Under the pieces are notes generated by a model. That model was not told the DNA's origin and did no database searches. It was given only the letters and a program-made list of their open reading frames with translations. The position numbers were made by a program, and so were the translations under genes. Source: Coriobacteriaceae bacterium (GTDB lineage: Bacteria > Actinomycetota > Coriobacteriia > Coriobacteriales > Coriobacteriaceae). Taken from it: DNA of 64,000 bases. Location: NCBI GenBank assembly GCA_015062655.1, contig SUUG01000005.1, forward strand, positions 1 to 64,000. The letters are read 5' to 3'. Each line of letters begins with the position of its first letter. Positions within the stretch are counted from its first letter, which is position 1. Below are positions 1 to 64,000 of this stretch, in pieces.

Positions 1-1
1 A

Positions 2-172
2 TTTCCGCGACTACCTCAACGCGCATCCACAGACCGCCAGGGAGTACGAGGCTCTGAAGCTGCGCCTATGGAAAGAGTTCGAGCACGACAGGAACGCCTA
101 CACCGAGGCGAAGACCGAGTTCATCAAGGATGTAACCGCGAAAGCCCGCCAGGAGTATGCGGGAAGGTACTG
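2..172 (+). pseudogene. GrpB/UPF0157 family protein, C-terminal fragment (window edge)
   Basis: Reads FRDYLNAHPQTAREYEALKLRLWKEFEHDRNAYTEAKTEFIKDVTAKARQEYAGRY*, the typical GrpB-family C-terminus. May be intact beyond the window. Confidence 0.7.
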
Positions 173-428
173 AGGGCCAACGTCGCGTTCGCAGCTCTCG
201 CCGCTCCCGATGAGCCGGTCGCACACGCCCTCAAGGGAGGCCACCTTGCCAAGGTTCTCGGCCTCGGTGCGCAGCTTCCTGGCCTCGCTCACGCCGCCGT
301 AGTTGGGCTTGCAGTCGGCCAAAAGATCGGTGTGGTCAACCTCGTGCAGGGGAAAGACCAGCCACAGGTCGAGCGGGTCCTTCTGGGAGAACTCGCGCAG
401 GGTGAACGACATCCGCCAAGGTCCGCGG

Positions 429-621
429 GCAGATCTCGGTGGCTGGGGACAAGGCTGCGCGGCCCTTCGCGCGAAAGGACGAGCTCCGAAGGAAGGCGGC
501 CCGCCTGGCGGAGCTGGACGCGGAGCTCGACCTCGACAGGCCGGAAAGCGCTGTGCCGCCCGACTCAGGGCAGGAGAAACCGGTCGAAAGGAAGAGAGAG
601 CTCGCCGCAGAGGCGAGGTGA
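429..621 (+). pseudogene. Remnant of an ICE-type large helicase/methylase-like protein C-terminus
   Basis: ...KAARPFARKDELRRKAARLAELDAELDLDRPES...: charged C-terminal tail with no intact upstream gene. Family assignment from memory only. Confidence 0.3.
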
Positions 622-680
622 GCGTATTGGAGGTGATGTCGACTTGGCGCAGCTTGGCACAGCTTGGCACAGCGGCGAAG

Positions 681-1037
681 CTAACCGCGAAGGCTGTAGA
701 ACTGCGTCGGATCGCTCGGGTTCCTCCCATGCCATTCGAGAAGACCGCCCTCCGCGAGCCGCTTGAGCACGCGAATGGCGGACCTTCTCGAAATCCCGGC
801 GAATTCAACGAGGCCGGCGGTCGTGACCCTTCCTTTTTCCGCGGCCAACTTGACCGTGGCCTTCTCGTTATCGTTAAGCTGGGAGAAAACCTCGAGGGGG
901 ACGGGAGCGGATCTCCCGTGGGAAAGTCCTCTACTCACAGCGCGGCCCTCGGTCTCGCTCGAGGGCAGCGCGTCCTGGCTCATGTTCACGGCGCCGGTGG
1001 GCGCGGGGACCGTGTTGGCGTCCAAGCTGCTCGCCAA
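681..1037 (-). pseudogene. C-terminal winged-helix fragment (ATP-binding/AlbA-type regulator-like)
   Basis: LNDNEKATVKLAAEKGRVTTAGLVEFAGISRRSAIRVLKRLAEGGLLEWHGRNPSDPTQFYSLRG resembles a wHTH tail; the N-terminal part is not recognisable. Confidence 0.4.
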
Positions 1038-1231
1038 CCTCGTTCTGGGCGGGGCGGCGGTGGCGGTCTCCGCCGTGGCGCTGCTTGCGGGCGGTGTGGC
1101 GCCGCTGCTGGTGCTTCAGTGCGCCGCCGAGCCGCGCGCCCGCGCCCGGCCGCCGAGAATTGTCGCCGCGCGTCCGCGCCCGGCGCGCTATACTGCCCGC
1201 AGGCGGACGATTTGCCGCCGGACAATCGCAT

Positions 1232-1322
1232 CGCGCGGGGAGCTTGCAGGACGGCAGGCTGAGAGGGGGCGCGCCCGCCCCGACCCGAGGAACCTGACAT
1301 GGGTAATGCCAACGGAGGGAGT
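1232..1322 (+). promoter_or_regulatory. TPP riboswitch (THI element)
   Basis: Conserved THI-box segments gcggggagc...ggCTGAGAGgg...ACCCgagGAACCTGAcaTGGGTAATGCCAaCGgAGGGA lie directly upstream of thiC. Confidence 0.96.
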
Positions 1323-1329
1323 CTTGCGC

Positions 1330-2691
1330 ATGAGCACAGCTGTAGAGAAATCGGGCGGGCAGGCACCGCGCGGCGAGAAGGACCTCGTCACGCAGATCGA
1401 CTACGCCCGCGCCGGGCAGATCACACCCGAGATGCGCGCCGTGGCCGAGGCCGAGCGGCGCGACCCGGACCTCATCCGCGCGGGCGTGGCGGCGGGGCGC
1501 ATCGCCATCCCGGCCAACGTCCGCCACCTCGAGCGCGGCCTCGTGCCGCGCGGCGTGGGCGAGGGACTCTCCACCAAGGTCAACGTCAACCTGGGCATCT
1601 CCGGGGACGTGGCGGATGCCGGCATGGAGTGGGAGAAGGTCCGCACGGCCGAGAAGTACGGTGCGGACGCCATCATGAACCTCTCCAACTCCGGCAAGAC
1701 CCGCTTCTTCCGCCAGGAGCTCGTCGCGCGCACGCCGCTCATGGTGGGCACCGTGCCCATGTACGACGCCATCGGCTACATGGAGAAGCCGCTCGTCAAG
1801 CTCACCGCCGAGGACCTTCTCGCCACGGTGCGAGCCCACGCGGAGGACGGCGTGGACTTCCTCACCATCCACTGCGGCATCAACCGCTCCGTCATCAGCA
1901 CCTTCAAGGAGACCGGTCGCCTCATGAACATCGTCTCCCGCGGCGGGAGCCTCCTCTTTGGCTGGATGGAGGTCACGGGCAACGAGAACCCCTTCTACGA
2001 GCACTACGACGAGGTGCTCAAGATTTGCCACGAGTACGACGTGACCATCTCGCTCGGCGACTCGTGCCGCTCGGGCTGCCTCTTCGACGCCAACGACGCG
2101 GCGGAGACGGCAGAGATGATCGAGCTCGGCAAGCTCGCCCGCCGCGCCTGGGACGCGGGCGTGCAGGTGATGATCGAGGGGCCGGGCCACATGGCGATCA
2201 ACGAGATCGCGGCCAACGTGGTGATGGAGAAGCGCCTCTGCCACGGCGCGCCCTACTACGTGCTGGGGCCGCTCGTGACGGACGTGGGCGTGGGCTACGA
2301 CCACATCACGGCGGCCATCGGCGGCGCCATCTCGGCGAGCGCCGGGGCGGACTTCCTCTGCTACGTGACGCCGGCCGAGCACCTGTGCCTGCCGGACGCC
2401 AAGGACGTGCGCGACGGTCTGATCGCCACTAAGATCGCGGCGCATGCGGCCGACATCGCCAAGGGCGTGCCCGGTGCGCGCGAGGCGGACGACCGCATGG
2501 CGGACGCCCGTCGCCGCCTGGCCTGGGACGAGATGTGGGCCTACGCGCTCGATCCGGACAAGGCCTGCGCGCGCTACGAGGCCTCGCCCGCCTCGACGGA
2601 GGGGACCTGCACCATGTGCGGCAAGATGTGCGCCGTCCGCACGGTGAACAAGGTCTTCGAGGGCACCACGATCGACCTCGACCTGGAATAG
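1330..2691 (+). CDS. thiC: Phosphomethylpyrimidine synthase ThiC
   Basis: MSTAVEKSGG...VNVNLGISGD...MNLSNSGKTRFFRQ...TIHCGINR...SLGDSCRSGC...EGPGHMA...CTMCGKMC; ThiC C-terminal CxxC motif; TPP riboswitch upstream. Confidence 0.98.
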   Translation: MSTAVEKSGGQAPRGEKDLVTQIDYARAGQITPEMRAVAEAERRDPDLIRAGVAAGRIAIPANVRHLERGLVPRGVGEGLSTKVNVNLGISGDVADAGMEWEKVRTAEKYGADAIMNLSNSGKTRFFRQELVARTPLMVGTVPMYDAIGYMEKPLVKLTAEDLLATVRAHAEDGVDFLTIHCGINRSVISTFKETGRLMNIVSRGGSLLFGWMEVTGNENPFYEHYDEVLKICHEYDVTISLGDSCRSGCLFDANDAAETAEMIELGKLARRAWDAGVQVMIEGPGHMAINEIAANVVMEKRLCHGAPYYVLGPLVTDVGVGYDHITAAIGGAISASAGADFLCYVTPAEHLCLPDAKDVRDGLIATKIAAHAADIAKGVPGAREADDRMADARRRLAWDEMWAYALDPDKACARYEASPASTEGTCTMCGKMCAVRTVNKVFEGTTIDLDLE

Positions 2692-2700
2692 GGGGCTGCC

Positions 2701-2898
2701 ATGGCACAGATAAACGGCAGGATCGCGCCCGAGGCCGACGGCCGGACCGTCGCCGAGCTGCTCGAGCAGATGGGATACGAGCGCGCCCGCGTGGCGTGCG
2801 AGCTCAACGGGGAGATCCTTCCCCGTGCCGAGTTCGACGCCCGCCGGCTGACGGCCGAGGACGCGCTCGAGGTCGTCCGCTTTGTGGGGGGCGGCTGA
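2701..2898 (+). CDS. thiS: Sulfur carrier protein ThiS
   Basis: 65 aa, ends VRFVGGG (Gly-Gly tail), between thiC and thiF. Confidence 0.92.
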   Translation: MAQINGRIAPEADGRTVAELLEQMGYERARVACELNGEILPRAEFDARRLTAEDALEVVRFVGGG

Positions 2899-3563
2899 TG
2901 GCGGGGGAGGGGGACGCCGAGAGGGGCGGCGCCGTCGCGGGTGACGCTCTCCCCGACGCCCTCGAGCGGCGTATCGGGCGCGAGGCGCGGGAGTGCCTGC
3001 GCGCGGCGCGCATCGGGATCGCAGGGGCGGGCGGGCTCGGCTCCAACATCGCCGTCATGCTCGCGCGCAGCGGGGTGGGCGAGCTCGTTGTCGCCGACTT
3101 TGACGTGGTTGACGAGAGCAACCTCAACCGCCAGCACTACTTCCGCGAGCATCTTGGCCGTCCCAAGGTTGAGGCGCTGGCCGAGCAGCTCCGCTCCATC
3201 GGCGCGGGCACGCGCGTGCGGACGCTGCGCACCCGCGTCACGGCCGAGAACGTCCGGGGGATCTTCGGGGGATGCGACATCGTCTGCGAGGCTTTCGACG
3301 ACCCCGAGGCCAAAGCGCTTCTCGTCGAGGAGCTCCTCACCCTGCCCGAGGGCCCCGTGCTCGTCGCCGGTAGTGGCGTGGCGGGCGCGGGCCCGGCGTG
3401 TGAGATCGTCACGAGGCGTGTGAGCCGGCGCTTCTACGTCTGCGGCGACGGCGCGTCGGACGTCGGGGCGGTCGGGGCGCTTTTCGCCCCGCGCGTCGCA
3501 CTCTGCGCCGCCCAGCAGGCCCTTCTCGCCGTGAGGGTTGTCCTGGGGCTCGAGGGACCGTGA
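2898..3563 (+). CDS. thiF: ThiS adenylyltransferase ThiF
   Basis: E1-like [37 protein letters not shown]; overlaps the thiS stop. Confidence 0.94.
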
Positions 3564-3655
3564 CGTCCCCGGCTATCTGGCAACCAAGCGCGCCGCGGGC
3601 TGACCTGTTTTGCGGGGCCCAGCGCCCGCGGCGCCCATCAACGAAGGGAAGCACC

Positions 3656-4468
3656 ATGACGGAGCACATCACATCGGACGCCGTCGCGCCCACCGCAGAC
3701 ACCTGGACCCTCGGCGGCAAGGAGTTTGCGTCGCGCTTCATCCTGGGGTCGGGCAAGTTCAGGCTCGACGTGGTCAAGGCGGCCGTAGAGGACGCGGGTG
3801 CGCAGATTGTGACCCTCGCCGTGCGCCGCGCCAACACCGATCAGGAGGGGAGCATCCTCGACGCCATGCCCGAGGGCGTGACGCTTCTGCCCAACACCTC
3901 GGGCGCCCGCACGGCTGAGGAGGCGGTGCGCATCGCCCGCCTCGCGCGCGAGCTCGGCTGCGGCGACTTCATCAAGGTCGAGGTCATCCGTGACGCGCGC
4001 TACCTCCTGCCCGACAACGCGGAGACCGTCCGCGCCACCGACATGCTGGCGAGTGAGGGCTTCACGGTGCTGCCGTACATGTACCCCGACCTCAACGTCG
4101 CGCGCGACCTGGTGAGTGCGGGCGCGGCCGCCGTCATGCCGCTCGGCGCTCCCATCGGCTCCAACCGCGGCCTCGTGACGCGCGATTTCATCCGCATCCT
4201 CATCGAGGAGATCGAGCTGCCGGTGATCGTGGACGCGGGCATCGGGCGCCCGTCGCAGGCGTGCGAGGCCATGGAGATGGGCGCGGCCGCCGTCATGGCC
4301 AACACGGCCGTGGCCACCGCCGGCAACATCCCGCTCATGGCGCGTGCCTTCGGTGACGCGGTACGGGCTGGTCGCGCGGCGTTCCTTGCGGGCCCCGGCC
4401 GTGTGCTTGACGGCGCGGGCGAGGCCTCGAGCCCGCTCACCGGATTTCTGGGGGAGGAGGCCCGATGA
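3656..4468 (+). CDS. thiG: Thiazole synthase ThiG
   Basis: RFILGSGKF...[20 protein letters not shown]...[16 protein letters not shown]...[10 protein letters not shown]...VDAGIGRPS. Confidence 0.97.
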
Positions 4469-5733
4469 GCGAGGACGAGAAGAACGTGCAGGTCGCGGAG
4501 CCTAAGACCGCACCCGTGGGCAGGTGCTGCCGCCGCATCGTCTCCATGGACGAGAAGGACATGGAGCGCTCCATCCACACGGACTACGGCCTGGACCCTA
4601 TGACCTTCCTGCCCGACATGGACGTCCTGGACAACGGCATGTTCGACCGCGTGCTCGACGCCGTGGAGGCCTACGACCCCGATGCCGTGACCGCCTCCGA
4701 CGTACGTCGCGTGCTCGACGCCGACGTGGTGGAGCCCGCGGACTTCGGCGTGCTCGTGTCGCCCGCGGCCGAGCCTTTCCTCGAGGAGATGGCCGAGCGG
4801 GCCCGGGCCGAGCGCGTGCGCTGGTTTGGCACCAACATCCAGTTCTTCACGCCGCTCTACCTGGCCAACTACTGCGAGAACCGCTGCGTGTACTGCGGCT
4901 TCAACTGCGAGAGCGGCATTCGCCGCGCCCGTCTGGACGAGGGGCAGACCGTTGCCGAGCTCGACGCCATCGCCGCAACGGGACAGGAGGAGGTCTTGCT
5001 GCTCACCGGCGAGGATCCGGTGACGTCCGACATCGATTACATCGCGCGAGCCTGCGAGCTCGCGGCCGCGCGCTTCAGGAACGTCGGCGTCGAGGTGTAC
5101 CCCGCCAACGTGGCCGACTACGCGCGCCTGCACGAGGCCGGTGCGGACTTCGTGACCGTGTTCCAGGAGACCTATGACCCGGCGCGCTACGCCAAGCTCC
5201 ACCTGCGCGGCCGCAAGCGTGTCATGCCCTACCGCTTTGAGGCGCAGGAGCGCGCGCTCAGGGGCGGCATGCGCGGCGTGGCCTTCGCGCCGCTGCTGGG
5301 CCTCTCGGAGTTCCGTCACGACGCGCTCGCCTGCGCGCTGCACGCCTACTACGTGAGCCGGGCCTACCCGCACGCGGAGATCTCCTTCTCGTGTCCGCGC
5401 ATGCGCCCCGCTGCGGGTGCTGTCACGCCCAACGGGCCGCACGTGAGCGAGGCGCAGCTTTTGCAGGTCATCTGCGCCTACCGCCTGTTCATGCCCTTTG
5501 CCGGCGTCACGGTCTCGTCGCGTGAGTCGGCGCGCTTCCGCGACCACGTGGCCACGATCACGGCCACCAAGGTCTCGGCCGGCGTGTCCACGGGCATCGG
5601 CGAGCATGCGCACCAGGCCGAGGAGGGCGACGACCAGTTCGAGATCGACGACAGCCGCAGCCTGGCCGAGATGTGCGCGGCCATGCGCCGCATGGGGCTC
5701 GAGCCGGTCATGAACGACCACGTTCTGGTGTGA
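4465..5733 (+). CDS. thiH: 2-iminoacetate synthase ThiH (radical SAM)
   Basis: [15 protein letters not shown] radical SAM motif; ThiH context. Confidence 0.96.
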
Positions 5734-5741
5734 GGGCGCCT

Positions 5742-6305
5742 ATGGGCTCGCTTTTTGACGGAGGCTTCCTGCGCGTTGCCATGACGGACCGGTGCCGGTG
5801 CGCGCGGCCGCTGCCCGAGCAGGTGGCGCGGATCGCCGGCGCCTACGACGCGCTCATCATGCGCGAGAAGGACCTGGACGACGGTGCGTACGTCGCACTT
5901 GCCCGCGAGGTCATGGCGGCCTGCGGGCGCGCGGGCGTCGCCTTTATCGCCCACGGCCACGTGTCCGCCGCCCGCGAGCTCGGCGTGTCGCGCTTGCATC
6001 TGCCGCTGCCCGCGCTTGCGCGCGCCGGCCGCCCGGAGGGGTTCGACCTCGTCGGCACCAACGTGCACGAGGTGGCCGAGGTGGCGGTTGCCGAGGACCT
6101 CGGCTCCGACTACCTTGTGGCGAGCCCCGTCTTTGCGCCGTCGTGCAAGCCGCTCCCGGGCCGCGGGGTCGCGTTTCTCGAGCAGGTCATCGCCGCGGCC
6201 TACGTGCCGGTGCTCGCCCTCGGCGGCATCACCGACGCCACCGAGCCTGCCGTCCGCGCCGCCGGCGCCGCCGGTGCCGTCCGCATGTCCGGCGCAATGG
6301 CGTGA
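5742..6305 (+). CDS. ThiE/TenI-like thiamine phosphate synthase paralogue
   Basis: REKDL, GVSRLHLPLPAL, SDYLVASPVFAPSCKPLPGRG, VLALGGIT: TIM-barrel ThiE/TenI motifs. Adjacent to a separate full ThiE. Confidence 0.8.
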   Translation: MGSLFDGGFLRVAMTDRCRCARPLPEQVARIAGAYDALIMREKDLDDGAYVALAREVMAACGRAGVAFIAHGHVSAARELGVSRLHLPLPALARAGRPEGFDLVGTNVHEVAEVAVAEDLGSDYLVASPVFAPSCKPLPGRGVAFLEQVIAAAYVPVLALGGITDATEPAVRAAGAAGAVRMSGAMA

Positions 6306-6328
6306 TCCTGGGAAAGGAGACACCCCTC

Positions 6329-7024
6329 ATGGACGTCAATCATACGGAAGTGGCCCCCGTCGTCCGAGGGTCCTTCTCGCCCGAGGCCATCCGACACGGC
6401 ATGCTGCTCTACGCGGTGACGGACAGGGCCTGGCTCGCCGGCCGGACGCTCGTCGACTGCGTGCGGGAGGCCATCGCCGGCGGCGCCACCTTCGTCCAGC
6501 TGCGCGAGAAGGACCTCGCGACGGATGAGATCGTGGCGGAGGCGGTGGAGATCATCCCCGTCTGCCGCGCGGTGGGCGTGCCCTTTGTGATCGACGACGA
6601 CGTGGAAGCCGCGCTGCGCTCCGGCGCGGACGGCGTGCACGTGGGGCAGTCGGACACGGCCTGCGCCGCCGCGCGCGAGGCGCTCGGGCCGGACGCCATC
6701 GTGGGGGTCTCCGCCCACACGGTGGAGGAGGCGCTTGCCGCGCAGGCGGCTGGCGCCGACTACCTGGGCGTGGGGGCGCTGTTTGGAACGTCCACCAAGT
6801 CCGATACCGTGGCCGTGTCCCCTGAGGAACTCGCGCGCATCTGCGCCGCCGTGGACATCCCGGTGACGGCCATCGGGGGCGTGAGCGCGCGCACGCTGCC
6901 CTTGCTCGCCGGCACGGGCGCGGACGGGGCGGCGGTGGTCTCGGCCATCTTTGCCGCCCATGACATCGAGGCGGCGACGCGCGAGCTGCGCGGTCTTGCC
7001 AAGGCGGCCGTGGGGTCGAGGTAG
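6329..7024 (+). CDS. thiE: Thiamine-phosphate synthase ThiE
   Basis: GMLLYAVTDR...GATFVQLREKD...FVIDDDVEAALRSGADGVHVGQSD...GVSAHTVEEA...DYLGVGALFGTSTKSD...TAIGGVS. Confidence 0.96.
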   Translation: MDVNHTEVAPVVRGSFSPEAIRHGMLLYAVTDRAWLAGRTLVDCVREAIAGGATFVQLREKDLATDEIVAEAVEIIPVCRAVGVPFVIDDDVEAALRSGADGVHVGQSDTACAAAREALGPDAIVGVSAHTVEEALAAQAAGADYLGVGALFGTSTKSDTVAVSPEELARICAAVDIPVTAIGGVSARTLPLLAGTGADGAAVVSAIFAAHDIEAATRELRGLAKAAVGSR

Positions 7025-7033
7025 GGGGGTCTC

Positions 7034-7873
7034 ATGGGCACGGCAGGCTGGAGCGTTCCCGCGGTGCTTACGATTGCCGGCTCGGACTCGAGCGGCGGCG
7101 CGGGCATCCAGGCGGATATCAAGACCATCTCCGCGCACGGGCTCTTTGCCGAGACCGCGATCACCGCGCTCACGGCGCAGAGCACCTGCGGCGTGCGCGA
7201 CGTCATGGAGGCCACGCCGCAGATGGTGGCCGAGCAGATAGACGCGGTCTTCGAGGACATCCCACCTGCCGCGGTCAAGGTGGGCATGGTACCCTCTGCG
7301 GCGATTGCCGAGGTCATAGCCGCGCGGCTCGAGCGCTGGGGCGCCGAGAACGTGGTCGTGGACCCGGTGATGGTGGCCACCTCGGGCGCGCGCCTCATGG
7401 GCGACGACGCGGCGTCGGCGCTCGTGGCGCGCCTGCTGCCGCTCGCCCGCGTGGTCACGCCCAACATCCCCGAGGCGGCGGCGCTTCTCGGCGAGCCGGT
7501 GCGAAACGAGGACGAGCAGGAACTCGCCGCGCTCGCGCTGGCCGAGCGCCTGAGCTGCGCGGTGCTCGTGAAGGGCGGGCACGGCGTGGCGGACGCCAGC
7601 GACGTGCTGGTGGAGCCGGCCGTCGAGGACGAGGGCGCCCCGCGCGTGACGTGGCTGCGCTCCCCGCGCGTAGAGACCGCAAACACCCATGGCACGGGCT
7701 GCACGCTCTCGAGCGCGATTGCCTGCGGCCTGGCGGAGGGCCGCGCGCTGCCCGAGGCGGTGGCGCACGCGAAGGACTACCTCACCGGCGCGCTCTCTGC
7801 CGGGCTGGACCTGGGCCATGGCTCCGGTCCCGTGGACCACCTGTGGCTCCAGCGCGCGGGGTCGCGCGCCTAG
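7034..7873 (+). CDS. thiD: Hydroxymethylpyrimidine/phosphomethylpyrimidine kinase ThiD
   Basis: LTIAGSDSSGGAGIQADIKTISAHG...VDPVMVATSGARL...KGGHG...THGTGCTLSSAIA. Confidence 0.97.
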   Translation: MGTAGWSVPAVLTIAGSDSSGGAGIQADIKTISAHGLFAETAITALTAQSTCGVRDVMEATPQMVAEQIDAVFEDIPPAAVKVGMVPSAAIAEVIAARLERWGAENVVVDPVMVATSGARLMGDDAASALVARLLPLARVVTPNIPEAAALLGEPVRNEDEQELAALALAERLSCAVLVKGGHGVADASDVLVEPAVEDEGAPRVTWLRSPRVETANTHGTGCTLSSAIACGLAEGRALPEAVAHAKDYLTGALSAGLDLGHGSGPVDHLWLQRAGSRA

Positions 7874-8465
7874 AGGGGCCGAGACACGCCGCGCCTCCGT
7901 TACTCGTTTATGGAGCACGCGGTGCCGCTCGCCGTCCGCGACGGGCATCGGCCGGGCCTCCCAGAACCTGGCCGCCCTGCGCCTGAACGACCTCCCCTGC
8001 CCGGGCATCTCCCGCTGCGGGCCCTTGGACATGAGCCAGCCGAGGAGCTCGCGCAGGGCGGCGGCGTCGCCATCGCGGCGGACCGTCGACGACGCCCCGC
8101 AGGAGGGGCGGCGCCACCGCTGCCTGCCCGCCGACGTCCTCCCGCTCCCCTTCATCTTCGCCCCGCAGGACGGGCGCTTCACGGACTTCACGGCGGACCT
8201 CCCGCAGACGGTTTCATGGCGTCTAAAAGAGGGTATCCACCTGCGGATACGTCCGTCTATCGGACACACGTTTCGTCCGGGTGCCTAAAACCGGCCGCGA
8301 GTTGTAAAGTCACGGGAAAGGGCCTCCTACCTGCGTAGACGGCCCAGAATTGGACACACTTTTTGTCCTATAACCCAGAATGTCGGCTCAGTTTGTAGCT
8401 GATATGTCATTGCTGATGGGATTTATTCAAAGTGATGGCCCGATGCTGAAGGCAGCTTCATATTA

Positions 8466-8500
8466 AAAAGGAGGCCCGACGCATCAGGCCTCCTTAGGTG
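8466..8500 (-). terminator. Rho-independent terminator
   Basis: On the minus strand AAGGAGGCC-tgatgcgtcg-GGCCTCCTT is followed by TTTAATA. Confidence 0.7.
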
Positions 8501-8899
8501 CCGCCCGCAAGCGGACACCGCTATTGGTTTGTAAGTATATCAGACTCGGCGGACAGATGGGTGAGCCCTACTGAGTAGCGTGCCGCTAAGAAAAGCTCGC
8601 AAGGGCATTTTCGTCGGGCGCCATGCCTGATTGCAATATCGATGCTGTGCGCTTCATTTGACCGAGGCATTTCCCCTCGACGACCCCTTTTGTCCGTAAA
8701 GACAAGAGGGGCCGTTTTTTTTGTGTGCATGACTCCTCTTTGTCTCAAGGGGAGGCGGCATGGCTCGCTTTTACGCTCGACAGGCCTCGCCGGACGGTGC
8801 GCCGCTGGTTTCGATAAAACGGCCCGACGGGAGCAGGGTCCTCGTGGGGGTGAGTGTCGAGGTCTCAGAGGCGCTCGTTGACATGCAGCGGGAGGCGTG

Positions 8900-9895
8900 G
8901 CGGTAGTGTCGGGAAAGTTGGTGTAGTGGCTCGTTAGCCGAGAATCCGGCCAATGCCCCGAATCACCATCTCCCTGACATCCTATGCTGCCTCCAGCTTG
9001 TCCGCAAGCTCGAGGCTGGCGTCGATCGCCCCCTGCGCCACCAGCCGGAAGACGGCGGCCCGCCCTTCGGTGGGCGGCTCGCCGGCCGGCCCCTCCTCGC
9101 AGAGCTCCGCCATCGCCTTCTCGGAGAAGTGGCGGGAGGCCGACCGGGCATCGTCCTGATCGCACATGACGGCGCCGGCGAGGCGCTCCAGCGACGCGGC
9201 GGACGGGAACGCCTGCACCACGCGGCTCCTTCGCTTTATCTCCCTGTTCGCCCGCTCCTAGAGGTTGTTGGTCCGCAGGCGCTTCCAGTGGCTCGCCGGG
9301 AAGTCGAGGTGGGCGAGCGCGTCGGGCTCCGCCCCCTCGAGGATGCGCGCCCCCTCGGGGCAGCACCCCTCCAGCATGTCGGCGGCGATGTGGCAGGCCG
9401 CCCTCACGGCCCCCGCCCCCTTGAGCCGGGACACGGGCGCGACGATGCGGCGGACGCGCTTGGCGAGCCTCCTCGAGCCCGCCGCCCGCGCGCAGTCGCG
9501 CATCAGGTGCACGACGCAGCGCTGCCGGGCGGCCCCCTGGAACTCCTCCTCCACCGCCCGCCGGAGCCCCTCGTGGGCGTCGGAGGTGACGAGCCTGACG
9601 CCGCGGACGCCCCCGGCCCCGATTCCCCTGGGGAAGGCCGGCCACGAGCCGTGGCTCTCGGTGTCCACGACCCCGATTCCGAGGACGTGCCTCCAGCCGT
9701 CCGTGTCGCAGCCGATCGCGGTGGCGACGGCCGTCGAGGCGACGCGGCCCTCGCGCCTGCACTTGACGTACGTCGCGTCGATCCACAGGCAGGGCGGGCT
9801 CAAGGCGTTCGGCGGGGGCGGCGGGACCGTGCACGACGCCATCAGGGGCCGCAGGGAGCGGCTCGGGCCGGCCGCCTAGGCCCGTCCAAGAAAAC
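8900..9895 (-). pseudogene. IS256/mutator-family transposase remnant (N-terminus missing, in-frame TAG)
   Basis: [14 protein letters not shown]...[32 protein letters not shown]...[41 protein letters not shown] at 9258-9260. One end near 8903 reads gtgtcgggaaagttggtgtag. Confidence 0.85.
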
Positions 9896-9899
9896 GTCC

Positions 9900-10158
9900 G
9901 CATCCCCACTTCGCCGCCCACGATAACCGTGTTTGCAGTCACAAAGGTCTCGCAGGCGCAGCGGGCCTTGCCGATTCCGGGTGACATATCCGATGATGTG
10001 CCCCGTTCTTCGTTCTCGAGATTTATCTCATCGCTGAGTATGGCATCCAAGATGGCATCAGATATTTGATCGCATATTTTATCGGGATGACCTTCCGTAA
10101 CGCTTTCCGAAGTGAAAAGGTGTTCACAAGCTGAAATGGAATGGCGGATGTCAATCAT
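9900..10158 (-). pseudogene. metK: S-adenosylmethionine synthetase MetK, N-terminal fragment
   Basis: [29 protein letters not shown]...[21 protein letters not shown], then loses homology where it meets the IS256 remnant. Confidence 0.88.
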
Positions 10159-10258
10159 GGTCGTTCTCTTTACTATTCAGATGGCTCATCTGCTCTGCCA
10201 AGTTTCGAAGAAATGAAGATGCATATTTGCTGGTTATCGTGATGGATGTTCATGGCTA

Positions 10259-11173
10259 TCACTTTGGCGTTACATTGAGCACCATGTCGCACAGCGTGAC
10301 GCTGATAGACGCCATGGCAAAAAGAATGAAGAGAAGATTGGCGCAATAGTAAAGAAGCAAGATTCTTTCGACTCGTTGACCGGCGAGAGCCATCTTGAAA
10401 GCCCTTTTGGAGCGCTTCATTAAATTTGGGACAGAAAGGATATCGCAAAGAATGAAATAGCCGTCAAGCTTGAGAAAGGGCGTGAGGTTTCCCACAATGA
10501 AGGCTATGGAGACATAGTTTAATGGTAGATACAACTTACCGGAGGCCAGCTCTGCAATGCATAGGCAGAGCAATGTGACGCTGTTGAAATATGGGCCGGC
10601 GAGGGAGGTGGCAATTCGCTGCTTCGTGCTCGCCATGCAAATATCTGCGGTGTCCACAAAGAACATGGGAAGACCATAGTTAAGCTTGAGACCGCATCTG
10701 CCAACCGTTCTTCCTGCGCGCATGCATGCTAGCACATGCCCACTTTCATGGACAGTTATGCTGAAGACAATCCAAAGTGTCAAGAGAGCAGGGTTGGCAT
10801 CGGCAAGATTTACAGTCGATTGGCAGATGAAGCTGGCGGCAATGGCAGCGATGCAAGATGCAATCATCAACAAGGGAGAGAAGAACCAGACGGGAGGCAT
10901 ACTCTTTAGTCGAGAAGAGGGGTCAAAGGAGAAGATTCTGCGCATGTACCAGCGATCCTCGGCGACACATGGACGTTCGTTGTTGAAGCATCTTTCGCTA
11001 AAACGCAATAAACCACTTGAGGGCAACTGCATCAGCGCCTGCAAATGTGACCCACGAACTAGCTTGTATCGTGTTGGATTTAATTGCTTGATTATTGCAT
11101 AGGAGCACCCTTCGAAGTGGATTTCATACTGTTCACTCCCCTTCGATTGAACGAAGATATTTTGCATAGACAT
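10259..11173 (-). CDS. M50-type membrane zinc metalloprotease (YydH-like RiPP protease)
   Basis: Multiple TM segments, HESGH (HExxH) and TPFLKLDGYFIL (LDG motif); next to the radical SAM and ABC genes. Confidence 0.82.
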   Translation of the reverse strand: MSMQNIFVQSKGSEQYEIHFEGCSYAIIKQLNPTRYKLVRGSHLQALMQLPSSGLLRFSERCFNNERPCVAEDRWYMRRIFSFDPSSRLKSMPPVWFFSPLLMIASCIAAIAASFICQSTVNLADANPALLTLWIVFSITVHESGHVLACMRAGRTVGRCGLKLNYGLPMFFVDTADICMASTKQRIATSLAGPYFNSVTLLCLCIAELASGKLYLPLNYVSIAFIVGNLTPFLKLDGYFILCDILSVPNLMKRSKRAFKMALAGQRVERILLLYYCANLLFILFAMASISVTLCDMVLNVTPK

Positions 11174-12131
11174 CTCGACGATAGCTTTCTAGGTAGGGTT
11201 CGAGCTTTTTAATGAACTCGGTGTCGGAAAAGACTCGATAGCACAGGTCGCAGATTCCGATGTAGCTTTCTGATTCAAAGTCTCGGTGCCCAATTTGCTT
11301 GGCAAGTTTGACGAAATGACCGATGCCGTGCTTCGCGGCAATTCTTACAAGCATGTTTGAATGGTACCTTTTGCAGAGGTCCCCAATTTCATCTTGGAAT
11401 ACGTTTCCAAGGCGGAACGCTTCGATGCGTCCCATTTGAGAGCAACAAGGATAGGCTTCACCGTCCGGATATATAGCGATCATACTAAGATCGCTACAAT
11501 GACCATTTTTCTTTGCAATGGTTGAATCATAGATGTAATCGGATGGTTCAATATATTTAGCTGCGGAGCCGACCGGAAGACACGGAGCAACGATGTGGCG
11601 AACACCTATGAGTAATTCTCCCAGCTCGCTAAACATATCCCCAAGGTCGCATTCGGAATGCGTGATAATGCTGCCGATATCACAGGGCAAATCACGCTTC
11701 TTTGCGGCTCGAAGAACGTTCGCAACATTCTTTACAGGGATATATTCTCCATGGAATCTATCGGCGCTGATGCTTAGCCTTGTGAGCCCGGCATCGCAGA
11801 GCTCCGATACGATTCGCTCGGCGTCGGCTGGGGTTTTCGCCCAAAAGCAATTTGTCGTGCAGCTCGACTCGAATTCAAAGTCATGTGCCATGCCAACAAA
11901 CTACAAGAGATCCTGATAGCGCAAGAAAGGTTCTCCACCTGAAAAAGCGATGGTTTTCAAGCTAGCGTATCCATTGGAACGATGGGTGGCGGCCTCCTTT
12001 ATAACACGTTCCACGACGCTTGCCGGTATTTGTTCCTTTCTGGCGGGCCCGCACTCAAAGCAGCACATTCGGCATTGGGCGTTGCATTGAAACGTTAAAA
12101 TAATCCCAATCGTCCGGACCTGAGCTTTCAT
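11133..12131 (-). pseudogene. Radical SAM RiPP-modifying enzyme (YydG-like epimerase candidate) interrupted by one in-frame TAG at 11901-11903
   Basis: N-part TIGIILTFQCNAQCRMCCFEC (CxxxCxxC) ...AFSGGEPFLRYQDLL*, continuing in the same frame FVGMAHDFEFESSCTTNCFWAKT... with C-terminal CC...CDLC cysteines. ORFs 11901..12131 and 11133..11891 are in phase. Confidence 0.85.
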
Positions 12132-12134
12132 GTC

Positions 12135-12926
12135 TTACCTCCCTTGAGTTGAAGGCGAGCCCCAATATCGGTTGTTTTTCGCCAGGCGCCTTACTCCTAG
12201 CGCTGCGGTTCCCACAGCGATTAGCAGCCATATAAGGGATAGTGAGAGGGCGATAAAAGGTCCGTGCAATGAGAAGTCAAGGGAAAGCGAGGCAATCTGC
12301 GGGCTGATTCCGTCATAACCTAGGAGATAACCCATCATGAATGTCGAGAAGCTGCTGGTATCGGTCTGGAACGTCAGTCCGTAGAAGTTGTAATTAATCG
12401 AACTTCCAATTACAAACAGGATGAAGAGGGCAAGAACGGAAAACATGGGGTTGCGAAGAAAGACCGATACGGCGCAGGAGAGCGCGAGGACGAACGCAAC
12501 GGCAAGAAGCGAGTAGGATACTGCATAGACATTGGCATGAATATTGGAGCTGTCGTTGGCGATGATGACGACAGCGAAAACAACCAACACGCCAACCCAG
12601 GAGCATATTAGCAAGACCGTCGCTCGCGATATCATTGCACGAACTGGAGAGACACCAATCTGTGGATAGAAGTCATACGAACCATTTTGAAAATCACGTG
12701 AGAAGGCATAGGAGTATACAGATCCTAGAGAAATCACGCTGAATTGAGCGAAAGAGTTGAACACTGATATGATTGCCGCATCACCTTGCTCGAGACGGTA
12801 TGCCTGCATGAGCGATGGTGCGAAAAAGAAGGTCGTGCCGACGAACAATGTAAAGATTGCAAGAAGGGCGAAAAGGAGATTGCCCCGCTTTGCTCGCGAA
12901 AATTCAAAGCGAAGAAGCCGATTCAT
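12135..12926 (-). CDS. ABC transporter permease (YydJ-like)
   Basis: About six hydrophobic segments, ABC-2-like; overlaps the adjacent ATPase gene by about 23 nt. Confidence 0.75.
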   Translation of the reverse strand: MNRLLRFEFSRAKRGNLLFALLAIFTLFVGTTFFFAPSLMQAYRLEQGDAAIISVFNSFAQFSVISLGSVYSYAFSRDFQNGSYDFYPQIGVSPVRAMISRATVLLICSWVGVLVVFAVVIIANDSSNIHANVYAVSYSLLAVAFVLALSCAVSVFLRNPMFSVLALFILFVIGSSINYNFYGLTFQTDTSSFSTFMMGYLLGYDGISPQIASLSLDFSLHGPFIALSLSLIWLLIAVGTAALGVRRLAKNNRYWGSPSTQGR

Positions 12927-13593
12927 GTGCGGTCTCCCTTTCGTTCGATTTGATTATCGACATCATGAACCGACGAAGTTTCTCAACGGTTCTACTTCCG
13001 TCATAGCGGATGAGTTGCGAGCTTGCGGCATCAAGGAAGAAAATCTCCCCCCCGAGATCGATTACATCTTCAAGATTGTGAGAGGTGTTGAAGACGGTGA
13101 TTCCTTGAAGTCTCCTTACGGCGTCAAGACATGTTTCTCGACTTCGGTAGTCAAGTCCGCTGAACGCTTCATCAAGAAGAAGGATTCGCTTGCCCGCCGC
13201 TAAAACAAGAGATATTTCTAAAAGACGCCGCTGCCCAGTACTTAAAGCGGAAACTTTGCTGTGGAGTAGTAAGGAAACAGAATCTGCGAGCACTGGAGAA
13301 CAATCGCATAAACGTTCAAAGCATTGCGGGCCAATGAGTTTGAGCAAATCGTTAACAGATACTTCGAGAGGCGGTTGAATCCTGTCAGATATCAACGAGC
13401 AACTGCTAGTGACGAGATGGGGGACTGAGCCTTTGAGAGGCGGAATTACTCCCGCAAGAGTTTTATAGAAAGTTGTTTTCCCGCAGCCATTGTCGCCAAC
13501 GATGTTGATGGTTGTTCCAAGGTCGAAATCAATCGCCAAACCAATCAGAAGGGGATCGTTTCTATTATAGCCGATGTCTAGACGCAACTGCAT
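12904..13593 (-). CDS. ABC transporter ATP-binding protein (YydI-like)
   Basis: INIVGDNGCGKTTFYKTL (Walker A), LSTGQRRLLEISLVLAAGKRILLLDEAFSGLD. Start placed at MQLRLDIG; the open frame extends to 13614. Confidence 0.85.
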   Translation of the reverse strand: MQLRLDIGYNRNDPLLIGLAIDFDLGTTINIVGDNGCGKTTFYKTLAGVIPPLKGSVPHLVTSSCSLISDRIQPPLEVSVNDLLKLIGPQCFERLCDCSPVLADSVSLLLHSKVSALSTGQRRLLEISLVLAAGKRILLLDEAFSGLDYRSRETCLDAVRRLQGITVFNTSHNLEDVIDLGGEIFFLDAASSQLIRYDGSRTVEKLRRFMMSIIKSNERETAHESASSL

Positions 13594-13827
13594 GACCGCT
13601 CTCCTCCGACGCAAGAAGGATAATTAGTTCAGTATAGCATATGTATATGGAAGAATAGTCTTTTTTGAGAAAAACAGTTGCTTTAGATTCACCAACATGG
13701 TATTTAGGAATCTAAATAGAAGTCTAGCTATCTCGCTTCGAAGATGGAGGCTCATGAAGGAGGTGAAAATACGGGTCGATATCATGAGAAACGGGGATAG
13801 ATTGGGAGAAGATGATTGGAGGACAAG

Positions 13828-13968
13828 ATGGAGAAGAACGAGAAGAAGATTATGAGCATCGATGAGCTGCTGGAAACTGACTTCGATTCTGAGGTTGAGG
13901 ATGTTGAAGGACACGAGAACCTCACTTGGATTCTCTGGGGTCCTCAGTGGATCATCGTGACTCCATAG
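13828..13968 (+). CDS. Candidate RiPP precursor peptide, 46 aa (MEKNEKKIMSIDELLETDFDSEVEDVEGHENLTWILWGPQWIIVTP)
   Basis: SD ggagg about 6 nt upstream (attGGAGGacaagATG); acidic leader, Trp/Ile-rich C-terminus; followed by a strong terminator; divergent from the ABC/radical SAM/M50 genes. Below the ORF-track length cutoff. Confidence 0.75.
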   Translation: MEKNEKKIMSIDELLETDFDSEVEDVEGHENLTWILWGPQWIIVTP

Positions 13969-13991
13969 TATCTTTGGCATCGTTGTGTTTG

Positions 13992-14035
13992 GGGCGGGGT
14001 CCCGATGATTTCATCGGGACCCCGCCCATCTTTTC
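13992..14035 (+). terminator. Rho-independent terminator after the precursor peptide
   Basis: gggcggggtcccgatga-tt-tcatcgggaccccgccc perfect inverted repeat, then atctttt. Confidence 0.85.
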
Positions 14036-14199
14036 AGGGTTTTGGCGTGCCCGGAGTGCGCAGCGCGCCGGGAAAGAGAACCGTCCGTCACTTGGGTGAT
14101 GGCTATTCGTTTTACAGGATCACCCTCCCGCTGGACACTTGCAATCGCTCCGGGTGCGAGGAATCCGAATGGAGGGGGTGGTGAGCGTGTGGATCAGAA

Positions 14200-14475
14200 G
14201 GTCTGCAGTCTGTCGTACACGAAGTGGATGTGCAGGCACCGCATTGTGTTCACGTCGAAGTATAGGCGCAGGGTGATAAACAGCCAGTCGGATTCAACCT
14301 TAGCGAGTTTTTCAGGAGGCCCTGCCGGTGCAAGGGAATCGAAATAATCAGGGGCGTCTGATGCTCGGCCATGTGCACGTGCCGTTCGCCATGCCATCGA
14401 AGCTCTTGGTGACGATCGCTGGGCGCATCAGGGAGCAGGAGAAGGCGAACATAGTTCAGTGTCAAGGAGCATGAG
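14200..14475 (+). pseudogene. IS200/IS605 TnpA (Y1 transposase) remnant
   Basis: SLSYTKWMCRHRIVFTSKYRRRVI...EIIRG.LMLGHVHVPFAMPSK: recognisable IS200 TnpA motifs, frameshifted and truncated. Confidence 0.8.
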
Positions 14476-15521
14476 GGCCTGTTTGGGGAGGCGCTGGCGC
14501 CGTCAGTTTGACCTGTTCGCCACCGGTTAAGCTGCGATGTGGCCTGAACGAAGTTCGACCGGCGCCTTTAGACGTTGGCCTTAGACCCGAGTGCTGCACC
14601 CTAAGAGCGGACCATCCTGCCCAAGGGCAGTCTTGATTTGCTGGATGAAGCATCCTTAACTAGGGAAATTGCAATTTGTGCAGTATCGACAAGTGCGATT
14701 CATATTCGTTTGCATGCGATTCCTCAGTGTCTGACCGCGTGTTGGATGACTTCATGGTGTCTTGGGACGCAAACGGTCAGGGGTTTTGAATGCGCATCAT
14801 GTTGATATGATGGTGCTCTCTCCTCGATCTAGGCTTTGTGCGGAAAAGGGTAAAGGCGCAGACAGGCGCTGTGTTTCGGGATGTCTAATGTTTTGGCGTG
14901 GTGGTTTGCTGTGTCACATTCGATCCCGAACTCGACTATGGCCAATTTCGACAGGGTGACATCGGTCGGCTTATTTTCGTGATTCGTCTGCCCCCTCGAT
15001 TGCTACAGACAATCCAGAAAAACAAATAAATATTAATTTCGCCGGCTTCCCCCGCTAGGTACGTCCTGTCCGTATGGATGAGGGGGCGCTCCCCTCATGG
15101 ACCTTGAGAACCGCATAACCGTCCGCAACGGCAAGGGCATGAGCGCGCCACGCGATGAGGGCTCTCGGGGGCGGACGGGAGCCGCGTCGTGCGGCGTTGT
15201 CGGTCGCGGGCGCGATTGCCCCGCGACCGTACATACACCTTCAGACAGTTGACGGGCGGCGTTGAGAGCAGGCTTATGCCCCTCGGTATAAAAGACCTCG
15301 TTTTGCGCCTCCAGGATGTGCGCGGCGTCCCCGATGCGCTCGGCGCACCTCTCGCTTATCGAGCTCAGGGCCAGGACGCCCTCGACGTCGAGCGGGTCCA
15401 GCTGGTCGGCGTGCGCCAAGGATTCGAGCAGCTGGTCCAAGCCCCTTGCCTGACGTCGCTGGCACCTTTTTAAAGAGCGGCTGATCGGCTTTCAATGAAA
15501 GAAAGCAAGAGGTCGACCAAA

Positions 15522-15560
15522 GGAAAAGCGGGGCGCTCTCCAGCTGGAGAACGCCCCGCG
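15522..15560 (-). terminator. Rho-independent terminator downstream of the LPXTG gene
   Basis: Minus strand gcggggcgttctcc-agct-ggagagcgccccgc followed by TTTTCCTTT. Confidence 0.85.
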
Positions 15561-15586
15561 CTCGTTTACGACATTGCCTAGATCGT

Positions 15587-16891
15587 CTAATCTTCTGACT
15601 CGCGATCTCGACGGGCCCTCCTAGCGAGTGCCAAGCTCGCCGCGGCCGCGCAGGCCGCGCCTGCGGCTGCCAGGGCGGCGATTCCGCTCTCGTCCCCGGT
15701 TTTGGGCAGAGCCTTGACCGAAGAGGCAGGACCGGACTTCTTGGAAGGATCCTGGCTCGCGCGGCCGCGCTGCCCGGAGTTGCCGCCGCCCTCCACGGAC
15801 CTGCGGGGAGGTTCCTTGCCGGCGCCGTCCTTGCCGTCCGGCTCAGCCGGGCCGGCAGGGGGCAGGGTCGCGGGGACCTGCTGCAGCCGGGTGTAGAAGT
15901 TCCTCACGACGTTCCCGGCCTTCACCTGCACCCTGGACCCGGAGTCGACGTAGGCTCCCATCGAGGCGGTCTCTCCGGCCGCGAAGCGGTAGCCCTGCGG
16001 CAGGGAGAACTCGAGGGTGTACTCGCCCTCGGGCACGTCCGCGAACTCGAAGGTGAAGCCGTTGGCGAGGATCCGGGAGGGCTCCACCCGGGCGCCGTCG
16101 GCCGAGACGAGGGCCGGCTTCATCTCGCCGAGCAGGGCGGCGTCGGGGTAGTCCCGCCCCCCGTCGACGAGCAGGTGCACGCTGAACTGCACGCGCTTGG
16201 CGGTCGCGGGCGCCGGGGCGTCCTCAACGAAGGTCCACGAGGCGTACGTGCCCAGGTTGCCCTTCATCACGCTGGTGTCGCCCATGGGCCATCCGTCGAA
16301 CACCCACTTGCCGCCGTCGACCTCGACCTCGGTCCTGGCGGGCTGGGGATGGTGGACGACGTCGCCGTCCTTCAGGCCCTCGATCGGGGCGGGGAGGAGG
16401 TCGAGCACTTCCTTGGGCAGCCTGTCATGGCCGGCGGCCCCGCTCTTCGTGGACGGAGAGAAGTGGTAGTCCGCGAAGAGCGGCTTGTACTGCTCCATCT
16501 TCCACGTGCCGACGAACCTCACGTCCGCACCGTCGACCGTCGCCTCGGCCTTGTCCCAGCCCTGGAAGCGCCAGACGCCGCCGTCTCCTCTCACCTCGGT
16601 GGCCGCCGGTGCGGGCGGGACCACCCTCGTGCCGTCCGCGACGTCGGCCTGCGCGGCGGGCAGCAGGTCCTTCACCTCCTGGTTCAGAGTGCGCCATGCC
16701 ACGCTGCTCTTGAACTCGTAGCTGACCGTGTAGGAGGCTTCCGCCGCGCCCGAGAGGGCGCCAGCCGCCTCGGCGGCCGGCGCCTCGGGAACGGTCGCCG
16801 GCGGCTCGTCAGCGAAAGCCGCCCCTCCGCCGAGGCACATGGCAGCGGCCAGGCAAAGGGCGATGGCCGGCGCTGCTTTTCTCTTTCTCAT
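15587..16891 (-). CDS. LPXTG cell-wall-anchored surface protein with SHIRT-like domains
   Basis: Signal peptide MRKRKAAPAIALCLAAAMCLGGGAAFA; two repeats of Y-F-S...LPxEVxxLLPA...GDxVxxPxPAxTEVxxxGGxWxFxGW; C-terminal LPKTGD, TM, RRARRDRE. Confidence 0.9.
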   Translation of the reverse strand: MRKRKAAPAIALCLAAAMCLGGGAAFADEPPATVPEAPAAEAAGALSGAAEASYTVSYEFKSSVAWRTLNQEVKDLLPAAQADVADGTRVVPPAPAATEVRGDGGVWRFQGWDKAEATVDGADVRFVGTWKMEQYKPLFADYHFSPSTKSGAAGHDRLPKEVLDLLPAPIEGLKDGDVVHHPQPARTEVEVDGGKWVFDGWPMGDTSVMKGNLGTYASWTFVEDAPAPATAKRVQFSVHLLVDGGRDYPDAALLGEMKPALVSADGARVEPSRILANGFTFEFADVPEGEYTLEFSLPQGYRFAAGETASMGAYVDSGSRVQVKAGNVVRNFYTRLQQVPATLPPAGPAEPDGKDGAGKEPPRRSVEGGGNSGQRGRASQDPSKKSGPASSVKALPKTGDESGIAALAAAGAACAAAASLALARRARRDRESED

Positions 16892-16962
16892 GATGCGTCC
16901 TGTCCTTTCCTTGTCCTCTCGTTCTTGCAAACCGCGCCAGAGCGGCGCGGAAGAAGGCGTTG

Positions 16963-16992
16963 TTTATACACCCCCCCCCGTCTAGTTTTCAG
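16963..16992 (-). promoter_or_regulatory. Putative phase-variable promoter (G9 tract in the -35/-10 spacer)
   Basis: Minus strand CTGAAA-(18 nt containing GGGGGGGGG)-TATAAA, about 70 nt upstream of the LPXTG gene start. Confidence 0.5.
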
Positions 16993-17233
16993 TGTAACTG
17001 TGTATGCACTGAAGAACCACCATGATTGTAGATTTTTCTCGCAATCGCTCGTAGAAAATTAACTTATAGAAAAACGGGCCGATCGACCCTGTCCAGGTCA
17101 ATCCTTCTTTTGCGCTGTTTGCATCAAATCAGACGGCTGCAGGTATGGTCTATGCAGGATTGTCCAGGAAACCGAGAATCCCATCATCATCTTTCGAGAA
17201 TCCGGGCTTCGAAAACAATACGGGATCCTTGCC

Positions 17234-17602
17234 TTGAGCCTTCGCCAGATGGACCCGCTTCGCATCGGCACTCGATTGTATAACTACCCCCAGCTCGCCG
17301 ACAACCACGCCTACGTTGCCGCGGTAATCCAGGAAATCTTCGAGAAGGACATCCGCAGGCGCGCGATCAACTACGGGCCCGTGCTGGAGAACATCGTCTA
17401 TCGCTACGCTCTCGCGCAGGGTTGCAAGGTCAGCGTCGGACGCATCGGGAAGCTGGAATGTGACTTCATCCTCAGGAACCCCGAGATAGGCTACGCATAC
17501 GTTCAGGTTGCCATGACCATCATGGCCGACCGGGCAACGGAGGAGCGCGAATACCGGCCCTTCACTCAGTTATGGGAGCGAACGAGGACCACAAGGGCAT
17601 GA
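17234..17602 (+). pseudogene. AAA ATPase/DUF4143 family protein, C-terminal fragment
   Basis: GPVLENIVYRYALAQGCKVSVGRIGKLECDFILRNPEIGYAYVQVAMTI matches the DUF4143 nuclease-like domain; ATPase half absent. Confidence 0.75.
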
Positions 17603-17742
17603 CCGCGCAGGAAGCGCTTGGGGTAGCGAACGGGGCCGAGCATCGCTCTGCGTCGGCCTTGGTATCAGGTCCTCGCACTGGGCGGTATTCCGAGGAATGG
17701 AAGTAAGGACTTGCCCAGCATCGATAATGCTCAGCCACACCC

Positions 17743-18222
17743 TTATTGCGTCTCCCTGCTCTTGCGGCATTCCGCGAGCCTGTCGTTCAATTCGCGGGTC
17801 TCGCGGCTCAGCTTGGCGTTGAAAACAAGAGTGAGGACCGCCAGGATGGCGAGATAGACAACCGTGAAGCCAACCCACGCCCCGGGGTTGTTCGCGGGAA
17901 TCCAAGCAAAGATAAACGCCAATGCGCAGAGGACTGCGTAGAGGCAAACGCCGAACAGCACCAGGCGCGCGGGATACGCCATGCGTCTGATCACCGCGGG
18001 CGTGAAGAACACGAGCCGCAGCGCGGAGGTGGCGACGCTCGCGGCCAGAATCGACCAGCAATTGTAAATGCCCTGCTTGGCGGCGTCATCAGCGAAACAA
18101 GTCCCTAATGCCAAGAAGGCTATCATGGCAACAGTGAAGCCGATACAGATGCTTTTCACGAGTTGTCCGAGGTTTTCCACGGGCGTCTTTTTATCGGTGT
18201 CGATAATGTCCCTGTTAATCAT
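17743..18222 (-). CDS. DUF3021 family membrane protein
   Basis: About four TM segments, paired with a LytTR gene (established LytTR-DUF3021 pairing). Confidence 0.8.
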   Translation of the reverse strand: MINRDIIDTDKKTPVENLGQLVKSICIGFTVAMIAFLALGTCFADDAAKQGIYNCWSILAASVATSALRLVFFTPAVIRRMAYPARLVLFGVCLYAVLCALAFIFAWIPANNPGAWVGFTVVYLAILAVLTLVFNAKLSRETRELNDRLAECRKSRETQ

Positions 18223-18223
18223 T

Positions 18224-18688
18224 TCAGTCTCCCTTCCTTCGTTTCGACGACCTCAGACCGAGCTTCGATTTGACGTCGGGCGCATACTGGCGCGAGATAA
18301 CGACCTGCTCACCGTTTTCCAAGGTGGCGATGATCCTGCCGTTGACATCGGGCTTGAGGGCGGTGATCGCGCGGAAGTTGACGATGCAGCCTTTCGCGAT
18401 GCGCAGGAAGTCGCAGTCCGCCAGGCGCTCCTCCATCTCGTAAAGGCGCAGGCTCGTCTCGAGAACCGTGTCAGCCGTATAAATGAACGTGTGCTTGTCG
18501 ACCGACTCGATGAACAGGACGTCTTCTGCGCTCAGCACGCGCGTGCAGCCGTCGGCCGTGCCCGTCACCTTCCTGTCAAGCATGCGCAGCCGAGCCGCTA
18601 TATCACGCACGCGGCGATCGGCCCTTACGCAGACGATCGTGACTTCTATATCTTGAGCTGCGGCTCGCTCTTCGATCGTGATCTTCAT
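18224..18688 (-). CDS. LytTR family DNA-binding protein
   Basis: VLFIESVDKHTFIYTADTVLETSLRLYEMEERLADCDFLRIAKGCIVNFRAITALKPDVNGRIIATLENGEQVVISRQYAPDVKSKL. Confidence 0.92.
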   Translation of the reverse strand: MKITIEERAAAQDIEVTIVCVRADRRVRDIAARLRMLDRKVTGTADGCTRVLSAEDVLFIESVDKHTFIYTADTVLETSLRLYEMEERLADCDFLRIAKGCIVNFRAITALKPDVNGRIIATLENGEQVVISRQYAPDVKSKLGLRSSKRRKGD

Positions 18689-18932
18689 GCGCCCCCTTTC
18701 GGTCTGCTCTCATGCTAGCTGACGAAGATGGCTGAACCTTCGGCGTTCAACCAAGCTGCGCTGTCGAGGAACCAAGATGCAGGCTGGGCGAACTGTACAA
18801 TATGCTCTGCGATGTCGACGTTTCAGCAGAAGCCGCGCTCGGCACGGACGACGAGGATCGCCTCGAGGTAGTCCTCGCATGACTCTCGGGCGCGGGGGCG
18901 GGCGGAGCCCTCGGCAGGGCCCCGCCGATTGC

Positions 18933-20666
18933 CTACAGCGCCCATTGGGAGCTTTCCCGCTGCAGGCGAACCATGCGGGCGAACAGGCCGTCCCGCTCCA
19001 TGAGCTCAGCTGGGGCGCCCTGCTCAAAGACGCGCCCGGAGTCGAGCACCACCACCTTGTCGGCCCCCATGACGGTGCGCATGCGATGGGCGATCACGAT
19101 GACGGTCTTGCCGGCGAGCAGGCGCGAGAGCGCCTGCTGCACCTCCGTCTCGTTCTCCACGTCAAGCGACGCGGTCGCCTCGTCGAGCAGGACGATGGGG
19201 GCGTCCTTGAGCAGCGCCCGCGCGATCGAGATCCGCTGGCGCTCGCCGCCGGAAAGACGGGCCCCGTTCTCGCCGATACGCGTGTCGTAGCCCTGCGGCA
19301 GCCGACTCACGAACTCGTCGCAGTTGGCCGCGCGCGCCGCGGCGAGCACCTCGGCGTCGGTGGCGCCTTCGCGGCCGATTCGCATGTTGTCCATGACGGT
19401 CTCGTCGAAAAGCACGACGTCTTGGAAGACCTCTGAGAAATCAGCGAGCAGCACCTCGGGGTCGACCGTCGCCACGTCGACGCCGCCCACCGTCACGCGT
19501 CCGGACGTTGCGTCCCAGAAGCGGCACGCGAGCTTCGCGCACGTCGATTTGCCGCTCCCGCTGGGTCCCACGAGAGCGGTGACCTCGCCTTCGCGCGCCG
19601 TGAACGTCACGTGGGAAAGCACCGCCTCGTCGGTGCCTCCGTACGAGAACGACACGTCCTGGAACGCGATGTCGTGCCCATCAGGTTGGAAATCGGCCGA
19701 ACCCGTCATAGGCTGCTCTGCCGCCAGCGCGTTCGTACGGCGAATCGAGTGCCGCATCTCCATGAGTTCGGCGCCCGACTCCAGCACGACGTTGATCGGA
19801 TCGTACACGCGCGTCACCATCAAGAGGAATGTGAAGTACGTGAGGAAATCGACGCCTCCCGACACGATGAGCGCAGATCCCACGAGAATGGTCGTGGCAA
19901 CGCCGAGCTTGAGAAACGCCTGTCCGGACGATACCGTCACCCCTGTTGCGAGCTCGGATGCAACCTGCGCTTGCTCGAATGCGCCGAGCTTCTCGCGCAG
20001 CCTGTTCAAGAACGCATCTGAGCGGTTCGTCGCGCGAACCTCTTGCGCCCAGTCGAGGTACTCCTGAATGCCGTCGATCATGTCGAGCCGACGCGCTTCC
20101 TTCGCTGCCACCTTACGGTTGGCGAACCCGCTCGCCGCAACCATGATCAGCACCGCGACCGGCAGCGGCCAGAACGCGGCAAGTCCCAACCGCCAATCGA
20201 ATGCAATCGCGCCGACGACGACGATGGCGCTCGATATGCCCGTGCCGAAAAGCTGAGGAACCACGTGCATGAACATGCGCTCCTGGTCGGCGCAGTCCTT
20301 CATGATGGCGTTCGTGAGGTCGGACAGATCGCGTGTGCCGAAAAAAGACAGCGGCAGCATGCGCAGATGCTCGGCTATGCCCTCACGCTTGCGCGCGCTT
20401 TCCTCGTAGACGGGGCCGTAGGTGCTCTTGTACTCGAGCAGCTGCGTCACCGCGATGAGTGCCAGCACGAGGAGTGCCGCCACGAGATACGGCGCCAGAG
20501 CCGGCAAAGGCGTCCCCGACACGAGATGCGCCACGAGATCGCGAACAAGAAGGAGCAGGACGCACATCGGAACCATGAGCACGAGGTTCGCGATCGCGCA
20601 GAAGAGCACGCCTCGCTTGAAGGTGCGCCAGCCTTGGTCGGTGAGCCCGAGAGCCTTACGCAGCAT
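18933..20666 (-). CDS. ABC transporter, fused permease/ATPase (IrtB/YbtQ-like half)
   Basis: GPSGSGKSTCAKLACRFWD; LSGGERQRISIARALLKDAPIVLLDEATASLD. Confidence 0.92.
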   Translation of the reverse strand: MLRKALGLTDQGWRTFKRGVLFCAIANLVLMVPMCVLLLLVRDLVAHLVSGTPLPALAPYLVAALLVLALIAVTQLLEYKSTYGPVYEESARKREGIAEHLRMLPLSFFGTRDLSDLTNAIMKDCADQERMFMHVVPQLFGTGISSAIVVVGAIAFDWRLGLAAFWPLPVAVLIMVAASGFANRKVAAKEARRLDMIDGIQEYLDWAQEVRATNRSDAFLNRLREKLGAFEQAQVASELATGVTVSSGQAFLKLGVATTILVGSALIVSGGVDFLTYFTFLLMVTRVYDPINVVLESGAELMEMRHSIRRTNALAAEQPMTGSADFQPDGHDIAFQDVSFSYGGTDEAVLSHVTFTAREGEVTALVGPSGSGKSTCAKLACRFWDATSGRVTVGGVDVATVDPEVLLADFSEVFQDVVLFDETVMDNMRIGREGATDAEVLAAARAANCDEFVSRLPQGYDTRIGENGARLSGGERQRISIARALLKDAPIVLLDEATASLDVENETEVQQALSRLLAGKTVIVIAHRMRTVMGADKVVVLDSGRVFEQGAPAELMERDGLFARMVRLQRESSQWAL

Positions 20667-22506
20667 GGCCCGACCCCTTTCCCTCGATCCGCCACGAAAC
20701 GCTCGTGCGGTAGTCTTTCCACATCTTCGCGTAGAGGCCCCCCGCGGCGGCGAGCTCGTCGTGCGTGCCGCGTTCCGCGATTCGCCCTTGATCAAGAACG
20801 CAGATCTGATCGGCGTCCACCACCGTCGAGAGGCGGTGCGCCACCATGAGGACCGTCTTTCCTTCCGCTAGCACGGCAAGGGCCTTTTGGATGAGCGCCT
20901 CGTTTTCCGGGTCGGCGAATGCCGTCGCCTCGTCGAGCACGACGATCGGCGCGTCTTTCAGGATCGCGCGGGCAAGCGCGATGCGCTGGCACTCGCCTCC
21001 GGAAAGATAAACGCCGCGCGCGCCCACCACCGTGTCGAGCCCGTCGGGGAGCTTCGCGATGATGTCGTCGCAGCGGGCGGCACGCGCCGCAGCCTCCACC
21101 TCCGCGCGTGTCGCGTCGGGGCGGGCGGCGCGGATGTTGTCGGCGAGGCTCCGCTTGAACAGCCGGTCGTTCTGGAACACGAACGCCACGCGATCCATGA
21201 GCCGAGCGAGCGGTATGTCGCGCACGTTAACGCCTCCGATGCGAACGGCGCCCTCGCACGCGTCCCAGAAGCGCGGCACCAAGCTCGCCGCCGTGGTCTT
21301 ACCGCTGCCGGAAGCCCCCACAAGAGCCACCGTGGCTCCTGCGGGCACGTGCAGCGACACGTCCTCGAGCGCCGGAAACTCGGCGTCAGGGTAGGCAAAC
21401 GTCACGTGGTCGAACTCGATCGAGGCTTCGGAGGGCTCGGCTGCGCGCGCCGGGTCGGCGTCTTCCATGACGGGCGCGTCGAGGATGTTCTCTATGCGCA
21501 CGACGGCATCCTGGGCCTCGGTAAGCGCCTGCGAGGCGTACATCACCTTCGTCATCATCATGGTCGTGAGGGCGGAGAACACCGCGTAGAAGAGGAAGTC
21601 GGAGAGGAACGCGGCGAAATCCCCCGCGTTTTGCGCGAGCAGGATGCCCGCCGGCACGAGCACGACGAACGTGGAGTTGATCGCCACGAGCTGCGCCACC
21701 TGCGGCGGGGCGCAGAGGCGCACGTACGCGCCCGCGAACTCGCGGTACGCGCGAATCGATTCGCGGAACGTGGAAAACGAGCGCACCGTCTGCTGGAACA
21801 CCTTCACCACGGGGACGCCGCGCACGTACTCGACGGCGGCCTTGTTCATGCGGTCGAGCGCGTCTTGGTAGTTCTTCATGAACGTCATCATGTTGGTGTT
21901 CTCGTTGTCACCTCCACCTGCCATCATCCAGAACATGCACGCGGCGGACGCGATGATGGGAACAAGGCACAGCAGCCCCATCACCCAGTCGATGGCGAGC
22001 ATGACCGCGAGATACGCGACAGGAGTGATGAGCGCTCCGACGAAATCGGGGAAGCGATGCGCGAGAACTCCCTCGGTGAGCCCGGTCGCCCCTTCGATGA
22101 CGCGGCGCAGCTCGCCGGTGGCGTGCGCGTCGAAAAAGCCGAGCGGCACGCGGGAGAGATGCTCGAGGGCGGCATCCCGCATATTCGTCGCCGCGCGGAA
22201 CGCTGCGACGTGTGTGCACATGAGCGCCGCAAAATAGATGGCGAGCCCGCCAAGCGCGAATACAAACGCCGCGACGCCGTAGCCTGTCGCGTTCGGCGCC
22301 GCTGCCCACTCGGGCGCCACCGCAACGAGGTCGCGCAGCACGAACCATACGCACACGAGCATCGCGATGGAGCACAGTGCGTTCACGCCCGACAGCACGC
22401 ATCCGAGAATCGTGAGCTTTTTGTATCCGCCTGCAAAGTCGAGCAGCCGCATGATGGGATTGCGCTGCTTGCCGCCTGGGGCGCGTCTTCCCTGTTTCCT
22501 TTTCAT
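20656..22506 (-). CDS. ABC transporter, fused permease/ATPase (IrtA/YbtP-like half)
   Basis: GASGSGKTTAASLVPRFWDACEG; LSGGECQRIALARAILKDAPIVVLDEATAFADPENE. Confidence 0.92.
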   Translation of the reverse strand: MKRKQGRRAPGGKQRNPIMRLLDFAGGYKKLTILGCVLSGVNALCSIAMLVCVWFVLRDLVAVAPEWAAAPNATGYGVAAFVFALGGLAIYFAALMCTHVAAFRAATNMRDAALEHLSRVPLGFFDAHATGELRRVIEGATGLTEGVLAHRFPDFVGALITPVAYLAVMLAIDWVMGLLCLVPIIASAACMFWMMAGGGDNENTNMMTFMKNYQDALDRMNKAAVEYVRGVPVVKVFQQTVRSFSTFRESIRAYREFAGAYVRLCAPPQVAQLVAINSTFVVLVPAGILLAQNAGDFAAFLSDFLFYAVFSALTTMMMTKVMYASQALTEAQDAVVRIENILDAPVMEDADPARAAEPSEASIEFDHVTFAYPDAEFPALEDVSLHVPAGATVALVGASGSGKTTAASLVPRFWDACEGAVRIGGVNVRDIPLARLMDRVAFVFQNDRLFKRSLADNIRAARPDATRAEVEAAARAARCDDIIAKLPDGLDTVVGARGVYLSGGECQRIALARAILKDAPIVVLDEATAFADPENEALIQKALAVLAEGKTVLMVAHRLSTVVDADQICVLDQGRIAERGTHDELAAAGGLYAKMWKDYRTSVSWRIEGKGSGHAA

Positions 22507-22671
22507 TGAGACACCTTCTCGATTCATTACAAAAGATAAAGCCCTTTAACAACGTGCCGAAACATCGGAAATTCTTGCGGTATCTGACGTTATCGAACGA
22601 TTTCGCGAAAATAAAAAGCTGCCGCGCCGAAACCAGGGCGGCAGCTTTCGGGTTCTCGCAAGCAGCTCGCA

Positions 22672-23280
22672 CTAAGCTGAAATGCGCGCGAAGTGCTTGT
22701 TGAAAATCTTCGAACCGAGAAGACCGCCGATAATCGGGCCGACAACGCACAGGATGCCTGCGACGACGATAGCGGGGCTCTGCATGAAGCCGACGAGCGT
22801 CTCACCGTACTCGCGGCTCATGCCGGATTGGATGACCATGTCCACATAGGAGCTGCCCGCGAGAAACACCATCGACTCTTGACCGAACCAGAAGCACAGC
22901 GTCCATACCGCGAACGCCGCGATGACCGCTGCCTTTGAACGCTTGCCCGCCGCCATGATAACCTCGGCGAGCGCGCCGCCCACAACGATGCCCGCCGGCC
23001 CCGTCCAAAGCATGCCAAGCAGAAGCCCTACCGCCGCCACAATGACCGACATGATGACCGTCGCACCCGGCTTTGGCACGCGCGCGGCAAGGTATATCCA
23101 TACGATGCCGCCGGGAATCGCGCCGATGGCGTGCGTGAACCAGAACGTGCTGGCGTTCATGGCGAGAACCATCGCGAACACGAAGAACACGATGAAGAGC
23201 AGCAGCCCGAAAACCGCGATGAAAATGAAATCTTTGCCCTGGAGCTTGTTGCTCCTCTGCACCGATGCTGCCTTGACCAT
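22672..23280 (-). CDS. MptD-family ECF transporter S component
   Basis: Six-TM hydrophobic protein followed by ECF ATPase and T-component genes; MptD-like IPGGIVWIYLAARVPKPG. Confidence 0.78.
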   Translation of the reverse strand: MVKAASVQRSNKLQGKDFIFIAVFGLLLFIVFFVFAMVLAMNASTFWFTHAIGAIPGGIVWIYLAARVPKPGATVIMSVIVAAVGLLLGMLWTGPAGIVVGGALAEVIMAAGKRSKAAVIAAFAVWTLCFWFGQESMVFLAGSSYVDMVIQSGMSREYGETLVGFMQSPAIVVAGILCVVGPIIGGLLGSKIFNKHFARISA

Positions 23281-23375
23281 TAAACGTCTCCTTTCGTGAG
23301 GCAGTTGATGTTTGCGGCAGGCGCGCCTGCCGCGTCTTCCCTCGAGGGATGCGATGTCGCTTTTCTCGCCGCCGA

Positions 23376-24947
23376 TCATCCGAACCCGAACAGCTCGCGG
23401 GCGCGCGAGACCGTGGAAGCGTCGAGGTCGAAGCGCTCGACGATGCGGCCGGCTTCGAAATGCGCGATTTCGTCGCAGGTGCCGCAGGCAAACTCGAAGT
23501 CGTGCGTGATGATGACGATGCAGTGCCCCGATGCCTTGAGGCGTTCGATTTCCGCGGCGATGCGCTCCATGTTCGCGCGGTCGAGCCCGCTTGTCGGCTC
23601 GTCGAGCACGAGCACGCGCGAGCCCTGAAGCGAACCGGCGGCGATGGCCAGACGCTGGCGCTGGCCGCCGGAAAGCGAGAGCGGATGCCGGTCGCGCAGG
23701 GCTTCAAGCCCGAAGTCGGCAAGCTTGCCCTTCACAAGGGCAGCATCCGCGTCCGGTATGTCACCGGTCGCGCCGCCTGCCTCGGCCCGCCCCTCGCGCG
23801 CGCGGCGAGCATCCAGCGCAAGGCGCAACTCGCCTTCGACCGTGTCGCTGAACAGCTGGTAGCCGCTTTCCTGCATGCCGAGGAACACGCCGCCCGCACG
23901 CTTGCGCGCGCTGAGCGCCTGGCCGTCGATGCGAACTTCGCCTTCCACCTCCGCGTGAAGGCCGGCAAGGCAGCGAGCGAACGTCGATTTGCCCGCACCG
24001 TTGCGCCCGACGAGAGCCACGGCGCGACCTGCAACGGTATCGAAATCGCAGCCATCCACAACGAACGGGCCACGCCTGCCGTAGCGGGCCTTGAGCCCGC
24101 GCACCGAAAGCGCCGGGGTCCCTCCGTAAGAAGCTTTTGACCCTCCGTGCGCCGAATGTGCTGCGCGAGCCGAACGTGGTTCCACCTGCGTGATGTTCCA
24201 CGCGCGCAAGCCGAGGCTCTCACGCACCTGCTCGGACATCCGGGAGAAATCCTCTGCCGTCATATCCGCTTCGACCGTCCCGTCGCGCATGAGCACGATG
24301 CGGTCAGCCACGCCGCGCAGCCACCACAGACGATGCTCCGCGACGAGGACCGTCTTCCCGGCGGCTTTGAGCCGCTTGATCGCATCGCGCAAGCACAGCA
24401 TGGCGCGCACGTCGAGAGCGGCGGTGGGCTCATCCAGCACGAACGCGGACGGATCCATCGCATAAACCGATGCAACGGCTACGAGCTGCTTCTCGCCGCC
24501 CGACAAAGCCCGGATGTCCCGCTCGAGCAAATGCTCGATGCCCAAAGCGCGAGCCGTTAGCCCGACGCGGCGGGCGATCTCTTCACGAGGAAGGCCCATG
24601 TTCTCGCAGCCGAACGCGATTTCCGAGGTGGTGTCGAGATTGAAGAACTGGCTGCGTGGGTTCTGAAACACGCTTCCCACCGCACAGGACAGGTCGTCCA
24701 TCTCCCATCCGGCAATCGCCCTACCGAAGACGCTCACCTCGCCGGTCTCCTCACCCGCATACACTGCGGGAATGAGACCGTTCACCATGCGCGTCAGCGT
24801 CGTTTTCCCGCATCCCGACGGGCCCGTCACGACGACGCATTCGCCTTCGCGCTGCGCGAAACTCACGTCATGGGCAGAGGTGCCGACGACAGATTCGTAG
24901 GAGTGCCCCGCCTCTTGGAACTCGATTGCAATATCGCCCGCGCTCAC
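23376..24947 (-). CDS. Energy-coupling factor transporter ATPase (tandem ABC domains)
   Basis: Two Walker A motifs (GPSGCGKTTLTR; GRNGAGKSTFAR) and two signatures (LSGGEKQLVA; LSGGQRQRLA). Confidence 0.93.
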   Translation of the reverse strand: MSAGDIAIEFQEAGHSYESVVGTSAHDVSFAQREGECVVVTGPSGCGKTTLTRMVNGLIPAVYAGEETGEVSVFGRAIAGWEMDDLSCAVGSVFQNPRSQFFNLDTTSEIAFGCENMGLPREEIARRVGLTARALGIEHLLERDIRALSGGEKQLVAVASVYAMDPSAFVLDEPTAALDVRAMLCLRDAIKRLKAAGKTVLVAEHRLWWLRGVADRIVLMRDGTVEADMTAEDFSRMSEQVRESLGLRAWNITQVEPRSARAAHSAHGGSKASYGGTPALSVRGLKARYGRRGPFVVDGCDFDTVAGRAVALVGRNGAGKSTFARCLAGLHAEVEGEVRIDGQALSARKRAGGVFLGMQESGYQLFSDTVEGELRLALDARRAREGRAEAGGATGDIPDADAALVKGKLADFGLEALRDRHPLSLSGGQRQRLAIAAGSLQGSRVLVLDEPTSGLDRANMERIAAEIERLKASGHCIVIITHDFEFACGTCDEIAHFEAGRIVERFDLDASTVSRARELFGFG

Positions 24948-25786
24948 GCGATCACCCCGAACTTGGAAAGAACCAGCGCCGCCGCCACAACCGCGAACAG
25001 CGTCAGAAAAACGACATCGACTGCGCTCAGGCGCAAATCGTAATACGACGTGCGCGGGCGCGACGAATCCATGCCGCGCACAACGGCAGCGTTCGCCAGC
25101 TCGTCAGCCACGATTGACAACCGGCTCATGACGGGAACGAGCAGGTTTTCCATCACGCGCACCGGATGGGCGACCACGGTTCTCGGCGTGAGTGCCATGC
25201 CGCGAACGCGCAGAGCTTCGATGACCGAACGGAACTCTCCCGCCATCGTCGGAAAGAAGCGCAGCGTGACGCATATCGCGATAACCCCATGGCGCGGCAG
25301 ATGCGTACGCTGAAGTGCGCAGGCGAGCTCCCCGACACGCGTCGTCGCAATCATGGTGGAGGCGAACATCCAGGCGCAAAACACGCAGCGCGCCATCACG
25401 AGCATCGTTGCGAACGATGCGGCAACGCCGTTCGGAAGCAGCAAGAACGCATACCCCGCCACCATGACGATGGCGTAGGCGGCGCACCACCGCACAGCCG
25501 ACGCGATGCGCCCGCACCATACCGCCACCGCGGCTGCGAGCACGACGATCGCGACCTGCCCGACGATGAGACGCGGTGCGAACGCGCTGGCGTTGATAAG
25601 CACGAGGATGGCAAGCGACACGCGCGGGTCGAGTCGTCGGGGTGGGAGCGCGCAGGCATGCTGCTCGGCCGCACGCGGGTCGGCCTCGGAGGGACGGCGC
25701 CTCGCGCCGCCGCGATGCCCGACCGTCAACGAGCGCGCTCGGCCCGTCTCTTGTCCGGGTGCAATCTGTTCAGTAGAATTAACCAT
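24944..25786 (-). CDS. Energy-coupling factor transporter transmembrane T component
   Basis: CbiQ-like membrane protein with ALRVRGMAL and ...RGMDSS coupling motifs; overlaps the ATPase start. Confidence 0.88.
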   Translation of the reverse strand: MVNSTEQIAPGQETGRARSLTVGHRGGARRRPSEADPRAAEQHACALPPRRLDPRVSLAILVLINASAFAPRLIVGQVAIVVLAAAVAVWCGRIASAVRWCAAYAIVMVAGYAFLLLPNGVAASFATMLVMARCVFCAWMFASTMIATTRVGELACALQRTHLPRHGVIAICVTLRFFPTMAGEFRSVIEALRVRGMALTPRTVVAHPVRVMENLLVPVMSRLSIVADELANAAVVRGMDSSRPRTSYYDLRLSAVDVVFLTLFAVVAAALVLSKFGVIA

Positions 25787-25925
25787 GTCTAACATTATGG
25801 CGATTGAGCGTTTGGCTCCGCCCTTCGGGCGAGCTTTTGACGATTTTGACGAAACGCGTTCGACCAAGCCGAAATAGCCCCGCGGACACCCCCTGCGCGA
25901 GAAGACGAGCATAGAAGGCGAAACG

Positions 25926-26957
25926 ATGACAACAGCCCCAGCTAAAAACAAGGCAAGCCGCGCGAAAGCAGCGCAAAGCAACGATTCGAGAATCGACGCG
26001 ATGCTTCTTCCGCAGATAGCAAACATGCACGGCATGGAGATCGAAGGCGGTGGCGCACGCGAATGCGGGCGCTGCTGGACAATCGACCCCGCGTACGGTC
26101 GTGGGTCGTGTTGGTACCTCGCGATAGACGACGCGGCAGCACTCACCGTGTTCGACCTCCTATTCACCGAGACCGTCTCGCTTGCCGTCGCCGTGCCGAT
26201 TTGCTTCTGCTTCGGCAGCTACGGGCGCAACATGATTCCGTATTTCTCATCGCTCATCGAAAGCGAAAACGGCTGGGAATCGGGAACGCTGCTCGGTTAC
26301 GCGTGGCGGGGCGGCGTGTGCCGCGAAACCGTGCCTCCTGGCGAGCGCCTCGTCCTCGCAAGCATCTCGCTTCTGCCCGACGGCGCCGCTGAAATAGCAC
26401 GCGCCATCGGCACCGATCCGATAACACTCACCACGGCGATCGCCCGCCTCGACGGATCGTGGCGCATCCCCGCGCTCTCACGCCTGTTCGACGAGCTCAA
26501 GGTAGCGTGCCCCTCCCGCACCGTGGCCGAAGCCTATTACCGTTGCAAAATGATGGAGGCCTGCGCGCTCGTCGTCGATTGGAGCGAGAAGAACGCGCAG
26601 AGCGACGCGATGCGAATGCGCGCCGTCGACAGGACATCGCTCAACCTTGCCTGCGCGTTCGCGCGAGAGCACCTGGGCGACCCCATTGAGCTCGACGACC
26701 TATGCCGCGCCGCCTGCACGAGCCCGAGCAAGCTCGCGAGCTTGTTCCGTAACGCGGAAGGCACGACCCCCATAGGCTGGGTGCGCGACCGACGCATGGA
26801 GCACGCCTGCGAGCTTTTGGCCAGTACCGACAACCCGATCTCCGTCATCGCAGAGCGCGTCGGCTACTCGCGGCAGGGCAGCTTCTCCGAAGCATTCAAA
26901 GAGCGCTTCGGCATGACCCCGCAACGCTACCGCTCTCTCAACCGCACCACCCGATAG
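25926..26957 (+). CDS. AraC family transcriptional regulator
   Basis: C-terminal LDDLCRAACTSPSKLASLFRNAEGTTPIGWVRDRRMEHACELLASTDNPISVIAERVGYSRQGSFSEAFKERFGMTPQRYR. Confidence 0.94.
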   Translation: MTTAPAKNKASRAKAAQSNDSRIDAMLLPQIANMHGMEIEGGGARECGRCWTIDPAYGRGSCWYLAIDDAAALTVFDLLFTETVSLAVAVPICFCFGSYGRNMIPYFSSLIESENGWESGTLLGYAWRGGVCRETVPPGERLVLASISLLPDGAAEIARAIGTDPITLTTAIARLDGSWRIPALSRLFDELKVACPSRTVAEAYYRCKMMEACALVVDWSEKNAQSDAMRMRAVDRTSLNLACAFAREHLGDPIELDDLCRAACTSPSKLASLFRNAEGTTPIGWVRDRRMEHACELLASTDNPISVIAERVGYSRQGSFSEAFKERFGMTPQRYRSLNRTTR

Positions 26958-27592
26958 CCTAAAAGCGACGGGCTACCTGCAAGTTGGAGCCGTCTCGTTT
27001 TGACAGACGATTGGTTTTCTCCTTGGAATCGGATGGAGGTTTGAAAACGTATTGCGAGCTGAAGCTCAACGTCTTTCGAACGCGTTGTGAGTTTGAGCGA
27101 GGGTAATCGAAGACGTCTTTCGAACTGCCGAAATGCGTTTTTGAGTTTCGACCAGAATGACACGCGAATTGCCAGCTTGGGTCGGCGAGTCGCTCAGTGG
27201 ATGCTTTATCTGGAAAACGTCCGTTTGGCATGAGCGTCTAACTTGACTTAGGATGATGAGTCCCAGCAGGTCGTGCGGCAAATCCGTCACCAGTCAAAAC
27301 TCAGGCAGAAAACTCATGCGACGGTAAAGTGAAAAGAGCCGAGTTTGGGATGAGTTCTCTCTTGAAGAAGCTAACCGAATACAGCTGATGACGAGAGGAA
27401 ACCATAGATGAAACGAGGGCGAAATCGTAAAAATGGAACACTATTGTTTTACCGAGTGGGAGTAGGCCGAGGCAACCGTCTTTTCGAGGCAACCGCCTTC
27501 GTGGCCCCCGATCCGCGCGAGCGGACTGGGGGCTTTCCATGCCGCGGGGACCTGCGCCCGGGCCGCGGGAGCCGGCTCGCGGCAAACCGGGT

Positions 27593-27802
27593 GCGACTTG
27601 TACCGGTTTCAGCCGACCGGACGCGAACCTCGCGCCTCTTGTACCGCTTTCGGGCGCCTCGGCAAGTAGACCGTCCTTTGCCGATGGAGAATCCCCAGGT
27701 ACAGGGCCCGCGCGTTTTCACGCTACTTCGGAGATGCCGCAAAACTGGTACAAGTGGCGCTAGGTTTGATCGCCCGACCCTCAAACTGGTACAAGTGCGT
27801 GG
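27593..27802. repeat. Inverted repeat with two ACTTGTACC(A/G)GTTT modules per arm
   Basis: acttgtaccggtttc (~27596), cttgtaccgctttc (~27638), aaaactggtacaag (27741), caaactggtacaag (~27782). Confidence 0.75.
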
Positions 27803-27896
27803 AGTTTGGCGCCTCCCGGGGCGATATCTTGCCCTGCCGCAGTAATTGAAGAGGGGATTACCAACTCTGTTTGAGCGATTAGGGGATATAATGGGT

Positions 27897-28685
27897 CGCG
27901 AGACAAGCTGCGGCCATGTAACTCGCGACCGGGGTAGGAAGAGCCCCTGCATCGTGGCCTCGGACGCGAAGGTGGGGCGCGCGGCCCAGCGCATCGCCTA
28001 GGGCAAGTGCCTAAACTCCGGGCAGACCTGCGTGGGGCCCGATTACTTCCTGGTCCATGACGATGTGGCGGACGAGTTCGTGCGCGAGCTCGAGGGGCGC
28101 CTGCATGAGATGTACGGCGAGGACATCTTGGCCTGCCCGTGGTATCCGCACATGATCAACGAGCGGCATTTCGACCGCGTGTGCGGGCTGATCGACAGGC
28201 GCGGCCCTGGCGCCCGCGTGGCGCTCGGCGGCGGGCGCGACCGCACGACGCTCAAGATCGAGCCGACCGTGCTCATGGGCGTCAGCCTGGATGATCCGGT
28301 GATGGGGGAGGAGATCTTCGGCTCCGTGCTGCCGATCCTGATCTGGCGGGCCTTCGAGGACATAGAGGCGGTGACCGGGAGGTTCGGCGAGCCCCTGGCG
28401 TGCTACGTGTTCTCCGAGAGTCGGGAATTCCAAGAGCGCGTGATCGAGCGGCTGCCGTTCGGCGGCGCCGCGGTCAACGACGTGGTCGTGCCCCTGGCGA
28501 ACAACCGCATGGGCTTCGGCGGCGTGGGCGAGTCGGGCATGGGGGTGTACCACGGCAAGATGGGCTTCGACTGCTTCACGCATTACAAGTCGGCGCTGCG
28601 GAAGTCGACCCTCGTGGAGGTGCCCGTGCGCAGCGTTCCGCCCGTGCCCTGGAAGCTCAGGGTCGCGCGGCTGCTGATGGGGTAG
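27897..28685 (+). pseudogene. Aldehyde dehydrogenase, C-terminal remnant with in-frame TAG
   Basis: GRKSPCIV...RIA*GKCLNSGQTCVGPDYFLV...EEIFGSVLPIL...LPFGGAAVNDVVVPLANNRMGFGGVGESGMGVYHGKMGFDCFTHYKS; TAG at 27999-28001; N-terminal half missing. Confidence 0.88.
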
Positions 28686-28713
28686 CGCCCGACCGTCCCC
28701 AAGGAATAGGAGA

Positions 28714-28854
28714 GATGCCGAGCGTTCGTGATTCGGCATGAAAAGCAAGAAAAAGGCCGTATCGCGAACGCTCGGCATCTGCGTGAGTGGGCTGAGCGTT
28801 CGTGATACGGCAAAACGGCACGCGTAGATGCCGAATTACGAACGCTCGGCATCG
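28714..28854. repeat. Two adjacent GAGCGTTCG-family hairpins
   Basis: GATGCCGAGCGTTCGTGATTCGGC...GCCGTATCGCGAACGCTCGGCATC, then GCTGAGCGTTCGTGATACGGC...GCCGAATTACGAACGCTCGGCATC. Confidence 0.85.
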
Positions 28855-28914
28855 GGGTCAGTGGAGTATCGAGGATGGCGGAGCCGGCGGTGCATCGGGG
28901 CGGCGAGGGGGGCG

Positions 28915-29457
28915 TCAGGCTGTGTCAACCGGCGCCCGCAGCAGCCGCAGCAGCCCCTCGCGGAGGCGCCGCCGGTCCTCGCCCGTGAAGGCCGCGGGGC
29001 CTCGGGTGCGTTCGCCGGCGCGCCGTACCTTCTTCTCCTCGTGGCGCACGAAGAGCTCCATGTCGATGGTCTCGCGCCGAAACACGTGCCCGCGCACGCT
29101 GATGGCCGCCGCCCCGCGTCCGAGCACCATGCTCGCCAGCCCGATGTCCTGCGTGACCACCACGTCGTGTTCCCCGAGCCGCTCGATGATCGCGAAGTCG
29201 GCCGAATCGGCGCCCACGCTCACGTCGAGCACGTCCACCCAGAAGCCGCGTCGTGCATCCTGCGCCCGCCGGGGGTCGTCCGGGCGGATGTGCCGCGCGA
29301 GGTTCTGCGTCGTGTTGCCGGCGATCACCACGGGTACGCCCAAGCGTCGGGCGGCGTCGAGCGCCTCGCGCGTCACCGGGCAGGCGTCCGCATCGATCAG
29401 GAGGGTGCGCCCGGCAGGCACGCGCCCGCCCGCGCTCCCGGCAGCCCCGCTGCTCAT
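28915..29457 (-). CDS. YaiI/YqxD (DUF188) family protein
   Basis: LLIDADACPVTREAL...VDVLDVSVGADSADFAIIERLGEHDVVVTQDIGLASMVLGRGAAAISVRGHVF. Confidence 0.93.
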   Translation of the reverse strand: MSSGAAGSAGGRVPAGRTLLIDADACPVTREALDAARRLGVPVVIAGNTTQNLARHIRPDDPRRAQDARRGFWVDVLDVSVGADSADFAIIERLGEHDVVVTQDIGLASMVLGRGAAAISVRGHVFRRETIDMELFVRHEEKKVRRAGERTRGPAAFTGEDRRRLREGLLRLLRAPVDTA

Positions 29458-30413
29458 GCGCTCACGCGCATGGTCTCGATCGGCTGGATGACGCGAAGCG
29501 CCCGCGGCACGACCTCGATGTCGAAGCGGGTCGGTCCGGTCAGGTCCTCGCCGTCGGCCTGCACGGGCGGCTCGCGCTCGAAGTCGAGTGCGATGCGGCG
29601 CACCCGCGCGGTCTCGATGATCTTCGAGCCGACGTGCCGGCCGCTGCGCGCCCGCGCGAACAGCGCCATCATGCGGGGGAGGAACGGCCTGCCCACGTTG
29701 AAGCAGACGTCGAGCATCCCGTCCGCGGGGTCGGCGTCCGGGCAGATATGGAAGCCCCCGCCGTAGGTGGGCCCCACCTGCACGGCGAAGATGAGCGCCG
29801 CGAGGCGCTGCGGCTCCGCGTCATCGAGGCTCGCCGACACCGGCCAGCCCCGGCGGGCCTGCGGGAGTATCTTGAGCGCCGAGGTCACGTAGAGCCCCTC
29901 ACCCACCTGGGAGGTGTCGGCCGCGCGCCGGCGCGTCGTGTCGATGGCGATGGCGGCGTCGAGGCCGAACGAGAGCGTCTCCACGAAGTGCGTGCCGTTC
30001 ACGCGGCCCACCTCGACCTCGCGCACCTCGCCGCGGACCGCCTGGGCGAGCGCCCCCTCGGCGTCGTTCAACGCCATGCCGAGGGTGCGGCCGTAATCGT
30101 TGCCGGAGCCGACAGGGACCACGGCGAGGCGCGGCCGCTCCCGTGCGGGCACGGCCATCAGCCCGTTGACGGTCTCGTGGATGACGCCGTCCCCGCCGAG
30201 GGCGATCACGGTGTCGAACCCGCTCGCGGAGGCGCCGCGGGCCAGGTGCTCGGCGTCGCCGCCGTCCTGCGTGAGCTTCAGCTCATAGCCCGCGGTCGCC
30301 GCCTGGTAGCTCGCGAAGAAGCGGTCGGCGAAGGCCGCAGCCGCCGCGCCGGCACCGCTGCGCGCGGTGGGGTTGGCGATGATGAGGGTCCGTCCGAGGT
30401 GGGAGCCTGCCAT
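29454..30413 (-). CDS. Diacylglycerol/lipid kinase family protein (YegS/DagK-like)
   Basis: LIIANPTARSGAGA...IALGGDGVIHETVNGLM...AVVPVGSGNDYGRTLGM. Confidence 0.92.
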   Translation of the reverse strand: MAGSHLGRTLIIANPTARSGAGAAAAAFADRFFASYQAATAGYELKLTQDGGDAEHLARGASASGFDTVIALGGDGVIHETVNGLMAVPARERPRLAVVPVGSGNDYGRTLGMALNDAEGALAQAVRGEVREVEVGRVNGTHFVETLSFGLDAAIAIDTTRRRAADTSQVGEGLYVTSALKILPQARRGWPVSASLDDAEPQRLAALIFAVQVGPTYGGGFHICPDADPADGMLDVCFNVGRPFLPRMMALFARARSGRHVGSKIIETARVRRIALDFEREPPVQADGEDLTGPTRFDIEVVPRALRVIQPIETMRVSA

Positions 30414-30676
30414 GATGGGCCTTTCTGAGGATCTGCGTTCAGCTGTCCTATTCTACGGCATCAAGGCGTTTTGGGCCCATCCGGGCTCAGCGTGGGGTCC
30501 GGCCACCGCGCACCGGGTTGTGGAGATGGCGTCCGCCCGGCGCCCGCAGCGCCCCGATGGCCGGCCCCCTGCTGGGCCGTGGTACCCTTTTCTGCGGGAA
30601 AACGGCTTGCAGGAAAACGGCTGCCGAGCCCTCGAGGGGTCCGGTGGATCGGGATGGATGAACGGGGTGTCGGCAC

Positions 30677-31399
30677 ATGGAGCGTCGAAGCACGGGGACC
30701 ACGGCCCTTCCGAATCCGGCTGCGGCCACCTCGGGCGCCGCCTGCGCCCGCAGCATCGCGGATGCCCCCGCCGCGGGCGCCCCCGCACCCGCCGAACGCG
30801 CTTCCGCCCCGGGAGCAGCCGTCGATAACGCCCCTGTCAGCCCCGCGTCCGCCCCCGCCCCCGACAGCCCCGCGTCCACCGTCGCCGTCCGAGCGTCCGT
30901 CCCCGCCGCCCGCCGCGCCGCGGAGGTCCGCGCCGCCGTGGCCGCGCTCGACGCCCAGGGCCGGTTCGAGCTCACGGGTGGCTACATCCAGCACGGCGCC
31001 GTGAGCGTCCGCGCTCACGTGATCGCCGTCGCCCTCGCCTCGCTGCGCGTCGCCGACGCCCTCGGGCGCCTCGGGATCCGCACGGACCGCGCCTCGCTCT
31101 TGCGCGGCGCCCTTCTCCACGACTACTTCCTCTACGACTGGCACGACCCCGACCCCTCGCACCGCCTGCACGGGTTCACCCACCCGTTCGCGGCGCTCGC
31201 GCGCGCCGAGGAGGATTTCGAGCTCACGGACTGCGAGCGCACCATCATCAAACGGCATATGTTCCCGCTCGTGCCCGTGCCGCCCACCTGCCGGGAGGCG
31301 TGGATCGTCTGCCTCGCCGACAAGGCCTGCGCGCTGCATGAGACCGTCTTCGCGCGCCGTCCCCGCGAGGCCGCCTCCGTCAAGGGCCCTGTCGCATGA
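30677..31399 (+). CDS. HD-domain phosphohydrolase with Ala/Pro-rich N-terminal extension
   Basis: LLRGALLHDYFLYDWHDPDPSHRLHGFTHP...IIKRHMFPLVPVPPTCREAWIVCLADKACALHE. Confidence 0.8.
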   Translation: MERRSTGTTALPNPAAATSGAACARSIADAPAAGAPAPAERASAPGAAVDNAPVSPASAPAPDSPASTVAVRASVPAARRAAEVRAAVAALDAQGRFELTGGYIQHGAVSVRAHVIAVALASLRVADALGRLGIRTDRASLLRGALLHDYFLYDWHDPDPSHRLHGFTHPFAALARAEEDFELTDCERTIIKRHMFPLVPVPPTCREAWIVCLADKACALHETVFARRPREAASVKGPVA

Positions 31400-32379
31400 C
31401 GGCGCTCATGGATGCCCTGACCGCGGCCTCGATCCCCGCGGCCCCTGTCTCGGCGCTGCTGCTCACCGGCTGCCTCTACGCGTTCATCGGCTGGGTGTGG
31501 GAGTCGACGGTCTGCGCCCTGCTCAACCGCGGGAGGTTCGCGAACAGCGGCTTCCTCTTGGGGCCGCTGTGCCCCATCTACGGCGTCGGGGCGCTCGCCT
31601 GCTGGCTCGCCCTGCGTGAGATCCCCGGCAGCGCGGCCCTCTTCCTCGCCTCGGCCGCGGTCTGCAGCGTCATCGAGTACGCGGTCGCGGTGCTGCTGGA
31701 GCGCACGGTGCACGCGCGCTTCTGGGATTACTCGAACTACCCGTTCAACATCCAGGGCCGTATCTGCCTGTACGGGGCCGTGTTCTTCGGAGTCGGGGCG
31801 GTGCTGATCTGCCGCGTCCTGCAGCCGTGGGCCCTCGGGGTCCTCGCGGGCCTGCCGGCGCCGGCCGTCAGGCTCGCCGCCGCGCTTTCGGCCCTCGCCA
31901 TCACAGCGGACGCGATCGGCTCGCTGGCGAGCTGGAGGCGTCTCTCCGGTCAGCTGGAGGTCCTGCGCAGCGATATCGCCGAGCGCATCAACGAGGACCT
32001 CGCCCGTGCCTCGGACGGGATGCTCGACCATGTGCCCCACACCGTCATCGATTCGGCGGCGACGGCGCAGATGCGCAGCCACGCAGTCAACGGGTGGATC
32101 CTCACGCTCACCGACGCGGTCATGGACGCCCTCAAGGAGCGCCTGGCCGTCCCGGCCTTCGTCGCGGACGGCACCGCGGGCCTGCGGACGGTCGCGCGGC
32201 GGCTGCACAGCGGCGCCACGGCGCTGGTCGGGTCGGCGCCGGACCCCAGGCTCTGGCTCGCCAAGCGCGACCTGCGCTTCTTCAACGCCTTCTCGCATCT
32301 GCGCATCCTGCCCTACGAGGGCGTGATCCGGCTCACGGGCTTGAGGGACCGCGCGCGGGACCTGTTCCGACGCAGCTAG
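31396..32379 (+). CDS. Putative ABC-transporter type IV membrane protein
   Basis: FIGWVWESTVCALLNRGRFANSGFLLGPLCPIYGVGAL...SVIEYAVAVLLERTVHARFWDYSNYPFNIQGRICLYGAVFFG. Confidence 0.88.
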   Translation: MTALMDALTAASIPAAPVSALLLTGCLYAFIGWVWESTVCALLNRGRFANSGFLLGPLCPIYGVGALACWLALREIPGSAALFLASAAVCSVIEYAVAVLLERTVHARFWDYSNYPFNIQGRICLYGAVFFGVGAVLICRVLQPWALGVLAGLPAPAVRLAAALSALAITADAIGSLASWRRLSGQLEVLRSDIAERINEDLARASDGMLDHVPHTVIDSAATAQMRSHAVNGWILTLTDAVMDALKERLAVPAFVADGTAGLRTVARRLHSGATALVGSAPDPRLWLAKRDLRFFNAFSHLRILPYEGVIRLTGLRDRARDLFRRS

Positions 32380-33269
32380 CCCCGGCCGCCCTGCGACGTG
32401 AGCGCGATCGTCAGGACGTCGCCGTCGAGCGTCGCCGTGAGCTCGAGCGCCATGGCGCGGGCCAGGCGCGCTGCGGTGGCGAGCCCGAGCCCGGTGCCGC
32501 CCCCGCAGCGCGCCGCATCCGCCTGGTAGAATCGCTCGAACAGCCTGCCCGCGTCTATCAGCTCCGGGTGCTCCACGCGGTTGGAGACTGTGACGCGCCC
32601 TTCCCGCTGCTCGATCACCGGCGCGCCGGACCCATGGCGCACGGCGTTGACCACCAGGTTCTCGAAGACGCGGCCGAGCTGGGCCTCGTCGGCGTCGATG
32701 GTGAAGCGGTCGTCCTCGAAGCGCAGGGCGGGTTCCCAGCCAAGGCGCTCGAAGGCGGGATGGTGGGCGAGGAGCACCCGCTCAACGAGCGGCCTCACGG
32801 CGACGGGCGCGAGCTCGAGGGCCAGATCGGGATCGCCGGCCCGGGTGAAAGCGAAGAGCTGGTCCAAAAGGGCGGTGGTGGCGTCGATGCGGTCCTGCGC
32901 GGCGGCGAGGTCATCTCCGCGCCGGTCCGGTGTGGCCTCCTCGCGCGCGAGCTGCAGGTACCCCTTGGCGCCGGTGAGCGGGGTGCGTATATCGTGGGAG
33001 AGCGCGGAGAGGTCGCGCTGGAACTCCTGCTGGGCCGTGAGCGCCCGCACCCGCTCCCCGGTGGCCCGGTCGAGCTCGTCGTTGACGGCGCCGGCCAGCT
33101 CGCGAAGCCCCGGGCCCAGGGCGTCCACGGTCATGCGGGCGTTGCTATCCGGGTCGCGCCCGCGCAGGAAGCCCGCCATGCGCGCGAGCTCGCGGGCATA
33201 CGTCGCGCTTGCGAGCACGAACCCGAGCCCCATACCGAGCGCGAGCGCCCCCGCGATCGCGAATCCCAT
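32376..33269 (-). CDS. Sensor histidine kinase
   Basis: ALSHDIRTPLTGAKGYLQLA (H-box), VFENLVVNAVRHG (N-box), GGGTGLGLATAARLA (G-box). Confidence 0.93.
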   Translation of the reverse strand: MGFAIAGALALGMGLGFVLASATYARELARMAGFLRGRDPDSNARMTVDALGPGLRELAGAVNDELDRATGERVRALTAQQEFQRDLSALSHDIRTPLTGAKGYLQLAREEATPDRRGDDLAAAQDRIDATTALLDQLFAFTRAGDPDLALELAPVAVRPLVERVLLAHHPAFERLGWEPALRFEDDRFTIDADEAQLGRVFENLVVNAVRHGSGAPVIEQREGRVTVSNRVEHPELIDAGRLFERFYQADAARCGGGTGLGLATAARLARAMALELTATLDGDVLTIALTSQGGRG

Positions 33270-33325
33270 CTCCAGCCCCCTTCGTCAGCGTGCAAACCCT
33301 ATGGTACGCGAACCGCTCGCCCTGC

Positions 33326-34171
33326 TCACCCGCGGCGGCGGGCCGCCACGGCGAGCCCCGAGACGGTGGCGATCGCGATCCAGATCACGAAGACGACGGC
33401 CACCTGCGCCATGAGGCCCCCGTCAAAGGCGAACGGACCCGTGCCGGGGCCGAGCACCGCGGCCGCGCCGTTCCCGAGGAGCTCGACGACGTGTCCCGGG
33501 GAAAAGGGCGTGAGCGCCGTGAACGCGTCAAGGGGCAGCGTGGTGCCGAGCACCTGGGAGAGTACGGACAAGACCGGAAGCAGGATGTTCGGGTACGCCG
33601 AGGCGTACAGCGTGCTGACGTAGCCCGCGGTCTTGTTGCGCACGAGGAGGGAGAACACGAGCGGGGGCAGGGCGTAGACCCAGCTGGTGAGCCAGATAGC
33701 GAGGATCCAGGGGGCCATCTGCGGAAGCGCCGTGAACGACAAGCCGCCCATGGTGACGATCGCGCCTGAGGTGAGCGCGCCCAGCGCGGCGACGATGGTG
33801 AGCGCGCCGGCGAGGACGCCGGCGAGGGCGATGCGCTCGATGAGGCGCGAGCCGGTCCCCTTGATCGCCGAGGAGAGCGTCTTCGAGTAACCCCCGTCGA
33901 TCTCGGCGAACGTGAGCCGCACCATCGCAAAGGAGATGAGGAGCGGCAGGAAGTGCCCTGTGAGGTACATGTGGTCGAAGAGGTCGTCGTAGGCGTTGTC
34001 TCCCGTGTCGAGGAGGGCGCCGGAATCTCCGGCCACCAAGATGCCTATGAAGTGGATCGCGGTGATGCCGAGGGGGATGACGAGGATGGCGATGCCGTAG
34101 CCCACGAGCTCGCCGCGGCCGCCGCGCAGGCGGGTCATGCGATAGAGGTCGGAGCGCAGGAGGTTCAGCAT
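33326..34171 (-). CDS. ABC transporter permease (lantibiotic-immunity/ABC-2-like)
   Basis: Six TM segments, MLNLLRSDLYRMTR N-terminus, within an RR-ABC-HK operon. Confidence 0.8.
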   Translation of the reverse strand: MLNLLRSDLYRMTRLRGGRGELVGYGIAILVIPLGITAIHFIGILVAGDSGALLDTGDNAYDDLFDHMYLTGHFLPLLISFAMVRLTFAEIDGGYSKTLSSAIKGTGSRLIERIALAGVLAGALTIVAALGALTSGAIVTMGGLSFTALPQMAPWILAIWLTSWVYALPPLVFSLLVRNKTAGYVSTLYASAYPNILLPVLSVLSQVLGTTLPLDAFTALTPFSPGHVVELLGNGAAAVLGPGTGPFAFDGGLMAQVAVVFVIWIAIATVSGLAVAARRRG

Positions 34172-34428
34172 GGGAGGGTCCTTTCGGGGGAGGGGGCGAG
34201 GGAAGCGGGGCGCTCGGAGCGGCACCTGCGGAGCAAGGCGAGGCGCACGCGGTGGCGCCCGATGAGGCCGCGGTCCACGGGTTCATAGGGGACGCCGGCG
34301 CGCGCGTGCCAGGCGAGTCCCGCGACGCCCGCGAGGACGGCGAGCGTGAGCGCGATGTCGATCGCCGCCGGGGGCAGGGCGCCCACGGCCGCCGCGGCGA
34401 TGCCGCCCGAGATCAGAAACGGGGCCAT
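34165..34428 (-). CDS. Small membrane protein, 88 aa, in an ABC/TCS operon
   Basis: MAPFLISGGIAAAAVGALPPAAIDIALTLAVLAGVAGLAWHARAG...; lies between ATPase and permease and overlaps the permease start. Confidence 0.55.
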   Translation of the reverse strand: MAPFLISGGIAAAAVGALPPAAIDIALTLAVLAGVAGLAWHARAGVPYEPVDRGLIGRHRVRLALLRRCRSERPASLAPSPERTLPC

Positions 34429-34433
34429 GCGCC

Positions 34434-35447
34434 TCACCGCCGCGTGCCGTCGGCGTCGCGCCCGCCCATGAGCTCCACGAAGTAGCCCTCGATGTCGCGC
34501 TCGAGGACCGTGAGCTCGAGGATCAAGATCCCGGCGTCGAAGAGCGCCCGCGAGACCCGCTCCGCGCTCGCGTCGCCGGCGTTGACGGGGTTCCCGCTCG
34601 CCCCGCCGAAGCGGGCCGCCGCGGGGCGCGACCCGCCCTCGAGGCTCACGAGGATCGCCTGGTCGGGCATGACCTGCAGACGGGCGCCGGGCAGGCGCTC
34701 CTCCAGCACGGTGACGGCGCGCGCGGGGTCGGCGGTGCGCACGCGGATCGCGTTTTCGCAGCGCTCGTGCAGCTCCGCCGTGCCGAGCTCGCGCACCATC
34801 CGCCCCTCGCGGATCACGCCGAACCGGGTGCACATGCGGTCCAGCTGGTCGAGGACGTGGCTCGAGATCAACATCGTCACGCCGCGCTCGCGGTTGATGC
34901 GCATGAGGGCGCTGCGCATGGCGCGCGTCGCCTCGGGGTCGAGGCCGTTGAAGGGCTCGTCGAGGAGCAGCAGGTCGGGATGGCCCACGAGGGCGAGCGC
35001 CAGCCCCAGGCGCTGCTTCATGCCGAGCGAGAAGCCCTTGGCCTGCTTGTGCCCCGTGCCCCCGAGCCCCACGAGCTCGAGCAGCTCGCGGGCGTGTTCG
35101 GCCGCCTTGAGCTCGCCGACGGCGAGGGCCTTGATGATCAGGTTGTCGAGGGCGGAGTGGGTGAGGAGGATGCCCGGGCTCTCGATGAGGGCGCCGATGC
35201 GCGAGGGCCCGCCGGTGAGGCCGAGGCACGGCGCCCCCGACCCGGCGACGATGTCGCCGAAGAGCTCGATCTCGCCCGCGGTGGGGTTCAGGAGCCCGGC
35301 GATCATCTTCATCGCGGTGGACTTGCCGGCGCCATTCTTGCCCACGAGGCCGTAGATCTCGCCCGCGCCCACGCGCAGGTCGAGGGCGTCGACCGCCCGG
35401 GTGGCCCTGTACGCCTTGGTGAGCTGCCGTGTGACTATGACGTCCAT
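34434..35447 (-). CDS. ABC transporter ATP-binding protein
   Basis: GLVGKNGAGKSTAMKMIAGLL; FSLGMKQRLGLALALVGHPDLLLLDEPFNGLDPE. Confidence 0.93.
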   Translation of the reverse strand: MDVIVTRQLTKAYRATRAVDALDLRVGAGEIYGLVGKNGAGKSTAMKMIAGLLNPTAGEIELFGDIVAGSGAPCLGLTGGPSRIGALIESPGILLTHSALDNLIIKALAVGELKAAEHARELLELVGLGGTGHKQAKGFSLGMKQRLGLALALVGHPDLLLLDEPFNGLDPEATRAMRSALMRINRERGVTMLISSHVLDQLDRMCTRFGVIREGRMVRELGTAELHERCENAIRVRTADPARAVTVLEERLPGARLQVMPDQAILVSLEGGSRPAAARFGGASGNPVNAGDASAERVSRALFDAGILILELTVLERDIEGYFVELMGGRDADGTRR

Positions 35448-35567
35448 CGCGTCCCTTCCCTCATGCGTGTTCGTTGGGCTCCAGTATGCGGGTCCCGTCT
35501 TGAGCGGGGCTTCAGCAAACGTAAAGAGTTCCTAAAGGGAGGGGCGGCCCGGTGGCTGCGGTCGCGC

Positions 35568-36275
<708 letters not shown>

Positions 36276-36408
36276 GGGGCTCCCTTCCATGTCCTGTATT
36301 GTAGCCGCGTCGTCGCGGGGCGGGACGAACGGGGACGCTTGGAGTAGGATAGCCCTGACTGTCTTCGCACCCCGCCCGCGGCGGGTCTGCGCTTGGGGGA
36401 GGTGCGCG

Positions 36409-36834
36409 GTGTACGACAATTCCATCGCCTTGATGAGCGCCATGTCCGAGGCCGGTATCGAGCATCGCAGCGACACGCCGCTCGACGACGACAACCTCAT
36501 CGACACCGTGCGCGTGAGCTGGGCCGGAGCGAACCTGCCCCTCACGCAGATCCGTTTTCGCATCAACGACCGCGGGGCGCGCCTCGAGACCGGGCCCCTC
36601 GGCACCGTGGGCCCTGCGGCCCGCGGCCGCGCGCTCGAGCTCGTGAACGCGCTCAACGGCGAGTACCGCTGGGTGACCTTCGTGCTCGACGAGGGCGGCG
36701 GGCTCTCCTGCGTATGCGACGTGCTCCTCGTGCCCGAGGTGGCGGGGCTGTTCGGCATCGCCGCGATGGGCCGCATGTTCGACACCCTCGACGAGGTCCA
36801 TCCGCGCCTTCGCCCGTATCTCGCCTCCCGCTAG
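36409..36834 (+). CDS. YbjN-like hypothetical protein
   Basis: GTG start; alpha/beta protein ending LVPEVAGLFGIAAMGRMFDTLDEVHPRLRPYLASR; fold call is tentative. Confidence 0.5.
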   Translation: MYDNSIALMSAMSEAGIEHRSDTPLDDDNLIDTVRVSWAGANLPLTQIRFRINDRGARLETGPLGTVGPAARGRALELVNALNGEYRWVTFVLDEGGGLSCVCDVLLVPEVAGLFGIAAMGRMFDTLDEVHPRLRPYLASR

Positions 36835-36867
36835 CTCCGCTCCCGATTCGATTCTGAAAGGTTTCCC

Positions 36868-37680
36868 ATGTTCGATCAAAACACCCTCCAGGCTCTGCTC
36901 TGGGCCGCGCTCGGCTGCGGCTTCACCTGGCTCATGACCACGGCCGGCGCCGCGGTGGTCTTCTTCTTCCGCTCCGACCGAAAGCTCACGCACCATATCT
37001 TCCTCGGGTTCGCGGCGGGCGTCATGATCGCGGCGAGCATGTGGTCGCTCCTGAACCCCGCCATCGAGCAGGCGTCCGAGATGGGGCAGGTCGCATGGGT
37101 CCCCGCCGCCGGGGGGTTCCTCCTCGGCGTGGGCTTTTTGATCATCCTCGACTCGCTGCTGCCGCACCTGCACGCCGAGGCTGATGAGGCCGAGGGCATC
37201 CAGACCTCTTGGAAGCGCACGACGCTGCTCGTCTCGGCGGTGACGCTGCACAATATCCCTGAGGGCATGAGCGTCGGCCTGCTGTTCGCGATGGCCGCGC
37301 AGGCGACGGGCGCCGAGGGGAGCGCGTACCTCGGCATGGCCTTCGCGCTGGCGATCGGCATCGGCCTGCAGAACTTCCCCGAGGGCGCCGCGGTGTCTTT
37401 GCCCCTCGCCCGCGAGGGCCTCTCCCGGCGGCGCGCGTTCGTGATGGGCAGCCTCTCCGGCATCGTCGAGCCGATCTTCGGCATCGCCGTGGTGCTGGTC
37501 TCCGGTTGGATCCAGCCGTTCATGCCGTGGCTGCTCTCGTTCGCCGCCGGCGCGATGATCTACGTGGTGGTGGAGGAGCTCATTCCCGAGGCGCACCTGG
37601 GTGAGCACAGCAACGTGGGAACCTTGGGCGTGATCACGGGCTTTGTGATCATGATGGTGCTCGACGTGGCGCTGGGGTAG
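36868..37680 (+). CDS. ZIP family metal transporter
   Basis: LHNIPEGMSVGLLFA...GLQNFPEGAAVSLPLAREG...AAGAMIYVVVEELIPEAH. Confidence 0.95.
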   Translation: MFDQNTLQALLWAALGCGFTWLMTTAGAAVVFFFRSDRKLTHHIFLGFAAGVMIAASMWSLLNPAIEQASEMGQVAWVPAAGGFLLGVGFLIILDSLLPHLHAEADEAEGIQTSWKRTTLLVSAVTLHNIPEGMSVGLLFAMAAQATGAEGSAYLGMAFALAIGIGLQNFPEGAAVSLPLAREGLSRRRAFVMGSLSGIVEPIFGIAVVLVSGWIQPFMPWLLSFAAGAMIYVVVEELIPEAHLGEHSNVGTLGVITGFVIMMVLDVALG

Positions 37681-37974
37681 GGGGCGGCGAGCGCGGCGGC
37701 GGTACCTGCCCCCGCCCGGTTGCGGCGTGTCCCGACGGCGGCTGCGGGCCGCATCCGGTCGACGTTTCGCCCGGCGGCGGCTGCGGCGAGCTTTCACCCC
37801 CGTTTGGCTGCGGTTTCACCCTTGTTCGCCCGCCCGCGCCCGCCCGCCCTCTCTCGTCGTCTCGGCCGTCGTTTCACCGTCTCGCCCGCGCCCGTCGGCA
37901 ACGGCCTGCTCGACCGCAGCCTTCCTCCCCGCCGCGCCACCTCACCGTCTCGTCTGTTTGATGCTTGGAGCCGT

Positions 37975-38823
37975 ATGATCAAGCTGTTCGCAACCGATCT
38001 CGATGGCACGCTGCTGAACCTGTTCCACCAGGCCGACGGCACGATCCGCCGTGCGCTGCGCACGGTGACGGACGCGGGCGCCCATGTGGCGATCGCAACG
38101 GGGCGCACCATGCGCGCCCCGAACGAGTTCGGGCTCACCGGCGCGCCGCTCGAGGCCGTGTGCGCGAACGGCTCGATCGTGCTCGGCCGCGACGGCTCGG
38201 TGCTTCGGCACAGCCCGGTCGACCCGGCGTTTCTCGAGGAGCTCACCGGCTCGTTTCCGGGCGTCTGCTTTGAGTGCGTGGGCCTTCAGGGCGTGTTCGT
38301 GACCGGGTCTGAGGAGGATCGGGCGCGGGGCTTCAAACGCGACGGGGTGCTTCGGCGCGTCTTGATGGCGGGGATGCGGGCGCGGGCGACGAAGGCCGCC
38401 GCGGGCTTTCGCTACCGGCAGTCTGTTGCCGAGGTGCTCGCACAGGACATCTGCAAGGTGAACGCGCGCGTTCCCGACCCCGCGCTTGAGCGGGAGCTTC
38501 ATGCGTTTTTGGACGAGCGGTCCGAGGCGGTGGTGAACACGCCGTTCGATCCCGTGATGTTCGAGATCACGGACGCGCGGGTGAGCAAGGGCGAGGCTGT
38601 GGCGTGGCTCGCCGGCCACCTGGGATTCACCGAGGACGAGGTGGCCGTGTACGGAGACGGGGGCAACGACATCGCGATGCTTTCCCGGTTCGAGCACGCC
38701 TTCGCGACCTCCAACGCCAGCGACGCGGCGAAGCGCGCGGCGGGGACCGTCATCGGACATTGCGCCTGGCACGCGGTGCCGCGGCACATGGTCGCGACGG
38801 CCCGACGCGAACGGGCGCAGTAG
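37975..38823 (+). CDS. Cof-type HAD-IIB family hydrolase
   Basis: LFATDLDGTLLN...AIATGRTMRAP...VAVYGDGGNDIAMLSRFEHAFATSNASDAAKRAAGTVIG. Confidence 0.94.
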   Translation: MIKLFATDLDGTLLNLFHQADGTIRRALRTVTDAGAHVAIATGRTMRAPNEFGLTGAPLEAVCANGSIVLGRDGSVLRHSPVDPAFLEELTGSFPGVCFECVGLQGVFVTGSEEDRARGFKRDGVLRRVLMAGMRARATKAAAGFRYRQSVAEVLAQDICKVNARVPDPALERELHAFLDERSEAVVNTPFDPVMFEITDARVSKGEAVAWLAGHLGFTEDEVAVYGDGGNDIAMLSRFEHAFATSNASDAAKRAAGTVIGHCAWHAVPRHMVATARRERAQ

Positions 38824-38861
38824 CCGCACGCCGGCCCTGATGCCGGCCCTGGCCGGCCCTG

Positions 38862-39262
38862 GTGCCGAGCGTTCGTAACTCGGCATTCCGCCAGCCGAAA
38901 ACCGGCAATTTCGAACGCTCGGTACAGTGCGTGGCCGACGCCGAGCTCCCGAAATCCGGCGGCTGGCCCGAGCGTTCGAAATACGGCATCCTATCCGTTG
39001 AAAACAGCGTATTGCGAACGCTCGGCAAGGGGGCAGGCGACGTCGAGCGCTCAGCACGGAGCGTGGACGACGTTGAGCGCTCGGTACAGGGGGCAGCTGG
39101 GCCGGGCGCCCGTAATTCGGCACCCGCCTCGAGCGTTCGAAATGTGGCATGTTCGAGTGCGGAAACAGCGTATTGCGAACGCTCGGCAGCATGAACACAC
39201 GCTGAGCGTTCGAAATACGGCATTTTCAGCCGAAAAAACATCGAATTACGAACGCTCAGCAT
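38862..39262. repeat. Cluster of GAGCGTTCG-family hairpins (about five units, some degenerate)
   Basis: Units near 38862-38925, 38967-39027, 39034-39085 (decayed), 39130-39186, 39201-39262; each has CGAGCGTTCGnAATnCGGCA...nATTnCGAACGCTCGG. Confidence 0.85.
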
Positions 39263-39308
39263 CCCCCGGCAGCCCGCGCCCGCGCCAAACATGAAGCTCC
39301 TTTGATGA

Positions 39309-39323
39309 TGCACAGATTGTGCA
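39309..39323. promoter_or_regulatory. Candidate TetR operator TGCACA-GAT-TGTGCA
   Basis: Perfect 6+6 palindrome about 47 nt upstream of the TetR-family gene. Confidence 0.4.
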
Positions 39324-39369
39324 ATAATGCGCATGCAGTGTAATTGAACAACGTCATCGGAAGGGGCCT

Positions 39370-40059
39370 ATGCCGCAGACCGACCTCAAGTGCGACCGCC
39401 GATCGCTCCGCTCGCAGCGGGCGCTCACGGACGCCTTCGCCGCCCAGCTCGCCGACGGCGAGGATCCCGCCCGCATCACCGTGGGCGACCTCACGGACCG
39501 TGCCGGCCTCACGCGCCGCACGTTCTACTCGCATTACCGTGACATCCCCGACTTCGTCAGAGCCGTCGAGGACGCGCTCATCGCCGACATCCGCGAGCTG
39601 CTCATCGGCCTCTCCGGCGCCACGCTCCCCGAGGTCTACGACAGCATCCGCGACCTCGATCCGGCGCCCGGCTCGGTCGAGCTGCTCCGCTACTTCGTCG
39701 ACAACCGCGACCTTGTCTCGGGGCTCATGGGCCCCTCCGGCGATCCGGCCTTCATCAAGCGCATCGTCGACATGGTGCGCGACGCCGTCTCGGAGCGCAT
39801 GCAGACCGGCATCTTCCCGGTGGCCCTCGGCCCCTTCTTCGACTACTACGTCTCCTACGTCGTCTCCGCGGAGACCGGCGTGGTGCAGCGCTGGCTCGAG
39901 AACGGCCTGGTGGAGAGCCCTGAGACGATGGCGCGCATCATGACCGTCATCGCCTTCGTGCGCCCGGGCGACCTCTACGGCATGCCGATCGACATCAACG
40001 TGCCGGCCTACGGGATGAAGCTCATGAGCATGAACATCGATGCGAACGAGGGGAACTGA
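39370..40059 (+). CDS. TetR/AcrR family transcriptional regulator
   Basis: RRSLRSQRALTDAFAAQLADGEDPARITVGDLTDRAGLTRRTFYSHYRDIPDFVRAVED. Confidence 0.93.
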   Translation: MPQTDLKCDRRSLRSQRALTDAFAAQLADGEDPARITVGDLTDRAGLTRRTFYSHYRDIPDFVRAVEDALIADIRELLIGLSGATLPEVYDSIRDLDPAPGSVELLRYFVDNRDLVSGLMGPSGDPAFIKRIVDMVRDAVSERMQTGIFPVALGPFFDYYVSYVVSAETGVVQRWLENGLVESPETMARIMTVIAFVRPGDLYGMPIDINVPAYGMKLMSMNIDANEGN

Positions 40060-40062
40060 CCC

Positions 40063-43000
40063 ATGAACGAGATCACGCTTGATACCATGGACGCCGCGGG
40101 CTGCTCCTGCGGCTGCGGCGGGCACGAGGACTCCACCGCCTGCGGCTGCGGCCACGACGCCCCCACCTGCGGCCACGACGCCCCCACCTGCAACCACGAC
40201 GCCCCGGCCGCCCTCGACAACGCCCCCGATGAGCCCATCGCGGACACGGCCACCGAGCCCGCGCTGTGGTTCCCCGAGCGCGCGACGGGCCGCCTGCACC
40301 TCGGCATCGACGTGGGTTCCACCACGGTGAAGCTCGCCGTGCTGAACGACGCTCACGAGATCGTCTACGCCAAGTACCAGCGCCACCACACCGACGTGCG
40401 CGCCTGCGCCCGCGACCTGTTCGTCGGCGCCCTCGACTACCTGCCTGCACGTGAGATGACCTGCGCCATCACGGGCTCGGGCGGCATGCTGCTCTCCCAG
40501 TGGCTCTCGCTCGAGTTCGTGCAGGAGGTCATCGCGAGCAAGCGCGCCGTGGAGACGATGATCCCCGAGACCGACGTCGCCATCGAGCTCGGCGGCGAGG
40601 ACGCCAAGATCATCTACTTCGACACCGGCATCGAGCAGCGCATGAACGGCACCTGCGCCGGCGGCACGGGCGCCTTCATCGACCAGATGGCCGCGCTTTT
40701 GCACACCGACGCAACGGGCCTGAACGAGCTCGCGGCCCGCGCCACGAACATCTACCCGATCGCGAGCCGCTGCGGCGTCTTCGCCAAGACCGACGTGCAG
40801 CCCCTGCTGAACGAGGGCGCCCGCCCCGAGGACGTGGCCGCGAGCATCTTCCAGGCCGTCGTCACGCAGACCATCTCGGGCCTCGCCTGCGGCCGCCCCA
40901 TCCGCGGGCACGTGGCCTTCCTGGGCGGCCCGCTCCAGTACCTCTCCGAGCTCCGCCACCGCTTCAACCTCACCCTCGAGCTCGACGAGGAGCACCGCAT
41001 CGTGCCCGACAACGCCCACCTCTTCGTGGCGTCCGGCGCGGCGATGGCGCACGAGTCCGAGAAGCTCACCACCTTCGAGGCGCTCATCGACGCCATCGAC
41101 GAGCTCGGCGACATCCAGGGCTCCGAGGTCGCGCGCCTGGAGCCGCTTTTCAAGACCGAGGAGGACCACGCCGCCTTCAAGCACCGCCACGACGCGGAGG
41201 TGGTGCCCCGCGAGGACCCGGCGACCTATGCGGACGGCCGCGTCTTCATCGGCATCGACGCCGGCTCCACCACGATGAAGGCCGCGATGGTGGGGGAGGG
41301 CGGCCAGCTGCTCCACACCTGGTACGGCAACAACAACGGCGATATCCTCGGCACGGCCAAGACGATCATGGCCGACTTCTACGCCCACATGCCCGCGGGT
41401 GCCAAGATCGGGCACGTGACCACCACCGGTTACGGCGAGGCCCTGCTCATCGAGGCCCTCAAGGCCGACTCCGGCGAGATCGAGACCGTCGCCCACCTGC
41501 GCGGGTCCAAGGCCTTCCTACCGGGTGTCGAGTTCATCCTCGACATCGGCGGCCAAGACATGAAGTGCCTGCGCGTCCGCGACGGCGTGATCGAGCACAT
41601 CATGCTGAACGAGGCTTGCTCCTCGGGCTGCGGCAGCTTCATCGAGAGCTTCGCCGTCTCCATGGACATGGACGTGCGCGCCTTCGCCGAGGCCGCGATC
41701 GGCGCCACGGCCCCGGTCGACCTCGGCAGCCGCTGCACGGTCTTCATGAACTCCCGCGTGAAGCAGGCGCAGAAGGAGGGCGCGACCGTGGGCGACATCG
41801 CCGCGGGGCTCTCCTACTCTGTCATCAAGAACGCGCTGTTCAAGGTTATCAAGCTGCGCGATCCAAAAGAGATCGGCACCAAGGTGATCGTCCAGGGCGG
41901 CACCTTCATGTCCGACGCCACGCTGCGCACCTTCGAGCTCCTGACCGGCGTTGACGCCGTGCGCCCGGACATCGCCGGCTGCATGGGCGCCTACGGGGCC
42001 GCGCTGCTCGCCCGCGACCGCGCCGGCGCCGACGGCCTCTCCTCCGTGCTGTCGGCGGCGGAGATCGCGCACCTCACCGTGCGCCAGCGCCATGCGCGCT
42101 GCGGCCTGTGCTCCAACAACTGCCAGCTCACGATCAACGACTTCGGGGCCGGCCGCCGCTTCATCACCGGCAACCGATGCGAGAAGGGCGCGGGCGGCCG
42201 CCGCCGCAAGAGCCAGGCGCCGAACCTCTTCGCGCAGAAGAACGAGCTGATCTTCGACCGTCCCGTGCTCTCGGAGGACGAGGCGATCCGCGGCACCGTG
42301 GGCATCCCGCGCGCCCTCAATATGTACGAGAACTACCCGTTCTGGCACACGTTCTTCACGCGCCTGGGCTTCCGCGTGGTGCTCTCGGACAACTCGAGCA
42401 AGAAGGTGTACGAGTCGGGCATCGAGTCCATGCCGAGCGAGTCGGTCTGCTACCCGGCGAAGCTCTCGCACGGCCACATCATGAACCTGATCGCCAAGGA
42501 CCCCGACTTCATCTTCATGCCCTGCGTGCGCTGGGAGCGCAAGGAGGACCCCACGGCGGGCAACTGCTACAACTGCCCGATCGTGATGAGCTACCCCACG
42601 GCGCTCGGCCTGAACATCGAACAGATCGTCCAGGGCGATGTCGAGTTCCTCTACCCCTTCGTGCCCTACCACGACAAGACCGAGCTCAAGCACCGCCTCT
42701 ACGAGGTGCTGGTGGAGGACCGCGCCCGCGACGCCGCCGACGGCCGCGGCCGCATGACGGGCCCCAAGCTCACGCGCTCCGAGATCAACGCGGCCGTGAA
42801 CGCCGCCTTCGAGGAGGACGCGGCCTTCCATGAGCGGATCCAGACCATGGGCGAGCAGACCATGCGCTGGATCGAGGAGCACGGCGGCCACGGCATCGTG
42901 CTCGCCGGCCGCCCCTACCACAACGACCCCGAGATCAACCACGCCCTGCCGGAGCTCATCAGCTCGTTCGGCTTCGCGGTGCTCACCGAGGACTCGGTGG

Positions 43001-44838
43001 CGCATCTCGTGAAGCCCGAGCGGCCCATCCGCGTGGTCGACCAGTGGATGTACCACTCGCGCCTCTATGCGGCCGCGCGCTTCGTGACCATGCGCGACGA
43101 CCTCGACCTGATCCAGATGAACTCCTTCGGCTGCGGGCTCGACGCCCTCACCACCGACCAGGTGCAGGAGATCCTCGAGGCCTCGGGCAAGATCTACACG
43201 GTGCTGAAGATCGACGAGGTCTCGAACCTCGGCGCGGCCCGCATCCGCATCCGCTCGCTCATGGCGGCGCTGAAGGACCAGGCGGCCGAGCGCCGCGCCG
43301 AGGCGGCCGAGCAGGGCGCGGCGTTCACGCAGGGGGAGGGCGCGCCGGTGGCGCCGTCGTCCGACGAGCCCGTGTTCGCGACGCGCAAATACGCGCTCGC
43401 GGCGCAGCGCAAGAGCAAGAGCGCGGCCTGGGAGAAGGTCCCCTTCACCGAGGAGATGAAGGAGGCGGGCTACACCATCCTCTGCCCGCAGATGGCGCCG
43501 ATCCACTTCGACCTGATCAAGGAGGTGTTCCGCGCCTCCGGCTACAACCTGGAGCTCCTGCCCTCCACCGACCGCGGGGCCGTCGAGGCGGGCCTGCGCT
43601 ATGTGAACAACGACATCTGCTACCCGTCGATCCTCGTGACCGGCCAGATCATGGAGGCCATCGAGAGCGGCCGCTACGACCTCACCAAGACGGCGGTGGT
43701 GATCTCGCAGACCGGCGGCGGCTGCCGCGCCACCAACTACATCGCGCTCATCCGCAAGGCCCTGCGCGACGCCGGCCACCCCGAGATCCCGGTGATCTCG
43801 CTGTCGGCGGTCAAGCTCGATGAGCAGAACCCCGGCTTCAAGCTGACGGTCCCCATGCTCAAGGCCGCCGTGTACTGCGTGCTCTTCGGCGACGTCATGA
43901 TGCAGATGCTCTACCGCTGCCGCCCCTACGAGGCCGAGCCGGGTGCCGCCGAGGCCCTGTTCGAGCGCTACATGGCCCGCGGCCGCGAGCTCGCGCCGCA
44001 CTTCACGCGCCGTAGCTTCACGAAGCTCGCCCGCGAGGCGATCCGCGCCTTCGACACGATGCCGCTCGTGGGCGAGGGCACGAAACCGCGCGTGGGCGTG
44101 GTCGGCGAGATCCTCGTCAAGTTCCACCCCACGGCCAACAACCACGTGGTCGATGTCATCGAGAGCGAGGGTTGCGAGGCCGTCGTGCCGGGGCTTCTGG
44201 ACTTCTTCCTGTACTCCATGAGCAACGCGAGCCTGCAAAAGGACGAGCTCGGCAGCTCGGCGGTGCAGCGCGGCGCGATGGGCGGCGTGGTGGGGCTCAT
44301 CGACTGGATGCGCAAGCCCGTCGACGAGCTCCTGGAGCGCAGCGTGCGCTTCGAGCGCCCCGAGCCGATCTCTGCCATGGCCGAGAAGGCGTCGAAGGTG
44401 CTGTCCTTGTGCAACAACATGGGCGAGGGCTGGCTGCTCACGGCCGAGATGCTCGACCTGATCGACCACGGGGCGCCGAACATCATCTGCACGCAGCCCT
44501 TCGCCTGCCTGCCCAACCACGTGGTGGGCAAGGCCGTGATCAAGCAGCTGCGGCGCATGAACCCCGAGAGCAACATCGTGGCCGTGGACTACGACCCCGG
44601 CGCGTCCGAGGCCAACCAGCTGAACCGCATCAAGCTGATGATCTCGGTGGCGAAGGAGAACATGCGGGCCGGTCGCGGGTTCAAGATGGAGAGCGCCAAG
44701 CCGCTCGCCCGCGACGAGGTGAGCGCACGGTTCCGTCCGGGGCACGGCGGCGGCTCGAGCTGCGGCGGCGGATGCGGCGCCTTCGGCGAGGACGCCGTGG
44801 ATCAGGTGGTCGAGCGCCTCGGTCGCGGCGTGCGGTAA
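40063..44838 (+). CDS. 2-hydroxyacyl-CoA dehydratase activase-like giant protein (BcrAD/BadFG ATPase domains + DUF2229-type region)
   Basis: 1591 aa; two ASKHA motifs (LHLGIDVGSTTVKLAV; VFIGIDAGSTTMKAAM), GGEDAKIIYF/GGQDMKCLRV, NGTCAGGTGAFIDQMA/NEACSSGCGSFIESFA, then RHARCGLCSNNCQLTINDFG and the long C-terminal region. Confidence 0.94.
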   Translation: MNEITLDTMDAAGCSCGCGGHEDSTACGCGHDAPTCGHDAPTCNHDAPAALDNAPDEPIADTATEPALWFPERATGRLHLGIDVGSTTVKLAVLNDAHEIVYAKYQRHHTDVRACARDLFVGALDYLPAREMTCAITGSGGMLLSQWLSLEFVQEVIASKRAVETMIPETDVAIELGGEDAKIIYFDTGIEQRMNGTCAGGTGAFIDQMAALLHTDATGLNELAARATNIYPIASRCGVFAKTDVQPLLNEGARPEDVAASIFQAVVTQTISGLACGRPIRGHVAFLGGPLQYLSELRHRFNLTLELDEEHRIVPDNAHLFVASGAAMAHESEKLTTFEALIDAIDELGDIQGSEVARLEPLFKTEEDHAAFKHRHDAEVVPREDPATYADGRVFIGIDAGSTTMKAAMVGEGGQLLHTWYGNNNGDILGTAKTIMADFYAHMPAGAKIGHVTTTGYGEALLIEALKADSGEIETVAHLRGSKAFLPGVEFILDIGGQDMKCLRVRDGVIEHIMLNEACSSGCGSFIESFAVSMDMDVRAFAEAAIGATAPVDLGSRCTVFMNSRVKQAQKEGATVGDIAAGLSYSVIKNALFKVIKLRDPKEIGTKVIVQGGTFMSDATLRTFELLTGVDAVRPDIAGCMGAYGAALLARDRAGADGLSSVLSAAEIAHLTVRQRHARCGLCSNNCQLTINDFGAGRRFITGNRCEKGAGGRRRKSQAPNLFAQKNELIFDRPVLSEDEAIRGTVGIPRALNMYENYPFWHTFFTRLGFRVVLSDNSSKKVYESGIESMPSESVCYPAKLSHGHIMNLIAKDPDFIFMPCVRWERKEDPTAGNCYNCPIVMSYPTALGLNIEQIVQGDVEFLYPFVPYHDKTELKHRLYEVLVEDRARDAADGRGRMTGPKLTRSEINAAVNAAFEEDAAFHERIQTMGEQTMRWIEEHGGHGIVLAGRPYHNDPEINHALPELISSFGFAVLTEDSVAHLVKPERPIRVVDQWMYHSRLYAAARFVTMRDDLDLIQMNSFGCGLDALTTDQVQEILEASGKIYTVLKIDEVSNLGAARIRIRSLMAALKDQAAERRAEAAEQGAAFTQGEGAPVAPSSDEPVFATRKYALAAQRKSKSAAWEKVPFTEEMKEAGYTILCPQMAPIHFDLIKEVFRASGYNLELLPSTDRGAVEAGLRYVNNDICYPSILVTGQIMEAIESGRYDLTKTAVVISQTGGGCRATNYIALIRKALRDAGHPEIPVISLSAVKLDEQNPGFKLTVPMLKAAVYCVLFGDVMMQMLYRCRPYEAEPGAAEALFERYMARGRELAPHFTRRSFTKLAREAIRAFDTMPLVGEGTKPRVGVVGEILVKFHPTANNHVVDVIESEGCEAVVPGLLDFFLYSMSNASLQKDELGSSAVQRGAMGGVVGLIDWMRKPVDELLERSVRFERPEPISAMAEKASKVLSLCNNMGEGWLLTAEMLDLIDHGAPNIICTQPFACLPNHVVGKAVIKQLRRMNPESNIVAVDYDPGASEANQLNRIKLMISVAKENMRAGRGFKMESAKPLARDEVSARFRPGHGGGSSCGGGCGAFGEDAVDQVVERLGRGVR

Positions 44839-44926
44839 GCGCGGCCGCGGGGTGGGCGGCGCGGTGAGTGCCGTGCTCTGCGCCGTGTCGTACTGCACCC
44901 CGCGACGGCCTGATGTGGTCCCAAGT

Positions 44927-44980
44927 GCGAAAAACCTCCGCTTTGCGCTGCGGTGAACGGCGCAAGCGGAGGTTTTTCGC
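44927..44980 (+). terminator. Rho-independent terminator-like hairpin after the activase gene
   Basis: gcgaaaaacctccgctttgcgc...gcgcaagcggaggtttttcgc. Confidence 0.8.
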
Positions 44981-45029
44981 GTTTCTGAGCCCCTGTTTCG
45001 GGACGGCCCGATAAGCCCCCAGGTCAGAA

Positions 45030-45110
45030 GCGTCATATTTCTTGAGCTTAGGATCCGGCCGCTCCCAACCTCAAAAAACATGACGTTTTCTGCTCCCAAG
45101 TTCGATATTT
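45030..45110. repeat. GTCAT-TTTTTTGAG-TTGGGA family modules
   Basis: gcgtcatatttcttgagcttaggatcc (F), gctcccaacctcaaaaaacatgacg (R), gctcccaagttcgatatttcgacg (R). Confidence 0.7.
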
Positions 45111-45119
45111 CGACGCGAG

Positions 45120-45292
45120 GCCAGACGGTCGCTGCCGGGGGGGGGATTTCGCAATCGGGGTCGGACGGCCGTTGCCAACAGCGGAGGAATTCCGCGATCG
45201 AGGCCAGACGGCCGTTGCCAACAGCGGAGGATTCCCGCGATCGGGGCCGGACGGCTGCTGCCGGCAGCGGAGGATCTCCGCGATCGGGACCT
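45120..45292. repeat. 43-bp tandem repeat, about 4 copies
   Basis: Unit like ccagacggccgttgccaacagcggaggattcccgcgatcgggg; first and last copies diverged. Confidence 0.85.
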
Positions 45293-45443
45293 CACAGTAC
45301 CCGCACCCTCGAAAAACACCCGCGCTTTGCGATGCCTCACACGCGCTCTGTGCCACCTCACCCGCGTCCGCCGACACGCCGCCCCGTCTCACAGGTTCCG
45401 CTCAGATGGAGGCCGTATACTTGCGCCAGCGCAATCGAGACGG

Positions 45444-46172
45444 ATGAAAGGCGAGGTGAGGGCCGTGCGCGTGCTGATCGTCGAGGACGCCCGACGCCTT
45501 GCGGACGCCATGGCCGAGGTCCTTCACGCGAACGGGTTCACTTCGGATATCGCCATGACCGCCCGCGACGCCGCCGACGCCCTCGCGCTGTGCGCCTACG
45601 ACGCGATCCTCCTTGACATCATGCTCCCCGGCCAAGATGGTCTCAGTTTCCTGACAGACCTGCGCGCTTCGCGGGATGCGACCCCGGTCATCCTCATCAC
45701 CGCCCGCGCCGCCGTCGAGGACCGGGTGCGCGGCCTCAACCTTGGTGCCGACGACTACCTGCCTAAACCCTTCCACGCTGAGGAGATGATCGCGCGTGTC
45801 CGGGCGGTGGTCCGCCGTCCTCGCACGATGGATGCTCCGGACGGCATCCGCGCACTCGGGATCGTCTTGAATCCGCTGACGCGCGAGCTCGCGCTCGAGA
45901 CGTCCGACCCCGCCGCCGGCACCCCGTCGCCGGTGACGCTGACCGCGCGTGAGTCCCAGCTCATGGAGGAGTTCATGCGCGCGCCGGGCCTCACTTTGAA
46001 AAAGGAGACCCTCGTATCTCGTATCTGGGGGCCGTTTGCCGAGGATGCCTTCAACCGGCTCGAGGTGCTGGTCCGGTCCACGCGCGCGAAACTCGCCGAT
46101 CTGAAGCTCGACGTCTCGATCGAGACGGTTCGCGGCATCGGCTACGGACTCAGAAGAGGAGGCCGGTCATGA
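45444..46172 (+). CDS. Response regulator transcription factor (OmpR family)
   Basis: VRVLIVEDARRLADAMAEVLHANGF...YDAILLDIMLPGQDGLSFLTDLR...GADDYLPKPFHAEEMIARVRAVVRR; wHTH output. Confidence 0.95.
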   Translation: MKGEVRAVRVLIVEDARRLADAMAEVLHANGFTSDIAMTARDAADALALCAYDAILLDIMLPGQDGLSFLTDLRASRDATPVILITARAAVEDRVRGLNLGADDYLPKPFHAEEMIARVRAVVRRPRTMDAPDGIRALGIVLNPLTRELALETSDPAAGTPSPVTLTARESQLMEEFMRAPGLTLKKETLVSRIWGPFAEDAFNRLEVLVRSTRAKLADLKLDVSIETVRGIGYGLRRGGRS

Positions 46173-47662
46173 ACGGTGGATGGGTGGGTCGCATGGCTGT
46201 TCGCGCGCGAAGGTTGTGGCGCCAAGGTCTTCCAAATGAACTCGTGCGGACGCGTCGACGGTTCACCCTGCTCTCGTCTGCTATCGCTCTCGCGGGTCTC
46301 GCGATCGCTCTCGCGGCCTCATTCGATTCTGTGGCAGCGCAGGCGTCGCGGGCGGACATTGATGCCCTGCAGATGCAGGACGCCCTGGTGAAGCTCGCGG
46401 ATGATGCGCCCGAGCTTCAGGTGCCCGCGCGAGACAACTACGATGCGCCCGCCACGCGGCTCAACCCCGAGCGCCTCGACGCCCTGGCGGCGCAAGGGGA
46501 CCCCACCGTCTTTCGATCCGTCTTCCATCTGGTCATATATCGAAGCGGCAGCGTGCGTCTACTCTCGGGCCACGAGCACCTCAACGAGGCGAGGGAGTTT
46601 CTCGCGGCGAGCGGTTGGGATTTCCCGGCTGATTCGTGGCATGGTGCGAGCGGCGGCGGTGAGATCTATACTGATCGGCAATGGGTGTATGGATGGGCGC
46701 CGTTGACTGAGGCCGAACTGAGGGAGATGGCGCAGGACGGCGTGATGCTCAGCGACGTGCGGGCGAGCGGCGGCGACGCCTCAGATTCTTTCGTCCCAGC
46801 GGCGCTTTACACGGTGCTCGACGCCACGCCCACCCGCGTGTTCACGCAGAGGGTCAGGCACTCGATGGCAATGACGTGGCTCATGTCCGCCGTCCCCGTG
46901 ATCATCGCCTGCCATCTGCTCGCCCGCCTCGCCATGCGGCCCGCCGCCCGCGCCTGGGAGCGCCAGAGCGCGTTCGTGACCGATGCATCCCATGAATTGA
47001 AGACCCCGCTCTCCGCGCTCTCGCTCGATGTCGATGCGTTGGCGGCGCATCCGGAGGCGACGGTGGCGAGCCAGGACCGCTGGTTGGGATACATGCGGCG
47101 CGAGATCGAGGAGATGGGTCGGTTGGTGTTCGCGCTGCTCGAGGACGCGCGGGCAGATGCCGATCTCGAGCGGATGGGGGGGAGCGCGGCGAAGGAGCCC
47201 TGCGACGCCCCCGAGGTGGCCGGCGCGGCTGTTGAGCGTGCGCGTGCCCGGTTCGGACGGGGAGCCTCCCTGTCGTGCGAGGACGGCGTCGGCCCCGTGA
47301 GCTGTTCGGACCGTGCGCTCGGCGGGATCCTGGACGAGCTGCTCGGCAACGCGGTCTCGTTCTCCGACGAGGACGATCAGGTGAGCGTGCGGGTTTGGAC
47401 GGCCGGCCGCCGCGAGGTGGCGATCTCGGTCACGAACACGGGGCCCGGCATCGCGGCGGAGGATCTGCCCCATGTGTTCGAGCGGTTCTACCAAGCGGAT
47501 GCGGCGCGCACGCGGGGCGATGACGAGCGCGCGGGCTTTGGCCTCGGGCTTGCGATCGCCCGTCGCAGAGCCCGCGCCTGCGGCGGGGATATTCGCGTCG
47601 AGAGCGTTCCCGGTGAGACGACGACCTTCACGGTGACGGTTCCTGCCGCCCGGGAGCGGTGA
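46169..47662 (+). CDS. Sensor histidine kinase
   Basis: FVTDASHELKTPLSALSLDVDAL; LDELLGNAVSFSDEDDQVSV; GFGLGLAIARRRARACGGDIRVES. Confidence 0.95.
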   Translation: MNGGWVGRMAVRARRLWRQGLPNELVRTRRRFTLLSSAIALAGLAIALAASFDSVAAQASRADIDALQMQDALVKLADDAPELQVPARDNYDAPATRLNPERLDALAAQGDPTVFRSVFHLVIYRSGSVRLLSGHEHLNEAREFLAASGWDFPADSWHGASGGGEIYTDRQWVYGWAPLTEAELREMAQDGVMLSDVRASGGDASDSFVPAALYTVLDATPTRVFTQRVRHSMAMTWLMSAVPVIIACHLLARLAMRPAARAWERQSAFVTDASHELKTPLSALSLDVDALAAHPEATVASQDRWLGYMRREIEEMGRLVFALLEDARADADLERMGGSAAKEPCDAPEVAGAAVERARARFGRGASLSCEDGVGPVSCSDRALGGILDELLGNAVSFSDEDDQVSVRVWTAGRREVAISVTNTGPGIAAEDLPHVFERFYQADAARTRGDDERAGFGLGLAIARRRARACGGDIRVESVPGETTTFTVTVPAARER

Positions 47663-47812
47663 CGCGGCGCGTCGCAGGGAGGCGGATGGGGTGTGCGGTG
47701 CCCGCCGCCTGGTCCCCGCGTTGCCGAGAAATGCTACCTGTATGCGATTGTTCCCTCGGGGTACCAGCATGTAGTACCATGACGAGCTGATCTACGATCG
47801 AAAGGAGCCCCT

Positions 47813-48091
47813 GTGGCCATCAACGAGAAGCTGCTCAAGGAAGTCCTCGAGGAGATTCGTCCCAATCTGCAGGCCGACGGCGGCGATATGACCTACCTCG
47901 GCGTCGATGACGAGGGCGTTGTCAAGCTCGAGCTGACCGGCGCCTGCGCCGGCTGCCCCATGAGCTCGCTGACCCTCGGCATGGGCATCGAGCGCATCCT
48001 CAAGGAGCACGTCCCCGGCGTCACCCGCGTCGAGGCCGTCAACGACGACGGCGCCGCCTCCGATCTGTACGACGAGTACGCGCCGTTCTAA
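47813..48091 (+). CDS. NifU-like (Fe-S scaffold) domain protein
   Basis: LLKEVLEEIRPNLQADGGDMTYLGVDDEGVVKLELTGACAGCPMSSLTLGMGIERILKEHVPGVTRVEAV; GTG start. Confidence 0.95.
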   Translation: MAINEKLLKEVLEEIRPNLQADGGDMTYLGVDDEGVVKLELTGACAGCPMSSLTLGMGIERILKEHVPGVTRVEAVNDDGAASDLYDEYAPF

Positions 48092-48110
48092 GCGGTCGGG
48101 GGCGAGACGC

Positions 48111-48539
48111 ATGAGCGGGATGGGAGAGAGGCCGGCCGATGCGGGCCAGGACGCTGAGGGGTGCCGGCGCGTCCCCGTATTCGACCCCGCCGCCTCCGAT
48201 GTCCGCGCCCGTGACGTCCGGGCATCTGACCCCCGCGGCGCGGACGGCACGATCCGGTGCTGGGCCGTCCGCGGCTGCGCGGGCCTTTGGGGGCCCACGG
48301 GCAACTACATGGAGCTCGACTGCCCTCACAACCTGCCCGACCGCTATTCTCCCTGCCCGGGCACCTGCGCCTTCACGCATTGCCAGCGTCCATGGCACGA
48401 GGAGGCCGCCAGCCTGGAGGACCTGCTCGACCCCGATGTCGACCGCCTCCAGGCCATCAAGGAGGAGTGCCGCCACTGCCTCCACTTTATCCGCCGCGGC
48501 CCCCGTGCCCGCGCGACCCAGGAGGACCCCGCATGCTGA
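48111..48539 (+). CDS. Cys-rich hypothetical protein
   Basis: C-terminal half CPHNLPDRYSPCPGTCAFTHCQRPWHEEAASLEDLLDPDVDRLQAIKEECRHCLHFIRRGPRA; overlaps the lgt start. Confidence 0.6.
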   Translation: MSGMGERPADAGQDAEGCRRVPVFDPAASDVRARDVRASDPRGADGTIRCWAVRGCAGLWGPTGNYMELDCPHNLPDRYSPCPGTCAFTHCQRPWHEEAASLEDLLDPDVDRLQAIKEECRHCLHFIRRGPRARATQEDPAC

Positions 48540-49360
48540 ACGACCTCTACCACGCCCTTGATCCGGTGGCCTTCTCCGCCGGACCCATCACCATCTATTG
48601 GTACGGGATCGCCTACATCGTCGGCGCGATCCTAACGGGCGTGATCATGTACCGGACGCAGCGCCGATGGGGCCTCGGCCTCAGCGTCGAGGACATCTGG
48701 GTCGTCGTCACCGGCGTCGTCTTCGGTCTCATCATCGGCGCGCGCCTCTTCTATGTGGTCTTTTACGGCAACGGCCTCGCGTTCTACCTGCAGAATCCGT
48801 TGGAGGTCATCGCGGTCAACCACGGCGGGATGAGCTTCCACGGCGGGCTCGTGGGCGGCGTCGTGGGCGGCGTGCTCGCGTGCCGCTCGCTCGGCATCTC
48901 GGCGTGGACCGTCGCCGACCTCGCCGTCTGCGGGGCTCCGCTTGCGCTCGCCGTGGGGCGCTTCGCCAATTTCGTCAACGGCGAGCTGTGGGGCAAGCCG
49001 ACGGACCTGCCCTGGGGCGTCGTCTTCGGCGGATCTGCGGGCGATTTCCCCCGTCACCCGAGCCAGCTCTACGAGGGACTGCTCGAAGGCATCGTGCTGT
49101 TCACGATCCTGCAGCTCATGAGCCGGCGGAAGAACCTGCCGCCGCAGGGCGCCTTCATGGGCGTCTTCGTGCTCGGCTACGGCGTCGCCCGTATTCTCGT
49201 CGAGTTCGTGCGCGTGCCCGATGCCCAACTCGGCTACCTCTTCGGCGATGTGGTGACGATGGGGCAGATCCTGAGCTTGCCGCTCGTGGTGGCGGGTGTC
49301 GCGCTCATCATCTACGCCTACCGGGCGGCGCGGCCGCAACGCGGCCGCATCGCTTCGTAG
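48533..49360 (+). CDS. lgt: Prolipoprotein diacylglyceryl transferase
   Basis: GPITIYWYGIAYIVGAI...GGMSFHGGLVGGVVGG...ALAVGRFANFVNGELWGKPTDLPWGVVF...RHPSQLYEGLLEGI. Confidence 0.96.
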   Translation: MLNDLYHALDPVAFSAGPITIYWYGIAYIVGAILTGVIMYRTQRRWGLGLSVEDIWVVVTGVVFGLIIGARLFYVVFYGNGLAFYLQNPLEVIAVNHGGMSFHGGLVGGVVGGVLACRSLGISAWTVADLAVCGAPLALAVGRFANFVNGELWGKPTDLPWGVVFGGSAGDFPRHPSQLYEGLLEGIVLFTILQLMSRRKNLPPQGAFMGVFVLGYGVARILVEFVRVPDAQLGYLFGDVVTMGQILSLPLVVAGVALIIYAYRAARPQRGRIAS

Positions 49361-49420
49361 CGCTGCGGGGCGGCCGCCGGTGCGCCCGGGATGATACCGG
49401 CGCTCATGCGCGCGGCAGGG

Positions 49421-49511
49421 CCACGGTTTACGCTCACGGGGCGGTGCCACGGTTTACGCTCACGGGGCGGTGCCACGGTTTACGCTCACGGGGCGGTGCC
49501 ACGGTTTGCGT
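49421..49511. repeat. 26-bp tandem repeat, about 3.4 copies
   Basis: ccacggtttacgctcacggggcggtg starting at 49421, 49447, 49473 and a partial at 49499. Confidence 0.95.
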
Positions 49512-49672
49512 TCCTGAGCTGTGCTGTTTTCGTGCCGGCCGCCGGCGGCTCCTATGCGCGCCGCGGGCTGCTGGGGCCTCGGCCTGCATTGGGGCGCAGC
49601 CCCGAAGTTCGCAGCGCGATGCGCATGCCGTCGCCGAACGAGGGTCGCATTCTTGCTGGCGCTAGCGGATGA

Positions 49673-50091
49673 GTTGCATTTCTTACGGCTTTGCACATCG
49701 ATTTCCGGGCACTTCGAGTACGGAAATCAAAATCGCAGGTCAAACTAGTTGCCGTTTTAACGGCTCTGTACGGCGAGATACATAGCCGTCAACTTGTTTT
49801 GGATTTCCGTACATATCCGAAAGAATTGCAACTGAGTTTTTCTGGCCGAGCGTGGGTCGACCGCACCTCCGACCGATTTCGCGTCGCCCCAAGGGAGCGC
49901 ACGACGGCATCTTCGCCAAAATCTACTTGCGTTTATTTCGGCTTTGCACGGAATTTCGAAACAAATTGACGGTTATGTACTGCGGGGTGCAGAGCCGTAA
50001 AAACGACAACTGCCCTGAACTGGCGATTCGTTTGCGATACTCAGAGTGCCGGATTGTCGACGTGCATAGCCGTAAGAAACGCAACCGCGGG
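49673..50091. repeat. ~420-bp imperfect nested palindrome built of GTTGC-TTT-TACGGCT-TGCAC modules
   Basis: Left arm gttgcatttcttacggctttgcacatcg... aligns colinearly over about 165 nt with the reverse complement of the right arm ...cgacgtgcatagccgtaagaaacgcaac; common centre near 49880. Confidence 0.85.
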
Positions 50092-50673
50092 GCTGGATCC
50101 GGTGTCGAGCGGGGGGCGCCCCACGCGCAAGACGGTGGGAGCGCTGTCCGCCCGCCCCGAGGCCAACGTCCGGCCCCGGCACCAGGTTCTTCGAGCCGGT
50201 GCGCGCCGAGCCCTGCCGCGCCTGTCCCCGCGAGATGGCGGGGATGCCGCCCACCGCCTCCCGCGTCAATGTTCGATCCCGTGAGATGGCGAGGGTGCCG
50301 TGACGTTCAGCTCCGCACGGCATCGCGGCTCGCACGCTCTCGCCGTCGCCGTGCAGTGATGTGGCTGCGGCCCACGTCACCCCCGCGCAGCAACGCGGCC
50401 GCGCGGCCACCCGGTCTCGTGCGGTTGTCGCGGCTCCACGCAGCAGCACGGCCTGCATAGACCGCTTGGCCCTGCACGACAACACGGCCAGCGCCCGGTC
50501 CCGTGCCGCTGCGAACCCCGCTATCCCTGAGCTGTGGGAACCCTGCGATGCGCATTGCGCCGGCCCGCTATTGGGTATATCATCTGCCAACGTCTGACTA
50601 TAGGGAATGAGGGTCAACGGCCGCGCGCCTCGCGCCGGCGAGCCGGCCCCGTGCACATCAAAAGGAGCCTCGC

Positions 50674-51480
50674 ATGTCCGGACACTCAAAATGGGCCACA
50701 ACCAAGCACCGCAAGGGCGCGCAGGACGCCAAGCGCTCGGCGCTCTTTTCCAAGCTGAGCCGTAACATCACGGTCGCCGCCCGCCTCGGCAACGACCCGA
50801 ACCCCGAGAACAACGCCAGCCTCGCGGCCGCCGTGGCCAAGGCCAAGGCGCAGTCCATGCCCAAGGACAAGATCGACTCGGCCATCAAGAAGGCCTTCGG
50901 CGCCGGCGCCGACGCCGCGGCCTACGAGAACATCGTCTATGAGGGCTACGGCCCGGCGGGCGTGGCCGTCTACTGCGAGTGCCTGACCGACAACCGCAAC
51001 CGCACGGCCGCCGACGTCCGTTCCGCCTTCTCGCACGCGGGCGGCAACCTCGGCACCGCCGGCTCGGTGGCCTTCCAGTTCGAGCGTCGCGGCCAGGTGG
51101 TCGTCTCCAAGGAGATCGTCGACCCGAACGACAAGAAGGAGAACCTGATGGCCAACGGGGCCGCAGGCGACGAGGAGGAGTTCATGATGGCCGTCGCCGA
51201 GGCCGGCGGAGAGGACTACGAGGACGGCGGCGAGGAGTGGGTCGTCTGGACCAACCCCGGTGAGCTCATGGCCGTCTCGAAGGGCCTCGAGGGCCAGGGC
51301 ATCGAGGTCAAGGGCTCGGAGCTCGTCATGGTTCCCACCACGCCCACGGAGGTCTCCGCCGCGGACGCCAAGAAGGTCCAGCGCCTGATCGACCGCCTCG
51401 AGGAGCTCGACGACGTCCAGGACGTCTATCACACCATGGACATGACCGACGAGGTCATCGCCGCGCTCGAGGAGGAGTAA
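50674..51480 (+). CDS. yebC: YebC/PmpR family regulatory protein
   Basis: MSGHSKWATTKHRKGAQDAKRSALFSKLSRNITVAAR...DNRNRTAADVRSAFSHAGGNLGTAGSVAF. Confidence 0.97.
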   Translation: MSGHSKWATTKHRKGAQDAKRSALFSKLSRNITVAARLGNDPNPENNASLAAAVAKAKAQSMPKDKIDSAIKKAFGAGADAAAYENIVYEGYGPAGVAVYCECLTDNRNRTAADVRSAFSHAGGNLGTAGSVAFQFERRGQVVVSKEIVDPNDKKENLMANGAAGDEEEFMMAVAEAGGEDYEDGGEEWVVWTNPGELMAVSKGLEGQGIEVKGSELVMVPTTPTEVSAADAKKVQRLIDRLEELDDVQDVYHTMDMTDEVIAALEEE

Positions 51481-51517
51481 GCGACACTTCCCTCCAATCT
51501 GATCGATTGATGAAACG

Positions 51518-51555
51518 GAGCCGAACCCCCAAGATAGGGGTTTGGCTCCTTTTTA
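51518..51555 (+). terminator. Rho-independent terminator after yebC
   Basis: ggagccgaacccc-caagat-aggggtttggctcc followed by TTTTTAT. Confidence 0.92.
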
Positions 51556-51614
51556 TATCGGGTATAGGGTTTTTCGAAGCGCTGATAGTTCCGGACAGAG
51601 TAGAGAGGAGATCT

Positions 51615-52154
51615 ATGAAGCTGATGAAGCGTATCGGAGCGATCGTGCACCTCCTGGCCAGCCTGGTGGTGCTCGGCGGATTGACCGCCTTTCTAACCGG
51701 TTACGAGAGCCGGCGCATCGAGGAGCTCATGTCCATCGAGTGGGTGCGCATCGCCGTGCTGGTCTGCGTGGCGATCATGGCCCTCGAGACCCTCATCGCG
51801 GTGATCGCGGCGTTCGCGGGCAAGCGCGAGCCCGTGAGCGTGCACCCGGGCGGGAACCCCAACATCGAGGTGACGGTCGATGCGGTCCGTTCGGTCGCCG
51901 CCAAGGCCGCCGGCGAGGACGATGTCATGATCGAAGACGTCACCGCGCGGGTCCGCGGCCGCGACAACGACGAGCTCGCCCTGCGCGTCGACGCCATCGC
52001 GCTGGCCGAACAGGACCTCACGGCCCTCGAGCGCATGGAGGCGCGCATCAGCCGCGCCTGCGAGCAGATGCTCGGAGCCGGCGGCGTGACCTGCCGGATG
52101 CGGTTCCTCCCGACCAAGACCGTGACGAGTGCGAAGGAGGCATCCGGTGAGTGA
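51615..52154 (+). CDS. amaP: Alkaline shock response membrane anchor protein (AmaP-like)
   Basis: N-terminal TM region followed by an Asp23-like domain; adjacent to DUF2273 and Asp23 genes. Confidence 0.82.
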   Translation: MKLMKRIGAIVHLLASLVVLGGLTAFLTGYESRRIEELMSIEWVRIAVLVCVAIMALETLIAVIAAFAGKREPVSVHPGGNPNIEVTVDAVRSVAAKAAGEDDVMIEDVTARVRGRDNDELALRVDAIALAEQDLTALERMEARISRACEQMLGAGGVTCRMRFLPTKTVTSAKEASGE

Positions 52155-52803
52155 CGAGAAGCCCAAGAGCCCCAAGACCTCCATCAAGGCATCCCCGGCG
52201 AAGAAGGCGTCTTCCCCGACGCACCGCAGCAAGGCGGCGTCCGCATCGAAGCCCCCCAAGACGGTGATCGAGCGCCCCGAGCCCAAGGAGGCCGCGGGCA
52301 AGGCCGATGGGGACAAGGACGAGACGAGCCAGAACCCGTCGGGCACGGGCGGCAAGAAGCGCCGCGCCTCCCGTTCCAAGCGCCGGCCCGCGCCGGAGGA
52401 GCCAAAGCGCCCCGAGCCCAAGGGCAATGCGACGAGCCGCGACGGTGAGTCCAAGGAGCGCGACCGCAAGGACCGCAAGGACAGCGCGGCCGATGCCGAG
52501 CGGCCGCGCGCAGGCGAATCCCGCAAGGAGGAGCGGTCCGAGCGCGTCGAAGGGCTGCAGGAGACCACCCGGGGCTTCATCGAGGGCTTGGGCAAGCGCG
52601 CCTGGAGCTACGCCGACTCGCATCCCCACACAGTTCTCTACGCGGTCATCGCGTTCATCGTCGCGGTCCTGTTGATCACCGTCGGCTTCTGGGATACCCT
52701 CGTCATCTCCATCTTCGTGCTGATCGGCGTCGCGATCGGCCAGGTGCGCGACGGTGACGGGCAGCTGTACAAGGCATTCATCCGCTTGTTCGGCGGACGC
52801 TGA
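52147..52803 (+). CDS. DUF2273-like membrane protein with long basic N-terminal extension
   Basis: C-terminal YAVIAFIVAVLLITVGFWDTLVISIFVLIGVAIGQVRDGDGQLYKAFIRLFGGR; about 150-aa Lys/Arg/Pro/Glu-rich N-terminus; GTG start. Confidence 0.75.
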   Translation: MSDEKPKSPKTSIKASPAKKASSPTHRSKAASASKPPKTVIERPEPKEAAGKADGDKDETSQNPSGTGGKKRRASRSKRRPAPEEPKRPEPKGNATSRDGESKERDRKDRKDSAADAERPRAGESRKEERSERVEGLQETTRGFIEGLGKRAWSYADSHPHTVLYAVIAFIVAVLLITVGFWDTLVISIFVLIGVAIGQVRDGDGQLYKAFIRLFGGR

Positions 52804-52816
52804 GAGAGGAGCAAGC

Positions 52817-53317
52817 ATGGCAACTGAGAACAAGGACAACAAGGTTGAGGAGATCGTCGAGGCCAAGGACGCCAAGACCCCCGATGTCAAGGACAGCGAC
52901 GCCATGGTGAACCCCGAGACCCTTGAGGGCGTCGACCCGAAGGAGGACGAGGACTTCGAGTCCGAGGATTCGCTGACCTACTCCAACGGCGTGATCGAGA
53001 AGATCGTCGCGCTCGCGGCCCGCGAGGTGCCCCACATCATCGATATGAAGGGCAACCTCCTGCACATGGTCCAGGAGCAGTTCGGCGCCGAGAGCATCAC
53101 GAAGGGCGTCTCGGTCGAGGTCACCGACGACAACTCCGTCGTGGTGAACATCTCCGTCATCATCGAGTACGGCGCCTACGCCCCCGACATCTTCGAGGGC
53201 GTCAAGGAGCGTGTCACCGAGCGGCTGGCATCCATGACGGGCCTCGAGGTCGCCGGCATCAACCTGCGCATCGAGGACGTCCTCACCCCCGAGGAGGTCG
53301 CAGCCCAAACCGACTAA
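52817..53317 (+). CDS. Asp23/Gls24 family envelope stress response protein
   Basis: TYSNGVIEKIVALAAREVPHIIDMKG...VSVEVTDDNSVVVNISVIIEYGAYAPDIFEGVKERVTERLASMTGLEVAGINLRIEDVL. Confidence 0.94.
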   Translation: MATENKDNKVEEIVEAKDAKTPDVKDSDAMVNPETLEGVDPKEDEDFESEDSLTYSNGVIEKIVALAAREVPHIIDMKGNLLHMVQEQFGAESITKGVSVEVTDDNSVVVNISVIIEYGAYAPDIFEGVKERVTERLASMTGLEVAGINLRIEDVLTPEEVAAQTD

Positions 53318-53369
53318 AGATAAATTGCTTCGGGGCTGATAAGTAGCTTAAGAAAAGTAATATAGATAG

Positions 53370-53398
53370 TTGACGAACTCAAAACAAGCGCATAGAAT
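53370..53398 (+). promoter_or_regulatory. Putative sigma-A-type promoter of RiPP locus 2
   Basis: TTGACG - 17 nt - TAGAAT, directly upstream of the precursor ORF. Confidence 0.75.
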
Positions 53399-53434
53399 AA
53401 TAATATATTTTATTTCCCAAAGGAGGTTGTCGAT

Positions 53435-53521
53435 ATGGAGATTGTAGTTAAAGCAGCTGCAGATGTTGTTGAGGTTGCTTGTAATGTCATGCATCCCTGT
53501 AAGCGAGGGCTTGATAAGTAA
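53435..53521 (+). CDS. Candidate RiPP precursor peptide, 28 aa (MEIVVKAAADVVEVACNVMHPCKRGLDK)
   Basis: Near-perfect SD (aaaGGAGGttgtcgatATG), consensus-like promoter, immediately upstream of a radical SAM/SPASM gene. Below the ORF-track cutoff. Confidence 0.8.
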   Translation: MEIVVKAAADVVEVACNVMHPCKRGLDK

Positions 53522-53540
53522 GCTAGGTGTGATATAGAAT

Positions 53541-54815
53541 TTGTTAAAGGTTTCAAAATATACAATAACGGCTCCGTTTGAAGACGGAGCCGCTCTATAT
53601 AACTCGTTTAATGGCGCTTTCGCAATCTTAGACAAGGCTCACGCTGATTTCTTTGGTATGTTACCGGGTTGTTTCGATGAAGGATCAGATCACTTCGTTT
53701 CTGAGTTAAACAGTGCTGGTTTTTTGACAGATTCAAGTACTAATGAATTCGAGATGGCTCTCGCCGCGAGTCGAATTGCTAGGTTTGCGGGTGACGAGTT
53801 TTGTCTGACGATTGCGCCAACAACAGTGTGTAACTTTTCTTGCAGTTACTGTTATGAGCAGGGAATTAATCAGATTCCCTCTGGTTTTAGCTATGTCGAT
53901 ACCTTATATGGTTATATAAAAAGAAAATGTGGAAAGCATAAAAAAGTAGCTATATATTGGTACGGTGGCGAACCACTCCTTGCTACCAACGTTATTACCG
54001 AACTGACAGATATTCTTCTTGCGGATAGTGACATTGCTTCACTGCGCGCTTCTGTTATCACGAATGGTTTTTATCTAGATGAAAAAACCTGCCACCTATT
54101 GAAAGAGGCAAAGGTTGAGAGCATTCAAGTTACGCTAGATGGACCTAAGTTAGTGCACGATGCGCGTCGCCATCTTCGATCTGGCTCAGGAACTTTCGAC
54201 ACCATCATTTCGAATTTGAAGCATGCAGTGCAGTTTTTCAAAATATATATCAGGGTGAATCTTGATAAGTGTAATTCGAAAAGCGCACTTGAGCTGTTCG
54301 ATGAGCTGGAGGCAGCTGGGCTTAAAGAAAAGATTGTTCTCTATACCGCGATGGTTGACTCGGTTTCAGGCTGCTATGGGAAGTGCATGAGCACATCTCA
54401 ATATGTAGGTGCTGATTTAGATTTCTCTCGTGCCGCAATCAAAAAAGGGTTCAGTATCTCGTTGCTTAACAGTTTATCGATTGGTATCTGCGGTGCCGTC
54501 TCAGGCAATTCAGTTGTAGTTGACCCTTCAGGACGCCTATATAAGTGCTGGGATGAAGTGTGTAGACTATCTTGCAGTTTTGCTTCTATAACTTCGGAAG
54601 AATGTTCAAATCAGAGCTATGCAAAGTGGATTAATTATGACCCGCCCCATGGAGAATGCGAGAACTGTTCTGTCTTTCCAGTTTGCATGGGTGGTTGCCC
54701 AAAAGAAAGAATGAGCCGTGACACCTCGAATTGCGACCCAATTCGTTATTCAATTCAAGAGAAAATACGCCTCAGGGCCCTTCTCCATAGGATGAAAGGA
54801 GGGCGCAATGCGTGA
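53541..54815 (+). CDS. Radical SAM/SPASM peptide-modifying protein
   Basis: TTVCNFSCSYCYEQG (CxxxCxxC), WYGGEPLL, C-terminal CGAVSGNSVVVDPSGRLYKCWDEV...CENCSVFPVCMGGCPKERM (SPASM); TTG start. Confidence 0.94.
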   Translation: MLKVSKYTITAPFEDGAALYNSFNGAFAILDKAHADFFGMLPGCFDEGSDHFVSELNSAGFLTDSSTNEFEMALAASRIARFAGDEFCLTIAPTTVCNFSCSYCYEQGINQIPSGFSYVDTLYGYIKRKCGKHKKVAIYWYGGEPLLATNVITELTDILLADSDIASLRASVITNGFYLDEKTCHLLKEAKVESIQVTLDGPKLVHDARRHLRSGSGTFDTIISNLKHAVQFFKIYIRVNLDKCNSKSALELFDELEAAGLKEKIVLYTAMVDSVSGCYGKCMSTSQYVGADLDFSRAAIKKGFSISLLNSLSIGICGAVSGNSVVVDPSGRLYKCWDEVCRLSCSFASITSEECSNQSYAKWINYDPPHGECENCSVFPVCMGGCPKERMSRDTSNCDPIRYSIQEKIRLRALLHRMKGGRNA

Positions 54816-56433
54816 GATCGTCTCGTGGTGCTGGCCCTACTTCGAAGATCGCGTGTCGCTCGTCCGCTACGTGCTGGTGAGCGTGCTGCGCTCCGTGCTG
54901 CTCGTCGCCGCGCCCTTTCTCGCCGGTTCGGTGATCAACCAGCTCATCGCACCGGGGGTGACGCTTTCAGCCGCCGTTCTGCCGTGCGCGCTCCTCGCGC
55001 TCACAGTGGGGCTCGCCGCCTTGTGCTCGTATCGTTCGACCATGCTCTACACGCATCTCCAGGCGGATTCCTCCTTCGCTATCGACTTGGAGGCCATGGA
55101 GCTGATCGCCCGTATGCCCCTCGCCTTCTTCACGGGGTTCGATCCCGCCTACTGGCGCCGCCGCCTTGATGACGACTCGAACGGCGTGACCATGTTCGTG
55201 CTCCTCACCGTCACGAATGCGCTGCGCAACGGAGGGGTGTTCATCTTCTCCGTTGCGGTCATGGCCGCGATCGACCCCGTGCTCGTGGGCGTCGCGGCGG
55301 CGCTCGCGGTGTGCTCGGGCTGCGCGTATCAGGTGCTGAGCCGGAGGATCTACCAATCGGGCCGCCTGTTCAACGAGGCCATGTCGCGCTATTCGGCCAC
55401 CGCGCTGCGGCTCCTCTCGTCCGTTTCCTTCATACGACGCAACGCCCTGTTCGGGCGGATCCCGAGCGAGATGCGCTCGGTGTACGCTCCGGTGCGCGAG
55501 CGCATGTACCAATCGAACCGGATGTGCGCCCTGGTGTCGCTCATAGCGGAGCTGCTCTCGGCCCTCGCCCTCGCGGGCCTTCTCGCGCTTTCGGCGTGGG
55601 AGGTGGTGCGCGGAGCGATGCTGCCGGGCTACGTGGCGACCGTGTACGGGTACTTCGGGATGATGAGGGAGTCGGTCGAGTATTTCGCGGGCCTGGGCGG
55701 GGAGTACCAGGGCGCGCGCGTCCACTTCGACCGCCTGCGCGAGCTGTTCTCCCAAGAGCCCGAGCGAAACGGCGGCGCGCTCCCCGCAGACATTTCCGAG
55801 ATCGTCATCGACGGCGCATCGGTGGCGTATCCCGGTGCCGACGGGCGCGCACTCGACGGTGTGAGCCACCGCTTCGAGCGCGGTGTCCTCTACGGCGTGC
55901 GCGGCGGGAACGGCGCCGGGAAGAGCACGCTGCTCAAGCTCATCAACGCGGAGCTCACGGATTGCGCCGCGGGAGGCGTCGCGCTCGGCGGGTGCGATAT
56001 CGGGGAGGTCGACCGCTACGGCGTGCGCCGGAGCCTCATCGGGTACGTCGACCAGGATCCCGTGATCGTCGCGGGGACGCTCTGGGAGAACCTCACCCTG
56101 CTCGAGCCCGCGGCGAGCGAGGAGCGCGTTGTGGAGCTCTGCCGCGCACTCGGCCTCGATCGCGTGCTCGAGCGGGGCGAGGGGCTCGCGCAGGAGCTCG
56201 ACGAGCACCGCTCGCCGCTCTCCGGAGGCGAGCGCCAGAAGGTCGCGATCATCCGCGTTCTGCTCAAGGATCCGCAGATCCTCCTGCTCGACGAGCCCAC
56301 CTCGGCGCTCGACGCTAACAGCGGGCGCCGCCTCGCCGAGGTGCTCGCCGCCATGGCGCCGGGGCGGATCACCATCGCGGTGTCGCATGACCCCGCCCTC
56401 CTCGACTCGTGCGACCGCGTGATCGAGCTGTAG
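54808..56433 (+). CDS. ABC transporter, fused permease/ATPase (no C39 peptidase domain)
   Basis: GVRGGNGAGKSTLLKLINAEL; LSGGERQKVAIIRVLLKDPQILLLDEPTSALDANSG; starts directly with TM segments; 8-nt overlap with the radical SAM gene. Confidence 0.93.
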   Translation: MREIVSWCWPYFEDRVSLVRYVLVSVLRSVLLVAAPFLAGSVINQLIAPGVTLSAAVLPCALLALTVGLAALCSYRSTMLYTHLQADSSFAIDLEAMELIARMPLAFFTGFDPAYWRRRLDDDSNGVTMFVLLTVTNALRNGGVFIFSVAVMAAIDPVLVGVAAALAVCSGCAYQVLSRRIYQSGRLFNEAMSRYSATALRLLSSVSFIRRNALFGRIPSEMRSVYAPVRERMYQSNRMCALVSLIAELLSALALAGLLALSAWEVVRGAMLPGYVATVYGYFGMMRESVEYFAGLGGEYQGARVHFDRLRELFSQEPERNGGALPADISEIVIDGASVAYPGADGRALDGVSHRFERGVLYGVRGGNGAGKSTLLKLINAELTDCAAGGVALGGCDIGEVDRYGVRRSLIGYVDQDPVIVAGTLWENLTLLEPAASEERVVELCRALGLDRVLERGEGLAQELDEHRSPLSGGERQKVAIIRVLLKDPQILLLDEPTSALDANSGRRLAEVLAAMAPGRITIAVSHDPALLDSCDRVIEL

Positions 56434-56559
56434 GCTGGCTGTTGCGCGCCAACAGGTTGCTTGCGCCGGCGATGCGCCCCGGAGGGCGCGCCGGCCGCGC
56501 CTCTGGTGCCGAGCGTGCCCGATCCGGGCTTTTCGCGGCGATGGCTCCAGGTTGTGGGC

Positions 56560-56695
56560 GTCATGTTTTTCGAGCTTGGGAGCGGCGCGGATCCCAAGCT
56601 CGGTTTCGATGACGTTTTCCGCTCCCAACCTCAAAAAACCTGCGCTTCCGCGGTCCGGCTCTGCAGAGCGGAGGTTTTAGGAGTTTGGGATCCGC
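56560..56695. repeat. Second locus of the GTCAT-TTTTTTGAG-TTGGGA modules
   Basis: gtcatgtttttcgagcttgggagc (F), gatcccaagctcggtttcgatgac (R), gctcccaacctcaaaaaacctgcg (R), cggaggttttaggagtttgggatcc (F). Confidence 0.75.
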
Positions 56696-57401
56696 GCGCA
56701 CGTGCCTTCCACCCGCCCAGCCGCGGCCCGGCCGCCCTCGACGCGCCCAGCTCCGCCGTCCCGCCGGGGCCGAGTGTTCCCGCGGGCGCGGCGGCCCCAT
56801 CCGCGTCGGGTTAGGGCCCGGCGCGGCGGTGTGGCTCCCGCCGGGCCCCGCCCCCGCCCCGAGGGTGCCAGCCGGAGCGCCGGGCCATCGGGGCTACGGG
56901 GCCCTCCCGTCGCGGGCGCGGATGGCCCAAAGCATGCGGAAGGCCTCACATCTGCCATCCTCCGGATGTGGACAACGTGTCGGCGTACAACAGCTAGCGG
57001 CCCGGGGGGCTGCACGAGGCGGCTGGGTTTCCGCTCCAGTGAGAATCGATTCCAAAGTGCATGCGAAAACGATGAACTGGGATAGAATGGCGATGCATAC
57101 CCATATCGGTACGTGTGAGCAGGGGAGGCGGAAATGAAACACCCGTATCTACTGGATGCCGGCCTGGCCGCGGTGTTCGCAGCAGCGCTCTTGGGCTCAC
57201 AGATGGCGTTGAAAGGCAGCCCCTGGGAGCTGCCGCTTCTCGTCGTCGCAGCCGTTCCGCTCGTGTTCAGGATCATCTTCGCGTTCAGGCGCAAGTAGAT
57301 AAACCGCATGATACGTTGCGGGGGAGCGAGCGCGGAGGGTGTTCGCGGGAGCCCTCCCCGCCGTCTTTCCAGAGCCCATTGTTTCCCACCGGTTACGTCC
57401 G

Positions 57402-57430
57402 TTGCGCGGCCCCGGCGCGCCTGATACCCT
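57402..57430 (+). promoter_or_regulatory. Putative promoter placing the TSS at the leader-peptide ATG
   Basis: TTGCGC (57402-57407) - 17 nt - TACCCT (57425-57430); predicted TSS about 57437-57438. Confidence 0.5.
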
Positions 57431-57437
57431 CACCGGT

Positions 57438-57551
57438 ATGGATACGACTGCCGCACATACCGCGATGATGATGGTCATGGAGATGCCCTCGCCCGGGCAC
57501 TTCGTCATGGCGTGCGCACGTCGCGGCCTGACGGGGACCGGGCGCCTCTGA
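57438..57551 (+). CDS. Methionine-rich leader peptide (MDTTAAHTAMMMVMEMPSPGHFVMACARRGLTGTGRL), candidate attenuator
   Basis: 37 aa with MMMVMEM cluster; no SD; followed at its stop codon by a terminator-like hairpin upstream of metN. Confidence 0.7.
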   Translation: MDTTAAHTAMMMVMEMPSPGHFVMACARRGLTGTGRL

Positions 57552-57587
57552 GGGCTCATCTCCGGCGGGAGTGAGCCCGCCTTCTCT
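57552..57587 (+). terminator. Attenuator-type terminator hairpin
   Basis: gggctca(t)ctcc-ggcg-ggagtgagccc then gccttctct; the 5' arm can alternatively pair with gatgccctc (57482-57490). Confidence 0.6.
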
Positions 57588-57613
57588 AGCAGCACCATCC
57601 GCGGAGTTTCCTC

Positions 57614-58361
<748 letters not shown>

Positions 58362-58369
<8 letters not shown>

Positions 58370-59033
58370 TATCGCCGCCTTCATCGACCAGTTCGGCGGC
58401 CTGCTCGCGCAGGGCACTGTCGACACGCTCGTGATGGTCTTCGTATCCACGGCCATCGCCTACGTCATCGGCATCGCGCTCGGGGTCGTTTTGAACCTCA
58501 CGGCGCCCGATGGCCTGCGCCCCGCGCCCGTCGTCTACACCGTGCTCGGCTGGGCCGTCAACATCGGCCGCTCGCTGCCCTTCATCATCTTGATGATCGC
58601 GCTCATGCCGGCCACGACGGCGCTCGTGGGCACCTCCACCGGCATCGTCGGCGTGATACCGCCGCTCGTGGTGGCCACGGCCCCCTTCGTGGCGCGCATG
58701 GTCGAGCAGTCGCTCGCTGAGGTCTCGCGCGACGCCGTGGAGGCCGCTGAGGCCTGCGGCGCCTCGGTCCCGCGAATCGTGGTGTCGGCGCTGCTGCCCG
58801 AGGCTTTGCCCTCGATCGTTCGCGGCGTGGCCGTGACCCTCATCGCGGTGCTCGGCTACACGGCCATCGCGGGCGCGCTTGGCGCCGGCGGCCTTGGCGA
58901 CATCGCCGTCCGATACGGCTACTACCGCTACGAGGACCAGGTCATGATCGCCACGATCATCCTGCTCGTCATACTCGTCCAGCTCATCCAGAGCATCTGC
59001 AACCTGATCGCCCGCAAGGTCGATCACCGCTGA
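58362..59033 (+). CDS. metI: Methionine ABC transporter permease MetI-like
   Basis: NIGRSLPFIILMIALMPATTALVGTSTGIVGVIPPLVVATAPFVARMVEQSLAEV...EAAEACGAS...GYTAIAGALGAGGLGDIAVRYGYYRYE. Confidence 0.95.
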
Positions 59034-59080
59034 GGCCCGCTGCGGCCCCGCGGCTCTCCAACACCGAAAGGATGTTCACC

Positions 59081-59947
59081 ATGTCCCAGATCAACGCCTC
59101 CCTCTCCCGTCGCTCCTTCGTCCGCGCCGCCTTCGCCGGCCTTGGCGTCGTCGCCCTCGGCGGCCTTGCCGCCTGCGGGAACGATGCCGCAAAGTCGGCC
59201 GCCGGCAGCGCCTCCGCGTCCTCCACGCTCACCGTGGCCGCCAGCCCCGCCCCGCATGCCGAGATCCTCACGAAGTTCGCCGCGCCCAAGCTCAAGGAGG
59301 AGGGCATCGAGCTCGTCGTCAAGGAGTACACCGACTACATCCAGCCCAACAAGGACACCACCTCAGGCGCCGTGGACGCCAACTACTTCCAGCACACCAA
59401 CTACCTCAAGAACTACAACAAGGAAAACGGCACGGACCTCGTCTCGGCCGGCGCGATCCACTACGAGCCGATGGCCGTCTACGCCGGCAAGTCGAGCGAT
59501 CTCGAGAACATCGCCGACGGCGCCCGGATCGCGATCCCCAACGACCCCACCAACGAGGGCCGCGCCCTGCTGCTCCTGCAGGACCAAGGCCTGATCAAGC
59601 TTAAAGACCCTGAGAACCTCGAGGCCACCCCGAACGACATCGCCGAGAACGCGCACAACATCGAGTTCCAGGAGGTCGAGGCCGCCGCGGTGCCGCGCGC
59701 CCTGGGCTCCGTGGACTTCGCGGTCATCAACGGCAACTACGCCATCGAGGCCGGTTATCACGTGAAGGACGCCCTCGCGCACGAGCAGGCCGGCTCCACG
59801 GCCGTCGAGCAGTACGCCAACCTGATCGTCACCGCAGCCGACAAGAAGGACGACAAGAACGTCGCCGCCCTCGTCAAGGTGCTGCAGTCCGATGACTTCA
59901 AGGCCTATCTCGAGGAGAACTACGGCGAGGACGTGCTCCCCGCGTAA
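59081..59947 (+). CDS. metQ: MetQ/NlpA family substrate-binding lipoprotein
   Basis: GGLAACGND lipobox-like; LTVAASPAPHAEIL...PNKDTTSGAVDANYFQHTNYLKNYN; follows metNI. Confidence 0.94.
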   Translation: MSQINASLSRRSFVRAAFAGLGVVALGGLAACGNDAAKSAAGSASASSTLTVAASPAPHAEILTKFAAPKLKEEGIELVVKEYTDYIQPNKDTTSGAVDANYFQHTNYLKNYNKENGTDLVSAGAIHYEPMAVYAGKSSDLENIADGARIAIPNDPTNEGRALLLLQDQGLIKLKDPENLEATPNDIAENAHNIEFQEVEAAAVPRALGSVDFAVINGNYAIEAGYHVKDALAHEQAGSTAVEQYANLIVTAADKKDDKNVAALVKVLQSDDFKAYLEENYGEDVLPA

Positions 59948-60268
59948 GGCCTCGGCAGCGCCTCGAATCTCGCAGCGCTCTCTGGCGGCGCCTGCGGCCC
60001 TTTAGGATCCAGGGCCCGCAGGCGCCGTCCTCCTTTCTGTGCGCAAATGTGGAGTTCCGCAGGTAGGGGAGGGCAAGGGAAGTTTTCTCTGGCATTCCCG
60101 TCCGGCTGCGCGTATCATATCGAACGTATTACCCGGCTCCTGCCGGTCAGTCGGCATGCCGCTCCAAGCCAGGGAGGCATGTCGCGGCAGGAGGCGCGAG
60201 GACAGCCGAGCCGCGTGCTGCGCGGCGTGAGGCCACCGCCCCGCGCTTAAAACCCCAAAGGAGTTCTC

Positions 60269-60826
60269 ATGGCTGAAGAGAAGTACGTTCCGCGCCTCAA
60301 GACCAAGTACAAAGACGAGGTCAAGCAGGCCATGTTCGAGAAGTTCGGGTACAAGAACGTCATGCAGATCCCGAAGCTCGAGAAGATCGTCGTCAACATG
60401 GGCGTCGGCGAGGCCGCGACCGATTCCAAGGCCATCGACGGTGCCGTGCGCGACCTGCGCACCATCACCGGCCAGCAGCCCATGGTCACGCGCGCCCGCA
60501 AGTCCATCGCGTCCTTCCGCCTGCGCGCCGGCATGCCCATCGGCGCCAAGGTCACCCTCCGCGGCGACCGCATGTGGGAGTTCTTCGATCGCCTGACCTC
60601 CGTGGCCATCCCGCGTATCCGCGACTTCCGCGGCATCTCCCCCAAGAGCTTCGACGGCCGTGGCAACTTCTCCATGGGCGTCACCGAGCAGCTCATCTTC
60701 CCTGAGGTCGACTTCGACTCCGTCGACCACACCCGCGGCATGGATATCACCATCGTCACCACCGCCAACACCGACGAGGAGGCCAAGGCCCTTCTTGACT
60801 TCTTCGGTTTCCCGTTCAAGAAATAG
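60269..60826 (+). CDS. rplE: 50S ribosomal protein L5
   Basis: [42 protein letters not shown]...[10 protein letters not shown]-type C-terminus. Confidence 0.98.
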
Positions 60827-60914
60827 GTTCCAAGCCCCGGCGAACGCGGGCGGCGGGCAACCGGTCCGCCGCCCGTGCGGGGTGCATATACATCATTGTG
60901 TGAGGAGGAAATAA

Positions 60915-61100
60915 GTGGCTAAGACATCGATGATCGTCAAGTGCTCTCGCGAGCCGAAGTTCTCGACCCGCAAGTACACGCGCTGCCAGCGCTGCGGCCG
61001 TCCGCATTCGGTCTACCGCAAGTTCGGCCTGTGCCGTGTCTGCTTCCGCGAGCTGGCGCTGAAAGGCGAGCTTCCCGGCATCAAGAAGGCCAGCTGGTAA
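60915..61100 (+). CDS. rpsZ: 30S ribosomal protein S14 type Z
   Basis: [61 protein letters not shown]. Confidence 0.98.
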
Positions 61101-61232
61101 GTCACTGCCAGCGCGTCGGGCGGCTGCCCTGCCTTGCCCGCACGCATGGAAGTACGTGCTGAACCAAGGCTCTCCCGTCACGGGCGGGAGAGGACCGCAG
61201 CACGGGTTCATCAAGAACGAAGGAGAATCAGC

Positions 61233-61631
61233 ATGAATCTCACAGACCCGATCGCGGACATGCTCACGCGCGTCCGCAACGGTAACTCTGCGAACAAGAC
61301 CGAGGTCTCGATGCCGAGCAGCAAGAAGCTCGTAGAGATCGCTCGCGTCATCTACGAGGAGGGCTACATCGAGGGCTACACCGTCGAGGACACCGCCCCG
61401 TCCAAGACCCTCCGCATCACCCTCAAGTACGGTCCCAAGAAGGCCAAGGTCATCAACGGCATCAAGCGCATCTCCAAGCCGGGCCTGCGCAAGTACGCCG
61501 GCGTGAAGGACCTCCCCCGCGTCCGCGGCGGCCTCGGTACCGCGATCGTCTCCACCAGCCAGGGCGTTATGGCCGACCGCGATGCTCGCAAGAAGGGCAT
61601 CGGCGGCGAGGTCGTCGCCTTCGTGTGGTAA
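61233..61631 (+). CDS. rpsH: 30S ribosomal protein S8
   Basis: MNLTDPIADMLTRVRNGNSANK...RGGLGTAIVSTSQGVMADRDARKKGIGGEVVAFVW. Confidence 0.98.
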   Translation: MNLTDPIADMLTRVRNGNSANKTEVSMPSSKKLVEIARVIYEEGYIEGYTVEDTAPSKTLRITLKYGPKKAKVINGIKRISKPGLRKYAGVKDLPRVRGGLGTAIVSTSQGVMADRDARKKGIGGEVVAFVW

Positions 61632-61664
61632 TCGAATCGGCGAGTAGAAGGAAAGGAGATCACC

Positions 61665-62201
61665 GTGTCTCGTATCGGTAAGAAGCCTGTCCAGATTCCC
61701 GCCGGGGTCGAAGTGACAGTCGATGGCAACAAGGTCATCGTGAAGGGTCCCAAGGGCACCCTCGAGCAGGAGTTCTACGAGAAGCTCACCGTGTCCGTCG
61801 AAGGCGCCGAGCTCACCGTGACCCGCCCGGACGACGAGCGCGAGACCCGCGCCCGTCACGGCCTCACCCGCGCCCTCATCCAGAACATGGTCACCGGCGT
61901 GTCCGAGGGCTACGTCAAGAGCCTCGAGCTCGCGGGAGTCGGCTACCGCGTGCAGCAGCAGGGCAAGAACCTCGAGTTCTCGCTCGGCTTCTCGCACCCG
62001 GTCATCATCGAGGCCCCCGAGGGCATCACCTTCGAGGTTCCCGACAACACCCACGTGCACGTCAAGGGTATCAACAAGCAGCAGGTCGGTCAGATCGCCG
62101 CTGAGATCCGCGCCAAGCGTCCGCCCGAGCCCTACAAGGGCAAGGGCATCCACTACGTCGGTGAGCACATCCGCCGCAAGCTCGGCAAGGCCGCCAAGTA
62201 G
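61665..62201 (+). CDS. rplF: 50S ribosomal protein L6
   Basis: [32 protein letters not shown]...[28 protein letters not shown] start. Confidence 0.98.
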
Positions 62202-62270
62202 TAAGCTCGCGCTGATCTAACGTAAGACCGGCACCCCGTCAGGTGCCGGCGGGACTCAAAGGAGTTTTCA

Positions 62271-62633
62271 ATGAACAAGCACAAGGCGAAGCAGGCGGGC
62301 CTCAAGCGCCGTCAGCGTCGCATCCGCGGCAAGATCACCGGCACTCCCGAGCGTCCGCGCCTGCGCGTGGTCCGCTCCAACGCCAACATCTACGCCATGA
62401 TCGTCGACGACACCAAGCACGCCACGCTGGTGTCCGCCTCCACGCTCGAGACCGAGTTCAAGGGCGAGAACGGCGGCAACCAGGAGGCCGCCAAGAAGAT
62501 CGGCGAGCTCGTGGGCAAGCGCGCCATCGAGGCCGGCATCAAGGCAGTCACGTTCGATCGCGGTGGCCGTATCTACCACGGCCGCGTCAAGGCTCTCGCC
62601 GAGGGCGCCCGTGCCGCCGGTCTCGAGTTCTAG
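62271..62633 (+). CDS. rplR: 50S ribosomal protein L18
   Basis: [32 protein letters not shown]...[36 protein letters not shown]. Confidence 0.98.
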
Positions 62634-62647
62634 GAGGTATTTGACCA

Positions 62648-63169
62648 ATGGCTCGTAATCAACGTCAGCAGCGCGAGGCCTCCGAGTTCGAGGAGCGCGT
62701 CGTCTTCATCAACCGCGTCGCCAAGACCGTCAAAGGCGGTCGCCGCATGTCGCTCGTCGCCCTCGTGGTCGTCGGCGACGGCAAGGGCAACGTCGGCCTC
62801 GGCATGGGCAAGTCCGCCGAGGTGCCCACCGCCATCTCCAAGGCGAGCATCGACGCCAAGAAGCACATGTTCCACGTCCCGGTGACCGAGGACGGGTCCC
62901 TCCCGCACGAGGTGCTCGGCTCCTTCGGCGCCGCGCGCATCCTGATCAAGCCCGCTGTCGAGGGTACCGGTGTGATCGCCGGCGGCGCCGTGCGCCCCCT
63001 CTTCGAGCTCGCGGGCATCAAGAACGTCCTCTCCAAGTCACTCGGCTCCGACAACGGCCTGAACATCATCAAGGCCGCCGCCGAGGGCCTGAAGGAGCTC
63101 TCCAGCCCCGAGGACGTCGCTGCGCGCCGCGGTCTCACCGTCGCCGAGATGTTCGTCGGTAAGGAGTAG
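62648..63169 (+). CDS. rpsE: 30S ribosomal protein S5
   Basis: [46 protein letters not shown]. Confidence 0.98.
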
Positions 63170-63174
63170 CGAAA

Positions 63175-63357
63175 ATGGCTAAGACCATCAAGATCAAGCA
63201 GGTCCGCAGCACCAACGGCTGCAAGCAGGACCAGGTCAGGACGGTGCGCGCCCTGGGGCTCCACCGCATCAATCACACGCGCGAGATCGCCGACAACGAT
63301 GGCGTCCGCGGCATGATCTTCAAGGTCAAGCACCTTGTCGAGATTGTAGAGGAGTAA
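63175..63357 (+). CDS. rpmD: 50S ribosomal protein L30
   Basis: [58 protein letters not shown]. Confidence 0.97.
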
Positions 63358-63359
63358 CC

Positions 63360-63809
63360 ATGCAGCTTCATGATCTCACTCCCGCGAAGGGGTCCAACAA
63401 GCGTCGCAAGCGCGTCGGCCGCGGCAACTCGTCCGGCAAGGGCACCTACTCGGGTCGCGGCCTGAACGGCCAGGGCTCCCGCTCCGGCGGCACCAAGGGC
63501 GCCGGTTTCGAGGGCGGCCAGACGCCGCTCGCGATGCGCCTGCCCAAGCTCCCCGGCTTCCGCAGCCCGCGCCGCATCGAGTTCGCGCCCATCAACGTCT
63601 CCGAGCTCCAGGCCCGCTTCGAGGACGGCGCCGTCGTCGACGGCGAGGCCCTGGTGGCCGCCCGCCTCATCAAGCACGTCGATGAGCCCGTCAAGGTCCT
63701 CGGTGACGGCGAGCTCACGATCAAGCTCACCGTTCGCGTCGACAAGGTCTCGGCTTCCGCCAAGGCCAAGATCGAGGCCGCAGGCGGGCAGGTCGAGCTG
63801 CCGTGCTAA
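63360..63809 (+). CDS. rplO: 50S ribosomal protein L15
   Basis: [44 protein letters not shown]...[18 protein letters not shown]. Confidence 0.98.
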
Positions 63810-64000
63810 CTGGTCTGAAGAACACCTTCCGCATCAAGGAGCTTCGCGGAAAGATTCTCTTCACCATCGCGATGCTGGTGCTCTACCGCATCGGCGCGCA
63901 CGTGCCCGTGCCCGGCATCCCCTTCAAGGGGATGCTGGACCTCTCCCTCTCCGGGGGGAGCCCCGTCGCGGGCGGCGCGATGGCGTTGCTGAACCTCTTC
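63803..64000 (+). CDS. secY: Preprotein translocase subunit SecY (N-terminal part, runs off window)
   Basis: GTG start; [66 protein letters not shown]. Confidence 0.96.

Follow-up and report, generated by a model that had tools for sequence, protein, structure and literature searches.

A probable epipeptide-like RiPP cluster, likely inactive, on a low-GC island of a Coriobacteriaceae bacterium

Within a window of 64,000 nt (the whole stretch of DNA that was analyzed) with an overall GC content of 65.3%, a compact island of approximately 48% GC (0.47-0.49) carries genes which recall the yydFGHIJ/epeXEPAB clusters for epipeptides, described in the literature as a Firmicutes system. This raises the question whether an actinobacterium holds such a system, and whether this copy of it can still function. 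The evidence makes it likely that the island came in by horizontal transfer and encodes an epipeptide-like RiPP pathway, a variant far diverged from yydFGHIJ/epeXEPAB, which is probably inactive here.

Gene content and state of the island

Four genes on the minus strand follow each other in the order ABC ATPase, permease, radical SAM enzyme and M50 protease, and a 46-aa ORF on the plus strand diverges from them approximately 230 bases upstream. The features of the island and its edges are as follows.

9258..9842, minus strand: truncated remnant of a Mutator-family (IS256-like) transposase at the island edge (PF00872, E 6e-36)
9913..10158, minus strand: truncated second metK, N-terminus of SAM synthetase (PF00438; 50% GC)
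10259..11173, minus strand: M50-type membrane metalloprotease, YydH-like, with HESGH...LDG (PF02163)
11133..12131, minus strand: radical SAM peptide-modifying enzyme, YydG/EpeE-like, with one in-frame TAG (assigned by TIGR04078, PDB 8ai6 and model TM)
11901..11903, minus strand: in-frame TAG (codon 77) interrupting the radical SAM gene, the sole stop in the frame
12135..12926, minus strand: ABC-2 type permease in the YydJ position (PF12730, E 9e-5)
12904..13614, minus strand: ABC transporter ATPase, YydI-like (PF00005; Walker A GDNGCGKTT, LSTGQ signature)
13594..13827, no strand assigned: divergent intergenic region, in which both promoters are expected and a scan found no consensus promoter
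13828..13968, plus strand: ORF of the precursor peptide, 46 aa, MEKNEKKIMSIDELLETDFDSEVEDVEGHENLTWILWGPQWIIVTP
13992..14027, plus strand: intrinsic terminator of the precursor gene (16-bp stem, 13 GC pairs, T-rich tail)

The initial annotation had reported a compact low-GC block encoding these five proteins, and all of its coordinates and gene calls were correct. Curated families were matched by the radical SAM enzyme, the protease and the ATPase; the latter probably starts at ATG 13593 and not at TTG 13614. A search of positions 8000-17500 of the window against Rfam gave no match.

One scan, covering 85,462 species genomes, yielded one close relative, locus L013 in a Coriobacteriales MAG. The gene order there is ABC-permease-radical SAM-M50, as in the window; the enzymes are 42% and the proteases 33% identical. 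The L013 block has a GC content of 0.49 versus 0.62-0.67 in its host. Because both blocks are low in GC and lie in high-GC hosts, they look imported, and by its composition the cluster of this gut-type actinobacterium appears to be a foreign acquisition. In L013, the protease gene is followed by genes for a low-GC membrane protein of 180 aa and for an HTH_26 regulator (7883-8720), which may be part of the island there.

The metK fragment lies directly downstream of the protease gene on the same strand and is cut by transposase debris. It shares 66% identity with the complete genomic metK, in which the corresponding part has 69% GC, and L013 has no counterpart of the fragment. Its tie to the peptide cluster is uncertain; possibly it was once a SAM-supply gene within the island.

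The radical SAM frame holds one nonsense codon in 332, with the catalytic residues and the remaining frame intact; the L013 homologue is free of stops. TAG terminates 16 of the 42 genes in the window, and no amber-suppressor tRNA (anticodon CUA) was present among the 48 tRNA genes found, all of which were typed locus by locus. With no such tRNA and with TAG in common use as a stop, the cluster is probably silent here; as the interrupted enzyme gene shows no sign of being suppressed, the locus probably makes no product, and recent inactivation of the island would be the simplest reading of the sequence. Amber suppression, considered as a candidate explanation, was unsupported by the tRNA set and by the ordinary usage of TAG. 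It is possible, if doubtful, that the gene is not truly broken (the TAG being an error of assembly, a mutation particular to the strain or a codon that is read through) and that the locus is active: just one codon is affected, every catalytic residue is preserved, the other cluster genes look full length and the L013 enzyme is unbroken, whereas the missing CUA anticodon, the role of TAG as an ordinary stop in the genome and a flank holding decaying metK and transposase pieces all speak for a broken gene.

Radical SAM enzyme

The single stop was read through in silico for the enzyme searches and for folding. The CxxxCxxC motif recorded in the initial annotation is present as CNAQCRMCC. An HMM search of the TAG-masked gene, proposed at that stage, returned YydG as the best family, but at a score below the curated cut-off: the best NCBIfam match was TIGR04078 (YydG epimerase) with 178 bits and full-length coverage, the runner-up, MoaA, reached 42 bits, and the equivalog cut-off of TIGR04078 is 300 bits (L013 enzyme, 144 bits). 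The only full-length relatives in the PDB were the EpeE (YydG) structures 8ai1-8ai6, with a phmmer E-value of 1.1e-33 over positions 6-320 for 8ai6. A model from AlphaFold, for which 15 relatives were used (pLDDT 91), superposed on EpeE with a TM-score of 0.84-0.89, whereas the remaining listed folds reached at most 0.58. In a reading of the island as anti-phage defence, the radical SAM core gave weak viperin-type matches at best, and YydG was preferred.

The radical SAM cysteines 16/20/23 and, for the hydrogen donor and the second cluster, C229/C230 and C294/C297 do not vary across the whole compared set, true YydGs included. C229/C230 are the equivalents of EpeE C222/C223, and C230 matches the proposed hydrogen donor Cys223 (PMC8326336). 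More distant relatives of uncharacterised chemistry also retain the PCC cysteine pair, which is therefore necessary and not diagnostic; alone it is no proof of epimerisation. EpeE D210, the residue mutated in 8ai6, is not kept: Ser216/Met217 stand at this place in the window enzyme and Asn/Val in that of L013. The position holds D, E or Q in the YydF-linked clade and appears variable outside it.

Precursor peptide, predicted product and alternative chemistries

The 46-aa peptide consists of an acidic leader followed by the predicted core TWILWGPQWIIVTP at the C-terminus, and a Shine-Dalgarno-like GGAGG lies upstream of ATG 13828. A divergent peptide is likewise encoded in the related locus.

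L013 4270..4428, minus strand: divergent peptide, 52 aa, MDNDSTVQHTTDIVMSPEELLESSFDTDVSEIEERDNLTWVLWGPQWVAVTS, 50% identical to the window peptide

The L013 peptide scored 143 against the window peptide; the highest scores otherwise were 42 among approximately 2,050 other ORFs and 55 among 2,000 shuffles. Since the L013 locus has a conserved divergent peptide, the window peptide is a real precursor. The core common to both is NLTW[I/V]LWGPQW[I/V]xVT; it forms a run of three W-x-x units (WIL, WGP and WII in the window) whose W, G, P and Q positions are invariant between the loci, and the first and last W each precede I or V.

Searches of the precursor against Pfam and NCBIfam gave no family match. 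Regarding the YydF family (TIGR04077), suggested earlier as a target for this search, neither the window peptide nor that of L013 matched. The initial annotation had named two findings as fatal to its reading, namely clustering of the enzyme with non-peptide-modifying enzymes and homologous loci devoid of the peptide; neither occurred, because EpeE and YydG are the closest relatives among solved structures and curated families and because the homologous locus L013 keeps the peptide. Epipeptide-type biosynthesis with a rearranged gene order and a divergent precursor, as then envisaged, is well supported, but the curated cut-offs were not reached, D210 is not kept and the enzyme gene is interrupted in this assembly.

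Regarding the known yydFGHIJ/epeXEPAB clusters (Bacillus, Staphylococcus, Macrococcus, Enterococcus and Paenibacillus), the likeness comprises an EpeE-fold radical SAM enzyme, an M50-type protease, a two-part ABC transporter and a short precursor with a C-terminal aromatic/beta-branched core after [ND][DN]L. The gene order F-G-H-I-J differs from ABC-permease-radical SAM-M50 with a divergent precursor, the window leader is unrelated to the YydF leader, and the cluster stays below the family cut-offs for YydF, YydG, YydH, YydI and YydJ (ATPase versus NF058610 (YydI), 50 bits, cut-off 240; NF058605 (YydJ) matched via the L013 permease counterpart only, E 1e-4). True YydF precursors end in ...NDLWYFVKSxxNRWxxGSxH. 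The leader ends in NDL before W in YydF, DDL before W in actinobacterial YydF-type peptides, ENL before T in the window and DNL before T in L013; the core WILWGPQWIIV of the window spans 7 residues from first W to last W, that of YydF (WYFVKSKENRWIL) 10. Judged by eye, W followed by Ile/Val and a preceding [DN]L are present in both the window and the L013 peptide, with a spacing that differs from YydF; the W-[IV] units resemble the RW-I-L site of YydF, a peptide epimerised at Val36 and Ile44 (PMC8326336). The window peptide thus has the [DN]L before the core and the W-[IV] units in common with YydF, but departs from that family in profile, length and spacing. On these grounds the cluster is a variant distinct from the standard epipeptide, with its own new precursor family; it is named epipeptide-like because its mode of action is very probably that of an epipeptide system, yet it fails the formal family cut-offs.

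In the proposed pathway, the EpeE-like enzyme would bind the divergently transcribed 46-aa precursor and abstract the C-alpha hydrogen from beta-branched residues next to tryptophans, candidate sites being the Ile of TW-I-L and QW-I-IV and, in the L013 peptide, Val. Cys230 would then give a hydrogen from the other face, so that D-residues, including D-Ile/D-Val in the core, are predicted. The membrane M50 protease would cleave behind the conserved [DE]NL (ENL in the window) at which the acidic leader ends, releasing the putative hydrophobic 14-mer TWILWGPQWIIVTP, and the ABC pair would serve peptide export or self-immunity. The product would probably be a small antimicrobial peptide with D-amino acids, directed at bacterial membranes. 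Known epipeptides are 17-mers which permeabilise membranes (PMC7026026, PMC12871923).

Two other chemistries on the same enzyme fold were weighed. It is rather unlikely that the cluster represents a separate RiPP class, on a low-GC island among gut Coriobacteriia, in which an EpeE-fold enzyme carries out a different or additional reaction on the WxLWGPQWxxV core; such a reaction may be Trp crosslinking or another D-residue pattern. Some radical SAM/SPASM enzymes crosslink Trp, and a run of three W-x-x units is unusual and exceeds what epimerisation alone needs. Trp-centred carbon-carbon crosslinks (cyclophane/triceptide-like) at WIL, WGP and WII, with no D-residues formed, would also fit the loss of EpeE D210; they are nevertheless held to be improbable, given that the cyclophane maturases DynA, YhhB and AmcB match weakly or not, compared with YydG, that the second-cluster pattern and the hydrogen-donor cysteine follow EpeE, and that the fold match is exclusive to EpeE.

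The protease bears on a further reading, a daptide-like or other RiPP with the M50 protease and ABC transporter as its core and the radical SAM enzyme in another role. The protease scored slightly higher with the daptide HExxH model NF041824 (71.9 bits, cut-off 300) than with the YydH/LiaK model NF058609 (64.5 bits, cut-off 225), as did that of L013 (68.9 versus 56.2 bits), but this ranking is uninformative because both scores are far below the cut-offs. With the predicted M50 structure (mean pLDDT 78) as query, Foldseek found nothing meaningful. Daptide clusters also carry aminotransferase, dehydrogenase and methyltransferase genes, none of which was recognised when the ORFs of both islands, that of the window and that of L013, were read by eye, and since the NF041824 cut-off is reached in neither locus this reading is very improbable. 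Lastly, short ORFs are common and this one lacks a Pfam or NCBIfam match, but the reading as a fortuitous frame next to a decayed transporter operon, serving no precursor function, is in practice refuted by L013: in that genome, which belongs to a different family of the order, a 50% identical peptide with an almost invariant core accompanies the orthologous operon, and the window ORF has its Shine-Dalgarno-like site and terminator.

Related loci and distribution

The epipeptide-like reading was set against further loci with YydG-like enzymes.

L015 5816-8443 (Cellulosimicrobium) and L017 5758-9240 (Bifidobacterium bohemicum): YydF-type loci in Actinomycetota, precursor-radical SAM-M50-ABC
L016 4162-7923 (Anaerococcus): ABC-permease-radical SAM-M50 and a peptide ending in DSILGPWFFVHKV
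L014 4329-4939 and 5050-6966, L018 5450-5982 and 6001-6942, L019 4638-4916 and 5008-6942: YydG-like enzymes and Nif11-leader-type peptides

The precursors of L015 and L017 end in DDLWYFINSGNGKWIAGA and DDLWYFIKGGGNWIMGS, respectively, and match the YydF family below its curated cut-off; their enzymes group with true YydG, and the window/L013 pair stands apart. The Anaerococcus locus shares the gene order of the window, a YydG-like enzyme and a YydH-like protease, but its precursor lies downstream on the same strand, and is possibly another epipeptide-like precursor type. The Nif11-linked loci have the enzyme superfamily and the cysteines in common with the window and differ in their Nif11 leaders (matched in L014 and L018); no M50 gene was detected in any of the three, which look like another epimerase-type RiPP group. 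Their peptide cores include SGWFLDGDTIYAGGYFIK, and in L014 and L019 two YydG-like radical SAM enzymes stand in tandem.

The window and L013 enzymes form a clade of their own with 100% bootstrap support. Its place inside or outside the YydF-linked clade is left undecided by the tree and by an AU test with too few replicates for a strict p-value; the candidate placements are as sister to the YydF-linked enzymes, as sister to the Nif11-linked ones (L014, L018 and L019), or outside both.

The variant is known from two loci in two genomes, the window and L013. At the thresholds used, the enzyme had no further copy in the window's family (67 genomes; other matches were partial, 34%), the class (401), L013's family (140) or the phylum (398), and in 399 genomes of the order the genome of L013 was recovered again and the enzyme was otherwise not found (these genome sets overlap). 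Viral contigs and phages held no relatives, and plasmids held distant relatives only and no match to the peptide.

A second RiPP-type locus was observed elsewhere in the window (53541-56433, plus strand), with a radical SAM/SPASM maturase followed by an exporter-type ABC protein. The maturase scored 244 bits with TIGR04463 and 238 bits with Clo7bot, both below cut-off, and a 28-aa ORF just upstream (53435-53521, plus strand; MEIVVKAAADVVEVACNVMHPCKRGLDK) is a candidate precursor.

The epipeptide enzyme family reaches Actinomycetota in two ways, as the classic YydF type (L015 and L017) and as a deep branch with an entirely different, Trp-rich precursor. Because few core positions separate the window and L013 precursors, the substrate rules of EpeE become testable, namely which Trp-adjacent residue the enzyme epimerises and whether it requires D210. 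From these gut bacteria a hydrophobic peptide of very small length would be expected, which may act on membranes, and the interrupted copy suggests gain and loss of islands of this kind.

Follow-up and report, generated by a model that had tools for sequence, protein, structure and literature searches.

A small Trp-rich peptide gene divergent from a YydG-like radical SAM operon in a Coriobacteriaceae genome: probably a distant version of the epipeptide system

Does the 46-codon open reading frame that faces away from a radical SAM operon in a Coriobacteriaceae genome encode a peptide and, if so, is this peptide the substrate of the operon enzymes? Both questions concern the window, the 64,000-nucleotide stretch of a gut Collinsella genome (contig SUUG01000005.1, positions 1 to 64,000) analysed here, for which a preliminary description had proposed a Trp-rich precursor with its own terminator, divergent from its operon. 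Our analysis identifies the frame as a previously unannotated, genuine RiPP precursor gene of a divergent epipeptide-like system. The full reading, in which the 46-aa product is the precursor of an epipeptide-like RiPP matured by the operon enzymes, we put at roughly two chances in three on the sequence comparisons given below.

The reading frame is conserved in a second genome

The precursor gene and its immediate surroundings comprise the following features:

13818..13822, plus strand: Shine-Dalgarno motif GGAGG, 5 nt upstream of the precursor ATG
13828..13968, plus strand: gene of the 46-aa precursor, which is free of Cys and has a net charge of -9
13918..13965, plus strand: conserved core NLTWILWGPQWIIVTP, aligned with its counterpart NLTWVLWGPQWVAVTS in genome G413
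13594..13827, no strand: intergenic region that separates the precursor from the operon; its G413 counterpart measures 103 bp
13624..13980, minus strand: antisense ORF of 118 aa, judged spurious; no family match, frame broken in G413
L047:4661-4819, minus strand (G413): homologue of the precursor, a 52-aa ORF with the sequence MDNDSTVQHTTDIVMSPEELLESSFDTDVSEIEERDNLTWVLWGPQWVAVTS

Translation of the gene gives MEKNEKKIMSIDELLETDFDSEVEDVEGHENLTWILWGPQWIIVTP, and reading frame, product and GGAGG motif are all as originally proposed; a TTG at 13816 provides an alternative start, from which the product would be 50 aa long. No strong sigma-70 consensus promoter was seen in the intergenic region 13594..13827. 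The core carries three Trp residues, a density that had been called unusual for a random frame. Consistently, three Trp within at most 11 residues occur in only 13 of 2629 random ORFs of 40-70 aa from shuffles of the surrounding 5 kb.

We searched the peptide against six whole genomes with related radical SAM genes, where it matches G413 only, at a single place (E = 1.8e-13). This genome, which is 83% complete, yielded the sole close homologue: there is no further close relative in an order-wide search (399 genomes) or in a phylum sample, and no relative in the plasmids, phages and viral contigs searched. Weak matches in other Collinsella genomes (E 0.02-0.1) were rejected as chance, as they lie out of frame within a conserved enzyme gene. 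The homologue in G413 is the decisive evidence that the 46-aa ORF is a real gene and not a chance frame.

Across the whole length, the plus frame is identical at 23 of 46 residues between the window and G413, and GGAGG precedes the ATG in both genes. The core, NLTW[IV]LWGPQW[IV][IA]VT, is conserved in the alignment, the leader less so; core identity is 12/16, the four differences being three replacements of Ile by Val or Ala and one of Pro by Ser. Nucleotide differences at codon positions 1/2/3 number 17/11/26. From these two sequences we estimate a dN of 0.44 and a dS of 1.35 for the whole precursor (dN/dS about 0.32), and a dN of 0.19 and a dS of 0.95 for the core.

These values bear on the possibility that the true gene here is the minus-strand ORF 13624-13980 and that the precursor frame arose opposite to it by chance. 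The minus-strand frame is the longer one (118 aa), yet it carries a stop in G413 and matches no family, and it is the plus frame that is conserved, with identical residues, a third-position excess and a Shine-Dalgarno motif in both genomes. All indicators thus favour the plus frame, although statistics from two sequences are modest, and we regard the antisense explanation as highly improbable. The antisense overlap described earlier stands, and the minus-strand ORF is judged spurious.

A candidate hairpin terminator adjoins an IS200 remnant

Downstream of the precursor lie two further features:

13992..14027, plus strand: intrinsic-terminator hairpin, followed by ATCTTTTCA
14037..14402, plus strand: degenerate IS200/IS605-family element that abuts the terminator, beginning just past the T-run

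The hairpin comprises 16 pairs, begins 23 nt past the precursor stop and folds stably (MFE -42.4, z = -5.4 for the folded stretch). The terminator proposed for the precursor therefore holds with respect to the hairpin, whereas the T-run is only moderate. We considered whether the hairpin is part of the IS200 element and ruled this out: in ten related IS copies a hairpin also precedes the element, but never the same one. Because these hairpins differ in sequence, the one in the window is best seen as host DNA, with the IS inserted on its 3' side, and it stays a good candidate for the terminator of the precursor.

As a separate observation, Collinsella IS200/IS605 elements lie directly 3' of strong terminator-like hairpins in 10/10 copies examined (L053-L060, L062 and L063, from other Collinsella genomes) as well as in the remnant at 14037-14402. 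The left end of the element (e.g. GGCTTTAGCC) is found on the 3' side of hairpins whose sequences vary among copies, which suggests that terminators may be preferred target sites of these elements.

The operon resembles epipeptide loci

From the precursor side, the minus strand carries four genes:

12904..13614, minus strand: ABC transporter ATPase, YydI-like; likely start at ATG 13593 with the Shine-Dalgarno motif GGAGGA
12135..12926, minus strand: ABC-2-type permease, YydJ-like role by position
11133..12131, minus strand: radical SAM/SPASM enzyme, YydG/EpeE-like, with a TAG at codon 77
10259..11173, minus strand: M50-type membrane metalloprotease with an HESGH motif, similar to YydH/LiaK and to daptide proteases

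In G413 these four genes recur in identical order, the radical SAM gene is intact, and the precursor is again divergent. Identities between the window and G413 are 38% for the ATPase, 28% for the permease, 42% for the radical SAM enzyme and 34% for the M50 protease, so that on sequence comparison each enzyme is homologous and the divergent architecture is conserved along with the core. G413, like the genomes G208 and G288 discussed below, belongs to a family, probably Atopobiaceae, that differs from the family of the window genome. That the layout is common to genomes of two families is our strongest reason to regard the peptide as the substrate of the operon enzymes. The expectation of a homologue beside a similar radical SAM gene was thus borne out, in the same divergent position, and together with the conservation of the plus frame this supports the earlier proposal of a precursor.

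Both halves of the interrupted radical SAM protein, as well as the G413 enzyme, have TIGR04078 (YydG epimerase) as their best family. Read through the TAG, the window protein matches this model at positions 2-308 with E 3.7e-52 (177 bits against a cut-off of 300), and its nearest solved structures are those of B. subtilis YydG/EpeE (8ai1-8ai6, E about 1e-33). The read-through protein contains CX3CX2C, and a PCC motif is conserved in the radical SAM proteins of the window, G413, G208, G288 and Macrococcus. The second Cys of this motif, Cys230 of the read-through protein, aligns with Cys248 of the PDB chain, which would correspond to EpeE Cys223 given a 25-residue tag, a length deduced from that of the chain. 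EpeE Cys223 is the proposed H-atom donor (PMC8326336).

The remaining enzymes are more weakly matched. The M50 protease scores 64.5 bits with the YydH/LiaK model NF058609 (E 1.1e-17, cut-off 225) and slightly higher, 71.9 bits, with the daptide protease model; the ATPase reaches 50.4 bits with the YydI model NF058610 (cut-off 240), and the permease has a weak ABC2 match only. Every enzyme score with an epipeptide model thus falls under the curated equivalog cut-off. The YydF model TIGR04077 leaves the precursor unmatched at E up to 10, while matching Macrococcus YydF at 2.8e-21. The Macrococcus record is the annotated YydF reference; a B. subtilis YydF sequence was compared as well, but none of our conclusions draws on it.

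Like the epipeptide locus yydFGHIJ/epeXEPAB of B. subtilis and other Firmicutes (models TIGR04077, TIGR04078, NF058609 and NF058610), the window locus combines a small Cys-free precursor with a YydG-like radical SAM enzyme bearing the PCC cysteine, an M50 protease and a two-gene ABC transporter. It differs in that its precursor is encoded opposite to the operon, has a terminator of its own and is acidic, whereas theirs is basic, and in the Trp-rich core NLTWxLWGPQWxxVT, unmatched by TIGR04077, next to enzymes scoring under the cut-offs. Gene order differs as well: ABC-ABC-rSAM-M50 in the window versus precursor-rSAM-M50-ABC-ABC in epipeptide loci, as in Macrococcus. Daptide clusters (NF041824) share the protease likeness, but in the window the protease is paired with a YydG-type radical SAM enzyme, and we saw no further daptide gene among the operon genes. 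Taken together, the locus is probably a distant actinobacterial, divergent version of the known epipeptide antimicrobial-peptide system, as judged by these comparisons. The preliminary description had not named this family and had noted neither the TAG that splits the radical SAM gene nor the IS200 remnant beside the terminator.

Relatives in other genomes

Two further precursors, both unannotated, accompany related enzymes:

L029:3812-3973, minus strand (G208, genus Olsenella): epipeptide-like precursor with the core SPVYLFQNVNATFIGW
L030:5783-5959, plus strand (MAG G288): epipeptide-like precursor with the core SPVYFIFNVNAAIIGL

G208 shares its genus with the Olsenella profusa genome G203, and the contig of G288 is also present as L034. 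Similar to the window, these clusters have the order ABC-ABC-rSAM-M50 and an acidic precursor. In contrast, their precursors are co-directional, directly upstream of the operon, and end in different cores; their radical SAM enzymes are 22-26% identical to that of the window. MAGs of Lachnospira and Oscillospiraceae also have homologous operons with a small co-directional precursor upstream, and these precursors match TIGR04077 weakly (2e-7 and 2e-6); the window, G208 and G288 peptides have no match to this model. The presence of such small precursors directly upstream of the same enzymes in Coriobacteriia and Firmicutes speaks for the epipeptide-like reading.

In a small tree, the window and G413 enzymes group together (83/86 support) beside the G208/G288 pair, while the deeper branching order is not secure owing to long branches. 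Only seven of the 399 genomes of the order that were searched hold a radical SAM enzyme of this range, so the epipeptide-like system is rare in the order. The radical SAM sequence alone gave no matches against the genome and viral contigs, and a profile of it found more distant clusters.

Another YydG-like radical SAM gene was noted at L046:8058-9038 in C. aerofaciens (NZ_OY725717.1; TIGR04078 E about 1e-24). Genes of this type occur in several Collinsella genomes; the annotated frame is without CX3CX2C, and the match begins 5' of the start as annotated. A second radical SAM gene, itself downstream of a gene for a PqqD-family protein, lies nearby.

Proposed maturation and alternative chemistries

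In the characterised EPE system, alpha-hydrogens are abstracted, a Cys re-donates hydrogen, the leader is removed, and a transporter provides export or protection (PMC7026026, PMC8326336); the modified residues of YydF are Val36 and Ile44 (PMC8326336). By analogy, the window peptide would begin with an acidic leader, about 30 residues long, followed by a hydrophobic, Cys-free core of about 13-17 residues rich in Trp, Ile and Val. The YydG/EpeE-like enzyme would take alpha-hydrogens from aliphatic residues beside Trp, and re-donation from the conserved Cys would leave D-residues. Residues 35 and 42 lie beside Trp and are kept as Ile/Val, and 43 and 44 are also aliphatic; candidate sites are Ile35, Ile42 or Ile43. 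The M50 membrane protease may then remove the leader, and the two-part ABC transporter may export the product or confer immunity. Like B. subtilis EPE, the mature peptide would attack competing Gram-positive bacteria at their membranes. The precursor is predicted to be transcribed alone, as a separate divergent unit that terminates in the hairpin, an arrangement that would let more precursor than enzyme be made.

Since radical SAM enzymes in this sequence range carry out varied chemistry, epimerisation is what we infer from the closest family. Thioether linkages of the sactipeptide/ranthipeptide kind and Lys-Trp linkages of the streptide type are disfavoured: neither precursor, from the window or G413, contains any Cys, and neither core, NLTWILWGPQWIIVTP or NLTWVLWGPQWVAVTS, has a Lys. 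A further alternative is a RiPP precursor in which the radical SAM enzyme installs a Trp cross-link of the cyclophane/triceptide kind, with no epimerisation. Three conserved Trp in an 8-residue stretch, compared with two in Macrococcus YydF, would suit such chemistry, as would an enzyme only about 24% identical to Macrococcus YydG; however, TIGR04078 is far ahead for both enzyme halves and for the G413 enzyme, cross-linking maturases score much lower, and the position of the proposed H-donor Cys is conserved. We consider this cross-link quite unlikely.

A short secreted-type precursor with a membrane protease and an ABC transporter might, instead of being antibacterial, serve as a signalling pheromone or elicit stress responses, as a sequence does not reveal activity. 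The nearest characterised relative, EPE, is an antimicrobial, membrane-active peptide (PMC7026026), and we hold the signalling role to be unlikely. It is also conceivable, albeit doubtful, that the window and G413 represent a separate actinobacterial RiPP class, defined by a YydG-related enzyme with a different or additional modification, the Trp-rich NLTWxLWGPQW core and a divergent, independently terminated precursor. The epipeptide-like reading remains our preferred one.

State of the locus in the window

Three features bear on whether the system is functional in this genome:

11901..11903, minus strand: in-frame TAG that splits the radical SAM gene at codon 77 (76 aa + 252 aa) and is its sole internal stop
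9898..10119, minus strand: truncated 5' fragment of metK (SAM synthetase), just beyond the protease gene
9258..9842, minus strand: IS256-family transposase fragment

The next ATG, four codons past the TAG, is without a clear Shine-Dalgarno motif, and initiation there would leave the protein without its SAM-cluster cysteines. We considered TAG as a sense codon; general readthrough is unlikely because the precursor gene itself terminates at TAG. Unless the TAG stems from faulty assembly, this copy of the operon therefore probably yields no modified peptide.

The cluster has a GC content of 48.0%, against 66-70% in the remaining window (48.6% against 62-65% in G413), and this low-GC island is flanked by IS200 and IS256 remnants. 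The contrast in GC and the remnants on both sides fit a horizontally acquired island in the early stages of decay, or a one-base sequencing error. The metK fragment is co-oriented with the operon and followed by the IS256 transposase fragment; it may once have been a SAM supplier or may be unrelated debris. Further along the window, the product of 15587-16930(-) has at its C-terminus an LPKTG motif, then a hydrophobic stretch and a basic tail, and is likely a sortase-anchored surface protein.

One reading of these data, compatible with an epipeptide-like peptide, is a decayed island in which the precursor is intact and the system dead in this lineage. Besides the TAG and the metK and IS remnants on two sides, it draws on the finding that no other Collinsella genome searched contains the peptide or any full-length YydG-like match comparable to that of the window. 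On the other hand, ATPase, permease, protease and precursor are all intact, and a single interruption in 332 radical SAM codons points to a recent loss or an assembly error. We give decay slightly less than an even chance, and it carries no weight against the G413 locus.

Discussion

A wide distribution of epipeptides among Firmicutes has been described (Popp 2021, as cited in PMC8326336), and our literature search found no paper linking them with Collinsella. A Trp-rich, acidic-led relative in a gut Actinobacterium, missed by all curated models, would widen the substrate range of YydG-like enzymes and offers a compact test case for how these enzymes choose residues. It further indicates that precursors may lie on the opposite strand, where mining rules confined to the direction of the operon would miss them.
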